NCBI GenBank assembly: GCA_019637105.1 | Contig: JAHBWF010000028.1 | Span: 1 to 61,463 of the forward strand | Origin: Labilithrix sp. | GTDB lineage: Bacteria > Myxococcota_A > Polyangia > Polyangiales > Polyangiaceae | Reading direction: 5' to 3' | DNA length: 61,463 nt | Position numbers and translations under genes: made by a program | The notes under the pieces: model-generated | Told to the model about the DNA's origin: nothing | Databases searched by the model: none | Seen by the model: the letters and a program-made list of their open reading frames with translations, nothing else | Shown: positions 1 through 61,463 of the stretch, in pieces | How positions within the stretch are numbered: position 1 is the stretch's first letter | How the letters are laid out: every line of letters begins with the position of its first letter

Positions 1-68
1 GCTCGCCGCGGTCGAAGAGCGGCCCGCCGAGCGCGCGCACGGCTGAGCGCCGGCGGCGCGCCGGCGCT

Positions 69-1118
69 TCAGCTCGCCGTGCTGGAGCGGAGCTTGGCGA
101 CGCTCTCGGCGGGGAGGTCGATCGTGATGACGTCGCCTTCGGCGAGCTTCGTGTCGTGGCGCGGCCGCGTGAGCTTCCCGCCTGGCCTTCGCACGCCGAC
201 GATGCGCCCGTCGATCGCGTCCTCGCAGAGCATCACGGTGCGCCCCCACCACCCGGGCGGCGCCGCGACCTCCATGTCGACGCGCATGCTGCCGTCCTCG
301 AGGTAGTACACGCCGCGCACGCCGGACTCGGTCGCCTGCAGGGCCGCGAGCGGGCCGGAGAGCGCGCTCGTGCTGAAGGTCTCGTCGACGTCCAGCGCCG
401 AGCGCATCTTGCTCGCCATGCGCTGGTCGAACATCCGCATCACCACGCGGATGTGCGGGTTCTCGCGCTTGGCGTCGATCGCGACCTCGAGGTTCGCGAG
501 GTCGTTGTCCGTCGCGCAGACGATCGCCTTCGCGCGCTGCACGCCGGCCTCGATGAGCAGCGCGTCGCGGCGTACGTCCCCGTAGAGCACGGGGAAGCCG
601 AGCTCCTCGACGGTCGAGGCGAAGGAGCTCTCCTTGCTCCGCTCGAGGGCGACGACCGGAGCGCCCAACTGCTTGAGCGACTCGACCACCCGGATCCCGA
701 CGTGGCCCAGGCCGCAGACGACGATGTGGTCCTTCATCCGTTCGGTCATGATCTTCACCCAGAGGTTGTGACGCTCCTCGACGTCGAACAGCGATCCGCC
801 GACCCGGACGACGCCGCGCAGGATGAGGCCAGCTCCGAGCAGCGGCGTGATCCAGAAGACGGCGCGCGCGAGCGGCGCGCGCGGGAGGTCCTGCGTCGGC
901 TCGAAGAAGAGCTGCGTATACATCGCGTAGAGGTCGGCGCCGAAGTCGGCGGTCGCCTCGCCGTGCCGGCGCATGTCCCAGCGCAGGACGATCGTCGCGA
1001 GGACGATGTACGCGACGAGACCGATCAGCCACGGCGCGAAGCGACGCGCGAAGTGCCAGAAGAAGAGCCTCCCGACCGATGGCGACTCCGCGAACTTTGG
1101 ACCAAGACGACGAGGCAT
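69..1118 (-). CDS. TrkA-N/TrkA-C domain two-TM membrane protein (ion-channel-like)
   Basis: Two hydrophobic segments (about residues 30-46 and 86-105) are followed by a Rossmann NAD-binding TrkA-N domain with the motif VVCGLGHVGIRVVE near residues 133-146 and a C-terminal TrkA-C-like domain. This is the architecture of prokaryotic potassium channels with RCK domains (Kch/MthK type). No TVGYG selectivity filter is visible between the two membrane helices, so ion conduction is uncertain; it may be a channel relative or a nucleotide-sensing membrane protein. I chose the ATG at 1118; a GTG at 1169 in frame would add 17 residues. Neither has a convincing Shine-Dalgarno. The gene is 3'-proximal to nothing recognisable in positions 1-68. 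Confidence 0.8.
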   Translation of the reverse strand: MPRRLGPKFAESPSVGRLFFWHFARRFAPWLIGLVAYIVLATIVLRWDMRRHGEATADFGADLYAMYTQLFFEPTQDLPRAPLARAVFWITPLLGAGLILRGVVRVGGSLFDVEERHNLWVKIMTERMKDHIVVCGLGHVGIRVVESLKQLGAPVVALERSKESSFASTVEELGFPVLYGDVRRDALLIEAGVQRAKAIVCATDNDLANLEVAIDAKRENPHIRVVMRMFDQRMASKMRSALDVDETFSTSALSGPLAALQATESGVRGVYYLEDGSMRVDMEVAAPPGWWGRTVMLCEDAIDGRIVGVRRPGGKLTRPRHDTKLAEGDVITIDLPAESVAKLRSSTAS

Positions 1119-1265
1119 CGCGCCGCTCGAGAGGTAGCGGCACGGCCGCGGCACAGCGAGCAAAATCACGCCTCGGAGCGACGCGCGGGGAGGGCTTCGA
1201 GCGCGGGCCCCGCGGGCGGCTCGGCGACGGCTGAGCCGGCGGCCCGCCCGCGCCGACCGCCGCGC

Positions 1266-3014
1266 TCAGCCGACGCGCGCGAGGCGACCCGGCGTCTCGC
1301 CCGTGAAGCGGTTGCCCTCGAGGATCGACCGGCCCGCCACGAGCGTCGCCCGGTACCCCTCGGCGCGCTGCAGGAGGCGCTTCCCGCCCGCCGGCAGATC
1401 GGCGACCAGCGCCGGCCGCAGCAGGCGGAGCGCGCCGAGGTCGATCACGTTGAGATCGGCGCGCTGGCCGAGGGCGATCGTGCCGCGATCGCGGAGCCCG
1501 ATGTAGCGGCTCGTGTCGTGGGTCAACATCTTCACGACCTGCTCGACCGTGAAGCGGCCGCGGTCGCGGTTCTTCGCCCAGTGCGTGAGCATGAAGGTCG
1601 GGAAGCTCGCGTCGCACACCGTGCCGACGTGCGCGCCGCCGTCCGAGAGCCCGAGGAGGGCGAGCGGGTGGCCGAGCATCTCGCGGACGGCGTCGAGGTC
1701 GAAGCCCGCGTAGTTGTAGACGGGGAAGTAGAGCAGCTCCTTGCCGTCGTTCTCGAGCAGCGCGTCGTAGATGACCTCGAGCGGCCGCTTCCCCGTGCGC
1801 ATCGACTCCGCGAAGAGCGACTCCTCCTTCGGCGGCTCGTAGTTCGGGTGCTCGCCGAGCCGGAACATGCGCATCGAGATGAAGTCGATGTTCGCGAGGA
1901 AGCGGTCGGCCATCGGCGGCACGTTGCTGCCGTCGCCGGCGATCTTCTCGCTCTTCTCGGCCAGCATCCGCGCCCGGAGCTCGGGGTCGCGCATGCGGCG
2001 GACGCGCTCCGCGAGCGGCAGCGAGGCGATCGCCTTGTAGCTCGGGAAGCCGATGAACGGGTGGAACGTCGCCTCGAAGCCGAGCAGGACGCCGATCCCG
2101 CGCGCGCCGACCTGCAGGCGAATCGGGATCCCGCGCTCGTTCGCCTTCTCCGCGCGCGCGATGATCTTGCGCCACTGCGTCGTGTCGAGATCGCGCTGCA
2201 TCAACGAGAGCGAAAGCGGCCGGCCCGGCGCCGCCTTCGCCATCTCCTCGAGCACGTCGAACTCGGCGTCGAAGCGGTCGAGCGACTTCTCCATGTCGAA
2301 GTCGGAGACGGCCTGGAGGACGCCGTGCGACAGCCCGTCGAGCCCGGCGGCGATCCCGGCGAGCTCGCGCACCGTCGCCTCCGCCGCCGGCGTCTCGCTC
2401 CCGTCGATCGAGCGATGGTTGTCCGTCCTGCCGGTGGTGAAGCCCGCGGCGCCGAGCTGGATCGCCTCGCGCACGAGCGCGCGCATCTTCGCGACGTCGT
2501 CGTCGGTCGCGGCGCTCCCGGCGAACGCGCGCTCTCCCATGACGTAGACGCGCAGAGGGTCGTGCGTGATCTGCGAGACGACGTCGATGGTGCGCGGCCG
2601 CGCGTCGATCGCGTCGAGGTACTCACCGAACGACTCCCAGCTCCACTGGATCCCCTCGGAGAGCGCCGCGCCCGGGATGTCCTCGACGCCCTCCATGAGC
2701 TCGATCAAGCGCTCGCGGTCGCGCTCGCGCGCGGGCGCGAAGCCGACGCCGCAGTTGCCGATGACGCACGTCGTGACGCCGTGCAGGCTCGACGGCGCCA
2801 TCTCGCCGTCCCACGACACCTGGCCGTCGTAGTGGGTGTGGAGGTCGGTGAAGCCCGGGGTCACGATCGCGCCTTCGGCGTCGATCACGCGATCGGCCTG
2901 GCCGGCGCACGCCCCGATCTCGACGATGCGCCCGTCCTTCACGCCGACGTTCGCCCGTCGCGAGGGCGCGCCCGTTCCATCCACGACGGTCCCGCCGATG
3001 ATCTTCAGGTCCAT
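1266..3014 (-). CDS. Amidohydrolase family 3 / N-acyl-D-amino-acid deacylase-like protein
   Basis: The 582-residue protein starts with a urease-type beta strand ([15 protein letters not shown]), has the metal-binding HTHYDGQ motif at about residues 59-65 and the D-aminoacylase-type Cys motif [11 protein letters not shown] near residue 92-102. A late [11 protein letters not shown] segment and a C-terminal small beta domain ending in an ADLNVID-type strand complete the family pattern. These enzymes hydrolyse N-acyl-D-amino acids or related amides with one or two zinc ions; the actual substrate cannot be told. The ATG at 3014 aligns with the family N-terminus; an upstream in-frame ATG (3032) adds MVSSSS. 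It is divergent from the lipoprotein gene at 3242. Confidence 0.88.
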
Positions 3015-3241
3015 GGAGGAAGAGGAGACCACGGTTCGGCCGGCTCCGCGAACACCGCGCGCCGCTCGCCGGACGGGGCGAGGCGCGATCTCCGTGAAAA
3101 TGCGCCCGACGGACGGCGCTCCCCGCGCCCGGTCGACGACGCGCCGCCCTGTACGCTGTGCGGGTGACGGGTTGACCGTACCGTCGAGCGGTAGTGTTCT
3201 CTCGTCGCGACCGCTCGTGGTCGCGGAGAGGGGAGACCATC

Positions 3242-4381
3242 ATGAACGAACGTCGATCGAGCTCCGTCCGGAGCTCTCGCTGGATCGCGCGGAGCGTGCT
3301 GACGCTCGCCGGGCTCTTCGCGCTCGCGAGCGCCTGCGCCGACTCGCCGGAGCGAGGAGAGACGGGCGCGGCGTCGCAGGCGCTCGCCGGGCCGACGCTC
3401 AAGTGGAGCGTCACGAGCGCGTCGCCGTTCGTCGATCTGGCGCCGCGGAGCGACGGGTCGGCGATCGCCGCGACGAAGGAGAGCGTCCTCTCGATCGACG
3501 CTTCCGGCGCGAAGACGACGCTCTACGCCGGCCCGCCGCCGGTGGGGCGGCCCCTGGTGCAGCGCGGCGCCGAGGGCTTCCTCGTGCCGACGGGCAAGGG
3601 GGTCAGCGTCCACGACGCGACCGGGACGGCGAAGGGGGCGGTGAGCTTCGGCGCGAACGAATACGCGCGCCTGATCCCCGGCGGGCTCGACACGTTCGTC
3701 CCGCGGGCGGAGTCGATCGATCCGGAGGACGTCACGATCGTGGAGGGCCGGGTCTTCTCGCAGACGGGCGCGCTCGCGGCGAGCTTCGCCACGTCGAAGC
3801 TCGTCAAGTCGCGGATCACGAAGTCGCACGTCCTGTGGGCGACGCGATCGACGCTGACGAAGAGCTCGCTCGCCGGAGCGACGGAGTGGGTGAACACCTC
3901 GGTCCAGCCGCACCGCTTCGAGATCGACGACGAAGGGCGAGCGTACATCGTCAACCGCAGCGGCGACACGCGGGTCGTCGAGCTCTACGACAAGACGACG
4001 CGGCTCGGCGCGTACACCTTCGACGCGCCGGTGTGGAACATCGCGATCGCGCCGGGTGGTGTCTACGCCGCCGCGAGCTCGAAGAGCGTCGCCGTCGTGT
4101 TCAAGCACGGCGCGGTCGTGGGCAAGGTGCCCCTCGGCGGCGTCTACCCGGTGTCGCTCGACGTCGCCGACGACGGGCGGCTGCTCCTCGGCACCCAGGA
4201 CCGGGCGAAGAAGACCACCGGGGTCGCGCTCTTCGACGCGAGCGGCGCCTCGCTCTTCTCGAAGCCCTTCGGGGACGACGACGACGCCTACCGCCCCGAC
4301 GTCCGCTTCGCGCCCGGCGGGAACGGCTTCTTCGTCCGCGATCGGGCCGGCCTCTCCTTCTACGTGACGGAGGCCCCGTGA
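3242..4381 (+). CDS. Secreted beta-propeller-like (lipo)protein of unknown function
   Basis: The protein has 379 residues. The start ATG at 3242 follows a GGAGAGGGGAGA purine run at a good distance; an upstream in-frame start at 3194 lacks this. The N-terminus is a signal peptide (hydrophobic VLTLAGLFALASAC) that may be a lipoprotein signal, though position -3 before the Cys is Ala rather than Leu. After it comes a linker with SQALAG, common in myxobacterial exported proteins. The body contains repeated beta-strand blocks of the form DGRLLLGT / DEGRAYIVN / PGGVYAAAS that look like propeller blades of about 40 residues. Its stop overlaps the next start (TGATG at 4379-4383), so the two are translationally coupled. 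Function unknown. Confidence 0.75.
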   Translation: MNERRSSSVRSSRWIARSVLTLAGLFALASACADSPERGETGAASQALAGPTLKWSVTSASPFVDLAPRSDGSAIAATKESVLSIDASGAKTTLYAGPPPVGRPLVQRGAEGFLVPTGKGVSVHDATGTAKGAVSFGANEYARLIPGGLDTFVPRAESIDPEDVTIVEGRVFSQTGALAASFATSKLVKSRITKSHVLWATRSTLTKSSLAGATEWVNTSVQPHRFEIDDEGRAYIVNRSGDTRVVELYDKTTRLGAYTFDAPVWNIAIAPGGVYAAASSKSVAVVFKHGAVVGKVPLGGVYPVSLDVADDGRLLLGTQDRAKKTTGVALFDASGASLFSKPFGDDDDAYRPDVRFAPGGNGFFVRDRAGLSFYVTEAP

Positions 4382-6483
4382 TGCGCGCCGCGCTCGTTCG
4401 TCCGCTCCTCGCGCTCGCGCTCGCGGCGTCGACCTCTCCGGCGCTCGCCGCCTACGTCCCGGCGAACTCGCTCCCCTGGCCGCTCTACCGGCAGGACGCG
4501 CCGAACACGCCGCGGGAGGCGCTCGGCAACGCCTTCGGCGAGTACCAGGAGTTCGGCGTCTCGTACGTGCACACCGGCATCGACATCCGCGGCGCGGAGG
4601 GCGACATCGTCAAGGTGGTCGCGCCCGGCAACGTCTGGGTCACCGTCAACTACCACGACGATCTCTGCACCCACGCCAACGCCTGCCGGATCTACGTCAA
4701 GGGCGCGCGCTACATCTACTACTACAGCCACCTCCAGCTCGACGCGGGCTCCGGCGTCACGACCGAGACGCGCGAGAAGATCGTCAACGCGTCGCGCTGG
4801 GAGCTGGGCTCCGGCTCGTACCCGGTCCAGCCCGGCACGAGCGTCTCCACCGGCGAGATCCTCTCGCGGATCGGCCCGTTCGGCTCGAACTGGCCGCACC
4901 TGCACTTCTCGATCGTCGACGCGACCGAGAACTACGACGCGATCAACCCGCTGACCGCGCTCAGGCGCTCGTGGGGCGGGATCGACATCGTCGACGACGA
5001 GCGCCCGGAGATCACCGCGCTCGAGCTCTTCGCCGACGGCGGGCAGACGCCGCTCCCGATCCCGAGCGCCTGCGATCCGATCTCGGGCGCGGTCGACGTC
5101 GCGGCGACGATGCGCGACTCGTTCTACACGACCGATCCCGAGCCCTACCCGGTCTTCGGCGGCGTGCTCTCGACCTTCGGCGTCTACGAGGCGAGCTACC
5201 GGATCCGGAACGTCGTCACCGGCGTCGCCCTGAGCGGCACCTGGTACCGCTTCGATCGCGCGCCGCTCGAGTGCGCCGGTCCGCTCCGCGGGCTGTCGTG
5301 CCCGGTCGTCGCGACGGAGGCGACCTTCGCCGCGCACTCCTTCCTCCAGGTCTCCGGCGGTCTCCGGATCGCCGAGCCCTACACGCCGACCCTCTTCGCC
5401 ACCGGCCCGTCCGAGAGCAACTACGTCGGCGTCGAGCGGCACGTGCACCTGCTCACCAACGCGTGGGGCCAGGCCGGGAGCTGGAACACGGCGCTGTCGT
5501 CCGACGGCTACTACCAGGTCTCGGCGATCGCGCGCGACGAGGCGGGCAACCAGCAGGCGCGCTCGCGCTTCGTCTCCGTCGACAACCACGGCGGCTTCGT
5601 CGCGCCGGCCGACGCCTTCGTCCGCGACAACGACGTCGACGTCGGGGCGATCCCGTCGACCCTCGGCGGCCACCCGTTCTGGACGAGCCCGGACATCTTC
5701 ATCCTCCCCGCCGGCTCGCCCGCGCCCGACCTCGGCGCGTCGCCGCCCCACACGCTCCTCGCGGCGAACACCACCTACGAGGTCTACCTCCGCGTCCACA
5801 ACCAGAGCTGCCAGACGGTGAACGGCCTCCGCGCCCAGATCTACTCCGCCAACCCGGCGATGATCGTCGACGACGGGCAGTGGACCTACGTGACGCCCGA
5901 GGGGCAGTTCGTCCCGGCGGCCGGCGTCTCGCTCCCGGCCGGGGCGAGCACCTTCCTCGGACCGTTCTCCTGGACGCCGACCGAGGCGGAGGCCACCTCG
6001 AACGACGGCCACCGCTGCATGCTCGCGAAGATCGACGCGTCGAACGACCCGGTCGGTGACGCGTCGGTCCCCGACGACAACAACGTCGCGCAGCGGAACC
6101 TCCAGTTCGGCGGCACCTCATTCGACTTCAACAACCCGGAGCCTCGCTCGGCGCGGATCGAGGCCGAGATGCGCTGCAACGGCTTCCCCTTCGCGGAGAA
6201 GGGCTCGAAGCTCGAGCTGACGGTCGCCTACGACGCGGCGCTCCACTCCGCCTGGGCGAACGCCGACGGCGCGACGGTCACCGTCTCGGGCAAGGACCTC
6301 GTCGTCGGCTTCAGCCGCTGCAACGTCCGCCTCCCGGCGGCGACGCTGCCGGCGAAGGCGAAGCTCCGCGCCGCGTTCCGGAGCGTCGTCGGCGGGCAGA
6401 AGCCCGGCCCCTTCACGATCGACCTGCTCGGCTACGTGAACGGCGGCCTCCGCGGGGGCATGAGCTTCACCGCCAAGCAGTAG
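4381..6483 (+). CDS. Secreted M23-family metallopeptidase domain protein
   Basis: The 700-residue protein has a cleavable signal peptide (ALALAASTSPALA/AY). It then has a LytM/M23 domain with HTGID at about residues 64-68, a SHLQL strand near 116 and the HLHFS zinc-site motif near 174-178. This keeps all the metal ligands (H64, D68, second His of HxH), so it is plausibly an active peptidoglycan or peptide endopeptidase. About 500 residues of beta-rich sequence follow, including CARDB-like segments and many Cys pairs. The start ATG overlaps the stop of the preceding gene by one base. A strong hairpin follows the stop. M23 proteins usually cut cross-links in peptidoglycan outside the cytoplasm; some in predatory myxobacteria act on prey, which cannot be told here. 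Confidence 0.87.
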   Translation: MRAALVRPLLALALAASTSPALAAYVPANSLPWPLYRQDAPNTPREALGNAFGEYQEFGVSYVHTGIDIRGAEGDIVKVVAPGNVWVTVNYHDDLCTHANACRIYVKGARYIYYYSHLQLDAGSGVTTETREKIVNASRWELGSGSYPVQPGTSVSTGEILSRIGPFGSNWPHLHFSIVDATENYDAINPLTALRRSWGGIDIVDDERPEITALELFADGGQTPLPIPSACDPISGAVDVAATMRDSFYTTDPEPYPVFGGVLSTFGVYEASYRIRNVVTGVALSGTWYRFDRAPLECAGPLRGLSCPVVATEATFAAHSFLQVSGGLRIAEPYTPTLFATGPSESNYVGVERHVHLLTNAWGQAGSWNTALSSDGYYQVSAIARDEAGNQQARSRFVSVDNHGGFVAPADAFVRDNDVDVGAIPSTLGGHPFWTSPDIFILPAGSPAPDLGASPPHTLLAANTTYEVYLRVHNQSCQTVNGLRAQIYSANPAMIVDDGQWTYVTPEGQFVPAAGVSLPAGASTFLGPFSWTPTEAEATSNDGHRCMLAKIDASNDPVGDASVPDDNNVAQRNLQFGGTSFDFNNPEPRSARIEAEMRCNGFPFAEKGSKLELTVAYDAALHSAWANADGATVTVSGKDLVVGFSRCNVRLPAATLPAKAKLRAAFRSVVGGQKPGPFTIDLLGYVNGGLRGGMSFTAKQ

Positions 6484-6496
6484 CCCGCGCCCGCGA

Positions 6497-6529
6497 CCGC
6501 GCAGCGCTCGCGCGCCGAACGCTGCGCGG
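6497..6529 (+). terminator. Hairpin downstream of the M23 gene
   Basis: A perfect 10-bp inverted repeat (CCGCGCAGCG at 6497-6506 with CGCTGCGCGG at 6520-6529, 13-nt loop) begins 14 bp after the stop. There is no T-run, so it may work as a Rho-assisted or stabilising hairpin rather than a classical terminator. Confidence 0.45.
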
Positions 6530-6759
6530 CGCGCGGGCCGCGAGCGCCGTCCTCGGGGTGGACACGGCGTCGCTCGGGCCGACCCGCTCGGGTCCGGCTC
6601 CGCGTCGCCGCGCGCCCGCCTCGCCGACGAAGCGGCGTAACGCGCGCGTCATCGGTTCGACACCGCGAGCCCGCCGCCTCGAAAGCCGCCTCGAAAAAGG
6701 AGCGCGGGCGAGCGCTCTCGGGTGGTCATCACGGTCGGCACGCGCTACGGAGTCGGCCC

Positions 6760-8433
6760 ATGTACCGCGCGCTCTCGCTCCCCCTCGCCGCGCTCGCCGT
6801 CGGCGGCGCCCTCTTCGCTTGCAGCAGCTCTCCCAGCGCGAACGATCCGGGCGACCTGGACGGCTCCGTTCCCGGCGAGGAGGGACCGGACGGCGGGGCC
6901 GACGGCGACGCGCCCGTGAGCGGCGCGTGCTCGGTGACCAAGAAGGGCGGCGCGGGCCTCGTCCTCCAGGGACGCGTGCTCGCCGCCTCCGGTCCCATCG
7001 ACGGCGAGGTGCTCGTCGACGCGGACGGCGCCATCACCTGCGTGGACGCGAGCTGCGCCGCCGGCGCCGGCTACGACGAGGCGACGGTGATCGCGTGCAC
7101 GGGGAGCGTCATCTCCCCCGGGCTCATCAACGGGCACGACCACACCGACTACGCGTCGGCCCCGCCGATCGTGCACGGGACCACGCGCTGGAACCACCGC
7201 CACGGCTGGCGCACCGGCGCCGGCGGCGAAGAGGAGGTCGACTCGCCGCGGCGCTCGGAGGACGCGACGGTCATCGCGGGCGCCGAGCTCCGCTTCGTCC
7301 TCGGCGGCGCCACGAGCGTCAACGGCAGCGGCGGCGTGCCCGGCCTCCTCAGGAACCTCGCCAACTTCCAGGACAAGACGCAGCTCGAGGGGTTGGAAGG
7401 CCCGACGGTGTTCTTCGACACGTTCCCGCTCGGCGACGCGAACGGCACGCTGCGCGACACGGGCTGCAACTACCCGCAGACCCGCTCCGCCGGGAGCGCG
7501 TTCGCCGCCGGCGCGACCTACTCGCCGCACATCTCGGAGGGCCTCAACGCCGCCGCGCGGAACGAGTTCACCTGCCTCAAGGGGACGCTCGTCCGCGACA
7601 AGACCGCGATCATCCACGCCGTCGGCCTCGACGCGAACGACGTCGACGTGATCGCCAAGGCCGACGCGAAGGTCATCTGGTCTCCGCGCACGAACGTGGA
7701 CCTCTACGGCAACACCGCGCCGGTGACGCTGATGAAGACGATGGGCGTGACGCTCGCGCTCGGCACGGACTGGCTCGCCTCGGGCTCGATGAACGTCCTC
7801 CGCGAGCTCGCCTGCGCCGACGCGCTCAACGAGAAGTACTTCGACAAGGCGTTCGACGACAAAGAGCTCTTCGAGATGGCGACGAAGAACGCCGCGATCG
7901 CGCTCGGCATCGAATCGCAGGTCGGCACGCTCGCCGCCGGACGACTCGCGGACATCGCGATCTTCTCCGCGGGGGCGGGCAAGGACTACCGCGCGGTGAT
8001 CGGCGCGGGCGTCGAGGACGTGCTCCTCGTGCTCCGCGGGGGCAAGCCGCTCTACGGCGAGGCGTCGCTGATCGACGGGCTCGCCGCCCCGGACTGCGCC
8101 GAGCTCGCCGTGTGCGGCGCCGAGAAGAAGGTCTGCGTCGACACGCAAGGGGTGACGCTCGCCGACATCCAGACGGCGGCCGCGTCGATCTACCCGCTCT
8201 TCTCGTGCAAGGGCGAGACGCCGAAGGACGAGCCGAGCTGCGTCCCCTACCGCGACACCTACCCGAACGGCACCTCGGCGACCGATCGCGACGGCGACGG
8301 CGTCCCGGACGCGGACGACAACTGCCCGTCGATCTTCAACCCGGCGCGCGCGCTCGACGGCGCGAACCAGTCGGACGTCGACGGCGACGGGATCGGCGAC
8401 GCTTGCGATCCGGAGCCCCTCGTCGCCGATTGA
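6760..8433 (+). CDS. Amidohydrolase-family lipoprotein with C-terminal thrombospondin type-3 repeats
   Basis: The protein has 557 residues. A lipoprotein signal (LAALAVGGALFAC, lipobox LFAC) is followed by an Asp/Gly-rich linker. An amidohydrolase domain has NGHDHTDY (HxH metal motif) near residues 125-132, IIHAVGLD near 285 and GTDWLASGS near 335. The C-terminus carries two calcium-binding type-3 repeats (DRDGDGVPDADDNCP and DVDGDGIGDACD). The catalytic domain resembles cytosine deaminase/chlorohydrolase-type enzymes, which are normally cytoplasmic, so a surface-anchored form is unusual though known in myxobacteria. The substrate is unknown. Confidence 0.85.
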   Translation: MYRALSLPLAALAVGGALFACSSSPSANDPGDLDGSVPGEEGPDGGADGDAPVSGACSVTKKGGAGLVLQGRVLAASGPIDGEVLVDADGAITCVDASCAAGAGYDEATVIACTGSVISPGLINGHDHTDYASAPPIVHGTTRWNHRHGWRTGAGGEEEVDSPRRSEDATVIAGAELRFVLGGATSVNGSGGVPGLLRNLANFQDKTQLEGLEGPTVFFDTFPLGDANGTLRDTGCNYPQTRSAGSAFAAGATYSPHISEGLNAAARNEFTCLKGTLVRDKTAIIHAVGLDANDVDVIAKADAKVIWSPRTNVDLYGNTAPVTLMKTMGVTLALGTDWLASGSMNVLRELACADALNEKYFDKAFDDKELFEMATKNAAIALGIESQVGTLAAGRLADIAIFSAGAGKDYRAVIGAGVEDVLLVLRGGKPLYGEASLIDGLAAPDCAELAVCGAEKKVCVDTQGVTLADIQTAAASIYPLFSCKGETPKDEPSCVPYRDTYPNGTSATDRDGDGVPDADDNCPSIFNPARALDGANQSDVDGDGIGDACDPEPLVAD

Positions 8434-8481
8434 CGAGCGCGAAGGCGGCGCTCGCCCGACGCACCGGGCGCTCGCGCCCCG

Positions 8482-10308
<1,827 letters not shown>

Positions 10309-10409
10309 GCTCCGGCGCCACTGCGGCTGCATACGCCGAGCCAGGCGCGGCTCGAGCGGCGCCGCGGACGCGAGGCGCCCGAGCGCGAGCGCTGGCCCGG
10401 CGCCGACGA

Positions 10410-11240
10410 TCAGCGCGTGACGGGCGGCTCGTAGGCGCGCGCGCGCTCGTGCGCGATCCGACGGACGCCGGCGACGTCCTCGCGCGCCTTCGCCTTGACC
10501 GCGATCTTCACGCCTCCCGGGACCTCCGTCACCGCGAGCGTCGCGTTCGGCGCCGCGGCCGGGCAGCGCTCGTCGCCGGCCGGGCGCGCCGCGAGCGCCT
10601 TGGCTCGCTCGCGGACCGCCTTCGCGCCGGCCGGCGTCGACTCGGTCACCCTCACGTCGACGCCGTAGGGCGCGTCGGTCACGGTCGTGGACGAGTTGGG
10701 CACCGCGCTCGGGCACGTCTTCATGAGGCCCTCGCCGAAGAGCTTCGGCGCCGCGAGCTGCGCGGCGCGCGCCTCGACCTCGCGGCGGAGCCAGGCGAGC
10801 TCCGCCGGCTGCGACGGCGCGAGGACGATCGCCGCGCCGCCCGGGATCTCGCGCACCGTGAGCACGGTGTTCCGCATCACGACCGGACAGCGCCCGAAGC
10901 GGGCGCGCCCCGCGCCGGAGCCCTGGTGCTCGCCGCGCGTCTCCTCCGCGGCCGCCGCGAGCGCCGACGCGCGGCGCCGGATCTCTCCGGCGCCGTCTCC
11001 GGTCGCCGTGATCGCGAGCTCCACGCCGCCTCTGACCTCGCTGACGAGCGTGCGCGCACCGCCGACGGCGCTCGGGCAGAGCGGCATGCGTTCGGCCTCT
11101 GCGGCCGGGGCTCGCGCGAGATCCGCGTCCGCCGCGGTGAGGGTGCCCCGCCCCGCCGGCTCGCTCCGCGTCGCGCCCGACGTGTGGCACGCGGCGACGC
11201 CGAGGGGAACCACGACCAAGAGCCAGCGCGCGTGAGCCAT
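10410..11240 (-). CDS. Lipoprotein built of four related repeats, unknown function
   Basis: The protein has 276 residues. The start at 11240 is fixed by a GGAGG 7 bases upstream. The lipobox is GVAAC. The mature part consists of four degenerate repeats of 45-60 residues, each opening with a Cys-Pro ([36 protein letters not shown]), then a short strand with an (E/D)x(R/P)(G/Y)GV turn ([36 protein letters not shown]) and an Arg/Ala-rich helix (for example [11 protein letters not shown]). This internal duplication suggests an alpha/beta repeat that may bind a ligand in the periplasm. I recognise no named family. Confidence 0.75.
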
Positions 11241-11363
11241 GACGTCGCCTCCTTCCGAACGAGAACGCCGGCGCGTGATGCAGGTGTCGCGCCGATGAAA
11301 CATCCGGCGCGCGGCGGCGCGGGCGACGCGCCGCCGGCACCTCGCCGCCGGCGGCGCCCGGGC

Positions 11364-12182
11364 TCACCAGTCGGAGTGGAGCACGGGGACGAAGAGGCCC
11401 ATCGCCGCGCCGACGAGCGCGCCCGCCGTCACGTCGGTGGCGTAGTGGTAGCCCGCCTTGATCTTGAGCAGCGAGACGCCGGCCGCGAGCGCCTCGGTGA
11501 CGCCGAGGACGACGAACCGCCAGGGGCTCGTGGGGTGGCGCTTCCAGAACGTCACGGAGTACGACGTCGCGGCGGCGAACGCCGTCGAGGCGTGGCCCGA
11601 GATGAAGCTGCGGAAGGCGTCCGGGCTGTCGAGGTGCGACGCGTCCGCGCTCGGGTTGTAGACGAGCGGCGCCGGGCGGCTGACGGCCGACTTCATGACC
11701 TGGGTGATCGCCGACGAGAGCAGCACGGCCTGGAGCGAGACGAAGCTGTCCTCGAGCCACCCGTCGAACCGGCTGTCGGCGGCGTTGATGACCATCGGCG
11801 CGAGCACGAGCCCGAAGACGACGACGTTCGCCAGCCCGAGCGCTTGCGGCGAGTAGTTGCCGACCGAGGCGTCGTCGATGCCGAGCATGTTGGTCGGCGG
11901 CTCGCACGTCGGGTAGCACGCCGGCTTGGGGTGGCCGATGGCGGCCGTCATCGTCCCGGCGGCGCCGAGCGCGACGAGCGCGGAGTCGTAGGTCCACTTG
12001 AGCCGGTACGGGCTGCCGCCGGGGCGCGCGGCGCTCGCGTCGTCCGCGCGCGCGTCGCCCGCCCGGAAGAGGAGGAGCGCGCACGCCACGACGAGCGCGA
12101 GCCCGAGGCCACGAGGAGCGCGACGCCGGCGCGAGGGCGCCGGCGCGAGGACCGCTCGGCGGGTTCGCGGGTCGTGCTTCAT
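11364..12182 (-). CDS. PAP2-family phosphatase, exported or membrane protein
   Basis: The 272-residue protein keeps the three PAP2/acid phosphatase motifs: KSAVSRPAP (KxxxxxxRP), SFISGHAS (the PSGH motif with Ile-Ser in place of Pro-Ser) and KAGYHYATD (SRxxxxxHxxxD type; Lys replaces the usual Arg). It has an N-terminal hydrophobic segment followed by ARADD, a possible signal cleavage site. Family members dephosphorylate lipid phosphates such as undecaprenyl pyrophosphate or phosphatidate. Start ATG at 12182 overlaps the upstream acetyltransferase stop by four bases (ATGA), so the genes form an operon. Confidence 0.85.
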
Positions 12183-12985
12183 CGCGCGCCTCGCGCGTCG
12201 AGAGGGACGCTGGCGCGCGCGACGTCGCACTCCGCGCAGCCTGCGCCGGAGTGGCACAGGAAGACGAGCGGATCGTCGGCGAGGTGGGAGACGGCCACGG
12301 AGACGACGTCTCGCGCCTCGGAGAGCCGCGCGTGCGCGCCTCCGACCTTGCCCTCGCGCTGCATCCCACGCTCCGACAGCCACGCGTCCATCCGCCGGAA
12401 GCCCGCGCAGCAGTGATCGGTCTCCGGGATCGTCACGGTCGTCGCGACCCCGTCTACCTCGACGACGCACGGGTGCTCCACCGAGTACGGCGCGCGGGCG
12501 ATGCTCTCGGCGACGTGCATCGTCGTGCTCTCGCCGTGCGTCACGCCGAGGAGGAGCACCTGCCCGCCGAGCTCGTGAACGCGCCCGGGCGGGCTGTCGA
12601 CGCCGTGGGGCGGAGCGAGCGGCTGCGGCGCGCAGATCCGCGCGGCGAGCGGGCCGGCGGCCGCGAAGGATCCTCCGGGGTGCGTGCTCCGGAGCACGCC
12701 GGGCTGACGCCAGAAGAGCTCCGCGGTGATCCCCATGCCGGCCGTCGGCGTGGAGCGCGGATCGAAGACCGCCTCCCCGTCCGTCATCGTGGGCATGACC
12801 AGCGTCCCGCCCGGCCCGAGCGCGCCGCGCAGCGCCGCGATCAACCCGAGCGGCCCGCCTTCGACGGGGCGCACCGCGCGGAACGACGTGTGCACGAGCA
12901 GGACGCCGCCCGGCCGTACGCCGAGCGCCGCGAGCTGCGCCTCGATCGCGGCGACGCCGAGCGCGCGCGCCTCATCCTGCACCAT
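12179..12985 (-). CDS. AAC(3)-family aminoglycoside N-acetyltransferase-like protein
   Basis: 268 residues, the usual AAC(3)/YokD length. It has the family N-terminal pattern [12 protein letters not shown] (conserved His/Ser near residue 31), VMPTMTD, the [13 protein letters not shown] segment and TDHCCAGF in the C-terminal half. Family members transfer acetyl from acetyl-CoA to the 3-amino group of 2-deoxystreptamine; many chromosomal relatives are not resistance enzymes. The C-terminal end has an extra Cys pair ([10 protein letters not shown]). The ATG at 12985 is used; a GTG at 12994 adds three residues. Co-transcribed with the PAP2 gene. Confidence 0.87.
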
Positions 12986-13081
12986 CGCGAACACTGTACG
13001 TCATCGGCGGTCACCACGGCCCGCTTCCAGGCACGCCCGCGGGGCGTGCCGCCCCGCCTCCATGACCGTTCGAGAGGACCT

Positions 13082-13106
13082 AAGGGCGCGACTCGGTCGC
13101 GCCTTT
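13082..13106 (+). terminator. Intrinsic-terminator-like hairpin in a divergent intergenic region
   Basis: GGCGCGAC (13085-13092), loop TCG, GTCGCGCC (13096-13103), then TTT, with A-A before the stem pairing with T-T after it. It lies between two divergent genes, where no upstream coding transcript needs ending, so it could be an attenuator for the gene at 13276 or the end of a small RNA. The rest of 12986-13275 shows nothing I can assign. Confidence 0.4.
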
Positions 13107-13275
13107 CCTGGGCCGATCCCGGGGACGAAGGGCACGGATCGGAGCAGGCTCGACGAGCCGGAGCGTCGGGCGATCGCCCGGACGAACGCCCGAAACGGAC
13201 GTCTCACGGCCGTGATACGCACGAGCTCCACGCCCATCGGCGGACGCTCGGAGCCGGGCGCGCTACGCTCCTTGC

Positions 13276-13926
13276 ATGCGCGGCCCGTACCGAGAGCAGC
13301 AGACCGAGGGACGGAGGCTCGAGCCGGATCCGGCCGCGCGGCGGAAGGTCCGCCTCGCCGGGCTGACCACCGCGGCCCTCGGGGTCGGGATCGGGGCGAC
13401 GGCGCCGATGCTCGGCTCCCTCGCGGCCGCGTTCGGCGGCGGCCTCGCGCTGCTGGGGCTCGTGCTCTACCGGGAGGCGCCCAAGAGCCCGATGAAGGCG
13501 GCGTGCCCGACCTGCGGCGCCACCATCGCGGAGCTCGATCCGTCGACGGACGCCGCGCGCTGCCCGACGTGCGGCGACTACGCCCGCGTGATGAGCGGCG
13601 TGCTCGCGGCGGTCCCTCACGACTTCGTCGCGCGCGAGCCCTTGTTCGCGATCCCGCTCGAGCTGGCGCGGTTGGGGCTGCCGCCGATCTGCGCGGAGTG
13701 CGGAGCGCACGCGCGGCACCTCGTCCGCGTGGCGGTGAGCGTGCATGGAACGACGCTCGCCGGCGACGCCCCGGCCGAGATCGTCGAGGTCCCGCACTGC
13801 CAGCAGCACGACGCCGGGGCGGCCGCGGACATCGGGGCGCTCCGCGTGCGAGCGCGCGCGCTCTCGATCGAGGCCGAGGCGCAGGCGATCCCGCCGCAGG
13901 CCGGCGACGTCGAGCGAGAGGGTTGA
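13276..13926 (+). CDS. Membrane protein with zinc-ribbon domain, unknown function
   Basis: 216 residues. Two adjacent hydrophobic segments (about residues 27-42 and 44-62) are followed by a zinc ribbon CPTCG-x(17)-CPTCG near 75-102, then a second Cys/His-rich part with CAECGAH and CQQH (CxxC and CxxH). The rest is soluble. The hydrophobic segments and the metal-binding clusters are clear; the family is not one I can name. The last residues are acidic/Gln-rich. Confidence 0.75.
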   Translation: MRGPYREQQTEGRRLEPDPAARRKVRLAGLTTAALGVGIGATAPMLGSLAAAFGGGLALLGLVLYREAPKSPMKAACPTCGATIAELDPSTDAARCPTCGDYARVMSGVLAAVPHDFVAREPLFAIPLELARLGLPPICAECGAHARHLVRVAVSVHGTTLAGDAPAEIVEVPHCQQHDAGAAADIGALRVRARALSIEAEAQAIPPQAGDVEREG

Positions 13927-14017
13927 GCCGCCGCCGGCGACGAGCGCCTCGCGGGCGGAGCGGCCGCGGCGCTCGCTCACCTTGCGTCGCCGGCGGCGAC
14001 GCCCCTAAGGTCGGGCG

Positions 14018-14560
14018 GTGCCCTGGAAGATCGTCAACCTCGACTACGCCGAGCGACCGCACCTCCACCTGAAGGATCCGAACGCGCCGATCCATCTCCG
14101 GACCTTCTTCTCCGATCAACGCGTCGAGATCGGCCTCGGCGCGGACGATCCCGAGGACTGCATCGTCCGCGCGACCGTGACCCCCGACGACGTGGTCGTG
14201 CGCGCGACGCGGTTCGAGCCGCTGCACGTGCAGATCCTGTCGTCCATCCTCACGTCGCTCGACGTCGAGCCGGGCGAGCGCGACGACGCGCTCGCGTGGA
14301 TGCACGAGCGCGTCCGGGCGCGGCGCGCGACGGACGCGCCCGGCGCGATGCTCGAGGGCAACGTCGCCGCGTTTCCGCCGCCGAGCGGGTGGCCGTACGA
14401 TCTGACCGACGACGCGCTCGTCGAGTCCCTCTCCGATCGCGACGGGGCCCCGCACACACGCGTGAGCGCGCTGCTGCGCGAGGCGCGCCGGCGCGGTCTC
14501 CGCGGCGAGGAGCCCGCTCCGCGCGGCCCCGAGATCGTCCACCGCCGGCCTCGACGCTGA
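14018..14560 (+). CDS. Hypothetical protein, 180 residues
   Basis: Begins with GTG at 14018 after a TAAGG 8 bases upstream. The N-terminal half is a mixed alpha/beta domain (MPWKIVNLDYAERPHLHLKD; VTPDDVVVRATRFEPLHVQI) with natural hydrophobic patterning, and the C-terminal half is Arg-rich. No recognised family. It lies opposite the 3' extension of the sigma factor reading frame; base-position bias and composition favour this strand as coding. There is a 91-bp gap after the zinc-ribbon gene, compatible with a shared transcript. Confidence 0.6.
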   Translation: MPWKIVNLDYAERPHLHLKDPNAPIHLRTFFSDQRVEIGLGADDPEDCIVRATVTPDDVVVRATRFEPLHVQILSSILTSLDVEPGERDDALAWMHERVRARRATDAPGAMLEGNVAAFPPPSGWPYDLTDDALVESLSDRDGAPHTRVSALLREARRRGLRGEEPAPRGPEIVHRRPRR

Positions 14561-15274
14561 CCGGCGCGACGCCCCGCGCAGCTCCGCGGGGGCGCTCGGC
14601 CGGCGACATGGCCCGGGAGCGGAGGCTCCGGCGGAGCCCCGCGGCGCCGCCTCGGCCCGCGGCTCCCGCGGCCGGCGAGGTGTCGGCCGGCGCCCGGGCG
14701 GAGCATGACCGAGCCCGATCGCGCCGGCGTCGAGCTCGTCGCCGTTCGTCGCGGGAGGCCCCTGTCCGATCGGACGGCGATCGAGGCGCGTGACCGCGTC
14801 GCGGAACTCGCGACGAGCGAGGCGCAGGCGAGAGTACGCGGTGTTCACGGGGATGCCGAGCCGCGCGGCGATCTCGGCCATCGCGCAGCCGTCGATCTCC
14901 TTCAGGACGAACACGGCCCGACGGCGGGCCTCCATCGCCGCGACCGCCCGCGCGACGATCTCCCGCGCGGTCCGCGCGCCGACGGCCTCGTCGTCCTGGG
15001 CGCGCGACGCGAGCTGCTCCGGAGCGGCGAGCTCTTCCCGTCTTCGCCAGCGACGCCGGTGATGACGGAGCGCGACGCGGTAGACGATGGCGAGGACCCA
15101 CGGCCGAAAGGGACGCGTCGAGTCGAAGTCGTCGAGCAGGTCGTTGACCGTGAGGAACACGTCCTGGACGGCGTCGTCGCGGTCCGCGCGCGGAACGCCG
15201 AGTCGGCCGAGCGAGCTCTGCACGTAGGTCCGATGCGCGTCGAACAGCTCACGCAGGCTCGGACGACGAGGCAT
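14561..15274 (-). CDS. ECF-type RNA polymerase sigma factor, 3' end unresolved
   Basis: Region 2 lies at about residues 35-80 (DAVQDVFLTVNDLLDDF, FRPWVLAIVYRVALRHHRRR) and region 4 at about 118-160 (AVFVLKEIDGCAMAEIAARL, PVNTAYSRLRLARREFRDAV, the helix-turn-helix for the -35 box). ECF factors direct RNA polymerase to a small regulon and often sit by an anti-sigma gene; none is visible here. The ATG at 15274 follows a GTG. No stop follows the domain: the frame stays open to 13001, antisense through two plus-strand genes. I cut the feature at the convergent gene's end; the true stop may lie further on, or a short frameshift may be present. Confidence 0.75.
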
Positions 15275-15882
15275 CACGGCCGCCCGTCGTCCGCGTGGGT
15301 GCGGCGGTCCGCGCGCGGCTCGATCGAAGCCGAGGCCTCGGGCTCGCCGGGTGTGCGTGGCCGCGTCGAGCGTTGCATGGCCCGCGCCGAAGCACCTCGC
15401 GTGCCGGACGGACAGGGCGACGATCTCGACGGGATCTTACGAGGTCGGGCCCGGCGGGCGGCGGCCGAGCGAGAAATTGTTGCGCACCTCGCAACTTTTC
15501 TCGTGCTCTCCGCCGACGACCGCGGCGCGCCGGACCGGCGGCGCGCGATCCGCCGAGGACACGCGCGAGCCGGCCTCCGACGGAGGCCGAACCTCGCGGC
15601 GACGTCCCCCCTCGGATCCGCGCGCGCGGTCCGGACGGGGAGCACGGGCGCGTCTTCGCCGCGGCGTCGTGGCGTCCCTCGGCCTCCGCGAGGGTCGCTC
15701 GAGCGCCCTCGACTCGGATATGCCTCCCGCCGACGATTCGCGTGACGAGATCGTCCGCGTCCCGGCGAAGTCAGGGCATGCGTTCCGCTCATCGTCTTCG
15801 CTTCCTTCTCGCGGCGTTCCACCGAGGATCGGCGTCGCGCCGCACGTCTCGGACGAGGCCGGGGCCGCGGCCGGGGTGCTCG
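15275..15882. other. 608-bp intergenic region with one inverted repeat
   Basis: No convincing gene. The one clear structure is a near-perfect inverted repeat at 15471-15502 (arms GAGAAATTGTTGCG and CGCAACTTTTCTC around a 5-nt loop), AT-richer than its surroundings and 197 bp upstream of the sigma factor start. It could be an operator or a terminator. The divergent lipoprotein gene begins at 15883. Confidence 0.4.
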
Positions 15883-18051
15883 ATGACAGGAGGAGGCCTC
15901 CGGGCCGCCTCCCTCGTCCTCGCGGCGTGCGCGTTCACGGCTTGTTCGGGCTCGGACGGAGCCGCCGACGACGAGTCGGGGCCGCCCGAGAGCTCACCCA
16001 CCGAGCGCGACGGCGGCGATCCCACCTCGACCGACGGCGGCGTCGTCGGCGCGCCCGACGTCCGCGTCCGCGTCGGCGGCGAGGAGCTGGCGGCAGGCAC
16101 CACGCGAGCGATCGAGCTCGGCTCGACGCGCGAAGGCGGCTTCACCCCGAGCGTCGACGTCGTCGTCGAGAACCCGGGCACGGGCCCCGTCTCGCTCTCC
16201 GCGTCGAACGCCGGCGCGTTCTCGGCGACGCTGCCGGCCACCCTCGCGCCCGGCGCGACGGCGAAGCTGACGCTCGCGATGCCCCCGACCGCCGTCGGCG
16301 CGCACGAGGCGACGATCGAGCTGAAGACGTCGGTGCCGGGCAAGGAGTCGTTCCGCTTCGATCTGCGCGGCTTCGTCCTCGTCTCCACGGGCGTGCCGCT
16401 CAACCCGTACTGGACGACGGCGCCCTGGAAGCTGTGGTTCGAGGACCCGACCCCGGTCACGTTCACCGGCCCCGACGAAGACGGCAACACCCACACGCTC
16501 GAGGTCGCTCCTCCCCCCGCCGAATCGCGCCGGTTCCCGAGCCCCGCGGCGCTCGCCGCGACCTGGCCCGGCGTGTTCCTCGGGCTCGAGACCGCGCCTC
16601 CCTCGCCCGCCGCGGCGGGCTGGTGGGACGACGTCTCGGGGACGATGGACCGCGGGCACTCGAAGCCATGGCAGGCGTGGAGCGGTCAGGGCGGCAACAA
16701 CGTCAACCTCACCGGCCAGTTCATGCGCCTCACGTTCGGGAGCCCGGGCGGGCCGCAGCGCATGGCGGTCGGCATGAACTTCGCCAGCGAGTCGTACGCG
16801 TACCGCGGCCATCAGCTCACCCGCTCCACGGGGAACGTCGTCGACATCGAGCGGAACTCGCTCTTCGCCAACACGCTGCGCGGCTCTCCGTCGTTCTACT
16901 CGTACAGCGAGGTCGACGCCGACCACACGACGGACAACTACGACGGCCTCTACGGGATCGCGTATCAATCGCTCGGCCGCTCCAGCAGCGAGACCCGCGC
17001 GCTGCAGAAGATGTTCATCGCCGGCGGCTTCATGCCGCGCCCGACGAAGGAGCTCCTCAAGCGCCACGGGCTCTACGCGACGGTGATGCTCACCCTCTTC
17101 CGCCAGGCGCTGCCTTACGTGAACGCCGACGGCTCGCCCGTCGACTACGAGGGCGAGATGATCCAGCGGTCCACGTACCTGTCCGACGGGAACGCCATCT
17201 CGGAGGAGTTCGCGCCGAACAACATCACCTTCCACCAGTACAACGACACGATGCACCTCTTCCGGATGGTGCAAGGCGCGAAGGCGCTGACGACCGCGCC
17301 GCCCGTCGCCGTGATGAAGCTCCTCGACGTCTGGTCGTCCACGGCGAACGGCGCGCCGACGAAATGGGCGGCGACGGATCCGCGCCTGAAGGTGCGCGGA
17401 AAGACCATCACCACGATCTGGGCCGACCCCGAAGAGACGCTCGACGTCCGGATCGATCTCGGGGAGTCGATCGATCTCGAGGGCGGCGAGCTCGACTTCT
17501 CCGCCAAGGCGGTCTACCCGAATCAACAGAGCGCGCTCGTCATCGAACGCGAGGGCAAGACGGCGATCTTCCACGTCAGGGCGACGCCCGACCCGAAGCT
17601 CCCGCTCGGACGCGTCCCGATCATCCTCCAGGCGCACGTGCGCGGCCTCCGCAGCAACCCGACGTTCTTGAACGTCTTCTGGCGCCAGCCCGATCAGCAG
17701 ACGCTGCCCGCCAACGCCTATTTCGACGCGACGCGAACCGGCAGCTACGGCATGACCAACAACAAGCAGATGGCCGTATTCTGGAACGCGCGGCCCACGC
17801 TCACGACGAGCCTCGGCGCGGCGACGACGATCGCGGGGACGCAAGGAACGCCGGTGACGTTCACCGTCTCCTGCGTCGATCCGGAAGGGTTCTCGACCAG
17901 GCTCTACCGGCGCGCCGACGATCCGGGGACGCTGACCAACGGCGCGTACTCCTTCACGCCGACGGCCAGCGGGAGCCGCGACGTCGCGCTCATCTGCTCC
18001 GACGGCACCGGCGCGTTCGCCAGCACGAAGATCACGATCGAGGTGCCCTGA
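15883..18051 (+). CDS. Large surface lipoprotein with Ig-like domains, unknown function
   Basis: 722 residues with a lipoprotein signal (LAACAFTACSGS, lipobox FTAC) and an acidic Ser/Gly linker. A beta-sandwich near residues 75-160 (VVVENPGTGPVSLSASNAGA; LAPGATAKLTLAMPP) resembles the ASH/choice-of-anchor-D Ig-like fold. The middle is a large Tyr/Asn-rich region of unknown fold. The C-terminus (VTFTVSCVDPEGFSTRLYRR to the end) looks like another Ig-like domain. The start ATG at 15883 was chosen because it places the signal peptide at the N-terminus; the frame is open further upstream. No catalytic motif seen. Confidence 0.75.
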   Translation: MTGGGLRAASLVLAACAFTACSGSDGAADDESGPPESSPTERDGGDPTSTDGGVVGAPDVRVRVGGEELAAGTTRAIELGSTREGGFTPSVDVVVENPGTGPVSLSASNAGAFSATLPATLAPGATAKLTLAMPPTAVGAHEATIELKTSVPGKESFRFDLRGFVLVSTGVPLNPYWTTAPWKLWFEDPTPVTFTGPDEDGNTHTLEVAPPPAESRRFPSPAALAATWPGVFLGLETAPPSPAAAGWWDDVSGTMDRGHSKPWQAWSGQGGNNVNLTGQFMRLTFGSPGGPQRMAVGMNFASESYAYRGHQLTRSTGNVVDIERNSLFANTLRGSPSFYSYSEVDADHTTDNYDGLYGIAYQSLGRSSSETRALQKMFIAGGFMPRPTKELLKRHGLYATVMLTLFRQALPYVNADGSPVDYEGEMIQRSTYLSDGNAISEEFAPNNITFHQYNDTMHLFRMVQGAKALTTAPPVAVMKLLDVWSSTANGAPTKWAATDPRLKVRGKTITTIWADPEETLDVRIDLGESIDLEGGELDFSAKAVYPNQQSALVIEREGKTAIFHVRATPDPKLPLGRVPIILQAHVRGLRSNPTFLNVFWRQPDQQTLPANAYFDATRTGSYGMTNNKQMAVFWNARPTLTTSLGAATTIAGTQGTPVTFTVSCVDPEGFSTRLYRRADDPGTLTNGAYSFTPTASGSRDVALICSDGTGAFASTKITIEVP

Positions 18052-18195
18052 CGAGCGAGTCGTCATCGAGGGACGTCGCGGCGGTCGTCGATCGCCGCGC
18101 GGGCGACGCGGTCGGCGCGGGCGACGCGCCCTGGACGCGCTTCGCCCCCACGTGGAGCGATCGCGCGCGGCGCCCGAAGAGCGCCGCGCCGTGCG

Positions 18196-19137
18196 ATGCT
18201 GTCGAGCGTGTCGCGGCGCAAGAAGGCGGCCATCGTGTGCCTGGGCGCGCTCGTCGCGTTGGTCGGGCTCGTCCTCTCGACGTTCATCGCCTCGCCGCTG
18301 CCGGCGCCGGCGCCGTTCGCCGGAGAGCTGCCGCCGGCGGCGCCACCCGGCGGCATGTCGATCGCGCGGCTGTCCACCGGCGTCACGCACCGCAGCGCGG
18401 CGTTCGCGTACCGCGGGGGCTCGTTCTCCGACGCGCGCGACTTCTCGATGGCGGCGATCCTCGTCCGTCATCCGCGCGGAGACGTGCTGATCGACGCGGG
18501 CTTCGGCTCCGACGTCGACGACGACTTCGCGCGCATGCCGTGGTTCTTCCGCGCGAGCACGCGCTACACGCGCGGCGAGGCGGCGCGGGACGCGCTCGCG
18601 CGCGCCGGCTACGATCTCGCGCGGCTGCGCGCGATCCTGCTCACGCACGCGCACTGGGACCACGCGAGCGGGCTCTCCGATTTCCCGGGGATCCCCGTCT
18701 GGGTCACGCGCGCGGAGCGCGACTTCGTGGACGAGGGCGGCTTCCTCACCGCGGTCGCCCGCAGCGCGCACGCGACGTACGAGCCCTACGACTTCGAGGG
18801 CGGCCCCTACCTGGGCTTCCCGGCGAGCCACGACGTGTACGGGGACGGCGCGATCGTCGTCGTCCCCGCGCCCGGCCATACGCCCGGCTCGGTGATCGTG
18901 TTCGTCGCGCTCCCGACCGGCGAGCGCTACGCCTTCGTCGGCGACCTGGTCTGGCAGCTCGAGGGCATCACGGAGCGCGAGGAGCGGCCCTTCGTCCAGC
19001 GCGCGCTCGGCGACGACGATCCCGCCGAGGTGCGCGCGCAGATCCTCCGCATGGCCGCGCTGGCGGCGCGGTTTTCGGAGCTACGCATCGTGCCCGCGCA
19101 CGACGCCCGGGCCATGGACCGGATCGCGGCGCCGTGA
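18196..19137 (+). CDS. Metallo-beta-lactamase-fold hydrolase with N-terminal membrane anchor
   Basis: 313 residues. One N-terminal hydrophobic segment (KAAIVCLGALVALVGLVLS) is followed by an MBL domain with VLIDAGFGSD, the zinc motif THAHWDH (HxHxDH) near residue 151-157, PAPGHTPGSV near 229-238, GDLVW near 256 and PAHD near 302. All usual metal ligands are present, so it is likely an active zinc hydrolase, lactonase-like in general form. The N-terminal anchor suggests a periplasmic location. Substrate unknown. It converges with the MMPL transporter gene. Confidence 0.88.
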   Translation: MLSSVSRRKKAAIVCLGALVALVGLVLSTFIASPLPAPAPFAGELPPAAPPGGMSIARLSTGVTHRSAAFAYRGGSFSDARDFSMAAILVRHPRGDVLIDAGFGSDVDDDFARMPWFFRASTRYTRGEAARDALARAGYDLARLRAILLTHAHWDHASGLSDFPGIPVWVTRAERDFVDEGGFLTAVARSAHATYEPYDFEGGPYLGFPASHDVYGDGAIVVVPAPGHTPGSVIVFVALPTGERYAFVGDLVWQLEGITEREERPFVQRALGDDDPAEVRAQILRMAALAARFSELRIVPAHDARAMDRIAAP

Positions 19138-19213
19138 GCCCGGGTGACGGCGGTTCGCCCCGGATCGTCGATCGTCGAACGAAGATGCCGTCGACGCGGG
19201 GAGTCGGCCGGCC

Positions 19214-21859
19214 CTACGGCTTGGAGGCCATCGGGGCCGGGGCCGCCGCCGGAGGCGCGCTTCCGTGCGTGTCGTCCGGACGGGCTCCCTTGCCGACCTT
19301 GTGGGCTCCGATCAAGTGCAGCAGCGACGGCAGGAAGAGGACCGCGGCGAGGAAGCAGGCGATCTCGCCGCCGATGGCGAAGCGCCCGAAGGACCCCAGC
19401 GCCTGGTTGTCCGCGAAGAGGAGCGAGCCGTAGCCGACGACGGTCGTGTAGCTGCACAGAGCGACGGCTCCGAAGTGCAGCTTCACGGCGCCGGTCACGT
19501 CTCCGCCGAGGAGCCGAGAGCGATCGAAGATGTTGAACGGGTACTCGGAGCCGATCCCGAACGTGATCGGCAACGCGATGAAGTTCAGGAAGTTGAGCCT
19601 CCCGCCGAAGAGCGTGGCGGTGCCGAGCATCCAGACGACGCCGAGGACGAGGGAGAGGATCACGGCGAACGTGCCGCGCTTCGACGAGGTCGCGAGGGTG
19701 ACCACGACGAGGACGGCGAGGAACGACGCCGCCGTCGCGAGGGGCCCGTCGCGCTCGAGCGAGCGGATCATCTCGGCGAACACCGTCGCCCGGCTCGCCG
19801 TGTCGACGCGCGTGCCGTCGGGCAGGCGGACGCCGTCGATCGTCTGGGCCATGCGGAGCAGATTGTGTCCGTCGTTCCGGGCGATCTCGGGCTTGTAGCG
19901 GACGTAGAGCACGGTGCCGAGCGTGCCGTCGCGCTCGGAGAAGCGCGTCTTCAAGAGGCCGGGGAGGTCCTCCGGTCCGACGACGCCGAGCGACTCGGGA
20001 GGGACCATCTCCTCGACCGTCCTCCGCTCGTCCTCGCTCAGGCTCGACATGACCTTCGGAGTGAGCCGATCGCGGATGCGCTCGAGCACCTCGAGCTTCG
20101 CCTCCTGCTCGGCCGGCGCCCCGGGGAGGAAGTCGCTCAGCGTCGTGATCGTGTCGATCATCGCGCCCTCCGGATCCGCCGCGTCGTTCGCGAGGATGCG
20201 CTCCTTCACGCCCGGCACCTGGTCGGGGTGATCGGCGAGGACGAGCGATCCGGCGAGGTTCATGCGTCCGGAGAGGATGGCGTCGGCCTTCTTGGACCAC
20301 TGGAACGCGCCGCTCGTGCGCGCGCCCTTCGAGCCGAGCTTGTCGAAGTCGTACTCCCACGGGTCCTTCAGGAACGAGGGCAGGCGAACCGACAGGGCCA
20401 GGGTGATCACCGCGGCGGCGCCGACGAACCAATAGGGCCAGCGCTCGGTGACGTTGCCGACGAAGCGCGCGACCGGTCCGCGGCTGCCTTCCTCGTCGAG
20501 CTTGCCCGGCCGCTCCTGGAGCCACGCGGGGAAGCGCTTCTGCCAGCGCTCCACGAGGACGATCAGGGCGGGGAGGCACGGGATCATCGAGATCCACACG
20601 AGCAACATCCCGAAGAACCCGATGACGCCGAACTGGCTGAACCCCCGGAAGTGGGTGATGGTGAGCGAGCCGTACGCGATGCTCGCGACGCTGGAGCCGA
20701 CCAGCTCCGCGCGGAACGCGTTCCACACCGCCTCGCGGCGCGCGAGATCGGGGCTCATCCCCCGCGCGCGGAACTCCTTGTACCGGGAGTAGAGGACGAT
20801 CGGATAGTTGACGCCGTTGCCGAGGATGATCGCGCCGAGGAACATGCCGGACGCGTTCACGTAGCCGTAGTTCCAGGTCGCGAAGGCGTACGCGCAGCCC
20901 ACGCCGAAGAGCGGCGGGAAGCCGACGAGGAGCAACGACCAGGGCGATCCGTAGAACCAGATCACGCCGACGAGGATGAGGGCCGCGGCGATCAGCGTCG
21001 CGAAGAGCGCCTCCTTGACGAGCGCCTCCTTCTCGGCGTTCGCGTTCGGGATGTCGCCGCCGAAGCCGACCTTCATCTCCGGGTGGAAGCTCGCGGGCTG
21101 GAGCTCGTTCGTGATCCGCTCGACGAGCTGCAGGAGCTGCTCGTCGTTGGCGCCGCCGAGGCCGGAGGTGGTCGACATGATGCGGAGCGCGATCTGCGTC
21201 CCGTCCTTCGAGGCGAAGTAGCCGGTCGGGAAGTCGTCCTTCTCGCCGGCGCTCTTCTCGAAGCGCTCCTTGAACTTGTCCATGCCGAGGGCGCGCTCGG
21301 CGCCGGTGTCCTCGTCGAGCAGGTCCTCGACGAGCCCGCTCTTGATCGCGATCTGCCGGTCGAGCGTGCGATCGACCTCCTCGAGGTCCTCCCCCTTGGC
21401 GTAGAGCCACTTGTTGGCCTCGAAGAAGGTGTGGATGTCCTTCGTCCCGCTCTCGATCGAGGCGATGAGATCGGGGCCGCAATCGACGCGGCACGCCTCC
21501 CCGTCGGTCCCCGGCGCGCAGCGCTGCGCACACGCGGCGCGCTCGTCCACCGTCGCGCGGACGCGCTGATCGAAGGCGTCGATGAAGCGCTCGTTCGCCG
21601 CGCGATCGGGCGACTCGCACACGATCGTCAGCGTGGCGCGGCCGCCGACGCGCTCGAGGCGTCGCTCGAACGACTGGAACCCGGGGCTGTCCCGCGGGAG
21701 CAGCTCCATGATGTCGGATCGCACCTCGAGCTTCCGCGCGTACGACCAGCAGACGACGAGCATCGCGGTCGCCCACGCGATGACGAGCCACGGGCGCCGG
21801 CCGCCGAGGTCGACCATCGCGTCCACGAACCGTCGAAATGGCGAGGAAAGACGCTGCAT
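19214..21859 (-). CDS. MMPL/RND-family transporter
   Basis: 881 residues with the two-fold MMPL layout: TM1 near residues 24-41 (PWLVIAWATAMLVVCWSYAR), a large extracytoplasmic loop with four Cys around residues 105-128, a five-helix sterol-sensing-like block near 285-430, TM7 near 475, a second loop, and a second block near 690-850. LGAIILGNGVNYPIVLYSRY and LPITFGIGSEYPFNIFDRSR are the conserved TM4/TM10-type motifs. Family members export lipids or hopanoid-type molecules using the proton gradient. Starts 161 bp downstream of the regulator of the encapsulin operon, probably a separate unit. Confidence 0.9.
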   Translation of the reverse strand: MQRLSSPFRRFVDAMVDLGGRRPWLVIAWATAMLVVCWSYARKLEVRSDIMELLPRDSPGFQSFERRLERVGGRATLTIVCESPDRAANERFIDAFDQRVRATVDERAACAQRCAPGTDGEACRVDCGPDLIASIESGTKDIHTFFEANKWLYAKGEDLEEVDRTLDRQIAIKSGLVEDLLDEDTGAERALGMDKFKERFEKSAGEKDDFPTGYFASKDGTQIALRIMSTTSGLGGANDEQLLQLVERITNELQPASFHPEMKVGFGGDIPNANAEKEALVKEALFATLIAAALILVGVIWFYGSPWSLLLVGFPPLFGVGCAYAFATWNYGYVNASGMFLGAIILGNGVNYPIVLYSRYKEFRARGMSPDLARREAVWNAFRAELVGSSVASIAYGSLTITHFRGFSQFGVIGFFGMLLVWISMIPCLPALIVLVERWQKRFPAWLQERPGKLDEEGSRGPVARFVGNVTERWPYWFVGAAAVITLALSVRLPSFLKDPWEYDFDKLGSKGARTSGAFQWSKKADAILSGRMNLAGSLVLADHPDQVPGVKERILANDAADPEGAMIDTITTLSDFLPGAPAEQEAKLEVLERIRDRLTPKVMSSLSEDERRTVEEMVPPESLGVVGPEDLPGLLKTRFSERDGTLGTVLYVRYKPEIARNDGHNLLRMAQTIDGVRLPDGTRVDTASRATVFAEMIRSLERDGPLATAASFLAVLVVVTLATSSKRGTFAVILSLVLGVVWMLGTATLFGGRLNFLNFIALPITFGIGSEYPFNIFDRSRLLGGDVTGAVKLHFGAVALCSYTTVVGYGSLLFADNQALGSFGRFAIGGEIACFLAAVLFLPSLLHLIGAHKVGKGARPDDTHGSAPPAAAPAPMASKP

Positions 21860-22020
21860 GACGGCGCTCCGAGCTGCTCGAGATCTCGTACGGCGACGGC
21901 GTCCCGCGGACCGCCGCCTCGGGGCCCGCCACGACGTCGCCGACTACGATGCCCGAGCCGCCCGGCCGGTTCTCGGCGTCGGCGTGAAACGCTACGGCGA
22001 GGGACCTCAGCCGAAGTCGC

Positions 22021-22956
22021 TCAGCCCCGCGCGCCGCCGGCGCCGGGCGATCCCCCGGGGCGAAACGCGGGGTACGTCATGACGAGGCTCATCCAGCACT
22101 CCTCGTTCGTCGGGTTGACGTACGCGTGGCCGACGTCGGCGGTGAACGCGATGGCGTCCCCCTTGCCCAGCTCGTGGCGCTCCGAGCCGAGCTCGAGCAC
22201 GAGGCGGCCCTGCGTGACGAGGAGATGCTCGCGCGTCCCGGGGGCGTGCGGCTCGGCGTCCTCGCGTCCACGCGCCGCGAGGAACAGCTCGTAGAACTCG
22301 AAGGTGCCGTCGTCGTCCGGCGAGAAGAGCGCCCGGGACGAGAAGCGCCCGTCGGCGTCCGTGATGGGCCTCGCGCTCGTGCGACGGAAGATGCGCGTCG
22401 TGCGGCGCGTCGGCTGAACGAGCAGCGCCGAGAACGGCACGTCGAACGCGCGCGCGATCTTCCAGAGCGTGCCGAGGCTCGGGACGGTGCGGCCGATCTC
22501 GACCTGGCCGAGCGTCTGCCGCCCCACGCCCGTCATCCCGGCGAGCACGTCGAGCGTCCAGCCGCGCTCGGCGCGGAGGCGCTTCAGGTTCGCGCCGACG
22601 ACGGCGTCGAGCTCCGTCACCTCCTCCTCGACCGGCGGAGCCTCCGGCTGCTCGACGGGGAGACCGGCGGCGCGCCACGCCGACGTCCCGCCTTCGAGGC
22701 TGTACACCTCGCCCACGCCGCGGCGCGTCGCGAGCTCGGCGGCTTCGTGGCTTCGTCCGCCGCGCTCGCACACGAAGATGACGCGCTCTCCGAGCTGCGC
22801 CGCGCCGAGGTCCGCGCGGAGTCGGCCGAGCGGAACGAGGCGCGCGCGCGGCACGAACCCCTTCGCCCACTCGTGCGGCTCACGTACGTCGACGACGTCG
22901 ATGTCCCCCTTCGCGATGAGCTCTTGCGCGTCGCGAGGAGCGACTGTCCGGACCAT
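22021..22956 (-). CDS. Rhodanese-XRE helix-turn-helix-cupin fusion protein (putative sulfur-responsive regulator)
   Basis: The protein has 311 residues in three modules. Residues 1-95 are a rhodanese with IDVVDVREPHEWAKGFVPRA and the active-site loop VCERGGRSHEAA, which keeps the catalytic Cys. Residues about 115-175 are an XRE DNA-binding domain (LKRLRAERGWTLDVLAGMTG, RQTLGQVEIGRTVPSLGTLW). Residues about 195-300 are a cupin (LLVTQGRLVLELGSERHEL, GKGDAIAFTADVGHAYVNPT). Rhodaneses carry persulfide on their Cys, so a natural reading is a repressor or activator that senses sulfane sulfur. It lies 35 bp after the cysteine desulfurase stop on the same strand, in the encapsulin operon. The DNA target is unknown. 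Function as a regulator is inference. Confidence 0.85.
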   Translation of the reverse strand: MVRTVAPRDAQELIAKGDIDVVDVREPHEWAKGFVPRARLVPLGRLRADLGAAQLGERVIFVCERGGRSHEAAELATRRGVGEVYSLEGGTSAWRAAGLPVEQPEAPPVEEEVTELDAVVGANLKRLRAERGWTLDVLAGMTGVGRQTLGQVEIGRTVPSLGTLWKIARAFDVPFSALLVQPTRRTTRIFRRTSARPITDADGRFSSRALFSPDDDGTFEFYELFLAARGREDAEPHAPGTREHLLVTQGRLVLELGSERHELGKGDAIAFTADVGHAYVNPTNEECWMSLVMTYPAFRPGGSPGAGGARG

Positions 22957-22991
22957 CGAGGATCTTTGATAGCAGATACCGCGCCGGAGCG

Positions 22992-24944
22992 TCAGCGCCC
23001 GGCCTGCAAGCGATGCAGCGCGCGGGCGAGCGCGTCGAGATCCTCGCACGTGTTGTACGGCGCGAGCGAGGCGCGAACCGTCGCCTCGAGCCCGAACCTG
23101 CGCAGGATCGGCTGCGCGCAGTGATGACCGGAGCGCACCGCGATCCCGTCCTGATCGAGCATGCCCCCGACCTCCTCCGTCTTCTGGCCGTCGAGGACGA
23201 ACGACAAGACCCCGGCCTTGGCGGGCGCGGTCCCGATCATCGTGAGCCCCGGCACGGTCGCGAGCGCCCTCGTGCCGTACTCGAGGAGCTCGTGCTCGTA
23301 GCGCTCGACGTTGTGGACGCCGACGCGCGAGAGCCAGTCGAGCGCCGCCCCGAGCCCGACCGCGTCGGCGATGTTGCCGGTGCCGGCCTCGAAGCGCGCG
23401 GGCGCGCTCTGGAAGGTCGTGCGCTCGAAGGTGACGTCCTGGATCATGTTCCCGCCGCCCTGCCAGGGCGGCATGGCGTCGAGGAGCTCGGCGCGCCCGA
23501 AGACCGCGCCGATGCCGGTCGGTCCGAAGACCTTGTGACCGGAGAAGACGAAGAAGTCGCAGCCGAGCTGCTGCACGTCGACCGGCATGTGCGAGACGGC
23601 CTGCGCGCCGTCGAGGACGACGACGGCGCCGTGGCGGTGCGCCATCTCGATCATCTCGCGCGCCGGGGTGATCGTGCCGAGCGCGTTCGACACCTGCGTG
23701 AACGACACGAGCTTGGTCCTTGGTCCGAGGAGCTTCTCGTACTCCTCGAGGAGGACCTGACCGCGATCGTCGACCGGCGCGACGCGCAGGCGCGCGCCCT
23801 TCTCCGAGCAGAGCTGCTGCCACGGGACGATGTTGGCGTGGTGCTCGAGCCACGAGATGACGATCTCGTCTCCCTCGGAGACGTTCCGCCGTCCCCAGGT
23901 CTGCGCGATGAGGTTGATCCCCTCGGTCGTCCCGCGCACGAAGACGATCTCGCGCGGCGACGGCGCGTGGATGAAACGGCGGACGCTCTCCCGCGCCGCC
24001 TCGTACGCGTCGGTCGCCTTCGCCGCGAGGGTGTGCGCGGCGCGATGGATGTTCGAGTTCTCGTGCTCGTAGAAATACGCGAGGCGGTCGATCACCGCCC
24101 TCGGCTTCTGCGTCGTCGCCGCGTTGTCGAGCCACACGAGGCGCTTGCCGCGCACGGGCTCACTCAGGATCGGGAACTCGCTCTTGATGACGTTCGGCTC
24201 GAGCGGGCGGTCGAGCGACGCCAGGGCCGGGTCGGCGGCCGGCGCGATCTCGAAGACGTCGAGCGCGAAGCGGGGCTCCGCCGCCGGCGCGACCGCCGGT
24301 GACGCGAACGCCGGCGACGCGAACGCCGCGGGCTCCTGGAGAGGAACGCGCAGGATCCGATCGAGGCCCACGTCCCGAGACGGATCGACGAGGAAGTCGA
24401 CGGCGTCGAAGCTCAGCGGCGCGTCCAACGGAGCCCCGCCCCACGCCGCCGTCGACGCGAACGCAGGCGGCGCCGAAGACGTCGGCACCGACGGCGCGAA
24501 CGCCGGCGACGCCGAGGACGTCGGCTGCAAGGCGGTCGGCACGAACGGCGCGGCGCTCGGCTCGGAGGCGATCGGCGTGACGGCGGTCGGCGGAGACGAG
24601 GCGGAGGCGGTCGGCGGAGACGGCGCGAGCGCGGTCGGCGGAGACGACATCGCGCTCGTGTCCGGCGTGCCCGGCACGCTCGTCGCCGGCGGCGGAGGCG
24701 CGGCCCAGAGCTGGTTCGCGATCTGCGCGATCGCGTTCGTGAGCGAGAGGGGGTCGAGCTCCGGGAGCGTCGGGCCCCCGGGCGCGCGCGCCCCGGCGAG
24801 CGCGACGCCCGGGGTCGACGTCAGCGCCGCCGACGGATAGCTCGGCGTCTCCGTCGTGCGCGGCGCGTGCGCGCTCAGCAGCGAGACCTCGCCGACCGGC
24901 GGGAGACCTCGCGGCGGAGCGCCCTTCGGATCAGGCGTACTCAT
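22992..24944 (-). CDS. SufS-type cysteine desulfurase with long disordered N-terminal cargo domain
   Basis: 650 residues, about 240 longer than a normal SufS. The catalytic part starts near residue 240 (IKSEFPILSEPVRGKRLVWL) and contains the PLP lysine motif FVFSGHKVFGPTG and the catalytic cysteine motif VRSGHHCAQP. It removes sulfur from cysteine as enzyme-bound persulfide, giving alanine. The first ~230 residues are low complexity, rich in Pro, Ala, Ser and Thr, with imperfect repeats such as SSPPTA and PAFASPA, plus one amphipathic island (LSLTNAIAQIANQLWA). In family 2A encapsulin systems such N-terminal extensions direct the enzyme into the shell. The start overlaps the shell gene by 14 bp. 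Confidence 0.93.
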   Translation of the reverse strand: MSTPDPKGAPPRGLPPVGEVSLLSAHAPRTTETPSYPSAALTSTPGVALAGARAPGGPTLPELDPLSLTNAIAQIANQLWAAPPPPATSVPGTPDTSAMSSPPTALAPSPPTASASSPPTAVTPIASEPSAAPFVPTALQPTSSASPAFAPSVPTSSAPPAFASTAAWGGAPLDAPLSFDAVDFLVDPSRDVGLDRILRVPLQEPAAFASPAFASPAVAPAAEPRFALDVFEIAPAADPALASLDRPLEPNVIKSEFPILSEPVRGKRLVWLDNAATTQKPRAVIDRLAYFYEHENSNIHRAAHTLAAKATDAYEAARESVRRFIHAPSPREIVFVRGTTEGINLIAQTWGRRNVSEGDEIVISWLEHHANIVPWQQLCSEKGARLRVAPVDDRGQVLLEEYEKLLGPRTKLVSFTQVSNALGTITPAREMIEMAHRHGAVVVLDGAQAVSHMPVDVQQLGCDFFVFSGHKVFGPTGIGAVFGRAELLDAMPPWQGGGNMIQDVTFERTTFQSAPARFEAGTGNIADAVGLGAALDWLSRVGVHNVERYEHELLEYGTRALATVPGLTMIGTAPAKAGVLSFVLDGQKTEEVGGMLDQDGIAVRSGHHCAQPILRRFGLEATVRASLAPYNTCEDLDALARALHRLQAGR

Positions 24945-25830
24945 GGTAGTTGTCGATCACCACGCCCTCGAGGCAACCGAGCGCGTCGTGCGTGAGCACG
25001 GCGACCGAGCAGTAGAGCGAGATGAGGTACTTCGCGGCGCCCGTCTGATCGATCCCCATCATGCGGACCGACAGGCTCGGGTTCACCTCGCCCGGGAGGC
25101 CCGGCTGGAAGAGGCCGACGACGCCGCGCTTTCGCTCGCCGACGCGCATCAGCAGGATCTCGCTCTTGTTGTCCTTGATCCGCAGCTTGTCGCTCGGCAC
25201 GAGCGGGAGACCGCGCCACGTGAGGAACGGCGAGCCGAAGAGCGTGACCGTCGGCGGGGGCACGCCGCGGCGCGTGCATTCGCGCCCGAACGCGGCGATC
25301 GCCCGCGGGTGCGCGACGAAGAAGGCGGGCTCCTTCCACACCGTCGCGATCAGCTCGTCGAGGTCGTCCGGCGTCGGCGGCCCCTTGCGCGTCTTGATGC
25401 GCATCTCCGGGTCCACGTTGTTCAGGAGCCCGTAGTCCTTGTTGTAGAGCATCTCGTTCTCTTGCCGCTCCTTGATCTTCTCGATCGCGAGCGTGAGCTG
25501 CTCCTTCACCTGGTCCATGGGGCTCCGGAACAGATCCGAGATGCGCGTCTGGACGGCGATGGTCGTCGTGCACGAAGCGAGGACGTACTCGCGCGGGTTC
25601 GGCTCGTAGTCGTTGAAGGCCACGGGGAGGTCTTCGCCCTCCGCCGGGCTGCACTTGACGTCGAACTTCTCGTCGAGCGCCTGATTCACGCGGTAGACGC
25701 CGGCCTCGACCGGCGCCCAGGGGATCATCTGAACGAGCCATCGCGGGGTGGCGCCACGCCACTGCGGCGGCGTCTTGGTCGTGTTCGCGAGCTGCCTTGC
25801 CGCGCGCGCACCGATGGATTGAGCGGTCAT
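24931..25830 (-). CDS. Family 2A encapsulin shell protein (SrpI-like)
   Basis: 299 residues, matching SrpI/mycobacterial MMPI-type encapsulins (about 300). Diagnostic segments are TPRWLVQMIPWAPVEAGVYR near residues 28-48, an E-loop region with DYEPNPREYVLAS, the ISDLFRSPMDQVKEQLTLAI helix, and a C-terminal KYLISLYCSVAVLTHDALG. The fold is HK97-like; such proteins self-assemble into icosahedral protein compartments. An AGGAG lies 7 bases before the ATG. The next gene is the cysteine desulfurase, the established cargo of this shell class, so the compartment very probably stores or handles sulfur. The 202 bp upstream (25831-26032) should hold the operon promoter; I see no certain boxes. Confidence 0.93.
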   Translation of the reverse strand: MTAQSIGARAARQLANTTKTPPQWRGATPRWLVQMIPWAPVEAGVYRVNQALDEKFDVKCSPAEGEDLPVAFNDYEPNPREYVLASCTTTIAVQTRISDLFRSPMDQVKEQLTLAIEKIKERQENEMLYNKDYGLLNNVDPEMRIKTRKGPPTPDDLDELIATVWKEPAFFVAHPRAIAAFGRECTRRGVPPPTVTLFGSPFLTWRGLPLVPSDKLRIKDNKSEILLMRVGERKRGVVGLFQPGLPGEVNPSLSVRMMGIDQTGAAKYLISLYCSVAVLTHDALGCLEGVVIDNYHEYA

Positions 25831-26032
25831 CTGTGAACTCCTCTCCTGGTCTCCCTATTCTGCCCTTCGCGCTGCGGCAATTGAGACTCGCGTCGTGACG
25901 TCGCAGTCCTCCGCTCAAGCGGACGCGTCGTCACGCTCGCGTCCGACGCGTACTCACCTTCGCCGCGTTTTCGCGCTCGTGCTTTTCGAGATGGATGAGC
26001 CGCGAGGGCGGTCGAGCTCGAGGAGCGAGCCG

Positions 26033-26314
26033 TCAGCCCGGACCGACGTCGTCCCGGGTCCACAGCTCCGTGCCGGGAGGCACGTCCTCCGGCGTGAGCT
26101 CCGAGAGGCGATACATCGCCCACGGCGCCAGCGATCCCCGCACGTGAGAGGTCTCCGTGATGGCCACGGTCTCACGCTCGGTCCCGTCGGGCCGGCGCAA
26201 GACCACGGCGAGCTTCGCCGGGGTGCTCGACTCGGCGGTGAAGCGAGGGAGCAAGAGCACCCCGCGACCGCGCGCGACGAACGCCTCTTCCACGACGAGG
26301 AGCCTCTCGGCCAT
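26033..26314 (-). CDS. Small hypothetical protein, 93 residues
   Basis: A beta-rich protein (MAERLLVVEEAFVARGRGVL; KLAVVLRRPDGTERETVAIT) with a Trp- and Pro-containing C-terminus. Sequence patterning is that of a folded coding region. It lies 202 bp upstream of the encapsulin shell gene on the same strand and could be the first gene of that transcript. No family recognised. Confidence 0.6.
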   Translation of the reverse strand: MAERLLVVEEAFVARGRGVLLLPRFTAESSTPAKLAVVLRRPDGTERETVAITETSHVRGSLAPWAMYRLSELTPEDVPPGTELWTRDDVGPG

Positions 26315-26503
26315 ACCTCAGTGTACCGCACCGGCGCGAGGCGACGGCATGAAGTCCGCGCGGAGGAAGGGCGTCGCGCACGGCGGAGAGCGCCCTCGCC
26401 CTCGAGGAGCCTGGCGGTCGACGCTCCGCCGGCGTCCGCCACGAGGACGGCCTCGACGGTGAGGTCGGAGGTGGTCGGCCGAGGCGAGGCTCGTGTCGCC
26501 CGG

Positions 26504-27739
26504 TCAGAAGCCCGGAGGCAAGACGACGCGGTCGAGCATGAACGCCCAGTCTTCGCAGTCCTCCGAGGACGGCGCCCCTTCTGGACACACGCGGACGCTG
26601 CTCGCGAGGTAAGCGAGCGAGAGGTCGGTGTACCCCGCGACGGAGGAGCCGGCGTCTCTCCCCCACGAGTTCTTCACGCGCAAGAAGGAGACGGTGGCGT
26701 CGTCCTCGAGCGCGGCGGCCATCTCGGCGGCGGTCGCGACCTCGCCGGCGGGCAGGACGGTCCCGTCGGCGAGCACCGCCTCGTAGTCGACGATCAACGT
26801 CTCGTGCGCGCACTCGCCTTCCTGCACGCCGCCGACCGCGGAGACGAAGCGCCCCTCGTCATCCTGGCCGGCCTCCTCGACGCACCACGCGACCGGCACC
26901 GGCATCGCCGCGTGCAGCGCCCGCTGGACGCGACGGAGGAACGCCTTCAGCGCGCCCGGCCGCCTCCTCACCGCGACCTCGTGATCGAGCGCCACGGTCT
27001 GGAACGCGTAGGGGCCGCTTCGCGCGTCGGCGTCGTCCCCGATCTGGTCTCCGATGCAGTCACGCAGCGTGGTCTCCCCCGCCCCACCGGGCAGGCGGGC
27101 CCGCACCGCCGCGGGCGAGAGCACCTTGCCGCTCGCGATCGCGCCCGACTCGAACGTCCTCGCGCCGTCGGCGCCGAAGACCACGTCGAGGTTCGCGACC
27201 AGCTCGCTCGAGAGCCCGAAGGCCCGATCGAGCTCCCGCCGGACCAGCGCCCCGTTGCTGCGCGCCCCCTTGGTGCGGAGGGCGCCGCTCCGGAGGCTCG
27301 CGTTCACGGCGTCCATCGCGTCGAGAGAGAGCGCCGCGTCCGCGCCGGCGGCCGTCCTTCCGGTGAACGCGCGCAGATCCATGAGCCCGTAGCGCGCCAT
27401 GAGCCCAGCCGCTCGCCCCCACGATCCGCCGGTCCACTCCACGCCGCGGAACCCGCTCTTCGCCGCGAGGATCTGCTCGTAGAAATTCCAGTAGACGAGG
27501 TAGCCGGTGGAATAGCTCGGCACCTTGCCGTCGGCGGTCACGGCGAGCGACTCGGCCCAGGCAACGGTCGCGTAGAGCCAGCAGTTGCCGGTTGCGGCCT
27601 GATCGCGGACCCCGCTGCGAGGGATGCTCGTGATGTCCGCGTCGTCGCCGAGCGTCGCGTCGTCGGTCGACGTCGCGCAGGCTCCCGAGAGGAGAGACGC
27701 GAGGACGAGGGCTCCCAAGCTCGTCGAGACGATACGCAC
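26504..27739 (-). CDS. Secreted papain-like (C1) cysteine peptidase
   Basis: 411 residues. The GTG at 27739 places a signal peptide (VRIVSTSLGALVLASLLSGA, then CA) at the N-terminus; the Cys could be lipidated. The catalytic set is present: oxyanion Gln and nucleophile Cys in RDQAATGNCWLYATV (near residues 49-58), His in AHETLIVDY (near 324) and Asn in VKNSWGRD (near 364). The pattern is closer to bleomycin hydrolase/aminopeptidase C (C1B) than to plant papain. An Asp-rich stretch (STDDATLGDDADI) follows the signal and may be a short propeptide. Likely acts outside the cytoplasmic membrane. Confidence 0.85.
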   Translation of the reverse strand: MRIVSTSLGALVLASLLSGACATSTDDATLGDDADITSIPRSGVRDQAATGNCWLYATVAWAESLAVTADGKVPSYSTGYLVYWNFYEQILAAKSGFRGVEWTGGSWGRAAGLMARYGLMDLRAFTGRTAAGADAALSLDAMDAVNASLRSGALRTKGARSNGALVRRELDRAFGLSSELVANLDVVFGADGARTFESGAIASGKVLSPAAVRARLPGGAGETTLRDCIGDQIGDDADARSGPYAFQTVALDHEVAVRRRPGALKAFLRRVQRALHAAMPVPVAWCVEEAGQDDEGRFVSAVGGVQEGECAHETLIVDYEAVLADGTVLPAGEVATAAEMAAALEDDATVSFLRVKNSWGRDAGSSVAGYTDLSLAYLASSVRVCPEGAPSSEDCEDWAFMLDRVVLPPGF

Positions 27740-27983
27740 GGCAGAGGCCGTTGTGGCATGCGCGGGTCGTCCCCGGGCCGGGCGCAAACAAAAGGAAACA
27801 TTCGGGCTGGGCCTCGATCGTCCGCGCCCGCCGACCCGAGGCACACGAATCGTGCAAGGCCCGGGCGGAGGGCACGACGACGGGCGGTCGCCGACGGGCT
27901 CTCGCAAACGTCGGCGAGAACGACAGGTGGATCGCCGCGGCGGCTCGCGCATCCGGCTCGCCCCTGCTCACCCGGGCGAGGAC

Positions 27984-28400
27984 TCAGCGGACTTGAACGC
28001 CCCACTCCTTCGTAAGCCAGTCGAGGATGGACCACTCGCTGCTCGTGATCACATCGGACGCCGCGATCACGTAAAGCACGCCGAAGATGGCCTCCCGGGC
28101 CTCGTGGCGCGTCACGCGCCGCGCCGCCGCCAGGACGGCAGCCTCGTCAGGCAGCGCGGCGCCGGCCCTTTCGAGAAGCTCCTGGAGGTCCACCGGCAAG
28201 GCTTCGGGCCGAGACTCGATCGGCGCTGTTCGGTAAGGCCCCTGCGCCTCCGCGCTCGTCGAGAACAGGTCGAGAAAAGCGTCCTCGAGGGCGACAGCCT
28301 CATCTTCGGTGAACGAGCCGTCAGCGCGAACGAGTAGGCGAGCGAGGCCACCGAAGGCGAGCAGCTCGTCGTCGGTCAGAGAGAGAGCGCCGGTACTCAT
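27984..28400 (-). CDS. TerB-like domain protein
   Basis: 138 residues. The start at 28400 is set by a GGAGG 7 bases upstream. The helix-rich sequence contains LLVRADGSFTEDEAVALEDA, an acidic loop typical of TerB (tellurite resistance/stress) domains, and a second ITSSEWSILDWLTKEW segment. TerB-like domains are found alone or in stress systems; the role here is unknown. The upstream stretch 28401-28672 (272 bp) contains nothing I can assign. Confidence 0.65.
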   Translation of the reverse strand: MSTGALSLTDDELLAFGGLARLLVRADGSFTEDEAVALEDAFLDLFSTSAEAQGPYRTAPIESRPEALPVDLQELLERAGAALPDEAAVLAAARRVTRHEAREAIFGVLYVIAASDVITSSEWSILDWLTKEWGVQVR

Positions 28401-28672
28401 GAGTGATCCTCCTACCACACACCAACGTTCGTCCTGCTCGGCGTCGTCGCCGTGCACCTCGTCGCCCACCGCCGGATCACGCGCCGCCCCTGGCCGCTCT
28501 TCGCGGCGCGCTCCCCCCTGCTCTCCCGAGCGACGACGGCGCGAGCTTCACGCTCTTCTACACCGCCGTCAACTACACCGCCGTCGACGCGTCGGCCGAG
28601 CCCGTCGGCGCGCGCGCTCTGCGAGGGGCTCCGACAGCGCGCGCCCCGAAGGCGTCCTGGCTGCGCGCCGGC

Positions 28673-29503
28673 TCACCCGCCGCCCCTCGGATCGCTCTTC
28701 GGGCCCATCGCCGCGCGCATCTGCTCCAGGTAGTCCTCGCCGGGCGACGCGCGGCGCATCGCGGCGAGCTCCTCGGCGTCCGGCCCCGCCGCGTAGCGCA
28801 GCCGCGCGCTCCCGTCCGTCGCCGCGAGCCAGACGGTCTGCGCGACCTCGAGCGCGCTCGTGCTCTTCGCCGCCCCCATCCCGCCCATCAACTGCTGCGC
28901 GTACGGAGCATACGGCTCGGGCACGGTCCCGTTCATGCGGTCGCCGGAGTTCGCGATGAAGCTCGTGGTCGGTCCGTAGCCCGGCTCGACGATCTTCGTC
29001 CGCACGCCGAAGCACGAGAGCTCGTAGGAGAGCGACTCGGTGAAGCCCTCGACGGCGAGCTTGCTCGCGACGTACACGGCTACGAGGGGCATGGGCACGA
29101 TCCCGACGCTCGAGGTGACGTTGACGAGCGTCCCCGCGCGACGCGCGCGAAAGTGCGGGATGACCGCCTGCGTGACCGCCATGACGCCGAACGTGTTGGT
29201 CTCGAAGATCTCGCGCGTGGTCTTCTCGGGTGTCGCCTCGAACGCCCCGAACAGACCGATGCCGGCGTTGTTGACGACGACGTCGATCCCGTCGAACGCC
29301 GCGATCCCCGCGCGAACCGCCGCGTCGATCGACGCGCGGTCGGTGACGTCGAGCCGGAGCTCGCGAAGTCGCTCGGACGCCGGGAGCCCTCCCTTGCCGG
29401 GCGTGCGCATCGTCGCGACGACGTTCCACCCGCGTTCGAGGAAGTGCAGCGCCGTGGCGTGGCCGTATCCAGAGGAGCAACCCGTGATCAGTACGTTCTT
29501 CAT
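28673..29503 (-). CDS. Short-chain dehydrogenase/reductase (SDR)
   Basis: 276 residues, classical SDR. It has the cofactor motif TGCSSGYGHA at residues 7-16, the NNAG motif (VVNNAGIGLFG) near 79-89, a Ser in NVTSSVG and the YVASK catalytic Tyr/Lys near 150-154, then a PGYGPTTSFI lid. It reduces or oxidises a carbonyl/alcohol with NAD(P). Substrate unknown. Divergent from an AraC-family gene with a 51-bp shared control region, an arrangement common for SDR/AraC pairs in which the regulator controls the enzyme. Confidence 0.92.
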   Translation of the reverse strand: MKNVLITGCSSGYGHATALHFLERGWNVVATMRTPGKGGLPASERLRELRLDVTDRASIDAAVRAGIAAFDGIDVVVNNAGIGLFGAFEATPEKTTREIFETNTFGVMAVTQAVIPHFRARRAGTLVNVTSSVGIVPMPLVAVYVASKLAVEGFTESLSYELSCFGVRTKIVEPGYGPTTSFIANSGDRMNGTVPEPYAPYAQQLMGGMGAAKSTSALEVAQTVWLAATDGSARLRYAAGPDAEELAAMRRASPGEDYLEQMRAAMGPKSDPRGGG

Positions 29504-29554
29504 GCCGAGAACCTACGGCGCCGAGTCAAGACGTTCTATAATGAATCGTCCGTA
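29504..29554. promoter_or_regulatory. Divergent SDR/AraC promoter region with direct repeats
   Basis: The 51-bp space contains TATAAT at 29537-29542 and two related half-sites, TAATGAATCG and TAATGCATTCG, starting at about 29540 and 29554 and running into the AraC-gene start. They could be operator sites. The matching -35 box is not obvious and the boxes overlap the regulator's start codon, suggesting a very short leader. Confidence 0.4.
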
Positions 29555-30589
29555 ATGCATTCGAGATCGTCTGAGCCCTCCCCCACGAAGGACCCCCTCG
29601 CCGAGGTCATCGCCCTCCTCCGCCCCGAGACCGTCCTCTCCAAGGTCATCAGCGGCGCCGGTCGCTGGGCCGTGCGCTACGCGGGCTACGAGGATCCTGG
29701 CTTCTGCCTCATGCTCGAAGGCTCCTGCTTCCTCGCCCCCGAAGGGATCGGTTCCATCGAGCTGAAGGAGGGCGACTTCGTCCTCCTCCCCGCCGTCCCG
29801 AGCTTCACGATGGCGAGCGATCCGAAGATGAAGCCGGCGCCCGTCGCGCCGACGCCAACGCGAGTCGAGGAGCTCCGTCACGGCACGAAGTCGGGCCCGC
29901 CCACGATGCGCCAGCTCGGCGGCTACTTCCGCTTCGATCGAGCGAACGCGCGGCTCCTCGTGAGGCTCCTCCCGTCGATGGTCTTCATCCGTCGCAGCGA
30001 ACCGGGCGCGTCGCGCGTCCGCCGGATCGTCGAGCTGATCGCCGAAGAGACGGCCGAGCACCGCCCGGGCCGCGATCTGATCCTCGAGCGGGTCGTCGAA
30101 GTGCTCCTCGTCGAGGCCCTACGCTTCCGCCCTGCTTCCCCCGCCGCGAAACAAGAGCAGGGCCTCCTCGCGGGCCTCGCCGATCCCGCGCTCGCGCGCG
30201 CGCTCCGCCGCATGCACGAGGACGTGTCGAATCGATGGACGGTGGAGGAGCTCGCGCGCGCCGCCGGGATGTCGCGCGCGGTGTTCGCCGAACGATTCAA
30301 CCGAAAGGTGGGGATGCCGCCGATGGAGTACCTCCTCGAATGGCGCATCGCGATCGCGAAGGACGTTCTCCGCCGCGAGCGCCCCCCGCTCGCCGAGCTC
30401 GCGGAGAGGATCGGCTACCAGTCCGCGAGCGCCTTCAGCACGGCCTTCACGCGCCACGCGGGCTGCTCCCCGAGCACGTTCGCGCGCTCCGGGTCCGCGC
30501 CGGAGGATCGTGTCGCTTCGATCGACGGATCGTCCCGTCCGTCCTGCGCTCGGCCGCGCGGATCGCCCGGACCTGTCGCCGAGACGTAG
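29555..30589 (+). CDS. AraC-family regulator with N-terminal cupin domain
   Basis: 344 residues. The N-terminal half is a cupin-type sensor domain (FCLMLEGSCFLAPEGIGSIE; LKEGDFVLLPAVPSF). The C-terminal half holds the two AraC helix-turn-helix motifs, first WTVEELARAAGMSRAVFAER near residues 229-248 and second PLAELAERIGYQSASAFSTA near 276-295, followed by FTRHAGCSPSTF. About 35 disordered residues follow. It likely regulates the divergent SDR gene in response to a small molecule. ATG at 29555 chosen; an upstream open frame has no better start. Confidence 0.92.
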   Translation: MHSRSSEPSPTKDPLAEVIALLRPETVLSKVISGAGRWAVRYAGYEDPGFCLMLEGSCFLAPEGIGSIELKEGDFVLLPAVPSFTMASDPKMKPAPVAPTPTRVEELRHGTKSGPPTMRQLGGYFRFDRANARLLVRLLPSMVFIRRSEPGASRVRRIVELIAEETAEHRPGRDLILERVVEVLLVEALRFRPASPAAKQEQGLLAGLADPALARALRRMHEDVSNRWTVEELARAAGMSRAVFAERFNRKVGMPPMEYLLEWRIAIAKDVLRRERPPLAELAERIGYQSASAFSTAFTRHAGCSPSTFARSGSAPEDRVASIDGSSRPSCARPRGSPGPVAET

Positions 30590-30650
30590 CCAGGAGATGC
30601 TGGTCGCACGCGCCCGTCGAAGCCGGGCTCGCGTGTGCAGAGGGTCGAAG
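30587..30650 (+). repeat. Dispersed repeat, second copy at 44,709-44,775
   Basis: About 64 bp is roughly 75-80% identical to the sequence between the ISL3 remnant and attL (44,709-44,775). Both share GTAGCCAG at the left end and a conserved GGGCTCGCGTGTGC block. It is probably a solo IS end left by an ISL3-type element. The rest of 30590-30845 shows no gene. Confidence 0.45.
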
Positions 30651-30845
30651 AGGCGGGCGTTTTGGCCCCGGCGAGCGGACCTCGAAGCGTCCAACACCGA
30701 GGCGCGAGCGGACTTCGACCCACCGTTGAGGTAGGCGTCGAAGCTCGCGACCGCGAAGGGGAGGCGCACGCCGTGGTGAAGCGCGGCCCCACGGTTCGTT
30801 CAGCGGCGTCCTCGGCGCCGACGCGCGCCGCCAGACCGGCGAGGT

Positions 30846-32282
30846 TTACGGCGCGGGGTGCCCGAGCTCCCGCATCAACTCTCCGATGAACGCGGCGACA
30901 CGCGGGTGGTCGAACCCGGGCGCGAGCCGTGCGAGCTGCGCGTGCATCGCGCGGCGATCGAAGCCAGGCATCGCCTGTTCGAAGAACCGGAGCGCGGCGC
31001 GCGCGGAGCACCCCGTCGGTCGATCGTACACCGCCGCGACTTGCATCGCGCCGAGCGGATGGCCGAGCAGGTCCATCAACGTCCCGCGGCGGTGAGCCCA
31101 GAGCGAGAGCGTCGTCGCGACCCACGCGTCCTCTTCGGCCTCCGTCGGAGGAGCGTGGGGCGCGCCGGGCGCCGGCTTCTGCGGGCGCGCGCTCGGATCG
31201 CACCGCCAGCCACGCTCGACGAGGGCGCGGACGTCGTCGAGGAGCGCGCGCTTCGTCGCGTCGCCGGAGACGGCGGTCGCGAGGACGTCGAGCCCTCGCG
31301 TGAGCTCCTCGAGCGCGACCCACGGGATGGCCCGGCGGAGGAAGCCGACGGCCTTCGCGGCCGAGACGTCGGACGCCGGGGTGTAAAGGAAGCCTCCGAT
31401 CGCGGAGATGGTCGCGGTGGGGCCGTCGAGGCGATCGCCGCGCAAGAGCTCCGCGAGGGTGACCTCCCAGATGCCGAGCTGCGCCGACGTCCACGCGTCG
31501 TCGGCGTCCACCTCCGTGACGGCGCCGCAGCGCGGGCACCGGTGGAGCGCGCTCACCGCCGCGAGCGGACCGCCGCACGTCCCGCACCGGAGGTCGACCC
31601 CGGCTCGGGCGCGATCGCCGAGCACGTCGACGCGGATCCGCTCGATCGTGCCCTCGCCGAGCAGCGTCGCGTAGCCGCCGAGGGCGCCCCGCACGAGCTC
31701 GCGCGCGTGGTGCTCGACGCCTTCGCGGAGGCTCCCCGGCGGGAACGTCGGGTGCGCCTCGACGGCGCGGTAGTACGCGCGCGCGCCGTCGAGCATCGCG
31801 CGCGCGGCCGTGACCGCGTCCCCCGAGCGGCCGAGGGACGCGCACGCTTCTCCGTAGCGGGCCATCGCCGCGACGGCGTTCGGATCGAAGGTCGCGATCT
31901 CGGCCAGGATCACCGCCCTGCGGACCTCCTCGGCGCGCGCTCTCGGATCGCGCGGGAGCGCCTGCCCGGGTCGGACGATCGACGAGAGCAACACCTGCTC
32001 CTCGCAGAGGAGCCGCCAGAGCGCGCGATCGCGCAGGGTCTCCGGCTGGTGCATTTGCAAGGAGATCGCCGTGAGGCGCGCGCTCGTCGCCGACGGCTTG
32101 AGGAAATCGCCGACGGCCTCGGCGTGTCGAGCCGCGAGATCGCGCCACGGCGCTCCCGCTCCGCTCGAGGTCAGCACGGCGCCGCAGTACGCGCAGAGGA
32201 CGACGAGCGCGTCTCCCGTCGTGGTGCGCGGCCCGCCGCAGACCGAGCAGGTGAAGGCTCGGACGAGGACGCTCGCGCCCAT
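30846..32282 (-). CDS. Hypothetical protein with two zinc ribbons and alpha-helical repeats
   Basis: 478 residues. The start at 32282 follows a GGAGG at 11 bases. An N-terminal zinc ribbon (CSVCGGP...CAYCGA, residues 12-36) is followed by mostly helical sequence. A second ribbon in the middle (CGTCGGP...CPRCGA, about 233-258) is followed by another helical region, with a Pro/Ala-rich linker near 385. No catalytic motif. Probably cytoplasmic and structural or nucleic-acid/protein binding; the family is not one I can name. Confidence 0.75.
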   Translation of the reverse strand: MGASVLVRAFTCSVCGGPRTTTGDALVVLCAYCGAVLTSSGAGAPWRDLAARHAEAVGDFLKPSATSARLTAISLQMHQPETLRDRALWRLLCEEQVLLSSIVRPGQALPRDPRARAEEVRRAVILAEIATFDPNAVAAMARYGEACASLGRSGDAVTAARAMLDGARAYYRAVEAHPTFPPGSLREGVEHHARELVRGALGGYATLLGEGTIERIRVDVLGDRARAGVDLRCGTCGGPLAAVSALHRCPRCGAVTEVDADDAWTSAQLGIWEVTLAELLRGDRLDGPTATISAIGGFLYTPASDVSAAKAVGFLRRAIPWVALEELTRGLDVLATAVSGDATKRALLDDVRALVERGWRCDPSARPQKPAPGAPHAPPTEAEEDAWVATTLSLWAHRRGTLMDLLGHPLGAMQVAAVYDRPTGCSARAALRFFEQAMPGFDRRAMHAQLARLAPGFDHPRVAAFIGELMRELGHPAP

Positions 32283-32389
32283 GCGACACCGTACCTCCAT
32301 CGCCTCCTCGCGTGCACCACGACGCAGCGTCCGAGCGGGCCGCGCGATCGGGGAAAGGCGGCTTCCCCGCGAAGGGCGCCTCGCCGACG

Positions 32390-32745
32390 CGTTCGGCGTC
32401 GGGCTCCCCCCCTCACGGGGACGCCGACGAGCGCGCGCTTCGCGCCGGCCTCGTCGCCGAAGACGGCCTGACCGAGCGCCGTCACGCTGGCGACCGAGAG
32501 CTCCTCGAGGACCACCACGAGGCTCTTCGGACCGTCCTTGCGGCCTGCTTCTCCGTCTCGAGGATGACGCGCCCCTCGAGCCGCGCGCGCTTCGAGCGGC
32601 GACGATCCGTTCTCAGCGCCGAGCAGCATACGTCCCCCGTCCGTGCGGGGCTCCGCTTCACCTCCACGATCGCTGCGATCCGCCCTCGGGACGCGATCAC
32701 GACATCGAGCACATAGCGGCCCGGCCGCTTCGACGCCGGCGGGAA
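32390..32745 (-). pseudogene. Frameshifted remnant resembling a PD-(D/E)XK nuclease-fold gene
   Basis: One minus-strand frame reads YVLDVVIASRGRIAAIVEVK, a pattern like the D...ExK core of restriction-type folds. About 30 residues after a long Arg-rich stretch, a second frame continues with PKSLVVVLEELSVASVTALG and AVFGDEAGAKRALVGVPV. The upstream end stops abruptly near 32745, where a plus-strand reductase fragment begins. The two reading frames and missing ends say it is dead. Family assignment is tentative. Confidence 0.4.
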
Positions 32746-32779
32746 GAACCGGATGGAGCGAGGTCGAGAACGGAACACG

Positions 32780-33046
32780 GAGCTCGTGCGCGGGGACCTG
32801 GGCGAGGCCGTCCAGAGGCTGAAGCGAGAGCCGGGCAAAGGAATCTTCACGGGTGGCGTGAAGCTTCCCATGGCGCTGGCGGAGCTCGGATGGATCGATG
32901 AGTACGAGATCGTCGTGCACCCAAGGCTCGCGGGCCACGGACCGACATTGTTCGCGGGGCTATCGAAGTTCGTCGACCTGAAGCTCGTGGGGCGGCCGGA
33001 GCTCGGCTCGGGGGCGGTGGCGATGCAGTATGAGCCCAAGAGGTAG
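32780..33046 (+). pseudogene. 5'-truncated dihydrofolate reductase/RibD C-terminal family fragment
   Basis: About 89 residues match the C-terminal half of the RibD_C/YwjB-type reductases: NTELVRGDLGEAVQRLKREP, IFTGGVKLPMALAELGWIDE, EIVVHPRLAGHGPTLFAGL and a final VDLKLV strand. A complete protein is about 180-200 residues; the NADPH-binding N-terminal half is absent. The frame is open from 32753 but the residues before NTELV match nothing. It abuts the minus-strand remnant at about 32745, marking a recombination junction. Confidence 0.75.
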
Positions 33047-33617
33047 GAAGGTCACCGAGCGCCTTCGGCCGCCGAACGCGCGCGTCCGAGACGGTCACAG
33101 TCGCACCGCTGGGCGCCTCCACCGACCATGGTCCGCCGGGGACCGCGAGCGCGCGGACTTCGAACGACTCGCCGAGCGCGCGGCCGGCGCAGGCGGTTCT
33201 CCCGCGCCGACGGGCGGTCCCCCGTCCAACGTCATCTCGTCCGGCGCGCCCACGCCCCCACGTCGACCGGCTGCAGGATCGAATCTTCGTCAGGATCCGA
33301 CGGCGCCGCCGCGCCCTTCAACGATCAGGGCGGCGACTACCTTCTTCCCGTGAAGATCGACGGCACGAAGATCCCCGGCATTCGCGATACCGTGAGCTCC
33401 TGGACATCGCGCTGGGCATCGACATAATCGCGGGGCTCCTCATCAGCAAGTTGGGAACGAAGTCCTGAAGCCCGCGCACACCCACTTCGTGGACCTCGGC
33501 GAGCCGCTGACCCGGTGCGTCCGAGCCACTGGGAGCTGGGCCTCAGCGACCTCGGGGGAGACGACGGATCTGCATTCGCGCGCGCCCGGAAACGCCCTGC
33601 GCTCGCCCTCGCGCCCG
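33047..33617. other. Region without a recognisable gene
   Basis: 571 bp of GC-rich sequence in the decayed zone. The only protein-like scrap is a plus-strand frame near 33395-33468 reading RELLDIALGIDIIAGLLISK before a stop; it is too short to assign. Confidence 0.4.
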
Positions 33618-33947
33618 CGCCATCCTCGCCGTGGCCCACGAGAAGCGATCGATCGTCCGCGTCCCTGCTCCCGTCCTCGCCGAGGTGTGCCGCGGCGGCG
33701 CGCGGGACGCGCCCGTCGATCACAACTTGAACGACCGCGGGATCGCGTCGCGCCGCTTCCCGCGAGCATCACGCGGCGCGCCGGAGCGATCCTCGCCCGC
33801 GCCGAGCTGTCCAGCGCCCACGCCGTCGACGCGTTCGTCGTGGCGACGGCCATCGAGCTCGGACCGGCGATCGTGGCGACGCACGATCCCGACGACATGA
33901 AGAAGCTTTCGGCAGGCTTCCGAGACGTGCGCGTCGTGTCGCTCTGA
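33618..33947 (+). pseudogene. Frameshifted PIN-domain (VapC-like) toxin remnant
   Basis: The first frame reads ILAVAHEKRSIVRVPAPVLA then EVCRGGARDAPVDHNLNDRG. Near 33750 the homology jumps to the next frame: RRAGAILARAELSSAHAVDA, FVVATAIELGPAIVATHDPD, then KKLSAGFRDVRVVSL and a stop. These are the central and C-terminal PIN-fold segments, with the conserved acidic AVDAFVVATA and THDPDD motifs, of VapC-type ribonucleases. The N-terminal part with the first catalytic Asp is missing. No cognate antitoxin is visible. Confidence 0.65.
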
Positions 33948-34123
33948 GGTCGCGTTTCGATGCGGTGCGATCGCGTCGCGAAGCGCGGCCCCCGCGCTCT
34001 CTCGTAGGCGTCATCGACGATGGCGGTGTACATGGCGACGCGTGTCGACCACGCCGGCGGAGGAGCCGTCCGTGAGCATCCCGAGGACGTTGTTCGATCT
34101 GTGTTCCTCGGCGAGACACGCGC

Positions 34124-34465
34124 TCAGCGCCAGCCGTAGCCGTCGGGGATGGGGTGGCGACCGCGTCCCTCCGCCTCGACGGCGCGCTCGCCCGAGGTGC
34201 GCGTCGCCTCACGTCCGGCGGCGTCGAGAGGACAGAGCGTGCGATCGATCGTCCATCGTCCGCAACCCGTGAGTCCCTCTGCGCACGGTTGGATCATCGA
34301 GATGCGCTCGTTCCGCTCGTCGCATTTCCAGACGAGCACGCGCCACGCATGTGCGCCGTCCGTCTCGTACGAGTCGTCGGGTGGGCGCTTCGGAGCCCCT
34401 TCGACCTTCGAGGGAGGCGATGAGCACGCGGGGAGAAGGAGGCAGAAGGCGATGACGATCCTCAC
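34124..34465 (-). CDS. Small Cys-containing lipoprotein, unknown function
   Basis: 113 residues from a GTG at 34465. The signal peptide is MRIVIAFCLLLPACSS with lipobox LPAC. The mature part is short, with WRVLVWKCDERNERISMIQP and the Cys pairs PCAEGLTGC and TLC. Probably an outer-membrane or periplasmic lipoprotein. No family recognised. An in-frame ATG further upstream (34540) would hide the signal peptide. Confidence 0.65.
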   Translation of the reverse strand: MRIVIAFCLLLPACSSPPSKVEGAPKRPPDDSYETDGAHAWRVLVWKCDERNERISMIQPCAEGLTGCGRWTIDRTLCPLDAAGREATRTSGERAVEAEGRGRHPIPDGYGWR

Positions 34466-34636
34466 GCCGTAACGGTACAAGAAACGTCGGCGGGGGTTGA
34501 CCGAACGGACGCGGATCTCGCTCCCCGCCGAGGGCCGCACGTAGCGTCGGCGCGTGGGCCGCGCTCCCTACCGGCGATGAGCGCGAGTTAAAGGGTGATC
34601 GCGTGGATCTTGGACGGAGCAACGGCGTGCGCACCG

Positions 34637-35764
34637 TCACGGTTTGCCGCGCGCGCCGCCGTCTCCGTCGCGTGGCGTCGCGCCGTCGACGCCGGCGTCC
34701 TCCACGGTCCACAGGACGAGGGGGACCTCGACGCCCAAGATTCTGGCGGCCTCGCCCCGGATCATGATGTCTTCGTCGGAAAGGAACGGCGCCGCGAAGT
34801 CCTTCGCCTTCGGATCGCGCTCACGGATCGACGAGAACGCGTCCGAGCGCAACGACCAATGGTTGCTCTTCGTCTCGACGATGCGACGGAGGATGGCGAT
34901 GGCCCGCGTCCGCAGCTCACTCGTTGCAACCTCGGCGATCCGATCGAGAGCCACGACGTGCTCCTTGGTAAGAGCGGAGGTCTCGGAGAGCTTGGTCAGT
35001 AGCGCGTCCCATTTCGTCGGGCAGCCCTTCAAGGCCGAGCTACCGACGAGCAGCGACGTCGCTTTCACCGCGACCATCGCGTCCGGATCCCGACTCGCGT
35101 CGAGGAGGACCTCGCACGTCGGTTCGTCGAGGGAGTGGTAGGCGAGCGAGGTGAGCGCCGCGATCCTCGGGGACGGCGGCCCCGACGTGCGCGCGACCTC
35201 CACGACGGCCGCGGCGACCGCGGGGATCTTCGGATTCGCGGCAAGCGCGACTTCGGCGACGCCCGCGCGGACCGCGACGTTCACGCCAGGACGGAGAGCC
35301 GCGAGCACGGGCTCGGCGAACTTGCCGTCATCGAGCCATATGGCCCCGACGAGGTTTCCGACGGCGTGGGCCACGGCGGGCTCCTTCTCCTCGTAGACGC
35401 GCGCGAGCACGCGACGCGTGAGCTCCTCGTCCGAGCGCCACCGCGTGTGGTGCGCGCGCTCGAGGCTCTTCGCCGCGGCCCATCGCGCACCTCGCACCGG
35501 ATCGGACATGAGGTCGACGATCTCCGACTCGTATTGGCTCGCCTTCGATCCAAAGCTCTCCTCCCACGTCTTCAAGGCGGGACAGTCATGAACCGGAGAC
35601 CTGTAGCCCCTCCAGTCCGCGTCGGACCACTTACAGCTCTCGACGGCCCGCGCCGCGACGACGATCGCCGGTGAGCCAGCGGCGTTCTCGCCCGCGGTCT
35701 CCTTACGATGGCAAGCGCTCGCCGACAAAGCGAGGAGCAGCGACGCGGCGAGCAGCAGACGCAT
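34637..35764 (-). CDS. Lipoprotein with HEAT-like repeats
   Basis: 375 residues. GGAGG lies 9 bases before the ATG at 35764. The lipoprotein signal is LAASLLLALSASAC. A short Cys-containing domain is followed by alpha-helical repeats of HEAT type (VRGARWAAAKSLERA; EPAVAHAVGNLVGAIW; PAVAAAVVEVARTSG; MVAVKATSLLVGSSAL; ELRTRAIAILRRIVET; IMIRGEAARILG). HEAT repeats make a protein-binding solenoid. The start codon overlaps the stop of a truncated upstream frame by one base (TGATG), so it was once the second gene of an operon whose first gene has been destroyed. Confidence 0.78.
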   Translation of the reverse strand: MRLLLAASLLLALSASACHRKETAGENAAGSPAIVVAARAVESCKWSDADWRGYRSPVHDCPALKTWEESFGSKASQYESEIVDLMSDPVRGARWAAAKSLERAHHTRWRSDEELTRRVLARVYEEKEPAVAHAVGNLVGAIWLDDGKFAEPVLAALRPGVNVAVRAGVAEVALAANPKIPAVAAAVVEVARTSGPPSPRIAALTSLAYHSLDEPTCEVLLDASRDPDAMVAVKATSLLVGSSALKGCPTKWDALLTKLSETSALTKEHVVALDRIAEVATSELRTRAIAILRRIVETKSNHWSLRSDAFSSIRERDPKAKDFAAPFLSDEDIMIRGEAARILGVEVPLVLWTVEDAGVDGATPRDGDGGARGKP

Positions 35765-35985
35765 CAGGACACGCCTCCGCGATCGGACAAGCTCACCACG
35801 AAAGAGCGCCGCGTCTCCTGTTCGAGGAGCAACGCGACTGGACCTGAGCATGCGCCGTAGAAACCATTCACGTCGGTGCATTCTACGCGGTCTTGACCGA
35901 GCTCGAACGAAATCGAACGCAGCCACACCGACCGGTAGCGCCCCACGAGGTCATCCCTCTTGGAGGTCGAACTCCTGAACGGCGC
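35764..35985 (-). pseudogene. C-terminal remnant of a gene once coupled to the HEAT lipoprotein
   Basis: About 70 residues in natural-looking frame (DDLVGRYRSVWLRSISFELG; CTDVNGFYGACSGPVALLLE; RRSFVVSLSDRGGVS) end at a stop that overlaps the next gene's ATG. Going upstream the frame merges into IS66-derived sequence without a start, so the 5' part was removed by that insertion. Family unknown. Confidence 0.5.
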
Positions 35986-36281
35986 GCGGCACGCCTCAAC
36001 GACCGGGAGAGCCACGGCATCCGGGAGAGCCAGAGCTCGATCGGGGTGCTCGCGCACGGAGTTGGAGCGATCTCGACGAAGGTGATCGGCTCGACGGTCT
36101 TCGCGGGTCGGCGTCCTCGCGACATCTCGCTTGCGGACACCTTCGCAGTGAGACGCCATCGCCACCACTTCAGCGAGTGCGCGTTGAGGCCGGTCTCGGC
36201 GGCGTACTCCGCCGCCGTTAGTCCGCTGTCCTTCCACCGCTCGATTCGCTTCTCCCAGACCTCGCGCGATTCCTTCGCCAT
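35986..36281 (-). pseudogene. IS66-family TnpA (accessory protein) remnant
   Basis: The frame begins MAKESREVWEKRIERWKDSG at 36281 and continues TAAEYAAETGLNAHSLKWWR WRL, then PITFVEIAP and TPIEL: the helix-turn-helix and linker of IS66 TnpA. After TPIEL the sequence no longer matches, so the end is lost. No TnpB or TnpC is present nearby. Confidence 0.75.
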
Positions 36282-36299
36282 GCCGACCTTCGGCGCGAA

Positions 36300-36946
36300 G
36301 AGCTACGCGAGCGCGCGGGCCCCGTCAGGAACGCGACTCGTCGAACGGATACGGGCGAGAACGACGCAACCTTCGACTTCTCGGCGAGACGACGAAGGAG
36401 CATGCACACGGCCTGATCCGTGATGTCACAGGATGTGAAGAGGTCCTTCAACTCAGCTCAGCGTGCGAGATCGCCCGCCCCTTCGGTACGCGCGTTCCCA
36501 TGATCGACTTCACCGAGGTGATCCGGGCGAGGGTTCGGCATCGATCATGCCGAGGGAGAACGCCTGCCGGATGCCCCCTTCACGGCGGCCATCGTCTTGT
36601 TGCTGGTCGCGGGGGCGTAGGTCTCGGCGATCTTCGCCCAAACAGCGGCGACGTGCTGGTAGCCGACGCGGTGCCAGGGGAGGTCCATCGCCGACCTGCC
36701 GGCCGCGATCATATTCGCGACGACGTCGAGCGCCTGACGCATAGTCCGCCGGGATCCGGGGACGAGCGAGGCGAGGGACACGGCGACCGGATGGCGATCA
36801 ACCGGCGGGGGCGACGACAACCGGACGAGCCCCGGCTCGGCGGCGCTCCTCCCCAATGTAGGGACGAGGGCTCCCGCCGTCGGCGTCACATCGGTGTCGA
36901 AAACCGTTATTCTCATAAGCGATCCGACGTACGGGGAGTCCGACAT
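36300..36946 (-). pseudogene. Decayed tyrosine recombinase (integrase)
   Basis: An N-terminal SAM-like domain is readable from 36946: HPVAVSLASLVPGSRRTMRQ, ALDVVANMIAAGRSAMDLPW, YQHVAAVWAKIAETYAPATS, NKTMAAVKG. In another frame GIRQAFSLGMIDAEPSPG (about 36510-36590) matches the next helix of such integrases. A third piece near 36330-36420 reads LLRRLAEKSKVASFSPVSVR RVAF, like the catalytic FSPHDLRRTF motif with the His lost. The catalytic core is otherwise deleted. It is separate from the intact integrase at 54.6 kb and marks an older mobile element. Confidence 0.6.
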
Positions 36947-39452
36947 TCAACCCACGACGCCATAAGCACGTCCGCATCTCGGTCCGTCGTGGCGGCGGTC
37001 GCGCCAGCCGCGAGCATGTCCTTCAAAGCCTCAGTGGCGGCGGGGAGACGAGCGGGGACAGCATGAGCCGGGAACTCTGCCTCGCGCCTCCGGCGATATG
37101 GCTTCAAGGCGCTTTGGTGTCGGGCACCGGAACGTCGACGAAGAACTCGTCCAGCAGGCCTTCTCGCGCACCGAGGCTGTAGCGAGCCTTGAAGTCTCGG
37201 GCCGGATGACTCTCCCGGAGGAGCCCGTCAAGGAAGTCCCAGAGACGTCGTGCCTCTCGCTTCCGCACCGTGAACTTCACGTTTCCGTTGTCGATGTGAT
37301 GAACCAACTTCGTGATGTAAGTCCCGCCGCTCCACCGAACGGTTACGTCCTTGCCCGGCCACGTGCGTCCGGCTGCAATCGAAGCCGCCAAATCAGGCAG
37401 CAGCTTCCCCAGGCGGGCGATCCCGCGGTGATCAAGGACCATCATGATCTGCTCCTGTCCGCTGTGGAAGTGAGCAGCAACCGTCAAGTCGACGTCGCGC
37501 GGGCCGGCAGGCGGCAACACCTCTGCCGTGATTTCGGGAACCTTTCCCTGCTCCCACACTTCCTTGAGTTGAATGCGGTTCACGCCCTTCAAGCCCCTGA
37601 AGGCCCGACCGCTGATGATCGTCTGTGCGGCGGCGTTCGCACATGCAAGCGAAACGAATGGCTCGATCAAGTAGTTCTCCTTGTTGGCGATCGAAGTTCC
37701 ATCGGCGAGCGTCATAGGGAAGTCGATCAGCGCCAGACCGGGGTAGTTGAAGTTATCTTTACCCGAGAGCCTTAGCAGCGCGTAGTGATAGCCAAGAAGA
37801 ACAAGTCCTACGGATGTCGCTCCGACACTGGACCAAGTCGCGCCGCCAACGAGGAGCTTGAGGGAGCGTTCGTTAATCCGAAACCGCACGGCACTGTGCT
37901 CCCAGCGTTTCGTGTCGCCTGAGTTCAAGCGGTCCAGGTACTCGTTGATCCCATCTGTGATTGCATCGGACAACTCCTCGAAGGGAACGGCTGCACTCTT
38001 ATCGTCGACCTGTGCTTCCGTGGCATGAGTCTTCGCCACCAACGCGTCGATTTCGTCTGCGAGCTTATCGCGTTGTTCAAGGGTCTCCTGAAGCCGACGG
38101 AGCTGGGCGACGCGCTCTTCGAGTTGGCCTACACGAGTGTCGGTCATTTCCAGGCCGACCGGCGCCATCGCAGCAATGACAGCTCTTGTGGGCTGCAGGC
38201 TTACGTCGACCTCCGCGATCGTCCGCTCAAGACTCCTCAGCTTGGCCCTCAGGTCTCGTTGCTCCTCAATGAGCTTCTCCACGAGCTGCGTCAGTTCCGT
38301 CGCCTCCCCTGCGAGCTGGTCGTGCTCGAAAGCGAGGCGACGCTTGGCCCCACGGCCGACGTTCGTGCCCTCCCACGGAAGATGTTGGTGACAGACGAAG
38401 CAGCTTCCGGGAGCTGCTCTGTCCGGAGACACCTTTTGGTCACAGTGTGGGCAGCGAGTGACACTAAGCGGTCTAAACAGCTCCTCGGCAACTTCGACAC
38501 GCTTAATTCGTGTTAGTTCCGCGAAAACAGTCTCACGATAGGCTACCAATTCCTGCAAACGTTGATCGATGGTGACGGCTGACTCCAAAAGTCGCTCACG
38601 CTCGACCGCGTACGCCACGCGCTGCTCCGCGAGCTGAAGCTCGACGGCGAGTCCCCGTCCCTGTTGGCCCGGCTTCGGAGAGATGGCGTCGGCAAGGATC
38701 TTGTCTCTCTGCTTCCGCAGTCGCTCGATCTCGGAACGGAGCTGTTGAATACTTGCGTCGATGGAGTCCCATGTAGGCGCAGTGGAGAGCGACGGATCGG
38801 CGAGCAGGCCTCGCGCAGCCTGGTGAAGCACATCCTCGAACTGCTCCTTCCTGGCGCGCAGGCGGAGCAGATCCTGGCGCAACTTGATCTCCTGGCCGAG
38901 TTCCTCCGGGTAGAGCATCTTCGCGGCTCCCAAGAACTGGAGGAGGCAAGCGTGCTGTTCTCGCTCGGGCTGCTTATCGGCGAGATCACTCCAGAAACGC
39001 TCCTCGCGGTACACGTGTCGGAACAGCATGCGCCAACTCAGCTCGGGCCACGCCCCGGAGTACGGATTGCCCCTCGGAAAGCGGATGACGGGGATGCCGA
39101 GCTTCCGCTGAATCCAGCCGGAGAACTCGCCCGATGCGACGCTCTCTCCGTTCGCGAACACCTTGTGCTTGCTCAAGGGCTCCTTCCAGCGCCGCTCCAA
39201 GGTGATTTCCTCGGTGTCACCCACCAAGAGCTTCAGCCTTGCCGAGTCAAACTTTGTGGCAATTCCGGCACCAAGCGCCCTCTCAGAACCGTCGGTATCT
39301 CCCAACAAGAATGAGATCGTACGGAGCCAGCCCGTCTTGCCCGTGTCCTTGTCACCAACGACGACATTCACGCCCGGTTTCAGCACGAGCCGGTCTGACC
39401 TGACCCCTGAGAGTTGGCCCATCGATTCCGTCGCATATAGAAGGGGTTCGCG

Positions 39453-39722
39453 ATGGGACGAAAGAGCCAGTTTTCCGAGGCGCAGATCATCGCCGCGATC
39501 CGAGAGGTCGAGGGCGGGGCGAAGGTCGGCGAGGTCGCTCGCAAGGTCGGTGTGAGCCTGCAGACGCTGGCGCGGTGGCGCGAGAAGTACAGCGGGATGA
39601 GCGTGCCGGACGCGAAAGAGAAGCGCCGCCTCGAGGAGGAGAACGCCAAGCTGAAGAAGATCGTGGCGCAGTACGCGCTGGAGATCGACTCGCTGAAGTG
39701 GGCGCTGGGAAAAAAGTGGTGA
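39453..39722 (+). CDS. IS3-family transposase OrfA
   Basis: 89 residues: a helix-turn-helix (FSEAQIIAAIREVEGGAKVG; EVARKVGVSLQTLARWREKY) and a leucine-zipper-like coil (KEKRRLEEENAKLKKIVAQY). Binds the IS ends. Just before its stop lies the slippery heptamer A AAA AAG (39710-39716), which allows -1 frameshifting into orfB. Confidence 0.93.
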   Translation: MGRKSQFSEAQIIAAIREVEGGAKVGEVARKVGVSLQTLARWREKYSGMSVPDAKEKRRLEEENAKLKKIVAQYALEIDSLKWALGKKW

Positions 39723-40645
39723 CCCCCTCCGTGCGACGGGAGGTGGTCAACGCGTTCAAGTCGCGAGGTCACACGGAGCGCCGCGCCTGCGCGCTCGCGA
39801 GCCTGCAGCGGTCGACATGCCGCTACAAGTCGCGACGTCAGGACGATCCGAAGCTCGTGGGGCGCCTGCGGAAGATTGCCGAGGAGCGCCCGCGTTTCGG
39901 TTACCGGCGCGTGCACGCGATGCTTCGTCGCGAAGGGTTCGAGGTCAACCGGAAGCGTGTATACCGCATCTACAAGGCCGCCGGGCTGGCGGTCCGGCGG
40001 CGCAATCGTCGCCGCCTCCGTGCGGCTCGCCCTGCACCGCCCGTGGCCGTGACGCATCCAAACGAGCGCTGGTCGATGGACTTCGTCCACGACTACCTCG
40101 CCGACGGGCGCCGCATCCGCACGTTCAACGTCGTCGATGCGTTCACGCGCGAATGCCTCGTCATCGAGGTCGACACGTCGCTTCCGTCGGCACGCGTGAT
40201 CGGGGTGCTCGACAAGCTGCTCTGGAAGTTCGGCCTCCCCGAGTCGCTGCGCGTCGACAACGGGCCGGAGTTCATCTCGGGCGCGATGGACGCCTGGGCG
40301 ACGAAGCACGGCGTGAAGCTCGACTTCATTCAGCCCGGCAAGCCGACGCAGAACGCGCACGTCGAGTCGTTCAACGGTCACTTCCGTGACGAATGTCTCG
40401 CGCAGGCGCGCTTCCCGACGCTCGCGCGTGCCCGCGCCGAGATCGAGCTCTGGCGCGTTGACTACAACTGCGAGCGCCCACACAGCTCGCTCGACTACCG
40501 CACGCCGAAGGCCTTCGGAGACCTCGCACGCAGCAAGGTACCGGCTCCGCCGGGGGCTGCCGCCGCCATCGTCGGGGGCGAGTCGCAACGTCATGCTCGC
40601 GATCGTGCCCGCGACGGAGTAGAGAGCCGAGTCGAAGTCAATTAA
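39716..40645 (+). CDS. IS3-family transposase OrfB (DDE catalytic part)
   Basis: About 309 residues read after the -1 slip (VVTPSVRREVVNAFKSRGHT onward). HTH_21 region RPRFGYRRVHAMLRREGFEV, then the rve integrase core with the three acidic residues: D in RWSMDFVHDY, D in LRVDNGPEF and E in AHVESFNGHFRDEC. All are intact. Expressed mainly as an OrfAB fusion by ribosomal frameshifting, as in other IS3 elements. Confidence 0.92.
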   Translation: MVTPSVRREVVNAFKSRGHTERRACALASLQRSTCRYKSRRQDDPKLVGRLRKIAEERPRFGYRRVHAMLRREGFEVNRKRVYRIYKAAGLAVRRRNRRRLRAARPAPPVAVTHPNERWSMDFVHDYLADGRRIRTFNVVDAFTRECLVIEVDTSLPSARVIGVLDKLLWKFGLPESLRVDNGPEFISGAMDAWATKHGVKLDFIQPGKPTQNAHVESFNGHFRDECLAQARFPTLARARAEIELWRVDYNCERPHSSLDYRTPKAFGDLARSKVPAPPGAAAAIVGGESQRHARDRARDGVESRVEVN

Positions 40646-40741
40646 CCAGGAATCGCTGGATCGACTTCGGGGGTCAGGTCAGGTCCACCACCTGCTCCTG
40701 GATGAAACGCTCGACCAGACTCACTCGGATGGTTCGCGCGC

Positions 40742-41290
40742 TCATCGGATCACCTCTCCGAGAGAGAGTTTTGCGACTTCATCGTCGAACACTCGATACA
40801 CGATTTTTTTGAGCCAATCGCCGCTCTTCTCACTGAAGACCCCCTTCACCTGCTTCATGTGTTGAACCAGTTCGACAAACGGTGACGCCGCTGAAAGCCG
40901 TTTCGCCAACTCAGTTCCCAAATCAGTTAGTGCGAAGATGAACGTTTTCTTCTCTTTCTCAACAGCAATCAGCTCTCGCCCCTCCAAGAACGCGAGTAAT
41001 TGATAGTAGCGAGGATCCCAGGGCCCGTAGTGGTGCCGGACCATCGTTGCCTCGTCCATCAGTGTGCCAGCAACCGATTGCGCATCCAGCTCCTTGGTCG
41101 CGCGTTCAAAGAATGCCGGATAGCGGACGAAAAAGTCGAGCTTGGCCAGCTTCGTGAGCCCATGGATCTCGCCCTTCGTCCCGCACAGGTGCATGAGCAG
41201 CAGCAGGCGAGCGGCATGGTACTCCACAATCTGATCCGCATTAAGCGGGCGACCGGCGGGGTACTGGGCAAGCTCGGCGGTCAGCTTCAC
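40742..41290 (-). CDS. ABC-3C-type middle component
   Basis: 182 residues from a GTG at 41290 that overlaps the nuclease stop (GTGA); a TTG at 41320 is possible but less likely. The protein is largely helical with a winged-helix feel: YHAARLLLLMHLCGTKGEIH, LTKLAKLDFFVRYPAFFERA, HHYGPWDPRYYQLLAFLEGR, FALTDLGTELAKRL. In ABC-3C operons a small protein of this kind sits between effector and ATPase and is thought to link them. Its stop overlaps the ATPase start (ATGA). Assignment rests on size, order and coupling as well as sequence character. Confidence 0.72.
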   Translation of the reverse strand: MKLTAELAQYPAGRPLNADQIVEYHAARLLLLMHLCGTKGEIHGLTKLAKLDFFVRYPAFFERATKELDAQSVAGTLMDEATMVRHHYGPWDPRYYQLLAFLEGRELIAVEKEKKTFIFALTDLGTELAKRLSAASPFVELVQHMKQVKGVFSEKSGDWLKKIVYRVFDDEVAKLSLGEVIR

Positions 41291-42420
41291 GGGATCACCC
41301 GAGACAGTCGGTGCAGGCAACGATTCATGACTTCATACATGCAGCCATAGAGCAGAGCGTCCGACGGGCGAGCGCCCTTCATCGCATCTCGGATGTTCCG
41401 CAGCTCTTCCTGACACCGACCGAGGAACTCGCGGCCATTGTCGGCGTACTCGCCGGAGTCGAGACGAACCTTCAGCCCGTGGAGTGCCGCAACGATCTCT
41501 CCTTCAATCGCTTCACGGTCATCTACCGGGAGGTACTTGGGCACACGTGCTTCGGCGACATAGCGTCTCCGTAGCTCCTTGGCCGCCTCGATCCCAGAGT
41601 CGTCCACACCTGCGTCGGTGAGCTTCGTGATCAAGCGCTTGGTCCCGCCGGAGTGTGTCGGGTTCTGGATCGTCCGAGCCCGCGCCACGAGCCAGGCACG
41701 CAACTCCTCCCGCAGAAGGCGCTTGTCCTCCTTATGGGTGATACCGTTGGCCAGCGCCGCATCCTGCACCTTCGCGTACAAGGCAGCGTAGAGCTCATCA
41801 CGCTGGTCCGGCGCGAGGGACTCTCCGGCAAGATCAAGCACCCGATCCAACTGCTGATTTTGCTCTTAACATCAGACGATGCGCGTTGTTCCCACTCGGC
41901 CTGCTCAATCCAAAGAAATCGTATTCCCGTTAGTGATTGCCGGCCCTCCGAGCGCGTTTCCCTCTCGATGTGCGTTCCCATGCGGGCCGCTGTAAGTCGC
42001 GCACGAAGCTCCGGAGCGGATCGCGCCGCCGCCCGGATGCCCAGGACTTCGAGCACCGCGTCGGGAGCCCAGGTCGTAATGATCCTAAAACGGCAAGGCT
42101 CCGCTCCGCGGTCGTGAGCGAGAGACTTCTCGACGATCGAACTCTTCTTCTTGCCGTCCTTCGCTGTCTCGCGCGAACAGAGCCTCGCGACGGTCCACGC
42201 TTGCTTGATGTCGTGGCCTTTCACCTGCACGAACTCAAACTCTTCGCTGGTACCGACGGACCACACCAGCACGATGTCGTCTTCCGCCTCGCACCACACC
42301 TCGCTCGGCCCTCCTAGGAGCATGTCGAGGCACTTGCTGACCGTGATGTGGTCCTGGTAGGCAAAGCCATCACGTGCCGTTCGCCCACCCTCCTCTAAAG
42401 GAGTGAGATCGCGGTGTGAG
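41287..42420 (-). pseudogene. Cap4-like dsDNA nuclease effector of the ABC-3C operon, frameshifted and lacking a start
   Basis: The N-terminal part reads RDGFAYQDHITVSKCLDMLL, then EVWCEAEDDIVLVW and EFEFVQVKGHD: the acidic residues and QxK of the DUF4297/Cap4 PD-(D/E)XK fold. It continues with SIVEKSLAHDRGAEPCRFRI. At 41858-41861 a run of four T (A on the coding strand) needs one more base: with five A the frame reads KSKNQQLDRVLDLAGES and joins the downstream 160-residue helical C-terminal domain ending at 41287. No in-frame ATG or GTG lies before RDLTP near 42420, so the 5' end also appears lost. The frameshift could be a sequencing error; the missing start could be an IS scar. Confidence 0.72.
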
Positions 42421-42629
42421 GACTTCTTCGGCTGTGGTCCCCGCTTTCGTGGGATTAATTCTTGAATGGTGCTGAAGATGCGCGAGGAGTGTTCGATGGA
42501 GGAAAGTGGAAACGAAGGTCGTTCAACGCTGGTTTTCCGCCGCCGCGTGCTCAGGTCGGCGTGATCGGACGGTTGCCAGATCGCGAAGCGATCCTAGGAT
42601 CTGACGAGACCGCCCTGCGGAGTGGGTGA
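42421..42629. other. Junction between the defence operon and IS remnants
   Basis: No gene recognised. The minus-strand nuclease frame stays open into this region (up to about 42560) with Arg/Ser-rich residues that match nothing, suggesting foreign sequence joined to a truncated gene. Confidence 0.35.
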
Positions 42630-43697
42630 AGTGAGCGAAGGTCGATGCCAGAAGGGCCAGCAGGTGCGCTTGACGACGGCCGAGCGTGAGAGGAGTTTCT
42701 CGACGAGACTACGCCGCGGAGAACAAGCGGGCTGCAGATGGAGCGTGGAGATTCTGTGTGCTGGTGGCCTTCTTCTGCGAAGGCTGAGACGACGCGGAAG
42801 TTTGCGTCATCCGCGTGGAGAAGCGCGCAGTTCCCCTCGTCGCCGTGCTCTGCGACGTTCTCGGTACGCCTCGCGGAGCGGGTTCACGCGTCGTCCAGGC
42901 GTGGACCGGCCGCGAGGACGATCACTGACGCCGCCGTACTGGCGCTCTTCGAGATCCGAATCATCCACAAGCGACTTCGAGGCATCTACGGAAGTCCTCG
43001 CATGCACTGGAGCTTTCGCGCGCAGTAGCTATCAGTTGGCTGAAGCGCGTCGAACGACTGATGTGGTCAGGGCTCTGCTGTCGGCTGAAACGCAGGTTCC
43101 GGGGTCAGAACGACCGACTGAACCACGATCAGCCCATCGCGCCGAACATCCTCGGGCGCGACTTCGCTGCAAACGCTCCAACGAGGCGGGTTACCGACGT
43201 GACGTACGTAGGGCACCGCCGGGACGAAGGATGGCTCTACCTCGCGGTGATCCCCGACTTGTTCGCGCCGCGTCGTCGGTTGGGCGACGCCGCGACGAAC
43301 GACCGCGTGCTCGCGCTGACAGCGCTGGGGTGGCCGTCCAGCAGCGTCGCCCCGGCGTCCGGCCTCGTTCACCACCTGATCGCGGTTCGTATGCCGCGAC
43401 GACTTACTCGGGAAGCCCTTCACAGCCCAAGGCCTCGTGCCGAGCATGAGCCGCAGGGGGACTGCTACGACAATGCCGTCGCCGAGAGCTTTTCGCGACT
43501 CCGCGCAGAGCATTCGACCATGAAAGGTATTTCTCCACCTCGCGCAGCCGCTGTCGCTTCGCTGACCGAGCACATCGACGGCTTCTTACAACACCGTTCG
43601 CCGACACTGTATCCGCTACGTCAGCCCGGATCGATCGAATTGAAGAGACTCACGGCGCAATGAGAAGCTGCATAGTCAACCTGTCCATCGAAGCGGG
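42630..43697 (+). pseudogene. Degenerate IS3-family element, copy 1
   Basis: Transposase fragments in several frames follow IS3 orfA-orfB order: ARTITDAAVLALF and IHKRLRGIYGSPRMHW (helix-turn-helix), LKRRFRGQNDRLNHDQPIAP and NILGRDFAANAP, VTDVTYVG and EGWLYLAVIPDLFA-like pieces of the DDE core, PASGLVHH, and near 43,450 GDCYDNAVAESF. Frameshifts and small deletions are numerous. The right end (43,669-43,697) carries GCATAGTCAACCTGTCCA, repeated at the end of the next remnant. Confidence 0.75.
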
Positions 43698-44480
43698 GGA
43701 GCTTCACACCGGGGGCGCTAACGAGCGCCGAGCGAGAGGAGTCGACGAAGCTCCGGCGCGAGAACAAGCGGCTGCAGATGGAGCGCGACATCCTAAAAGC
43801 AGCGGCCACCTTCTTCGCGAAGGAGAGCGAGTGAAGTTCGCCTTCATCGCCTCGAAGGAGGTGGCCTTCCCCGTGCTCGCGATGTGCAAGGTCCTCGGCA
43901 TCACGCGGAGCGGCTTCTACGCCTGGAAGAAGCGGCCGAGGAGCGCTCGAGCGCAGGTAGACGCCCAGCTCGCCGTCGAGATCGCTGCGACGCACGAGAA
44001 GAGCCGCAAGCGGTACGGGAGCCCGCGGATCCACCGCGCGCTCCGCAAGAAAGGCGTCTGCGGCGGCGCGAAGCGGATCGCCCGGCTGATGCGAGAACGT
44101 GGCATCGTGGCCCGGCAGAAGCGCCGATTCCGACGCACGACGGATTCGAAGCACTCGAACTTGAACCCATGCCGTATGCGAGCGACGACTACCGCAAGGC
44201 CCTCGCCGAGCATCTCATGACGCCGAGCATGAGCCGCACCGGCGATTGCTGGGACAACGCGGTGGCCGAGAGCTTCGTCGCGACTCTCCGCGCCGAGCTC
44301 GTCGACCACGACGTCTACCACTGCGCGCTCGACGCTCAGCGCGCCATCGGCGATTACATCGAGAACTTCTACAACACCGAGCGGCTGCACTCGCACCTCG
44401 ACTACGTCAGCCCGATCGAGTTCGAATTGAAGTACCGAGTCGCCGCGTTGCGGCATAGTCAACCTGTCCACCGAAGCGGG
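43698..44480 (+). pseudogene. IS3-family element, copy 2, with internal deletion
   Basis: A partial orfA end is followed by an orfB start (VKFAFIASKEVAFPVLAMCK; GITRSGFYAWKKRPRSARAQ; RKRYGSPRIHRALRKKGV; IARLMRERGIVARQKRRFRR). The frame then jumps to SMSRTGDCWDNAVAESFVAT and YIENFYNTERLHSHLDYVSP. The middle, with the first two DDE aspartates, is deleted, so it cannot transpose itself. Both this and copy 1 end with the same 28-bp terminal sequence differing at one base, so they were related elements placed in tandem. Confidence 0.8.
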
Positions 44481-44766
44481 TGAGGATCAACCGTCCCCGA
44501 GCTCCTGACCTTCCGCGCCACCCTCATGAGGTGCGCAACGAGGTCCTCGCCTACTTCCGCGGACGCGCCTCCAACGGCAAGGCCAAGCTCGTCAAACGCC
44601 GCGCCTACGGCTACAGACGCTTCCAGAACTATCGCCTCAGGCTCCTGAACGCGTGTGCCTAAGCGGACTTGCTTGCTCCGCCCACCATCGAGTGAGAAGA
44701 GCCGGCGTAGCCAGAAATTCCGCGACCGCACGCGACCCCGTCGAAACCGGGCTCGCGTGTGCGGAT
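44481..44766 (+). pseudogene. ISL3-family transposase C-terminal fragment and element end
   Basis: EVRNEVLAYFRGRASNGKAK and LVKRRAYGYRRFQNYRLRLL NACA (ending at 44662) are the C-terminus of an ISL3/IS204-type DDE transposase. The conserved E of the catalytic triad is not in this piece. About 100 bp of non-coding sequence follows, part of which recurs at 30,587-30,650. Confidence 0.65.
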
Positions 44767-44788
44767 GGTCGGGGAGGCGGGATTTGAA
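44767..44788. other. attL: 22-bp copy of the tRNA-Pro 3' end
   Basis: Identical over 22 bp to 55,921-55,942 (starts GGTCGGGGAGGCGGG, ends TTTGAA); the flanking bases differ on both sides. It is the far boundary of the integrated element. Confidence 0.8.
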
Positions 44789-44873
44789 ACTACCACGAGG
44801 ACGTCAAGAAACGTCTCCTGAATCGTCACGATCGCCCGACAAAATAGGCTCGGATGCGATCGATGACTGTGGG

Positions 44874-45149
44874 ATGCATACAACGGTTCTGGACGAGAGC
44901 GAACGGCCTGAAACGAAACGCGAGGAGGTCGCTCGGGACGTCGCCGCCGTATGCGAGGACGCTCGCTGGGCGAAGGTCGAAGCGCTCGCAGCTGCCGCGC
45001 AGGCACTCCTCGCTGGCGGGCTGGCGACGCAGGCCAAGGTGTTGGTGGACGAGCTCGTCACGACCGTGCGTGATGCTCGCGACGTTCGGATCCCCACCGT
45101 GGGGAATCGGCAGGCGGAGGTAATTACGTTCCCGCGTCGCGGGCGGTGA
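44874..45149 (+). CDS. Small hypothetical protein of the integrative element
   Basis: 91 residues (MHTTVLDESERPETKREEVA; EDARWAKVEALAAAAQALLA; ATQAKVLVDELVTTVRDARD). Acidic at first, then amphipathic helices. Ribosome site weak. It is the first gene inside attL. No family recognised. Confidence 0.5.
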   Translation: MHTTVLDESERPETKREEVARDVAAVCEDARWAKVEALAAAAQALLAGGLATQAKVLVDELVTTVRDARDVRIPTVGNRQAEVITFPRRGR

Positions 45150-45268
45150 AGTGCCACGACCGACGAGCAACGGAGATCACGACGCTTTCGATCGGCGCCC
45201 TCGGCTCGATTCTGAGGGCTCGCGGACCTCGTTGCATCCGCTTGAAAGGTCAGGTGAGGCACGACACC

Positions 45269-45598
45269 GGGGGGACGAGAATCGACACGCCGCCGATCGG
45301 CCCCCGGCTTCACTGCCCAGCGGTGAGCTCCGGGATGGCGAGAGGGGACGAGAATCAACACGCCGTTGATCGGCCCGCCGGCAAGGGCGTGCGCCTTGAT
45401 ATTGGCAGTCGGAAGACGGGACGAGAAATCGACGCGCCGATCGGCCCATGCCAGCCACATCGAGCGTCGTCCCCACGGCCACGTTGAGGGGACGAGAAAA
45501 CGACACGCCGCCATCGGCTGGTTGCGAAGAGCGGCGCCGCCTTGCCGAGCACGCGCATGAGGGGGCGAGAAATCGACCGAGCCACGCCGCTCGATGGG
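45269..45598 (+). repeat. Five-unit repeat array, period 71-74 bp, with a hairpin in each unit
   Basis: The conserved half G(A/G)GGG(A/G)CGAGAA starts at about 45271, 45345, 45417, 45488 and 45561. After each comes a small inverted repeat of differing sequence: ATCAAC/GTTGAT in unit 2, ATCGaC/GcCGAT in unit 1, ATCG/CGAT in unit 3, ATCGA/TCGAT in unit 5. About 40 bp of unrelated sequence separates the units. It resembles an iteron-type origin or an array of small RNA-like hairpins. Repeat divergence and absence of cas genes argue against CRISPR. Confidence 0.7.
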
Positions 45599-45599
45599 T

Positions 45600-45850
45600 G
45601 CGTTTTCGAGCCCTCGCCCCTTCTTATAGACATGCGTCGGTCGATCTGGGAAGGAGCCGACCCACGTACGATTCACCTCGCCATTTTCGGGTTTCGCCCC
45701 TTCTTGTCGACAGGCGTCCCGCTCCGGCCACCGATGGAATCGACCTGCAACTGAAGTTCGTGGGCTGCGTTTTCGCCCGCTCGACCCTTCTTATAGCTAG
45801 GCGTCGCAAAGATCCGTCGCTGTTCGAGTCAGAGGCCCGATTTTCGAGTC
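45600..45850 (-). repeat. Second repeat set, four copies, spacing 71-86 bp
   Basis: Copies at about 45602, 45683, 45769 and 45840 share TTTTCG, a 5-8 nt variable stretch, then TCGCCCCTTCTTATAG (weaker in copy 4). Read on the minus strand the core is GAAGGGGCGA...CGAAAA, similar to the conserved half of the first array, so the two arrays may be the same element in inverted orientation around about 45,599. No gene is convincing in 45150-45852. Confidence 0.6.
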
Positions 45851-45852
45851 TT

Positions 45853-46260
45853 ATGCCGCCGTCTTCCTTCGCTTCCTCTCCTCTGACGGCCGGTTGCGGG
45901 TGCACCGCGCCGGTGATGCTTCGCGGGTGGAACGTCGTGTGTGCGACGTGCGGGGCGCTCGTCTTCGGCGCGGCGGGCGCGTCCGACGGGGCGATCTACT
46001 CCACGGCTACGCCGGCATCTTGGCCACCGGGCTCCAAGACGCGGCGCATGGCGCGCGACCGTATCCGCGCCGTACGCGGGCACGAGCGCGTCGGCGATGG
46101 CCGCGCGACCACCTGGAGCGTTGCGATCGAGGCCTACCGCGCCCACTACGCCCGGCGATCGAACGTGTACGTTCTCCGTCCGGTGGTGCCCACGGACGAG
46201 GACGCCGCCGAGGCAGCGATCGCGGCCGCTGGGCTGCGGATGACCAAACGGGCGTCGTGA
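45853..46260 (+). CDS. Zinc-ribbon/helix-turn-helix-like small protein (possible excisionase or replication regulator)
   Basis: 135 residues. The N-terminus has CGCTAP and CATCGA, a potential metal-binding pair set. The C-terminal half (KTRRMARDRIRAVRGHERVG; ATTWSVAIEAYRAHYARR) resembles the winged-helix/MerR-like fold of excisionases, in which WSV..EAY forms the last strand and helix. A STATPASW-like lead could be the recognition helix start. It directly follows the repeat arrays and could bind them. No firm family match. Confidence 0.5.
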   Translation: MPPSSFASSPLTAGCGCTAPVMLRGWNVVCATCGALVFGAAGASDGAIYSTATPASWPPGSKTRRMARDRIRAVRGHERVGDGRATTWSVAIEAYRAHYARRSNVYVLRPVVPTDEDAAEAAIAAAGLRMTKRAS

Positions 46261-46309
46261 CCGCAGCGAGCGCACGACGTTAGCTTTTCTGACGTCACGA
46301 GTTAGGACC

Positions 46310-46558
46310 ATGGAAACGAAACAAGCATTCTCTCCGTCGAGGCCTGTCGGCTACGTCGTCGTCCCGGCGGACGTCGCGCTGGCCGTTCGGCGCTTCATCG
46401 CCCGTCACAGCGAGCGCGCTGCGCAAGAACACTTCGGGCTGTCGAGGGTCGCCGTTGCTCGTGCGGCCGCCGGCCTCGTCGTCCAAGGCGCCACGCTGAT
46501 GGCGCTTCGTGACGGCATGGCACGCGCTCGGGACCTCGAAGCCGAAGACGTGCAATGA
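46310..46558 (+). CDS. Small helix-turn-helix protein
   Basis: 82 residues with a helix-turn-helix-like segment RAAQEHFGLSRVAVARAAAG near residues 36-55. N-terminal part VGYVVVPADVALAVRRFIAR. Likely a DNA-binding regulator of the element. Its stop overlaps the next start (ATGA at 46555). Confidence 0.6.
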   Translation: METKQAFSPSRPVGYVVVPADVALAVRRFIARHSERAAQEHFGLSRVAVARAAAGLVVQGATLMALRDGMARARDLEAEDVQ

Positions 46559-46803
46559 GCACGAAGCGAAGGCGCAGACGCTCCGTCGAAGATCGTCTGT
46601 TTGACGGCCTCGGTCGGGCATCTGTCGATCCAGAGCTCCCCCCTAATGTGCGTTCCGTGTGCCGAGCCGCGCGACGAGCCATCATCGCGATCTGGGCTGG
46701 TGTTGAGCTTCCGCCCGAGGATCCGAGCATGCATGTTGATCGGTTGCTCGAGATCGAGCCGAACACGCGTTGGCTCTTTCGGGGCATGACGACGCGCTGG
46801 TGA
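46555..46803 (+). CDS. Small hypothetical protein of the element's replication operon
   Basis: 82 residues, basic N-terminus (MSTKRRRRRSVEDRLFDGLG), then a helix RSVCRAARRAIIAIWAGVEL and ending NTRWLFRGMTTRW. Overlaps the preceding gene by four bases and precedes the PrimPol gene by 33 bp. Function unknown. Confidence 0.55.
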   Translation: MSTKRRRRRSVEDRLFDGLGRASVDPELPPNVRSVCRAARRAIIAIWAGVELPPEDPSMHVDRLLEIEPNTRWLFRGMTTRW

Positions 46804-46836
46804 GCACCACGGCACTCGGAAGCTGCACATCTTTTG

Positions 46837-47859
46837 ATGCAAGCACTCGTCTTCCCCAACAAATATGTCCTCGGCTGGCCGAAGGTCGATGACGCTCGCG
46901 CCGTGCGCGCGGAGATTGGAGACATCCTCTCCTCTCGCTACTCGAGCGATGCGCACTTCGTCGCGTACGCGGCCGACGTCGAGCGCCGGCACACGATCGC
47001 GCTTTTTCAAGATCGGGCGAACGCCGGTCTGATCACGCGCGCGAATCTGCGAATGACGCTGGCCGTGTTCGACGTCGACGGGCCCCAGCACGCGACGACG
47101 AGCGCTTGGAGCGCCTCCGAATCAGAGAAGCTCCCAAGGCTCTTCGACGCGCACCCCGGCGGGTTCGTCTACGTGACCCGCGGTGGATACCGCATCGTCT
47201 ACGCGCTCGCGAAGCCGTCGCCGATCCGATACCAGGCCGATGATGACGCGTGGACGGCTCGCTACCGGTCGTGGATCCGGTACCTCGCGCGCCGCTTCGA
47301 GATTCACGCTGACGCAGCATGCGCGGACTGGACGCGGTTCTACCGCTGCCCACACGCGACACGCGATGGCGTCTTGCAGGAGCTCGGCACGTTCGGGGAC
47401 ACGCGCGCGCTCGGACCATGGGTACCCAAGCTCGAGAGGAGCGATCGAATCGAACCCAAAGTGATCGACGGTGCGGTGTATGGGGCCGTCGAGCCGGTGC
47501 CGATCTCCGATCCCTCGAACGAATATGGCCAGCGAAGGATCGAAGCGGCCATGCGCTACCTCGAGACCGCTCCGCTCTCGATCAAGCACGAGGGCGGTCG
47601 AACGACGATGTTCAAGGTGTGCGCCGTCCTCGTTCGTCGCATGCGTCTCCCGCTGGATCTCGCGGCCGATTGCATCGAGGCGATCTACCTCCCGCGCCTC
47701 GCTGCCGCGGGGACCGCGGTGTGGTCGCACGATACGCCCGGGCCGCATGGGATGTCCGTTATGGAGCGCCTCGAGAAGGCGCGGGACACTGGCCATGTTC
47801 CACCGGGGGACATCATGAGCGAAGAACTGTGGAACGAGATTCAGAGGAACGCCGCATGA
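46837..47859 (+). CDS. PrimPol (archaeo-eukaryotic-type primase-polymerase)-like protein
   Basis: 340 residues from ATG 46837. The catalytic fold is suggested by LRMTLAVFDVDGPQ (DxD metal motif near residues 78-83), the GGFVYVTRGGYRIVYALAKP segment and CADWTRFYRCPHATRDG, all in the order of AEP-family primases. Such proteins make primers for replication of plasmids and satellites. The C-terminal third (KHEGGRTTMFKVCAVLVRRM; LDLAADCIEAIYLPR) is a PriCT-like helical domain. Its stop overlaps the helicase gene start (ATGA at 47856), so the two are a coupled pair. Confidence 0.75.
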   Translation: MQALVFPNKYVLGWPKVDDARAVRAEIGDILSSRYSSDAHFVAYAADVERRHTIALFQDRANAGLITRANLRMTLAVFDVDGPQHATTSAWSASESEKLPRLFDAHPGGFVYVTRGGYRIVYALAKPSPIRYQADDDAWTARYRSWIRYLARRFEIHADAACADWTRFYRCPHATRDGVLQELGTFGDTRALGPWVPKLERSDRIEPKVIDGAVYGAVEPVPISDPSNEYGQRRIEAAMRYLETAPLSIKHEGGRTTMFKVCAVLVRRMRLPLDLAADCIEAIYLPRLAAAGTAVWSHDTPGPHGMSVMERLEKARDTGHVPPGDIMSEELWNEIQRNAA

Positions 47860-49241
47860 GCAACGTGGCGAGCATCGAGACGGCAAGGAAGCGTCGAACG
47901 TTCGCCCTCTCGGACTCCGGCAACGCGGAGCGCTTCGCCGCGCAGCACCACAACAAGTGCCGCTACGTCGCGAAGTGGAAGACGTGGATGGTTTGGGACG
48001 GCCGACGATGGACAGCCGACGTTCGCGGCGCGGTCGATCTGCTCGGCAAGGAAACGATCCGATCGATCGACGAGGAAGTGAAGCGCGAGCAGGATGACGA
48101 CGAGCGCAAGCGCCTCCGCGCGTGGGCGGCGAAGAGCGAGAGCCGCGCCGGCCGAGAGAACATCATCTCGCTTGCCCGCGCCGAGCTCGCCGCGGCGCCC
48201 GACGACTTCGATCGAGAGCCGTGGGACCTCAACGTCGAAAATGGAACGCTCGATCTCCGGACGGGCGAGCTACGGCCGCATCGGCGCGAGGACTTCATCA
48301 CGAAGCTGGCGCCCGTCGCGTACGATCCGAACGCCACGTCGCCGCTGTGGACAGCCTTTCTCGAGCGCGTGATGGGCGCGAACGCTGCGCTGACGGGATA
48401 CCTGCAACGGATCATCGGCTACGCACTGACGGGGACCACGAGCGAGCACGTGCTCGTCTTCTCGCACGGCAGCGGTGACAACGGGAAGTCCGTCTTTCAC
48501 CGCACGATCTCGGACATGCTCGGGGACTACTCGTCCAAAGCGCCGCGTGGTCTTCTCAGCGAACCAAAGGGTGAGCGTCATCCGACGGAGCTCGCGGATC
48601 TCTTCAATGCGAGGCTCGTACTCTGCCCCGAGGTGAAACGTGGCCAGCGCTTCGATGAGGCTCTCATCAAGGATCTCGTCGGCGAGGACAAGATCAAGGC
48701 GAGGAAGATGCACCAGGACTTCTGGGAGTTCACGCCGACACACAAGCTCTTCATCTGCGGCAACCACAAGCCGGTGATCCAAGGAGCGGACCACGGCATC
48801 TGGCGTCGTATCCGCCTCGTGCCATGGTCGGTGACGATCCCTGCGGACGAGAAGGATCGGGCGCTGCTAGGAAAGCTCGCGAAGGAGTTTCCGGGCATTC
48901 TCGCGTGGGCCGTGCGCGGCTGCCTCGAATGGCAGAAGAGCGGGCTCGGAGAACCTCCCGAGGTCGACGCCGCCACCGAGGCGTATCGAGAGGAGTCCAA
49001 CCCGCTGGCGGAGTTCTTCGCCTCTCGATGCACCTTCGATCCTAGTGCTAGGGTCGCACGAGCTGCCCTCCGCTCCTCATACGAGGCCTGGGCGAAGGAG
49101 GTCGGGGCCGAGCCCATCGGCGCCAAGCGCTTCGCGGAAAGCCTCAGAGACCGAGGCGTGACGGAGGGACCCCGGCTCTACGTGGCTGCGCACGGCACAT
49201 CACGAGATTCATGGCAGGGTGTGCAGCTGGTGGCGACGTAG
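47856..49241 (+). CDS. P4-family SF3 helicase (D5-like primase-associated helicase)
   Basis: 461 residues. The N-terminal D5_N-type domain has CRYVAKWKTWMVWDGRRWTA and ENGTLDLRTGELRPHRREDF. The SF3 helicase domain has Walker A HGSGDNGKSVF near residue 207, the Walker B-like ARLVLCPEV, and the motif C region HKLFICGNHKPVI, followed by the DHGIWRRIRLVPW arginine-finger segment. A C-terminal winged helix (FAESLRDRGVTEGPRLYVA) completes the P4 layout. It unwinds the origin of the element. Coupled to the PrimPol gene. Confidence 0.92.
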   Translation: MSNVASIETARKRRTFALSDSGNAERFAAQHHNKCRYVAKWKTWMVWDGRRWTADVRGAVDLLGKETIRSIDEEVKREQDDDERKRLRAWAAKSESRAGRENIISLARAELAAAPDDFDREPWDLNVENGTLDLRTGELRPHRREDFITKLAPVAYDPNATSPLWTAFLERVMGANAALTGYLQRIIGYALTGTTSEHVLVFSHGSGDNGKSVFHRTISDMLGDYSSKAPRGLLSEPKGERHPTELADLFNARLVLCPEVKRGQRFDEALIKDLVGEDKIKARKMHQDFWEFTPTHKLFICGNHKPVIQGADHGIWRRIRLVPWSVTIPADEKDRALLGKLAKEFPGILAWAVRGCLEWQKSGLGEPPEVDAATEAYREESNPLAEFFASRCTFDPSARVARAALRSSYEAWAKEVGAEPIGAKRFAESLRDRGVTEGPRLYVAAHGTSRDSWQGVQLVAT

Positions 49242-49257
49242 ACGTCGGGGAACGTTT

Positions 49258-49361
49258 CGAGTGACCGAGTGACTTCGAGTGAGGACTTTCCATATTTCTT
49301 CTAAGAGAGAGAGCTAGGAAGAAATACGGAATCTGGTCACTCGAAGTCACTCGGTCACTCG
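49258..49361. repeat. Long inverted repeat after the helicase gene
   Basis: Arms of 25 bp are perfect complements (49258-49282 and 49337-49361), made of repeated GAGTGA units (CGAGTGACCGAGTGACTTCG at the left). An inner 9-bp pair (TATTTCTTC at 49293-49301 with GAAGAAATA at 49318-49326) flanks a 16-nt AG-rich loop. The stem starts 17 bp after the helicase stop. There is no T-run. Candidate terminator, origin or protein-binding site. Confidence 0.8.
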
Positions 49362-49928
49362 ATGAGGGCTCGGCGGCCCACCCCTCCTTCGGCGCATGGC
49401 GCGCAGCGGCGGCCTCACCACACGGAGGCTCGATGTTCCTGCGGCGCATGGTGTCCCTCACGGGAACTTCCACCAAATTTGGCGGGACAACCATCGTGGG
49501 CGCGCTCGCGCGGCCCGCCATCCAGCTTCACTCGAAACAGTCCCGGGGGTTGAAGTACCGAAGGGCGCCGTTCTTTTATTCGTAATATTTAGGAATTTTC
49601 GCAATTGTCTGTTCAGTATGCGGCACCGAGCTGACTTTGAAGGTCGGACCGGACTCCCTGCGGCGAAGCCTTGTGAAGGCGACGCGCCGTCACGGCCTCA
49701 CCCGTCCCGCGCCACCGACGTACCGTGGCCCTTCATCACCCCCCAATGCCTTGGCGAACACAGGTGCTGGTGGTCGTGGCTCCGGTGCGGGTACGACGGC
49801 AAGGGCCAGCATGATCGCGGTGGCGACGCGAGGTAGAGCGTTCGGCGCGACGAACATGAAGTCGCCGGCGACGCGGCCGTCTACCTTCACTTCGTCAGGG
49901 CTCTCACTAAAGGAACCGAAACGGGGGC
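49362..49928. other. Region without a confident gene
   Basis: Includes an AT-rich patch (about 49,568-49,620) that could hold a promoter. A minus-strand frame near 49,690-49,850 begins MFVAPNALPRVATAIMLALA and looks like a short signal-peptide protein, but its remaining sequence is low complexity; I did not call it. Confidence 0.4.
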
Positions 49929-50597
49929 TCAGCGTGCGCAGCCCATTTGTCCGGGGAAGCTCTCCGCGATGAAACACTGAAGGCCGGCGGAGCACGTGAT
50001 CGCGCTGCACGGGTTGCCCTCGATACACGTGGGTGGAACGTGCTCACCGATGTTCACATTGATTGACACGCAGGAGGATCCGGTCGGGCACCGGTTTTCT
50101 CCGTCGCAGGCGGTGCCGAGCTTTGAGCGATCGAGCACATTGCAAGTACCCGTCTGCTCACAAGGCTGCGGACGACAGCGACGCGACCAAGCGCAGGATC
50201 CGCTGCCGTAGCGCTCGCACTGCGGCTCGCCGACGAAGCCGTAAACACAATCCTTGTCGTCGTAGACTGGCAGCGGGCCACACGCCTGTGCGGCGGTCGT
50301 ATTCACGTCGCAAGAGCTCACGCCGACGTTGCCGTCGTACCCCGGCGGCGGCTCGGCGGCGCAGTCGATCTGCCAGCCGCACGTGCCGCGCGCATTGGTG
50401 CACACGCTCACCGCATAGCCACCCACGCAGCGGTGCTTCGGCTCAGGACGTGCGCCGCACGCGTTGGCGTCACACCCATCGCGGTACGTCTCGAGCGCTC
50501 CAGTCTGCGAGCCGACGGGGCTCGCTGTCGTGCTCTTGCCGTTGCAAGCAACAAGTGCCAAGCCCGCGAAGAGAAGACTCGATCCAAGAAAGCGCAT
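49929..50597 (-). CDS. Cys-rich lipoprotein carried by the element
   Basis: 222 residues. Signal MRFLGSSLLFAGLALVAC with lipobox LVAC. The mature part holds more than 20 cysteines (for example CDANACGARPEPKHRC; CTNARGTCGWQIDC; CAWSRRCRPQPC; CSAITCSAGLQC), probably all disulfide-linked, typical of myxobacterial exported proteins. It lies on the minus strand among plus-strand phage-like genes, so it may be cargo expressed from the host after integration. The ATG is within an inverted repeat CGCATAG/CTATGCG at 50594-50609. Function unknown. Confidence 0.7.
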   Translation of the reverse strand: MRFLGSSLLFAGLALVACNGKSTTASPVGSQTGALETYRDGCDANACGARPEPKHRCVGGYAVSVCTNARGTCGWQIDCAAEPPPGYDGNVGVSSCDVNTTAAQACGPLPVYDDKDCVYGFVGEPQCERYGSGSCAWSRRCRPQPCEQTGTCNVLDRSKLGTACDGENRCPTGSSCVSINVNIGEHVPPTCIEGNPCSAITCSAGLQCFIAESFPGQMGCAR

Positions 50598-50603
50598 AGC
50601 TCT

Positions 50604-50834
50604 ATGCGTACCACGCACGTCGATACCGCGCGAGAGGACGACGGCGCCGGAGATGCTCTCGCACTCGGCATCCGGCGCGACGGTCAGCGTCGCGGCATCG
50701 GGTATCACACGATCAACGTTCGCGCGACGAACGTTGTCGAAGAGGTTCTTTGGACGATCAGGAGCCGGCGACCGTACAAGGTCAGGGGCGCGTCAACCTG
50801 CCTCGATGAGAGCGTGCTGCGGGCACGTGCCTGA
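50604..50834 (+). CDS. Possible small protein, low confidence
   Basis: 76 residues (MRTTHVDTAREDDGAGDALA; RGIGYHTINVRATNVVEEVL). Its ATG would be 7 bases from the divergent lipoprotein start and it overlaps the next call by 29 bases, so there is no room for ordinary leaders. Sequence looks only partly coding-like. Confidence 0.25.
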   Translation: MRTTHVDTAREDDGAGDALALGIRRDGQRRGIGYHTINVRATNVVEEVLWTIRSRRPYKVRGASTCLDESVLRARA

Positions 50835-51051
50835 GCGCGTTCGCGAGCGCCGTATCCGCGTTGTCGGCTGGAGAGGATGCGGTCAAGCCGGTGAGGCTGG
50901 CGCTCGACTTCGAAACGATCGCGTGGTCGCGGTCGCACGCCCCGCGCCCGCTTCGATCGTCGACGTGGACACGGACGAAGCCGGCATCGCGCTCGACGTG
51001 AGCGAAGTCATCGAAATCGACCCGACGACCGACGTTCGCATCGTCCTGTAG
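50806..51051 (+). CDS. Small hypothetical protein
   Basis: 81 residues. The second half is acidic and strand-like (ASIVDVDTDEAGIALDVSEV; EIDPTTDVRIVL), of the sort seen in small phage structural proteins. It heads the plus-strand run 50806-53171. No family recognised. Confidence 0.4.
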   Translation: MRACCGHVPERVRERRIRVVGWRGCGQAGEAGARLRNDRVVAVARPAPASIVDVDTDEAGIALDVSEVIEIDPTTDVRIVL

Positions 51052-51113
51052 CGAGCGCAAAGCCTTTCCGAATCAGGCTTTGCCGCATTGCGCGGCACAT
51101 AGAAGGAAGCACC

Positions 51114-51374
51114 ATGAAGCAATTCGTCCCGCCCTATTATCCCGGCCCGGCTCAGGATCACGCGACGGTCACGCCCTCCGACGCATTCGTATTCGATCCT
51201 CCGTTTCGCCGTCTCTACGTCGGCGGTGCCGGCGACGTGGTCATCACTTCGCGAAACGGAGTTGATGCAGTCTACAAGAACGTGCCGGCAGGCACGACGC
51301 TGCAGGTCGCTGGCACGAAGGTCAAGGACAACGCGGGCGAAACAACCGCGACGTTCATCGTTGCCCAATTCTGA
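51114..51374 (+). CDS. Small phage structural-like protein (decoration/spike-base type)
   Basis: 86 residues. GGAAG lies 6 bases before the ATG. The pattern FDPPFRRLYVGGAGDVVITS, then VYKNVPAGTTLQVAGTKVK and ending TTATFIVAQF is a compact beta domain found beside capsid genes in several phages (from memory of phage protein patterns; not searched). Role inferred only from this and its position before the protease. Confidence 0.55.
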   Translation: MKQFVPPYYPGPAQDHATVTPSDAFVFDPPFRRLYVGGAGDVVITSRNGVDAVYKNVPAGTTLQVAGTKVKDNAGETTATFIVAQF

Positions 51375-51377
51375 GCC

Positions 51378-51581
51378 ATGGAGGACCACGTTCAGATCCC
51401 CGTGTACGGCGTTGCGGCGATCCGTGCGGCTGCGCGCTTCGGGACGACGCTCTTCCACAATGGCTACGTGACGACGATCGACGGCGCGCGCCGCGTGATT
51501 CGTGGACGGGTGACGGAGGCAGAATACATCTACACGAGACTCAACCATCAACAATTCGCTGAATGGACGACCAATGCCTAA
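51378..51581 (+). CDS. Small hypothetical protein
   Basis: 67 residues (MEDHVQIPVYGVAAIRAAAR; HNGYVTTIDGARRVIRGRVT). It starts 4 bases after the preceding stop and overlaps the next start by 8 bases. Likely part of the same transcript. No family recognised. Confidence 0.5.
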   Translation: MEDHVQIPVYGVAAIRAAARFGTTLFHNGYVTTIDGARRVIRGRVTEAEYIYTRLNHQQFAEWTTNA

Positions 51582-52464
51582 TGGCTTTACCCGCCGTGTG
51601 ACGGCCACCACTTCTCTTGATTCCGACGCTGGCGTCGAGCGCGACGCGAACGGTGACGTCATCGCCTTCCGACTGTTCCGCGCCGGTCTCTCTCGAACGG
51701 ATCATGGCTCGACGCTCTTTGATGGCGAGGCCGCACGGCTCGTCATGGCGGAGCGTGAGCAGCGCGGAAACCGCTACGCGCTCGACTTCGACCACAAGAG
51801 CATCGATCCGAGCGCGACCCCCGAGCAACGCCGCGCGGCGGGCTCCTTCGACATCGCGCTCCGAGATGGGGAGCTGTGGGCCGTCGACGTTCGATGGACG
51901 GATGAGGCCCGCCGATACGTTCGTGGGGGGCAGTACCTCAGCGTTTCTCCTGCATGGGATCAGAGCACGAAAAATGGCCGCGTCGTCTCGCTCATGAACT
52001 GTGCCCTCACCTCGAACCCGGCTACGCACGGTGCCGTCCGCCTGGCGGCGAGCCGAACGGCCATCACGAAGCTGTCGCGCATCCTCGCCGCGCGGAAGCG
52101 ATCGAGCGAGGGCATGGACGAGGAGCCCGAGTCCGAGCGTGGAAGCGAAGACGGCGAGCAGATGACGATCGATCAAGTCATCGAGGCGCTTCGAGTGATC
52201 GCGTCTGATCGCGATGCACCGGCTGAGGACTCGGAGCGAGCCAGCAAGATGCTCAAAGCGATTGAACGGGATCCGAACGAGGACCCCGACGTGCGGAACG
52301 AGGCCTACCGAGCATCGAAGCGCGTCGAGGCGAAGCGGGCGCTCGATGAGCAAATGGGTCTTCGTTGGGCGCGGCGGCCATATCTCGAAGGCACGCGCAT
52401 GGTTCATCCGGTGATGACGGCGGATGAGGCGAGGTCTTATCTCGCGCAGAAGGGGGCTCGATGA
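51574..52464 (+). CDS. Mu gpI-like phage prohead protease/scaffold
   Basis: 296 residues. The N-terminal part fits the Mu I protein: RYALDFDHKSIDPSATPEQR, AGSFDIALRDGELWAVDVRW, RRYVRGGQYLSVSPAWDQ and ALTSNPATHGAVRL, the conserved His and the TNxPA-like segment being visible. The C-terminal third is charged and helical (MTIDQVIEALRVIASDRDAP; SKMLKAIERDPNEDPDVRNE), as in fused scaffold domains. Such proteins process or shape procapsids, yet no capsid gene is present in the element. The stop overlaps the next start (ATGA). Confidence 0.75.
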   Translation: MPNGFTRRVTATTSLDSDAGVERDANGDVIAFRLFRAGLSRTDHGSTLFDGEAARLVMAEREQRGNRYALDFDHKSIDPSATPEQRRAAGSFDIALRDGELWAVDVRWTDEARRYVRGGQYLSVSPAWDQSTKNGRVVSLMNCALTSNPATHGAVRLAASRTAITKLSRILAARKRSSEGMDEEPESERGSEDGEQMTIDQVIEALRVIASDRDAPAEDSERASKMLKAIERDPNEDPDVRNEAYRASKRVEAKRALDEQMGLRWARRPYLEGTRMVHPVMTADEARSYLAQKGAR

Positions 52465-53171
52465 TGCAGTTCGCAAATTCCTATGCTGAACGGACTGCTG
52501 CTCTTCACGCACGTAAGTCCATGCTTGCAAAGGAGCTCGCTGTCGAACAAGCGCGCCTCGCACGCGAGGGGAGCGAGGCCCGTAAGCGACACGACGCGGC
52601 CATCGCCGAAGTCGAGCGCGAAGCCGACGAGCATGCTGCGCGACTCGAGGCCGAGATCGCACGCGCGGTAGTTGAGGAGCTCTTTCCGATCGCGCGTGCG
52701 TTCGGAGACGCACCAAGAACGACAGCCGCGCGCTTCGCCGAGACGTGGTGTCGACTGAACGATCGAGCGGTCCGTGAGCTCGGCGCGCCTCTACAGATCG
52801 ACTTCATCGCATTCGCGTTTGCCGGGGACCAGGCCGACCATCTCACTCGCGGGTTCGGAGGTATGGTTGTTGGGTCCGCCGCGTCGAAGGTCGCGAAGAG
52901 TTGCGTTGAGCACGCTTCGCCCGTCTTGATCGAGGATCAGCTCCGGACGGTCGAGATCGCGGCGTTGGAGTGCGCGAGGGAGAATCCACATCGTGATGCT
53001 GGGTACCTCGCGATCTCGCTGTCGCACGCAACCATGCGGGCGAAGACGATCGCGCTCAACGCTTTCGAGGAGAAGCGCCGAGCCGCTCGCCTCGAACAAG
53101 ACAAGGCGGCCTTGGCCCCTGTCGTTGAAGAACAGAGGGCAAGAGGCCTTTCGCGGATCTGGAGCCGATAG
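52461..53171 (+). CDS. Hypothetical protein with N-terminal coiled coil
   Basis: 236 residues. Residues about 10-75 are a long Ala/Glu/Arg helix (ELAVEQARLAREGSEARKRH; EVEREADEHAARLEAEIARA) and the rest is mixed (LQIDFIAFAFAGDQADHLTR; GFGGMVVGSAASKVAKSCVE). It begins four bases inside the protease gene. Could be a structural or scaffold-like partner. No family recognised. Confidence 0.6.
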   Translation: MMQFANSYAERTAALHARKSMLAKELAVEQARLAREGSEARKRHDAAIAEVEREADEHAARLEAEIARAVVEELFPIARAFGDAPRTTAARFAETWCRLNDRAVRELGAPLQIDFIAFAFAGDQADHLTRGFGGMVVGSAASKVAKSCVEHASPVLIEDQLRTVEIAALECARENPHRDAGYLAISLSHATMRAKTIALNAFEEKRRAARLEQDKAALAPVVEEQRARGLSRIWSR

Positions 53172-53301
53172 GCTCGTCTGACCTGACCGCATCTCGAGGG
53201 CATCGAGCGCGGAGCATCACGAGCTCGGACTCGGCGTCGTCGATCGCCACCGCGCTCTCGTCGTTCTCCTCGCAGGCCTCGTCATCCGCGGAAGAAGACC
53301 G

Positions 53302-53556
53302 CTATGGCGAGCGAAGCACACGCTCGACGTAGACGACAGCCTTCGAGTAGCGGACCACGGCATAGTAGCGAGCGTGTGGACCCGCATAGAGACGAACTTC
53401 GTCGGGACCGTCGAGACTCGGAAAGGTGACGATCGTTCCAACACCGGTGAGCGCGAAGAGCTTGACGGCAGCGTCGACCGCCTGGGCGATTCGCCAGTCC
53501 GGTAAGTCAAGGAGGTCGGTGACTGCTTGCTTCGACCAGTCGATGGTACGTGTCAT
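53302..53556 (-). CDS. RelE/ParE-family toxin
   Basis: 84 residues, the family's usual length: MTRTIDWSKQAVTDLLDLPD, then a C-terminal sheet DEVRLYAGPHARYYAVVRYS and VYVERVLRSP. RelE-type toxins cleave mRNA at the ribosome, ParE types poison gyrase; the sequence does not settle which. Its start overlaps the antitoxin stop (ATGA), the usual translational coupling. Confidence 0.75.
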   Translation of the reverse strand: MTRTIDWSKQAVTDLLDLPDWRIAQAVDAAVKLFALTGVGTIVTFPSLDGPDEVRLYAGPHARYYAVVRYSKAVVYVERVLRSP

Positions 53557-53828
53557 TCGTTTCGTTCGCGTGCCTGCCGCTCCTGAAGCAGCGCGCGAAC
53601 TTCATCGTCGGTCGGAGGACGATCGAGCTGACGCCATTTTTCGATGAGCGCGGTGATCTCGTCACCGGAGTACGTGCGCTCGCCTCGCGCACGACTGGCC
53701 CGAGCCTCGGCAATCTTGGCGCGCTCCTCCTCCGTCGTCGGGGGACCGCTGGGTGCTTGCGCAATCGCGGCGGCCACGGGATCGCGATCGTCTTTCTGGA
53801 TCGGGGCGGGTGTGGCCTTCGCGGACAT
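53553..53828 (-). CDS. Antitoxin of the RelE/ParE-like module
   Basis: 91 residues. The N-terminus is disordered and acidic (PIQKDDRDPVAAAIAQAP); the middle carries ERTYSGDEITALIEKWRQL and DEVRALLQERQARERNE, helices as in small antitoxins. First gene of the pair; the start ATG at 53828 is used rather than the in-frame start at 53849. Likely autoregulates the operon. Confidence 0.65.
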   Translation of the reverse strand: MSAKATPAPIQKDDRDPVAAAIAQAPSGPPTTEEERAKIAEARASRARGERTYSGDEITALIEKWRQLDRPPTDDEVRALLQERQARERNE

Positions 53829-54186
53829 GCCGTGAAGCGTAGCCCGCAAACGGAGTCCCAGCTAGCTCGGGCGTGTCACTCGATCGACGCGCGGCGCGAT
53901 GTGCCGGCTCGGTCGAACCGCCAGAGACCCCTGTCCCACCATTCTGCGTGGGTGCTCACCATTCTGCGCAATTCGACGCGCCTCGATCACCCGCCGCTCG
54001 ACTGCGGCCCATCGCGCATCGTAAGGACGAAAGTGGGGCCCGCGCAGTTTGCCGCTGCCGGACCCCGTGGCTGAACCCCGAACGAGCGAGGTCCAACATG
54101 GTCAGGGTATCACGCGCCCACTGGGCGCCGGCAGCGCGTATCTTGTCGTTTCCGTCGCTCCCGCACTCCAACGAACGGAGGGGGGC
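53829..54186. promoter_or_regulatory. Divergent control region with 12-bp direct repeats
   Basis: Two copies of CACCATTCTGCG lie at 53937-53948 and 53957-53968, 20 bp apart, so on the same face of the helix (about two turns). They sit between the antitoxin operon (left) and the integrase-side operon (right) and could be operators for either. Nothing else assigned in the 358 bp. Confidence 0.4.
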
Positions 54187-54507
54187 ATGACGCCCGCGCA
54201 CACCATCCGCGAGCTCTGCGACGCGATTCGCGGAGAGATCTCCCGGTGCGCGCAGCATGCGGCCGAACAAGCCGAGCTCCTCGAGAGCATCGGGGAACAG
54301 TCGTTCGATACGGTCGGCGAGATCTACAGCGATTCGGATTCCGATGCGCTCATGCGTCGCTCGCACCGCATCCGCGGGCTCGTCGTGCACGGCCTCGTCG
54401 TCCTTGCCGAGCTTCAGAGCGTCGTCGGCCGGCTCGATGCGCTCGCCGCCATGCGCGCAGCCGAGCGCGCGAACGACGAGCCCGACGCCGACGACACCGA
54501 GGGCTGA
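54187..54507 (+). CDS. Small hypothetical protein next to the integrase
   Basis: 106 residues. GGAGGGG lies close before the ATG at 54187. Mostly helical: IRELCDAIRGEISRCAQHAA; HRIRGLVVHGLVVLAELQSV; VGRLDALAAMRAAER. Ends acidic. It precedes the integrase by 95 bp and may share its promoter. No family recognised. Confidence 0.55.
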   Translation: MTPAHTIRELCDAIRGEISRCAQHAAEQAELLESIGEQSFDTVGEIYSDSDSDALMRRSHRIRGLVVHGLVVLAELQSVVGRLDALAAMRAAERANDEPDADDTEG

Positions 54508-54602
54508 TCTTCTGGCGATCAGATCTATCGACGGTCGGGGCCTCTCAGGCTCTGGCCGTCGATCGTTTGACTGTTGAACGAGACGAGGAAGTCGAGGACA
54601 CG

Positions 54603-56207
54603 ATGGGCCGTCCTGCAACAGGATCCCCGCGCTGGAATCCGAAGACGGCGTGCTGGGAAGCGCGCATCACGATCCCGGGTCAGGGAAGAAAACCGGTGCC
54701 CCTCGTCGACGACAAGGGCAAGCCGACGGTGCCTGCGTGCCTCAACGGAACGCCGGGCACGAGGTGCACGTGCACGTCGTGTCAGCAGGCTGTTCGCGTT
54801 GCGAAGATCGTGAGCGAACGATCTCGGGACGAAGGCAGAGTGTCCGAGGAGACGCGCGAGACATCGAACGAGTGGCACACGCGCTACGTGAAGCGACACG
54901 CCGAGCTCGGCAAGACGACACGCGACATGACAGGCGCATGGGCACGGTGGCCAGGTTCAGTGTTCGGCTCGCTCCCGATGGTAGACGTAGCCAGAGAGCA
55001 CATCATCAAGACCCGCAACTTGCTCACCGAAGCCGTTGAGAACGACGAGATCAGCCCCAAGCGCGCGATGAACATCTGGTCCGACATCATCAAGGCGCCG
55101 TTCTCCCGCGCCTTCCACGACGATGACCCTCGCTACTCGAGCGTGCGCGTCGGACCCGAGGCGAACAATCCGACGATCGGCGTGAAGCCACCAGTGACGA
55201 AGGAACAGCTCGACGAAGAAGCGCGTGAGCGCCAGCCGCTCTACCCATACGAGTTCTTGCAGGTCATCTCGTGCAAGGCGATCCCGATCGAAGATCGGCG
55301 CCGGATCGTCGTCGCGACGTACACGTACGCCCGTCCCCAAGAGCTGTACGCGTTCCGGTGGACAGACGCGGACTGGTACGCCCATGAGCTCCGCGTTCGA
55401 CGAAAGCTCGTGTTCCGAAGTGGAGAAGAGGTCCCCGGCACGAAGAGCGACGCCGGCATCCGGGAGATCCCGATCCACGACAACTTGATGCCGCTCCTTC
55501 AGTGCATGCACGCCGCCGCGCCGAGCGACGACGAGCGGATCCTTCCGTTCACCGGGAGCTCGCGGAAGTTGGAGAAATATTCAGACACGCTGCGCGAGTA
55601 TCTGAAGCTCGCCGGGATCACGCGACGGGAGCTCATCGAGGGCACGCCCGATCACATGCCCTTCGACTGGCGATCACTTCGCACGACCGGATGCACCTGG
55701 ATGGCGATGCTCGGGACGGACAGCTACGTGCTCGCGAAGTACAGCGGCCACAAGCAACCTGAGACGACGTGGGCGAGCTACATCAAGCGCGGTCCCGACC
55801 TACGACGGCGCCATGGCGAGCCTTTTCCTCCGCTGCCCGAGGAGCTCTTTGAGGGGCTCCCGAGTATTGGTCAGATTTCGGATTCTGGCTCTGAGGACTC
55901 TAGTGATTCCAGCAATTTAGGGTCGGGGAGGCGGGATTTGAACCCGCGACGACAAGCACCCAAAGCTTGTGCACTACCGGACTGTGCGACTCCCCGGTGG
56001 AAACGCCTGACCCATAGCACGGCGGAGAGCGGGCTGCATGTGGGCAGAGAGCGGGCTGGGTGGGGCGAGCTCCTTCTCGAGCGGCACGTTCTTGCGGGGC
56101 CAGGCCATGAAGCGGGAGGATCGGGTGTCAGAAGCTCGGCCGTCTGTCGTCCATCCGCCGAGGTGCGCTTGCCGGGAAACGGGAACGAACGAGGTCCTCG
56201 TGAGTAG
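54603..56207 (+). CDS. Tyrosine recombinase (integrase) of the element; frame reads on through the tRNA
   Basis: Starts at ATG 54603, with GAGG 5 bases upstream. N-terminal DNA-binding part includes a Cys cluster (CTCTSC). The catalytic domain has YARPQELYAFRWTDADW (first Arg), FDWRSLRTTGCTWMAMLGTD (W-xxR motif; family more often HxxR), YSGHKQPETTWASYIKRG (GH...Tyr nucleophile). It integrates the island into the tRNA-Pro 3' end. No stop follows the domain: the frame runs through attR and the antisense of the tRNA (RRDLNPRRQAPKACALPDCA is tRNA complement) to 56207, 534 residues in total. The functional protein probably ends, or is naturally extended, after about residue 430. Confidence 0.88.
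   Translation: MGRPATGSPRWNPKTACWEARITIPGQGRKPVPLVDDKGKPTVPACLNGTPGTRCTCTSCQQAVRVAKIVSERSRDEGRVSEETRETSNEWHTRYVKRHAELGKTTRDMTGAWARWPGSVFGSLPMVDVAREHIIKTRNLLTEAVENDEISPKRAMNIWSDIIKAPFSRAFHDDDPRYSSVRVGPEANNPTIGVKPPVTKEQLDEEARERQPLYPYEFLQVISCKAIPIEDRRRIVVATYTYARPQELYAFRWTDADWYAHELRVRRKLVFRSGEEVPGTKSDAGIREIPIHDNLMPLLQCMHAAAPSDDERILPFTGSSRKLEKYSDTLREYLKLAGITRRELIEGTPDHMPFDWRSLRTTGCTWMAMLGTDSYVLAKYSGHKQPETTWASYIKRGPDLRRRHGEPFPPLPEELFEGLPSIGQISDSGSEDSSDSSNLGSGRRDLNPRRQAPKACALPDCATPRWKRLTHSTAESGLHVGRERAGWGELLLERHVLAGPGHEAGGSGVRSSAVCRPSAEVRLPGNGNERGPRE
55921..55942. other. attR: 22-bp direct repeat in the tRNA-Pro 3' end
   Basis: Identical to 44,767-44,788. It covers the T-arm 3' half, acceptor 3' strand and discriminator of the tRNA (55,923-55,942) plus two bases, the typical attachment core for tRNA-targeting integrases. 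Confidence 0.8.
55923..55996 (-). tRNA. tRNA-Pro(TGG)
   Basis: 74 nt cloverleaf: acceptor CGGGGAG/CTCCCCG, anticodon stem CAAGC/GCTTG around loop TTTGGGT (anticodon TGG), T-arm GCGGG-TTCAAAT-CCCGC. The CCA end is not encoded. Its 3' part is regenerated by the integrated element, so the gene stays functional. Confidence 0.95.
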
Positions 56208-56892
56208 CGCCGTGCGGGCCTTGGGCCGCGCGGCGAGCTGCGCGCGTGCGCTTCGGGCGGCGCATGGGGGCGGCACGTTCGAGCACGCGCGTGACGAGCT
56301 CGCGTTCGTGCTTCGGGCCGAGGCGCTGCGCGTGCTCGTGATGAACGGCGTTCCGGCGCAGGCGCGAGAGGACCTCGCGCAGGCGGTGACGCTGAGCGTG
56401 CTCGGGCGCATCCTCGACGGAGCGGTCGAGCCGGGCTTCGAGGACGGGTACCTCGCCGTGGCCGCCAAGAACCGGGCGCGCGACTGGCACCGTGAGTCGA
56501 GCGGCGTCTACGAGAAGACCGAGAGCTACGACGAGGAGCTCCTCGTCGCGCCTGATCTCGATCCTTACGCGGCGCTCGAGCAGGCGGAAGACGCCGAGGG
56601 AGCGCGCGCGCTCGCCGCGCGCGTCGCGCTCGTGCTTCAGGACGCGCCGCAGCGTTACCGTGAGGCGCTCGTGGCCGTTTATCTCGAAGGCGTGCCGATC
56701 GATTCGCTCGTGGACGAAGAGCTGTTCCGCGAGTGGCCGGCGGCGTCGGACCATGACGGCGACGATCCCATCGCCGCCCGACGGCGCGCGCGGGCGCGCG
56801 TCGACAAACTGCTCCAGCGCGCCCGCGACTGGGTGCGCGCGCGCGTGGTCGCCAAGCGGAGCACGCCGCCGCCACCGGAGCTTTCGCGATGA
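56107..56892 (+). CDS. Sigma-70-like (ECF) RNA polymerase factor, divergent
   Basis: About 261 residues from ATG 56107; the start is not well supported and a later GTG start is possible. Region 2-like: AREDLAQAVTLSVLGRILDG and FEDGYLAVAAKNRARDWHRE. Region 4-like: LQDAPQRYREALVAVYLEGV followed by a short linker and RARARVDKLLQRARDWVRAR. It is more divergent than typical ECF factors and the region between is Glu/Asp-rich. Its stop overlaps the next gene (ATGA), making a two-gene operon. Its 5' end overlaps the integrase read-through frame. Confidence 0.65.
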   Translation: MKREDRVSEARPSVVHPPRCACRETGTNEVLVSSAVRALGRAASCARALRAAHGGGTFEHARDELAFVLRAEALRVLVMNGVPAQAREDLAQAVTLSVLGRILDGAVEPGFEDGYLAVAAKNRARDWHRESSGVYEKTESYDEELLVAPDLDPYAALEQAEDAEGARALAARVALVLQDAPQRYREALVAVYLEGVPIDSLVDEELFREWPAASDHDGDDPIAARRRARARVDKLLQRARDWVRARVVAKRSTPPPPELSR

Positions 56893-57431
56893 GCTCGATG
56901 CCCGCCATGTTCCGGCACTTCGACCGCGGCGCCGAGACGGGCTCGGCCAGCGCCGAGGAGGCCCCGGAGGCGACGCTCGCTCGTCTGTGGCTCCACCTCG
57001 ACGCCGCTCGGAGCGCGCTCGCGCGCGCGCGACCGCCGGCGATCCTTCAGACGGCGAGCGAGCTCTTGAACGCGCTCGGGAGCGCGCGCGTACGCTCGGA
57101 GCTCGTGCTCGCCGCGACGGCGTTCGCGGAGGGGCTCGACGAGCGACCGGACGCCGAGCAATGGGTGTTCTTCGCGGTCGCCGCGCGCGCCACGCTCGAT
57201 CGCGCCGAGAAGAGCGGCGCGCGAGCGATCGCGGCGGAGCTCGTGCGGCTCGACGAATCGTTCGAGGACGCCCGCGAAGCGGTGCTCTTGCTCGAGCCCG
57301 AAGACTACAAGGAGGCGCTGACCGCGACGCCGCCGAACACCGGCGCCTGGTGGGGCGAGCGCGCGCGGCTCGACGCGGGGCTGCGGGAGATCGATCTCGA
57401 GCGCGCCCTCGGCGATCTCGCTGCCGGATGA
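56889..57431 (+). CDS. Hypothetical protein coupled to the sigma-like gene
   Basis: 180 residues, helical and acidic: LARLWLHLDAARSALARARP; LQTASELLNALGSARVRSEL; EQWVFFAVAARATLDRAEKS. It has no membrane segment, so if it modulates the sigma-like protein it would be a cytoplasmic partner; that is inference from coupling only. Confidence 0.6.
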   Translation: MSSMPAMFRHFDRGAETGSASAEEAPEATLARLWLHLDAARSALARARPPAILQTASELLNALGSARVRSELVLAATAFAEGLDERPDAEQWVFFAVAARATLDRAEKSGARAIAAELVRLDESFEDAREAVLLLEPEDYKEALTATPPNTGAWWGERARLDAGLREIDLERALGDLAAG

Positions 57432-57509
57432 GCGTTGCCCGCCCACCGGTGTCATGACGTCGTCACCGGCCCTCACGCGGCGCGCACAGGCACGGCGCGG
57501 CGAGCGTCC

Positions 57510-58310
57510 CCGCAAGGATGGCGCCGCGAAGCTCCGACGATGTCCCGACCTCGGCCATCGCCCGTCACTCCTCAACGCCTCGCGCGTCGGAACGGCGCCG
57601 CGGGGCCGCCGGACGGTGCACGGCATCGGCCATTGCTCCTCGTGCTTCGCACACTTCGCGCGTCGGAACGGCGCTGCGAGCCACCCGACGGTCATGACCT
57701 CGGCCATCGCTCGTCATGCTTCACGCGTCGCTTGTTGGAACGGCGCTGCGAGTCGCCCGCCGGTGTCCCGACGTCGTCGCTGTACGGTCACGCCGGCAGG
57801 ATTGCTCCTCATGCTTCACGCGCTTCACGCGCTTCGCGCGTCGGAACGGCGCTGCGAGCCGCCCGCCGGTGTCCCAATATCGTCGCTGTACGGTCACACC
57901 GGCAGGACTGCTCGTCATGCTTCACTCGCCTCGCGCGTCGGAGCGGCGCGGCGGGGCCGCCGGACGGTGCACGGCAGCGGCCATTGCTCCTCATGCTTCA
58001 CGTGCTTCGCGCGCCGGAACGGCGCCGCGGGGCCGCCGGACGGTGCACGGCAGCGGCCATTGCTCCTCATGCTTCACGCGCTTCGCGCGCCGGACGGCGC
58101 TGCGAGCTACCCGACGGTCATGACCTCGACCATTGCCCGTCACTCCCTTCATGCCTCGCGCGTCGGAGCGGCGCGGCGGGGCCGCCGGACGGTGCACGGC
58201 AGCGGCCATTGCTCCTCATGCTTCACGCGCTTCGCGCGTCGGCACGGTGCTGCGAGCCGCCCGTCGGTGTCCCGACGTCGTCGCTGTGCGGTCACGCCGG
58301 CAGGATCATG
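57510..58310. repeat. Mosaic tandem-repeat array between convergent genes
   Basis: About nine or ten units, each opening with TCGG(A)ACGGCGC, at about 57588, 57663, 57735, 57840, 57938, 58014, 58090, 58163 and 58239. Three unit types alternate: A (GGGGCCGCCGGACGGTGCAC..., 75-76 bp), B (...CCCGACGGTCATGACCTCG..., 72-73 bp) and C (...GTGTCCCGACGTCGTCGCTG..., 98-105 bp), in the order A B C C A A B A C. All end with a CATGCTTCACGCGCTTCGCG-like stretch. No frame across it is convincing as a gene. It lies between the ends of a plus- and a minus-strand gene. Confidence 0.85.
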
Positions 58311-58313
58311 GCG

Positions 58314-58826
58314 TCAGGTCGAGCAAATCCAGACTGGGCCCGTCCGGGGGCCGGGGGCCGGCGTCGGCTCGGGCTGCGCTCCGGCCTCGTCGCCGGCGTC
58401 GCCGGCGTCGCCGGCGTCCTCGTCCGCCGGTGGGCCGGCTTCGGGGAGCGGCTGCACCGGTTCTGGGATCTCGCCGATCACGCACTTGCACACGGCCTCG
58501 AGGCTGCAGTCGCCCTGCTCGTCGCGCGCGCCGACGAAGTTCACCACGCACCCGATGGGGTAGTTCGTGTCCTGCGGCAGACGACCGAGGTACGGCGATT
58601 CGCTCGTGCCCGTGTTGCACGCCTCCTGACCCGCGGCCGGGGGGTCACAGAAGAACGTGAACGGCCCCTGGTTGCACGGGGGCAACGCCGCGTCGGGCGC
58701 GGGCGTGGTCTCCTGCGAGGAGCAGCCGGTCGTCGACGTCGACGACGCGAGGACCACGAGGCCCAAGGCTCCGGCCAGCAACGAACCGACGGCGAGCGTC
58801 TGGGCCGAGGTGCGTGAACGCTTCAT
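58314..58826 (-). CDS. Cys-containing lipoprotein, unknown function
   Basis: 170 residues; GGAG lies 9 bases before the ATG at 58826. Signal (LLAGALGLVVLASSTSTTGC) with lipobox TTGC. Eight or so Cys in the mature part (CNQGPFTFFC; ACNTGTS; PIGCVVNFVG; CSLEAVCKC), then a Pro/Asp/Ala-rich tail with DAGDAGDAGDEAG. Likely surface anchored. No family recognised. Confidence 0.72.
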   Translation of the reverse strand: MKRSRTSAQTLAVGSLLAGALGLVVLASSTSTTGCSSQETTPAPDAALPPCNQGPFTFFCDPPAAGQEACNTGTSESPYLGRLPQDTNYPIGCVVNFVGARDEQGDCSLEAVCKCVIGEIPEPVQPLPEAGPPADEDAGDAGDAGDEAGAQPEPTPAPGPRTGPVWICST

Positions 58827-58953
58827 GCGAGAGCTCCACGTTACCGCGCCTCGACCGCGCGCGGCGGTACTTTTCGCGGCGGAGCCGCGCCGCAATTCGC
58901 CGCCGCGCGACTTCGCGGCGGCGCGCCCGCGTGACCGCGCGGGGCCGCGGGTG

Positions 58954-59604
58954 TCAGAGCGTTCGTGCGCGCAGCTTGCCGAGCGCCTCGGGCAGACCTG
59001 CCGGCGTCGCGCGGAGCTTCACGTAGAGGTGATCGCGATCCGTCTCGATCGCGCGGATCCCGAGCACCGGCGCGATCACGCCGAGCGCGCGGCGGAGGCG
59101 CGGATCGGCGGCGAGCTTCGGCACCTTCATCAAGTCGACGACGACCCGATCGCCGTCGGCCTCCACGACCGCGGGCGGTCGCTTCGGGATGAACTTGACG
59201 AGGTTGCCCGGCTTCGAGAGATCGAGCGCGCCCGACTTGATCAGCGTCGCGACCGGCGAGTCGCTGTCGCCGACGAGCGCCAGCTTCACGTCGCGAAGTC
59301 GGACGCCGACGCGCAGCGACTCCTCCGAGATCGAGACCTCGTCGATCTTGATCGCCGCCGACGCACGCACGGGCGTGCCCATCGCGTCGACCACCGCGCT
59401 GAACCGCAGGGCCGGAGGTGTGCTCGAGATCTCGACGTCCTTCGGCGCCTTCGACCCTTTGAGCTGACCGGCGAACCACCGGAGCGTCGCGAGCGGGACG
59501 CCGAAGCGCAGACCGGTCGCGTTCACCGCGGCTCGGACCACCTCGTCGGGGTTCTTCCGCACATAACCAACAGCCGCCTGAATCATGGCGCGCGGGCTGA
59601 ACAT
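58954..59604 (-). CDS. Hypothetical protein, beta-rich
   Basis: 216 residues from ATG 59604 (MFSPRAMIQAAVGYVRKNPD). Regular strand/turn patterning (LRFSAVVDAMGTPVRASAAI; VSISEESLRVGVRLRDVKLA; VEADGDRVVVDLMKVPKLAA) like a lipid-binding or DUF-type beta barrel. An upstream in-frame start at 59781 adds 59 Arg-rich residues that look non-coding. Conserved character but no name I can give. Confidence 0.65.
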   Translation of the reverse strand: MFSPRAMIQAAVGYVRKNPDEVVRAAVNATGLRFGVPLATLRWFAGQLKGSKAPKDVEISSTPPALRFSAVVDAMGTPVRASAAIKIDEVSISEESLRVGVRLRDVKLALVGDSDSPVATLIKSGALDLSKPGNLVKFIPKRPPAVVEADGDRVVVDLMKVPKLAADPRLRRALGVIAPVLGIRAIETDRDHLYVKLRATPAGLPEALGKLRARTL

Positions 59605-60065
59605 TGGGGGACAGCCAGAGTACCAACGCCGCCCCGCTCTGCAACGCCCGGACGCATGACGCGCCATGACGCGCGGCGACGCGCCCGCCCCGACGCGAGC
59701 GCGAGCGCGAGCGAACGCCATCTCGAGGGCGCGTCCTCGCGTTCTCGTTCCGTTCACGCCTCCGCCGGCTCTCCACCGCAAGAGAGGCGGTTAGCCGTGC
59801 CGGCCAAGGCCCGACGCGACCACCCGCGTGCGATGAGTCGGCTTTGCCGCCTCATCCTCCTCCACGCCCATCACTCCGAGGCCAGCAGCACGAGCGATCA
59901 TCCCCGGTGACGGCACCCTCGGTTTTTCCAGAGCGAGGTCGCGTCCTCGCATCCTCGGCAACCGCTTCGCGAGGCCGAGACGGAGCCAACAAAGAGGAGA
60001 GGCGGCACGTCGGCGAGACGGCCGCCTCTTGGGCTCGCCCGGCGCGAGCCGGAGCGGGAATCGGG

Positions 60066-60138
<73 letters not shown>

Positions 60139-60211
60139 AATTCCTGTTGCAGGGCGGCGGACTCTACGCGCGCCGAAAGATAAGTCAAGCACCGTCGCAC
60201 GCGAGGCGCTT

Positions 60212-60430
60212 TCAAAGCTGAATGTCGCCCGGTTCGGCTGTGATCGTGGGCGCGGGCGCCCCGCCGTCGTCGCCCTCGTCGCCGGCGTCCATGCTCGCCG
60301 TCGAGCCGGACGAGCTGCTGCTCGACGGGCTGCCGAACGGGCGGTTTAGCTGATCGCACGCGGCCGTCGTCAGCGCGAGGGCCGTCAGGACGACGACGGA
60401 GACCATGGCCGCGAGCGGGAGGGAACGCAT
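60212..60430 (-). CDS. Small lipoprotein downstream of sctR
   Basis: 72 residues: signal SLPLAAMVSVVVLTALALTT with lipobox TAAC, then a Ser-rich run, acidic Gly/Asp linker (DAGDEGDDGG) and a short tail. Begins 5 bases after the sctR stop, so it is probably translated from the same mRNA. Function unknown; not a recognised type III pilotin. Confidence 0.65.
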   Translation of the reverse strand: MRSLPLAAMVSVVVLTALALTTAACDQLNRPFGSPSSSSSSGSTASMDAGDEGDDGGAPAPTITAEPGDIQL

Positions 60431-60435
60431 GGGCG

Positions 60436-61146
60436 CTATCTGTACCCCGCGACCAGCGCCTGAGCCAAGAGGCCCCAGCCGTCGATCGCGACGAAGAGCA
60501 GCAGCTTGAACGGCAAGCTGACCTGCGTGGGGCTGAGCATCTGCATCCCGAGCGCGAGCAGGACGTTCGAGACCACGAGGTCGATGACGAGGAACGGCAG
60601 ATAGAGCAAAAAGCCGATCGCGAACGCTTCGGTGAGCTCCGTGACGACGAACGCCGGCACGAGCACCGCCAGGTCGTCCGCTCCGACGCTCGCGCGCTCC
60701 GCCTCCGGGCGCGCGTTCTTCGCGACGACGAAGAAGCGGGCGCGCTCCTTCTCGGCGGCGTTGTTCGCGAGGAACTCGCGCATCGGCTCGCGCACCGCCT
60801 CGAGGCCCTTCTCGACGAGGTACGTCGTGTCCTGCGTCCCGCCGCCCCGCGCGAGCGGCGCGGCCTTGTCGAAGATGCGCTGGCCGACGGGCGCCATCGC
60901 GATGAGCGTGAGCGCGGTCGCGAGCGCCATGATGACCGTGTTCGACGGCACGTTCTGCGCGCCGATCGCGCTGCGGACGATCTGCAGCACCGTCGAGATC
61001 TTCACGAACGCGGTGACGCCCATGAAGAGGAACGGCAGGAGCGACACGAGCGCGAGCGCGACGACGAGCGCGATGGGTTTGCCGAGGAGATCGTCCACGC
61101 GCACCGGATCGCCCGGCGCGGCGAGCGCGAAGGACGCGAGCGTCAC
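60436..61146 (-). CDS. sctR: Type III secretion export apparatus protein SctR (YscR/FliP family)
   Basis: 236 residues from GTG 61146. Membrane segments: IALVVALALVSLLPFLFMGV, VIMALATALTLIAMAP, FAIGFLLYLPFLVIDLVVSN and a last one near 205-230. The conserved FVKISTVLQIVRSAIGAQNV and PSNTVIMALA segments place it in the SctR/FliP family; the large periplasmic loop between TM2 and TM3 is present. It forms the core of the export gate in the inner membrane with SctS and SctT, which are not downstream here. The start overlaps the upstream gene's stop (GTGA). Confidence 0.93.
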   Translation of the reverse strand: MTLASFALAAPGDPVRVDDLLGKPIALVVALALVSLLPFLFMGVTAFVKISTVLQIVRSAIGAQNVPSNTVIMALATALTLIAMAPVGQRIFDKAAPLARGGGTQDTTYLVEKGLEAVREPMREFLANNAAEKERARFFVVAKNARPEAERASVGADDLAVLVPAFVVTELTEAFAIGFLLYLPFLVIDLVVSNVLLALGMQMLSPTQVSLPFKLLLFVAIDGWGLLAQALVAGYR

Positions 61147-61463
61147 GCGCCGCCCTCGTCGACTCCGTCGCTCGTCGGTCCGCCGCTCATCCGCCCGCCG
61201 CTCGTCATGCCGACCGCCGACGCTCCCGCTCCGGTCACACCCACGCTCGTCACGCCGACCGCCGACGCACCGGCGCCGGTCGCGCCCGCGTTCGTCGCGC
61301 CCGTCCCCGAGACGCCCGCGCTCGCCGTGCCCGTCCCCGAGACGCCCGCGCCCGCGCTCGCCGCGCCCGTCCCCGTCGTGCCCGCCTCCGTGTTCGTTGC
61401 GCCCGTCCCCGAGACGCCCGCTCCCGCGTTCGTCGCGCCCGTCCCCGAGACGCCCGCTCCCGC
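61143..61463 (-). CDS. Partial gene upstream of sctR with Gly/Ala/Thr/Ser-rich repeats (3' end only)
   Basis: The last 106 residues of a protein whose start is outside the window. Repeats such as AGVSGTGATN, AGTTGTGAAS and GASAVGVTS fill the first 80 residues; the end is MTSGGRMSGGPTSDGVDEGG then A. Its stop overlaps sctR by four bases, so it belongs to the same type III secretion operon. The low-complexity tail could be a linker on an SctQ-like or another apparatus gene; the rest is needed to say. Confidence 0.6.
   Translation of the reverse strand, partial: AGAGVSGTGATNAGAGVSGTGATNTEAGTTGTGAASAGAGVSGTGTASAGVSGTGATNAGATGAGASAVGVTSVGVTGAGASAVGMTSGGRMSGGPTSDGVDEGGA

Follow-up and report, generated by a model that had tools for sequence, protein, structure and literature searches.

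What is a protein that joins a rhodanese to a DNA-binding regulator doing in an encapsulin operon? The question is raised by a three-gene operon at positions 25830-22021 (minus strand) of a 61,463-nucleotide stretch of Labilithrix sp. DNA (contig JAHBWF010000028.1), the whole of which is called the window here (Table 1). Judged by sequence, its shell and cargo are a textbook family 2A system. The new part of the locus is the third gene, a rhodanese-HTH-cupin fusion, which bears on the control of family 2A encapsulins and on the destination of their sulfur. In the fusion the usual sulfur acceptor and a DNA-binding protein form one chain, a Rosetta-stone link between these two matters, with predictions down to single residues (Cys63 and Cys287). 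In the available part of the eLife study of such a system (PMC8049743), knock-outs of shell or cargo had no growth phenotype.

Table 1. Features of the encapsulin locus on the window.
Feature	Coordinates	Strand	Remarks
Family 2A encapsulin shell protein (SrpI-like) gene	24931..25830	-	299 aa; NCBIfam, Pfam and PDB matches
Family 2A cargo cysteine desulfurase (SufS type) gene	22992..24944	-	650 aa; NCBIfam matches
Desulfurase N-terminal extension, residues 1-245, presumed encapsulation domain	24210..24944	-	Pro/Ala/Ser/Thr-rich; IAQIANQLW at residue 72
Rhodanese-XRE(HTH_3)-cupin fusion gene, proposed local regulator	22021..22956	-	311 aa; Pfam domains over cut-off

All three minus-strand genes were found where the preliminary description had placed them, and its spacings are exact: the desulfurase gene overlaps the shell gene by 14 bp, and the fusion gene begins 35 bp after the desulfurase stop. 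The 14-bp overlap was found in 31 of 41 loci with both genes, and a possible fusion-gene start lies −7 to +54 bp from the desulfurase stop in 14 of the 16 fusion loci examined. Because overlap and close spacing recur across loci, the layout is no chance product, and the reading of the genes as one operon is borne out.

The shell passed the NCBI curated profile for family 2A (encap_f2a, NF041162; 478 bits, cut-off 380; residues 7-298 on model positions 2-295), in agreement with its original assignment. SrpI-like is its sole Pfam domain (9.5e-97), and its matches among solved shells in the PDB were 8t6r (2e-121) and 6x8m (SrpI; 1.7e-120), a similarity in sequence; an HK97 fold and icosahedral assembly would go with family 2A membership. 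The family 2B model was also narrowly passed (405 bits, cut-off 400), in two stretches, the better of which covers model positions 213-449 of 450. The 299-aa protein is SrpI-like only, without the cyclic-nucleotide-binding insertion that is the hallmark of 2B; with no second Pfam domain and a higher 2A score (478 versus 405 bits), assignment to 2B was rejected.

The desulfurase passed the curated cargo model f2_encap_cargo1 (NF041166; 831 bits, cut-off 800), which upholds its proposed identity as family 2A cargo, and matched Pfam Aminotran_5 (4e-147). Its SGHK and GHHCAQP stretches equal those of 8kg1 in alignment, and we take them to be the PLP-lysine and active-cysteine sites. The SufS model match (6.1e-166) begins at residue 253, so that the SufS type and the long N-terminal extension of the preliminary description stand, while its length of ~230 residues is corrected to ~245, 60% of them Pro/Ala/Ser/Thr. 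The N-terminus of CyD carries the motif LARLANEFFS, according to the accessible text of PMC8049743, and IAQIANQLW in the window's extension fits a pattern modelled on it. A strict form of this pattern was found in 18/41 loci (0 in 500 shuffles) and a loose form in 24/41 (shuffle maximum, 3). For a second published cargo motif, AASPYYFLDG, no clear match was seen by eye in the window's desulfurase, including the last 70 residues of the extension; YFL-like stretches were seen, also by eye, in several relatives. Cargo loading through this presumably disordered N-terminus is likewise presumed.

The third gene encodes, in one open frame, Rhodanese (residues 7-96; 5.3e-15), HTH_3 (124-176; 5.7e-14) and Cupin_2 (230-288; 5.3e-11) domains, all over the Pfam cut-off, as the original description of a rhodanese-XRE-cupin fusion had it. 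The HTH-cupin part (residues 120-303) has a solved relative in 1y9q, an HTH_3 family regulator (E 7.3e-22). The rhodanese carries a CX4R active-site loop (C63ERGGR68), and C63, G66, R68 and S69 are kept in 18/18 aligned fused rows, among which R146, Q151 and E153 of the HTH and H237, E243 and H277 of the cupin are invariant. Cys287 is present in 19/19 fused rows versus 5/20 unfused XRE-cupin rows, a conservation that may reflect descent instead of function. No report of a rhodanese-XRE-cupin fusion was found in the few open-licence papers that turned up on encapsulins, rhodaneses and XRE/cupin regulators.

Scans for fusions, which were non-exhaustive, took in the host's order (184 genomes) and named genomes, and one further carrier of the phylum was found besides. 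The named-genome scan gave 40 loci, from which 23 rhodanese-only matches and one locus at a contig end (L067) were left out; of the 16 fusion loci, 12 were genes already counted in the order and 4 were new. Together with 14 genomes of the order and the further phylum member (G202), these 4 bring the number of distinct fusion genomes to 19; every one belongs to the Myxococcota, and a 2A shell was present in 19/19. Within the order, 32 genomes have a 2A shell and all 14 with the fusion are among them (hypergeometric 1.3e-12, a value that overstates independence because the genomes are related). No fusion was found in the other 18 of these 32 shell-bearing genomes, so the fusion is dispensable to the compartment as such. 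Shell, desulfurase and fusion are consecutive on a single contig in 13/19 fusion genomes (with one gene in between in G008), and contig ends interrupt the locus in three. In the remaining three the fusion lies away from the shell operon: ~11 kb downstream of it (L137), on a separate contig from the 2A shell (L059), or next to another desulfurase copy, at the edge of a contig (G021). The mixed desulfurase of this last genome (L037), possibly a true hybrid, was at first taken for a chimera that assembly had made from the fusion-side desulfurase, a reading that was rejected; the two contigs are just 77% identical over 841 bp, and these are therefore different genes.

Trees point to common descent. 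The shells of fusion genomes form one clade (support 100/100; 19/19 labelled rows), as do the fused rhodaneses (97/92), which join four standalone operon rhodaneses at 97/78. Since it groups with standalone rhodaneses near such operons, the fused domain seems to be the accessory rhodanese of the operon, enlarged by an XRE-cupin regulator. Fused and unfused HTH-cupin parts were separated with a support of just 83/74, and in relative G111 the rhodanese clusters with the fused ones while the shell falls outside the fusion-genome clade. Distances among shells are correlated with those among fusions (r 0.84, 18 genomes; 0/9999 permutations as high), a figure obtained with no unrelated-gene control and for which shared species history may therefore account. 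The idea that the regulator is the compartment's own is thus borne out as a genetic tie: every fusion carrier found has a 2A shell, and the fused form follows a single clade of shells.

We consider it probable, from these sequence comparisons, that the operon combines a family 2A shell and cargo with a dedicated local regulator that reads persulfide from the compartment or parallel to it. The accessory rhodanese of the operon would have become that regulator by fusion to an XRE-cupin DNA-binding protein. The cargo desulfurase, loaded via its presumably disordered N-terminus, would free sulfur from cysteine within the shell, and Cys63 would be charged by persulfide leaving the compartment or by cytosolic persulfide. 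Charged Cys63 would alter the cupin/HTH part, perhaps through Cys287, changing binding near the operon promoter and tuning the operon to sulfur supply. By analogy with Pseudomonas XRE-cupin proteins, repression is more likely than activation. The 'sulfur storage' and 'sulfur-sensing' roles put forward in the preliminary description are inferences. The fusion of a usual sulfur-carrier protein to a DNA-binding regulator suggests that the sulfur output of the compartment is wired to a gene switch. A more specific form of the proposal is possible but rather doubtful: at the surface of the shell, Cys63 of the rhodanese would pick up persulfide from the encapsulated desulfurase, and by passing it on, or signalling, to cupin Cys287 the protein would keep its own operon's promoter informed of the compartment's sulfur release. 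Such a compartment-reading transcription factor, if real, would wire a protein organelle directly to a promoter.

A local role for the regulator is favoured by the separate XRE-cupin genes that stand beside 2A shells elsewhere and by the Pseudomonas XRE-cupins, which mostly target adjoining genes. Plasmids of two Azospirillum species (A. brasilense and A. argentinense) carry shell and cargo with an adjoining XRE-cupin gene, whose product and the fused HTH-cupin part share 35% identity across 178 aa. Unlike in the window, this gene is separate and divergent from the shell, and the third place in the operon is taken by a serine O-acetyltransferase gene; searches of 14.9 and 8.9 kb gave no rhodanese match. 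Relative G111 has two separate XRE-cupin genes divergent from its 2A shell, and Burkholderia stagnalis and Paraburkholderia caribensis have a short HTH-matching stretch immediately upstream of the shell. The Pseudomonas repressors ErfA, PsdR and PauR share the HTH plus cupin architecture. The available text of PMC7901475 describes the genes adjoining those of XRE-cupin proteins as mostly their targets; unlike here, the targets named there are metabolic genes plus a single virulence operon, with no encapsulins among them, and the word 'Rhodanese' is absent from the paper. BigR resembles the proposed regulator as a sulfide-sensing repressor whose operon encodes a sulfur transferase/dioxygenase; it differs in that it belongs to another DNA-binding family (ArsR), senses through its own cysteines and has the transferase as a separate protein. 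In the accessible portion of PMC5373536, XRE and rhodanese genes are separate.

The fusion could instead be mainly a sulfurtransferase, its rhodanese taking persulfide from the encapsulated desulfurase for other proteins while the HTH-cupin part merely autoregulates or anchors, a trigger-enzyme arrangement. We hold this to be somewhat unlikely. It is favoured by the intact CX4R loop in 18/18 fused rows and by standalone rhodaneses: in 9/32 shell-bearing genomes of the order the desulfurase has a nearby rhodanese match that lacks HTH-cupin, mostly directly downstream (on the opposite strand in G146, ~2 kb away in G129). Synechococcus elongatus pANL is similar, with a shell (SrpI) 61% identical to that of the window, a desulfurase cargo (CyD) 70% identical in its catalytic part and a rhodanese gene after cyd. 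Unlike the fused domain, this rhodanese stands alone as a protein of 116 aa (28% identity across 95 aa), and tblastn on 12.9 kb of pANL matched neither the HTH nor the cupin of the fusion, nor the Azospirillum XRE-cupin; an Rrf2 gene lies ~4 kb away. The CyD N-terminus is disordered (PMC8049743, available part), and Andreas and Giessen proposed a rhodanese as sulfur acceptor of family 2A shells (PMC8346489, as far as its available text goes). A sulfurtransferase role by itself, however, leaves unexplained the invariant HTH and cupin residues, as well as the separate XRE-cupin genes that flank 2A shells elsewhere.

Alternatively, the regulator may be bound to the operon by descent yet act in trans, on sulfur or cysteine genes other than the encapsulin operon, which seems quite improbable. 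The three fusions away from the shell operon speak for it and against a local role, as does the EM motif search, which found no convincing shared operator among the upstream regions of 18 fusion-genome shells. A palindromic motif in these regions, cGAnCGCGCGnTCg, scored above 15/15 shuffles at widths 16 and 20 with equal restarts; it is GC-rich within GC-rich DNA and is a weak candidate operator. In 22 non-fusion upstream regions, 3/15 shuffles reached the score at width 16, and a different motif was above 15/15 at width 20. In a first EM run palindromic motifs outscored 6/6 shuffles at all 8 widths, having been given 80 restarts and the shuffles 25; with the palindrome rule lifted, the best-scoring short pattern was the start codon of the shell gene. 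The two Azospirillum XRE-cupin/shell gaps hold no inverted repeat with arms of at least 7, which counts against local control; the gap in G111 holds a perfect one with 10-bp arms, which counts in its favour. Tight spacing to the desulfurase (14/16 loci) and co-descent with the shell favour a local role over control in trans.

That the fusion gene is a chance neighbour, unrelated to the compartment, is extremely improbable and was rejected on co-occurrence and trees: only the three fusions away from the shell operon speak for it, against 2A shells in all 19 fusion genomes that the scans found, one shell clade and a matching rhodanese tree.

Shell, desulfurase and fusion genes are also consecutive in Nannocystis pusilla DSM 53165 (L056), and the system should therefore be testable outside metagenome assemblies.

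Pfam and NCBIfam profiles placed the shell and the desulfurase of the window in encapsulin family 2A, as the preliminary description had proposed, and the gene overlap and gap that it reported were recovered (table). The closest solved shells were 8t6r and 6x8m (SrpI); the genome containing the contig was 8.45 Mb. In a relative (L036), the ORF past the fusion differed from the transporter gene of the window and had an Arf-like Pfam match.

Genes of the window operon and features noted at it and at related loci
Feature	Location	Strand	Details
Three head-to-tail genes	window 25830-22021	-	
Family 2A shell	first of three genes	-	299 aa; NCBIfam 478 bits vs cut-off 380
Cysteine desulfurase	second gene	-	650 aa; 14-bp overlap with shell; family 2A cargo model 831 bits vs cut-off 800
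Rhodanese-HTH-cupin fusion	third gene	-	311 aa; 35-bp gap after desulfurase
MMPL/RND transporter gene	window 19214-21859	-	same strand, 161 bp downstream of fusion
482-aa ORF	window 26504-27952	-	weak papain-like peptidase match
Shell preceded by rhodanese match, transferase-like ORF and short HTH match	L164 3012-5912; L165 2897-5906		Burkholderia stagnalis, Paraburkholderia caribensis
Rrf2-type regulator genes near 2A operons	L161 10433-10876; L162 1776-2210		Methylosinus, Synechococcus
Two XRE-cupin genes and carbonic-anhydrase-like gene, divergent from 2A shell	L130 9058-13293		G111
Fusion split between rhodanese and HTH by frame change	L065 / L127 92-1013		natural or sequencing error
Desulfurase and fusion separated by NADPH-dependent FMN reductase gene	L039 8266-8889		G008
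Shell and desulfurase separated by ~3.5 kb of other ORFs	L145 9003-12479		G471
Shell-linked desulfurase with cargo-like start and housekeeping-SufS-like C-terminal part	L037 90-2996		G021; hybrid or assembly artefact

Species genomes (84,980) were scanned with a six-row alignment (A1) and two peptide patterns, the use of which makes the scan not exhaustive. Of the 40 loci that it returned, 23 contained only the rhodanese, one (L067) was truncated by a contig end, and 16 encoded both rhodanese and HTH-cupin (L050-L065, among which L057 was truncated at a contig end and L065 was interrupted by a frame change). Shell and desulfurase lay upstream on the same contig at 10 of the 16 fusion loci, with a flavin reductase gene in between at one (L063); the other six comprised two with a desulfurase at the contig edge, two starting at the contig edge and two non-adjacent, and the genomes of all six carried a 2A shell. 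Twelve of the 16 were identical to genes from the 184 genomes of the window's order, so that the additional ones were only L055, L056, L059 and L060. Among 72,556 plasmid records, 528 partial matches to the fusion were found, none covering 80% of the protein. Fusion-bearing relatives with record titles were myxobacterial or "delta."

Within the order, the A1 search (E ≤1e-40, with scoring of 12 candidates in each genome) detected the fusion in 14/184 genomes (1 cut, 1 split), all among the 32 with a 2A shell over cut-off; remaining matches were XRE-cupin or rhodanese parts. The fusion adjoined the shell operon on one contig in nine of the 32 (G000, G006, G008, G013, G050, G056, G062, G063, and G133), was separated from it by contig ends in three (G036, G061, and G164, of which only G061 is a proven split, with a 98-bp identical overlap) and lay elsewhere in the genome in two (G021 and G177). 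Nine had a nearby rhodanese match that lacked HTH-cupin (G010, G030, G031, G111, G129, G135, G146, G156, and G157), six had neither fusion nor rhodanese match nearby (G042, G053, G130, G143, G155, and G178), and three were cut too short (G005, G107, and G128). An even draw of 377 genomes from the phylum gave 15 with a 2A shell over cut-off, which included all 6 with the fusion (E ≤1e-95), one of these (G202) outside the class. The 19 fusion genomes overall comprised 13 with the genes three in a row (G008 with one gene between), 3 cut and 3 apart. In one genus (L043, L156, and L157 from G031, G156, and G157), two 2B-like shell matches lay next to the 2A desulfurase operon.

Among 43 shells placed in a tree, those from fusion genomes (n = 19) formed one clade (support, 100/100), labeled by co-occurrence in the genome for L037 (G021), L137, and L138 and from inferred contig breaks for L038 and L159; shells of L042, L145, and L148, with standalone rhodaneses, joined next (whole, 100/97). 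The 18 fused rhodaneses likewise formed one clade (97/92) in a tree of 47, where the others were those returned by the searches made, and grouped with standalone ones of L042, L130, L145, and L148 (97/78, a value that the tool did not star). L130 was discordant, its shell being placed elsewhere in the shell tree. A weakly supported branch (83/74) of the HTH-cupin tree placed 19 fused rows together on one side. Fusion and shell distances correlated (r, 0.84; 18 genomes; 0/9999 permutations as high; no control gene). The simplest reading of these sequences is that the operon's own rhodanese gained the XRE-cupin part once, and that shell and fusion would have traveled together since.

Rhodanese and XRE-cupin genes neighbor 2A operons elsewhere, and thus both halves of the fusion exist separately beside such operons. 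A rhodanese gene follows cyd in Synechococcus pANL, and Methylosinus has a cupin gene ahead of the shell and an Rrf2 gene behind the cargo. Two Azospirillum species have an XRE-cupin gene divergent from the shell, with differing genes beyond it; neither gap held an inverted repeat with arms of 7 or more. The gap in G111 held one with 10-bp arms (GACAAGCGCA-N9-TGCGCTTGTC; arms of at least 9 in 4/100 shuffles). The transferase-like ORF in Burkholderia stagnalis and Paraburkholderia caribensis was called by eye as serine O-acetyltransferase-like. Rhodaneses and serine O-acetyltransferases are the most enriched accessory genes according to the main text of Andreas and Giessen (PMC8346489), from which the terms "XRE" and "helix-turn-helix" are absent, as are "rhodanese," "regulator," and "cupin" from the main text of PMC8049743.

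A desulfurase ATG overlapped the shell stop by 14 bp at 31/41 loci; the remaining 10 differed. A possible fusion start lay at −7 to +54 bp relative to the desulfurase stop at 14 of 16 loci (covering 16 of the 19 fusion genomes); one of the 16 had 683 bp between the two genes, holding an FMN reductase gene, and L137 had no fusion start within 800 bp of the desulfurase stop.

Cys63 and its CX4R loop were present in 18/18 fused rows, one of these being cut at residue 52, and cupin residues H237, E243, and H277 were invariant in fused and unfused rows alike. Cys287 occurred in 19/19 fused versus 5/20 unfused rows (those fetched, mostly the highest scoring of those found; one residue tally puts the L065 piece among them), a contrast weakened because the rows are related, four of the five falling in one small clade. 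We propose that Cys63 and Cys287 may form a sulfur-sensing pair. The only result of the search for an operator was a candidate palindrome rich in GC. The putative sulfur-storage role of the compartment derives from one published report.

The N-terminal extension noted earlier on the desulfurase was present, at 245 residues ahead of the catalytic part rather than about 230 (Pro/Ala/Ser/Thr, 60%). It contained IAQIANQLW, resembling LARLANEFFS, the motif published for the pANL desulfurase CyD (PMC8049743). A strict pattern, composed after that motif and the window sequence had been seen, matched 18/41 N-termini (0 in 500 shuffles), and a loose one matched 24/41 (shuffle maximum, 3); the 41 were every locus with a script-detected desulfurase among the 43 supplied, including L151 with just 18 residues ending in unknown bases. 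In G021, NifU_N and FeS_assembly_P genes followed the shell-linked desulfurase (L037).
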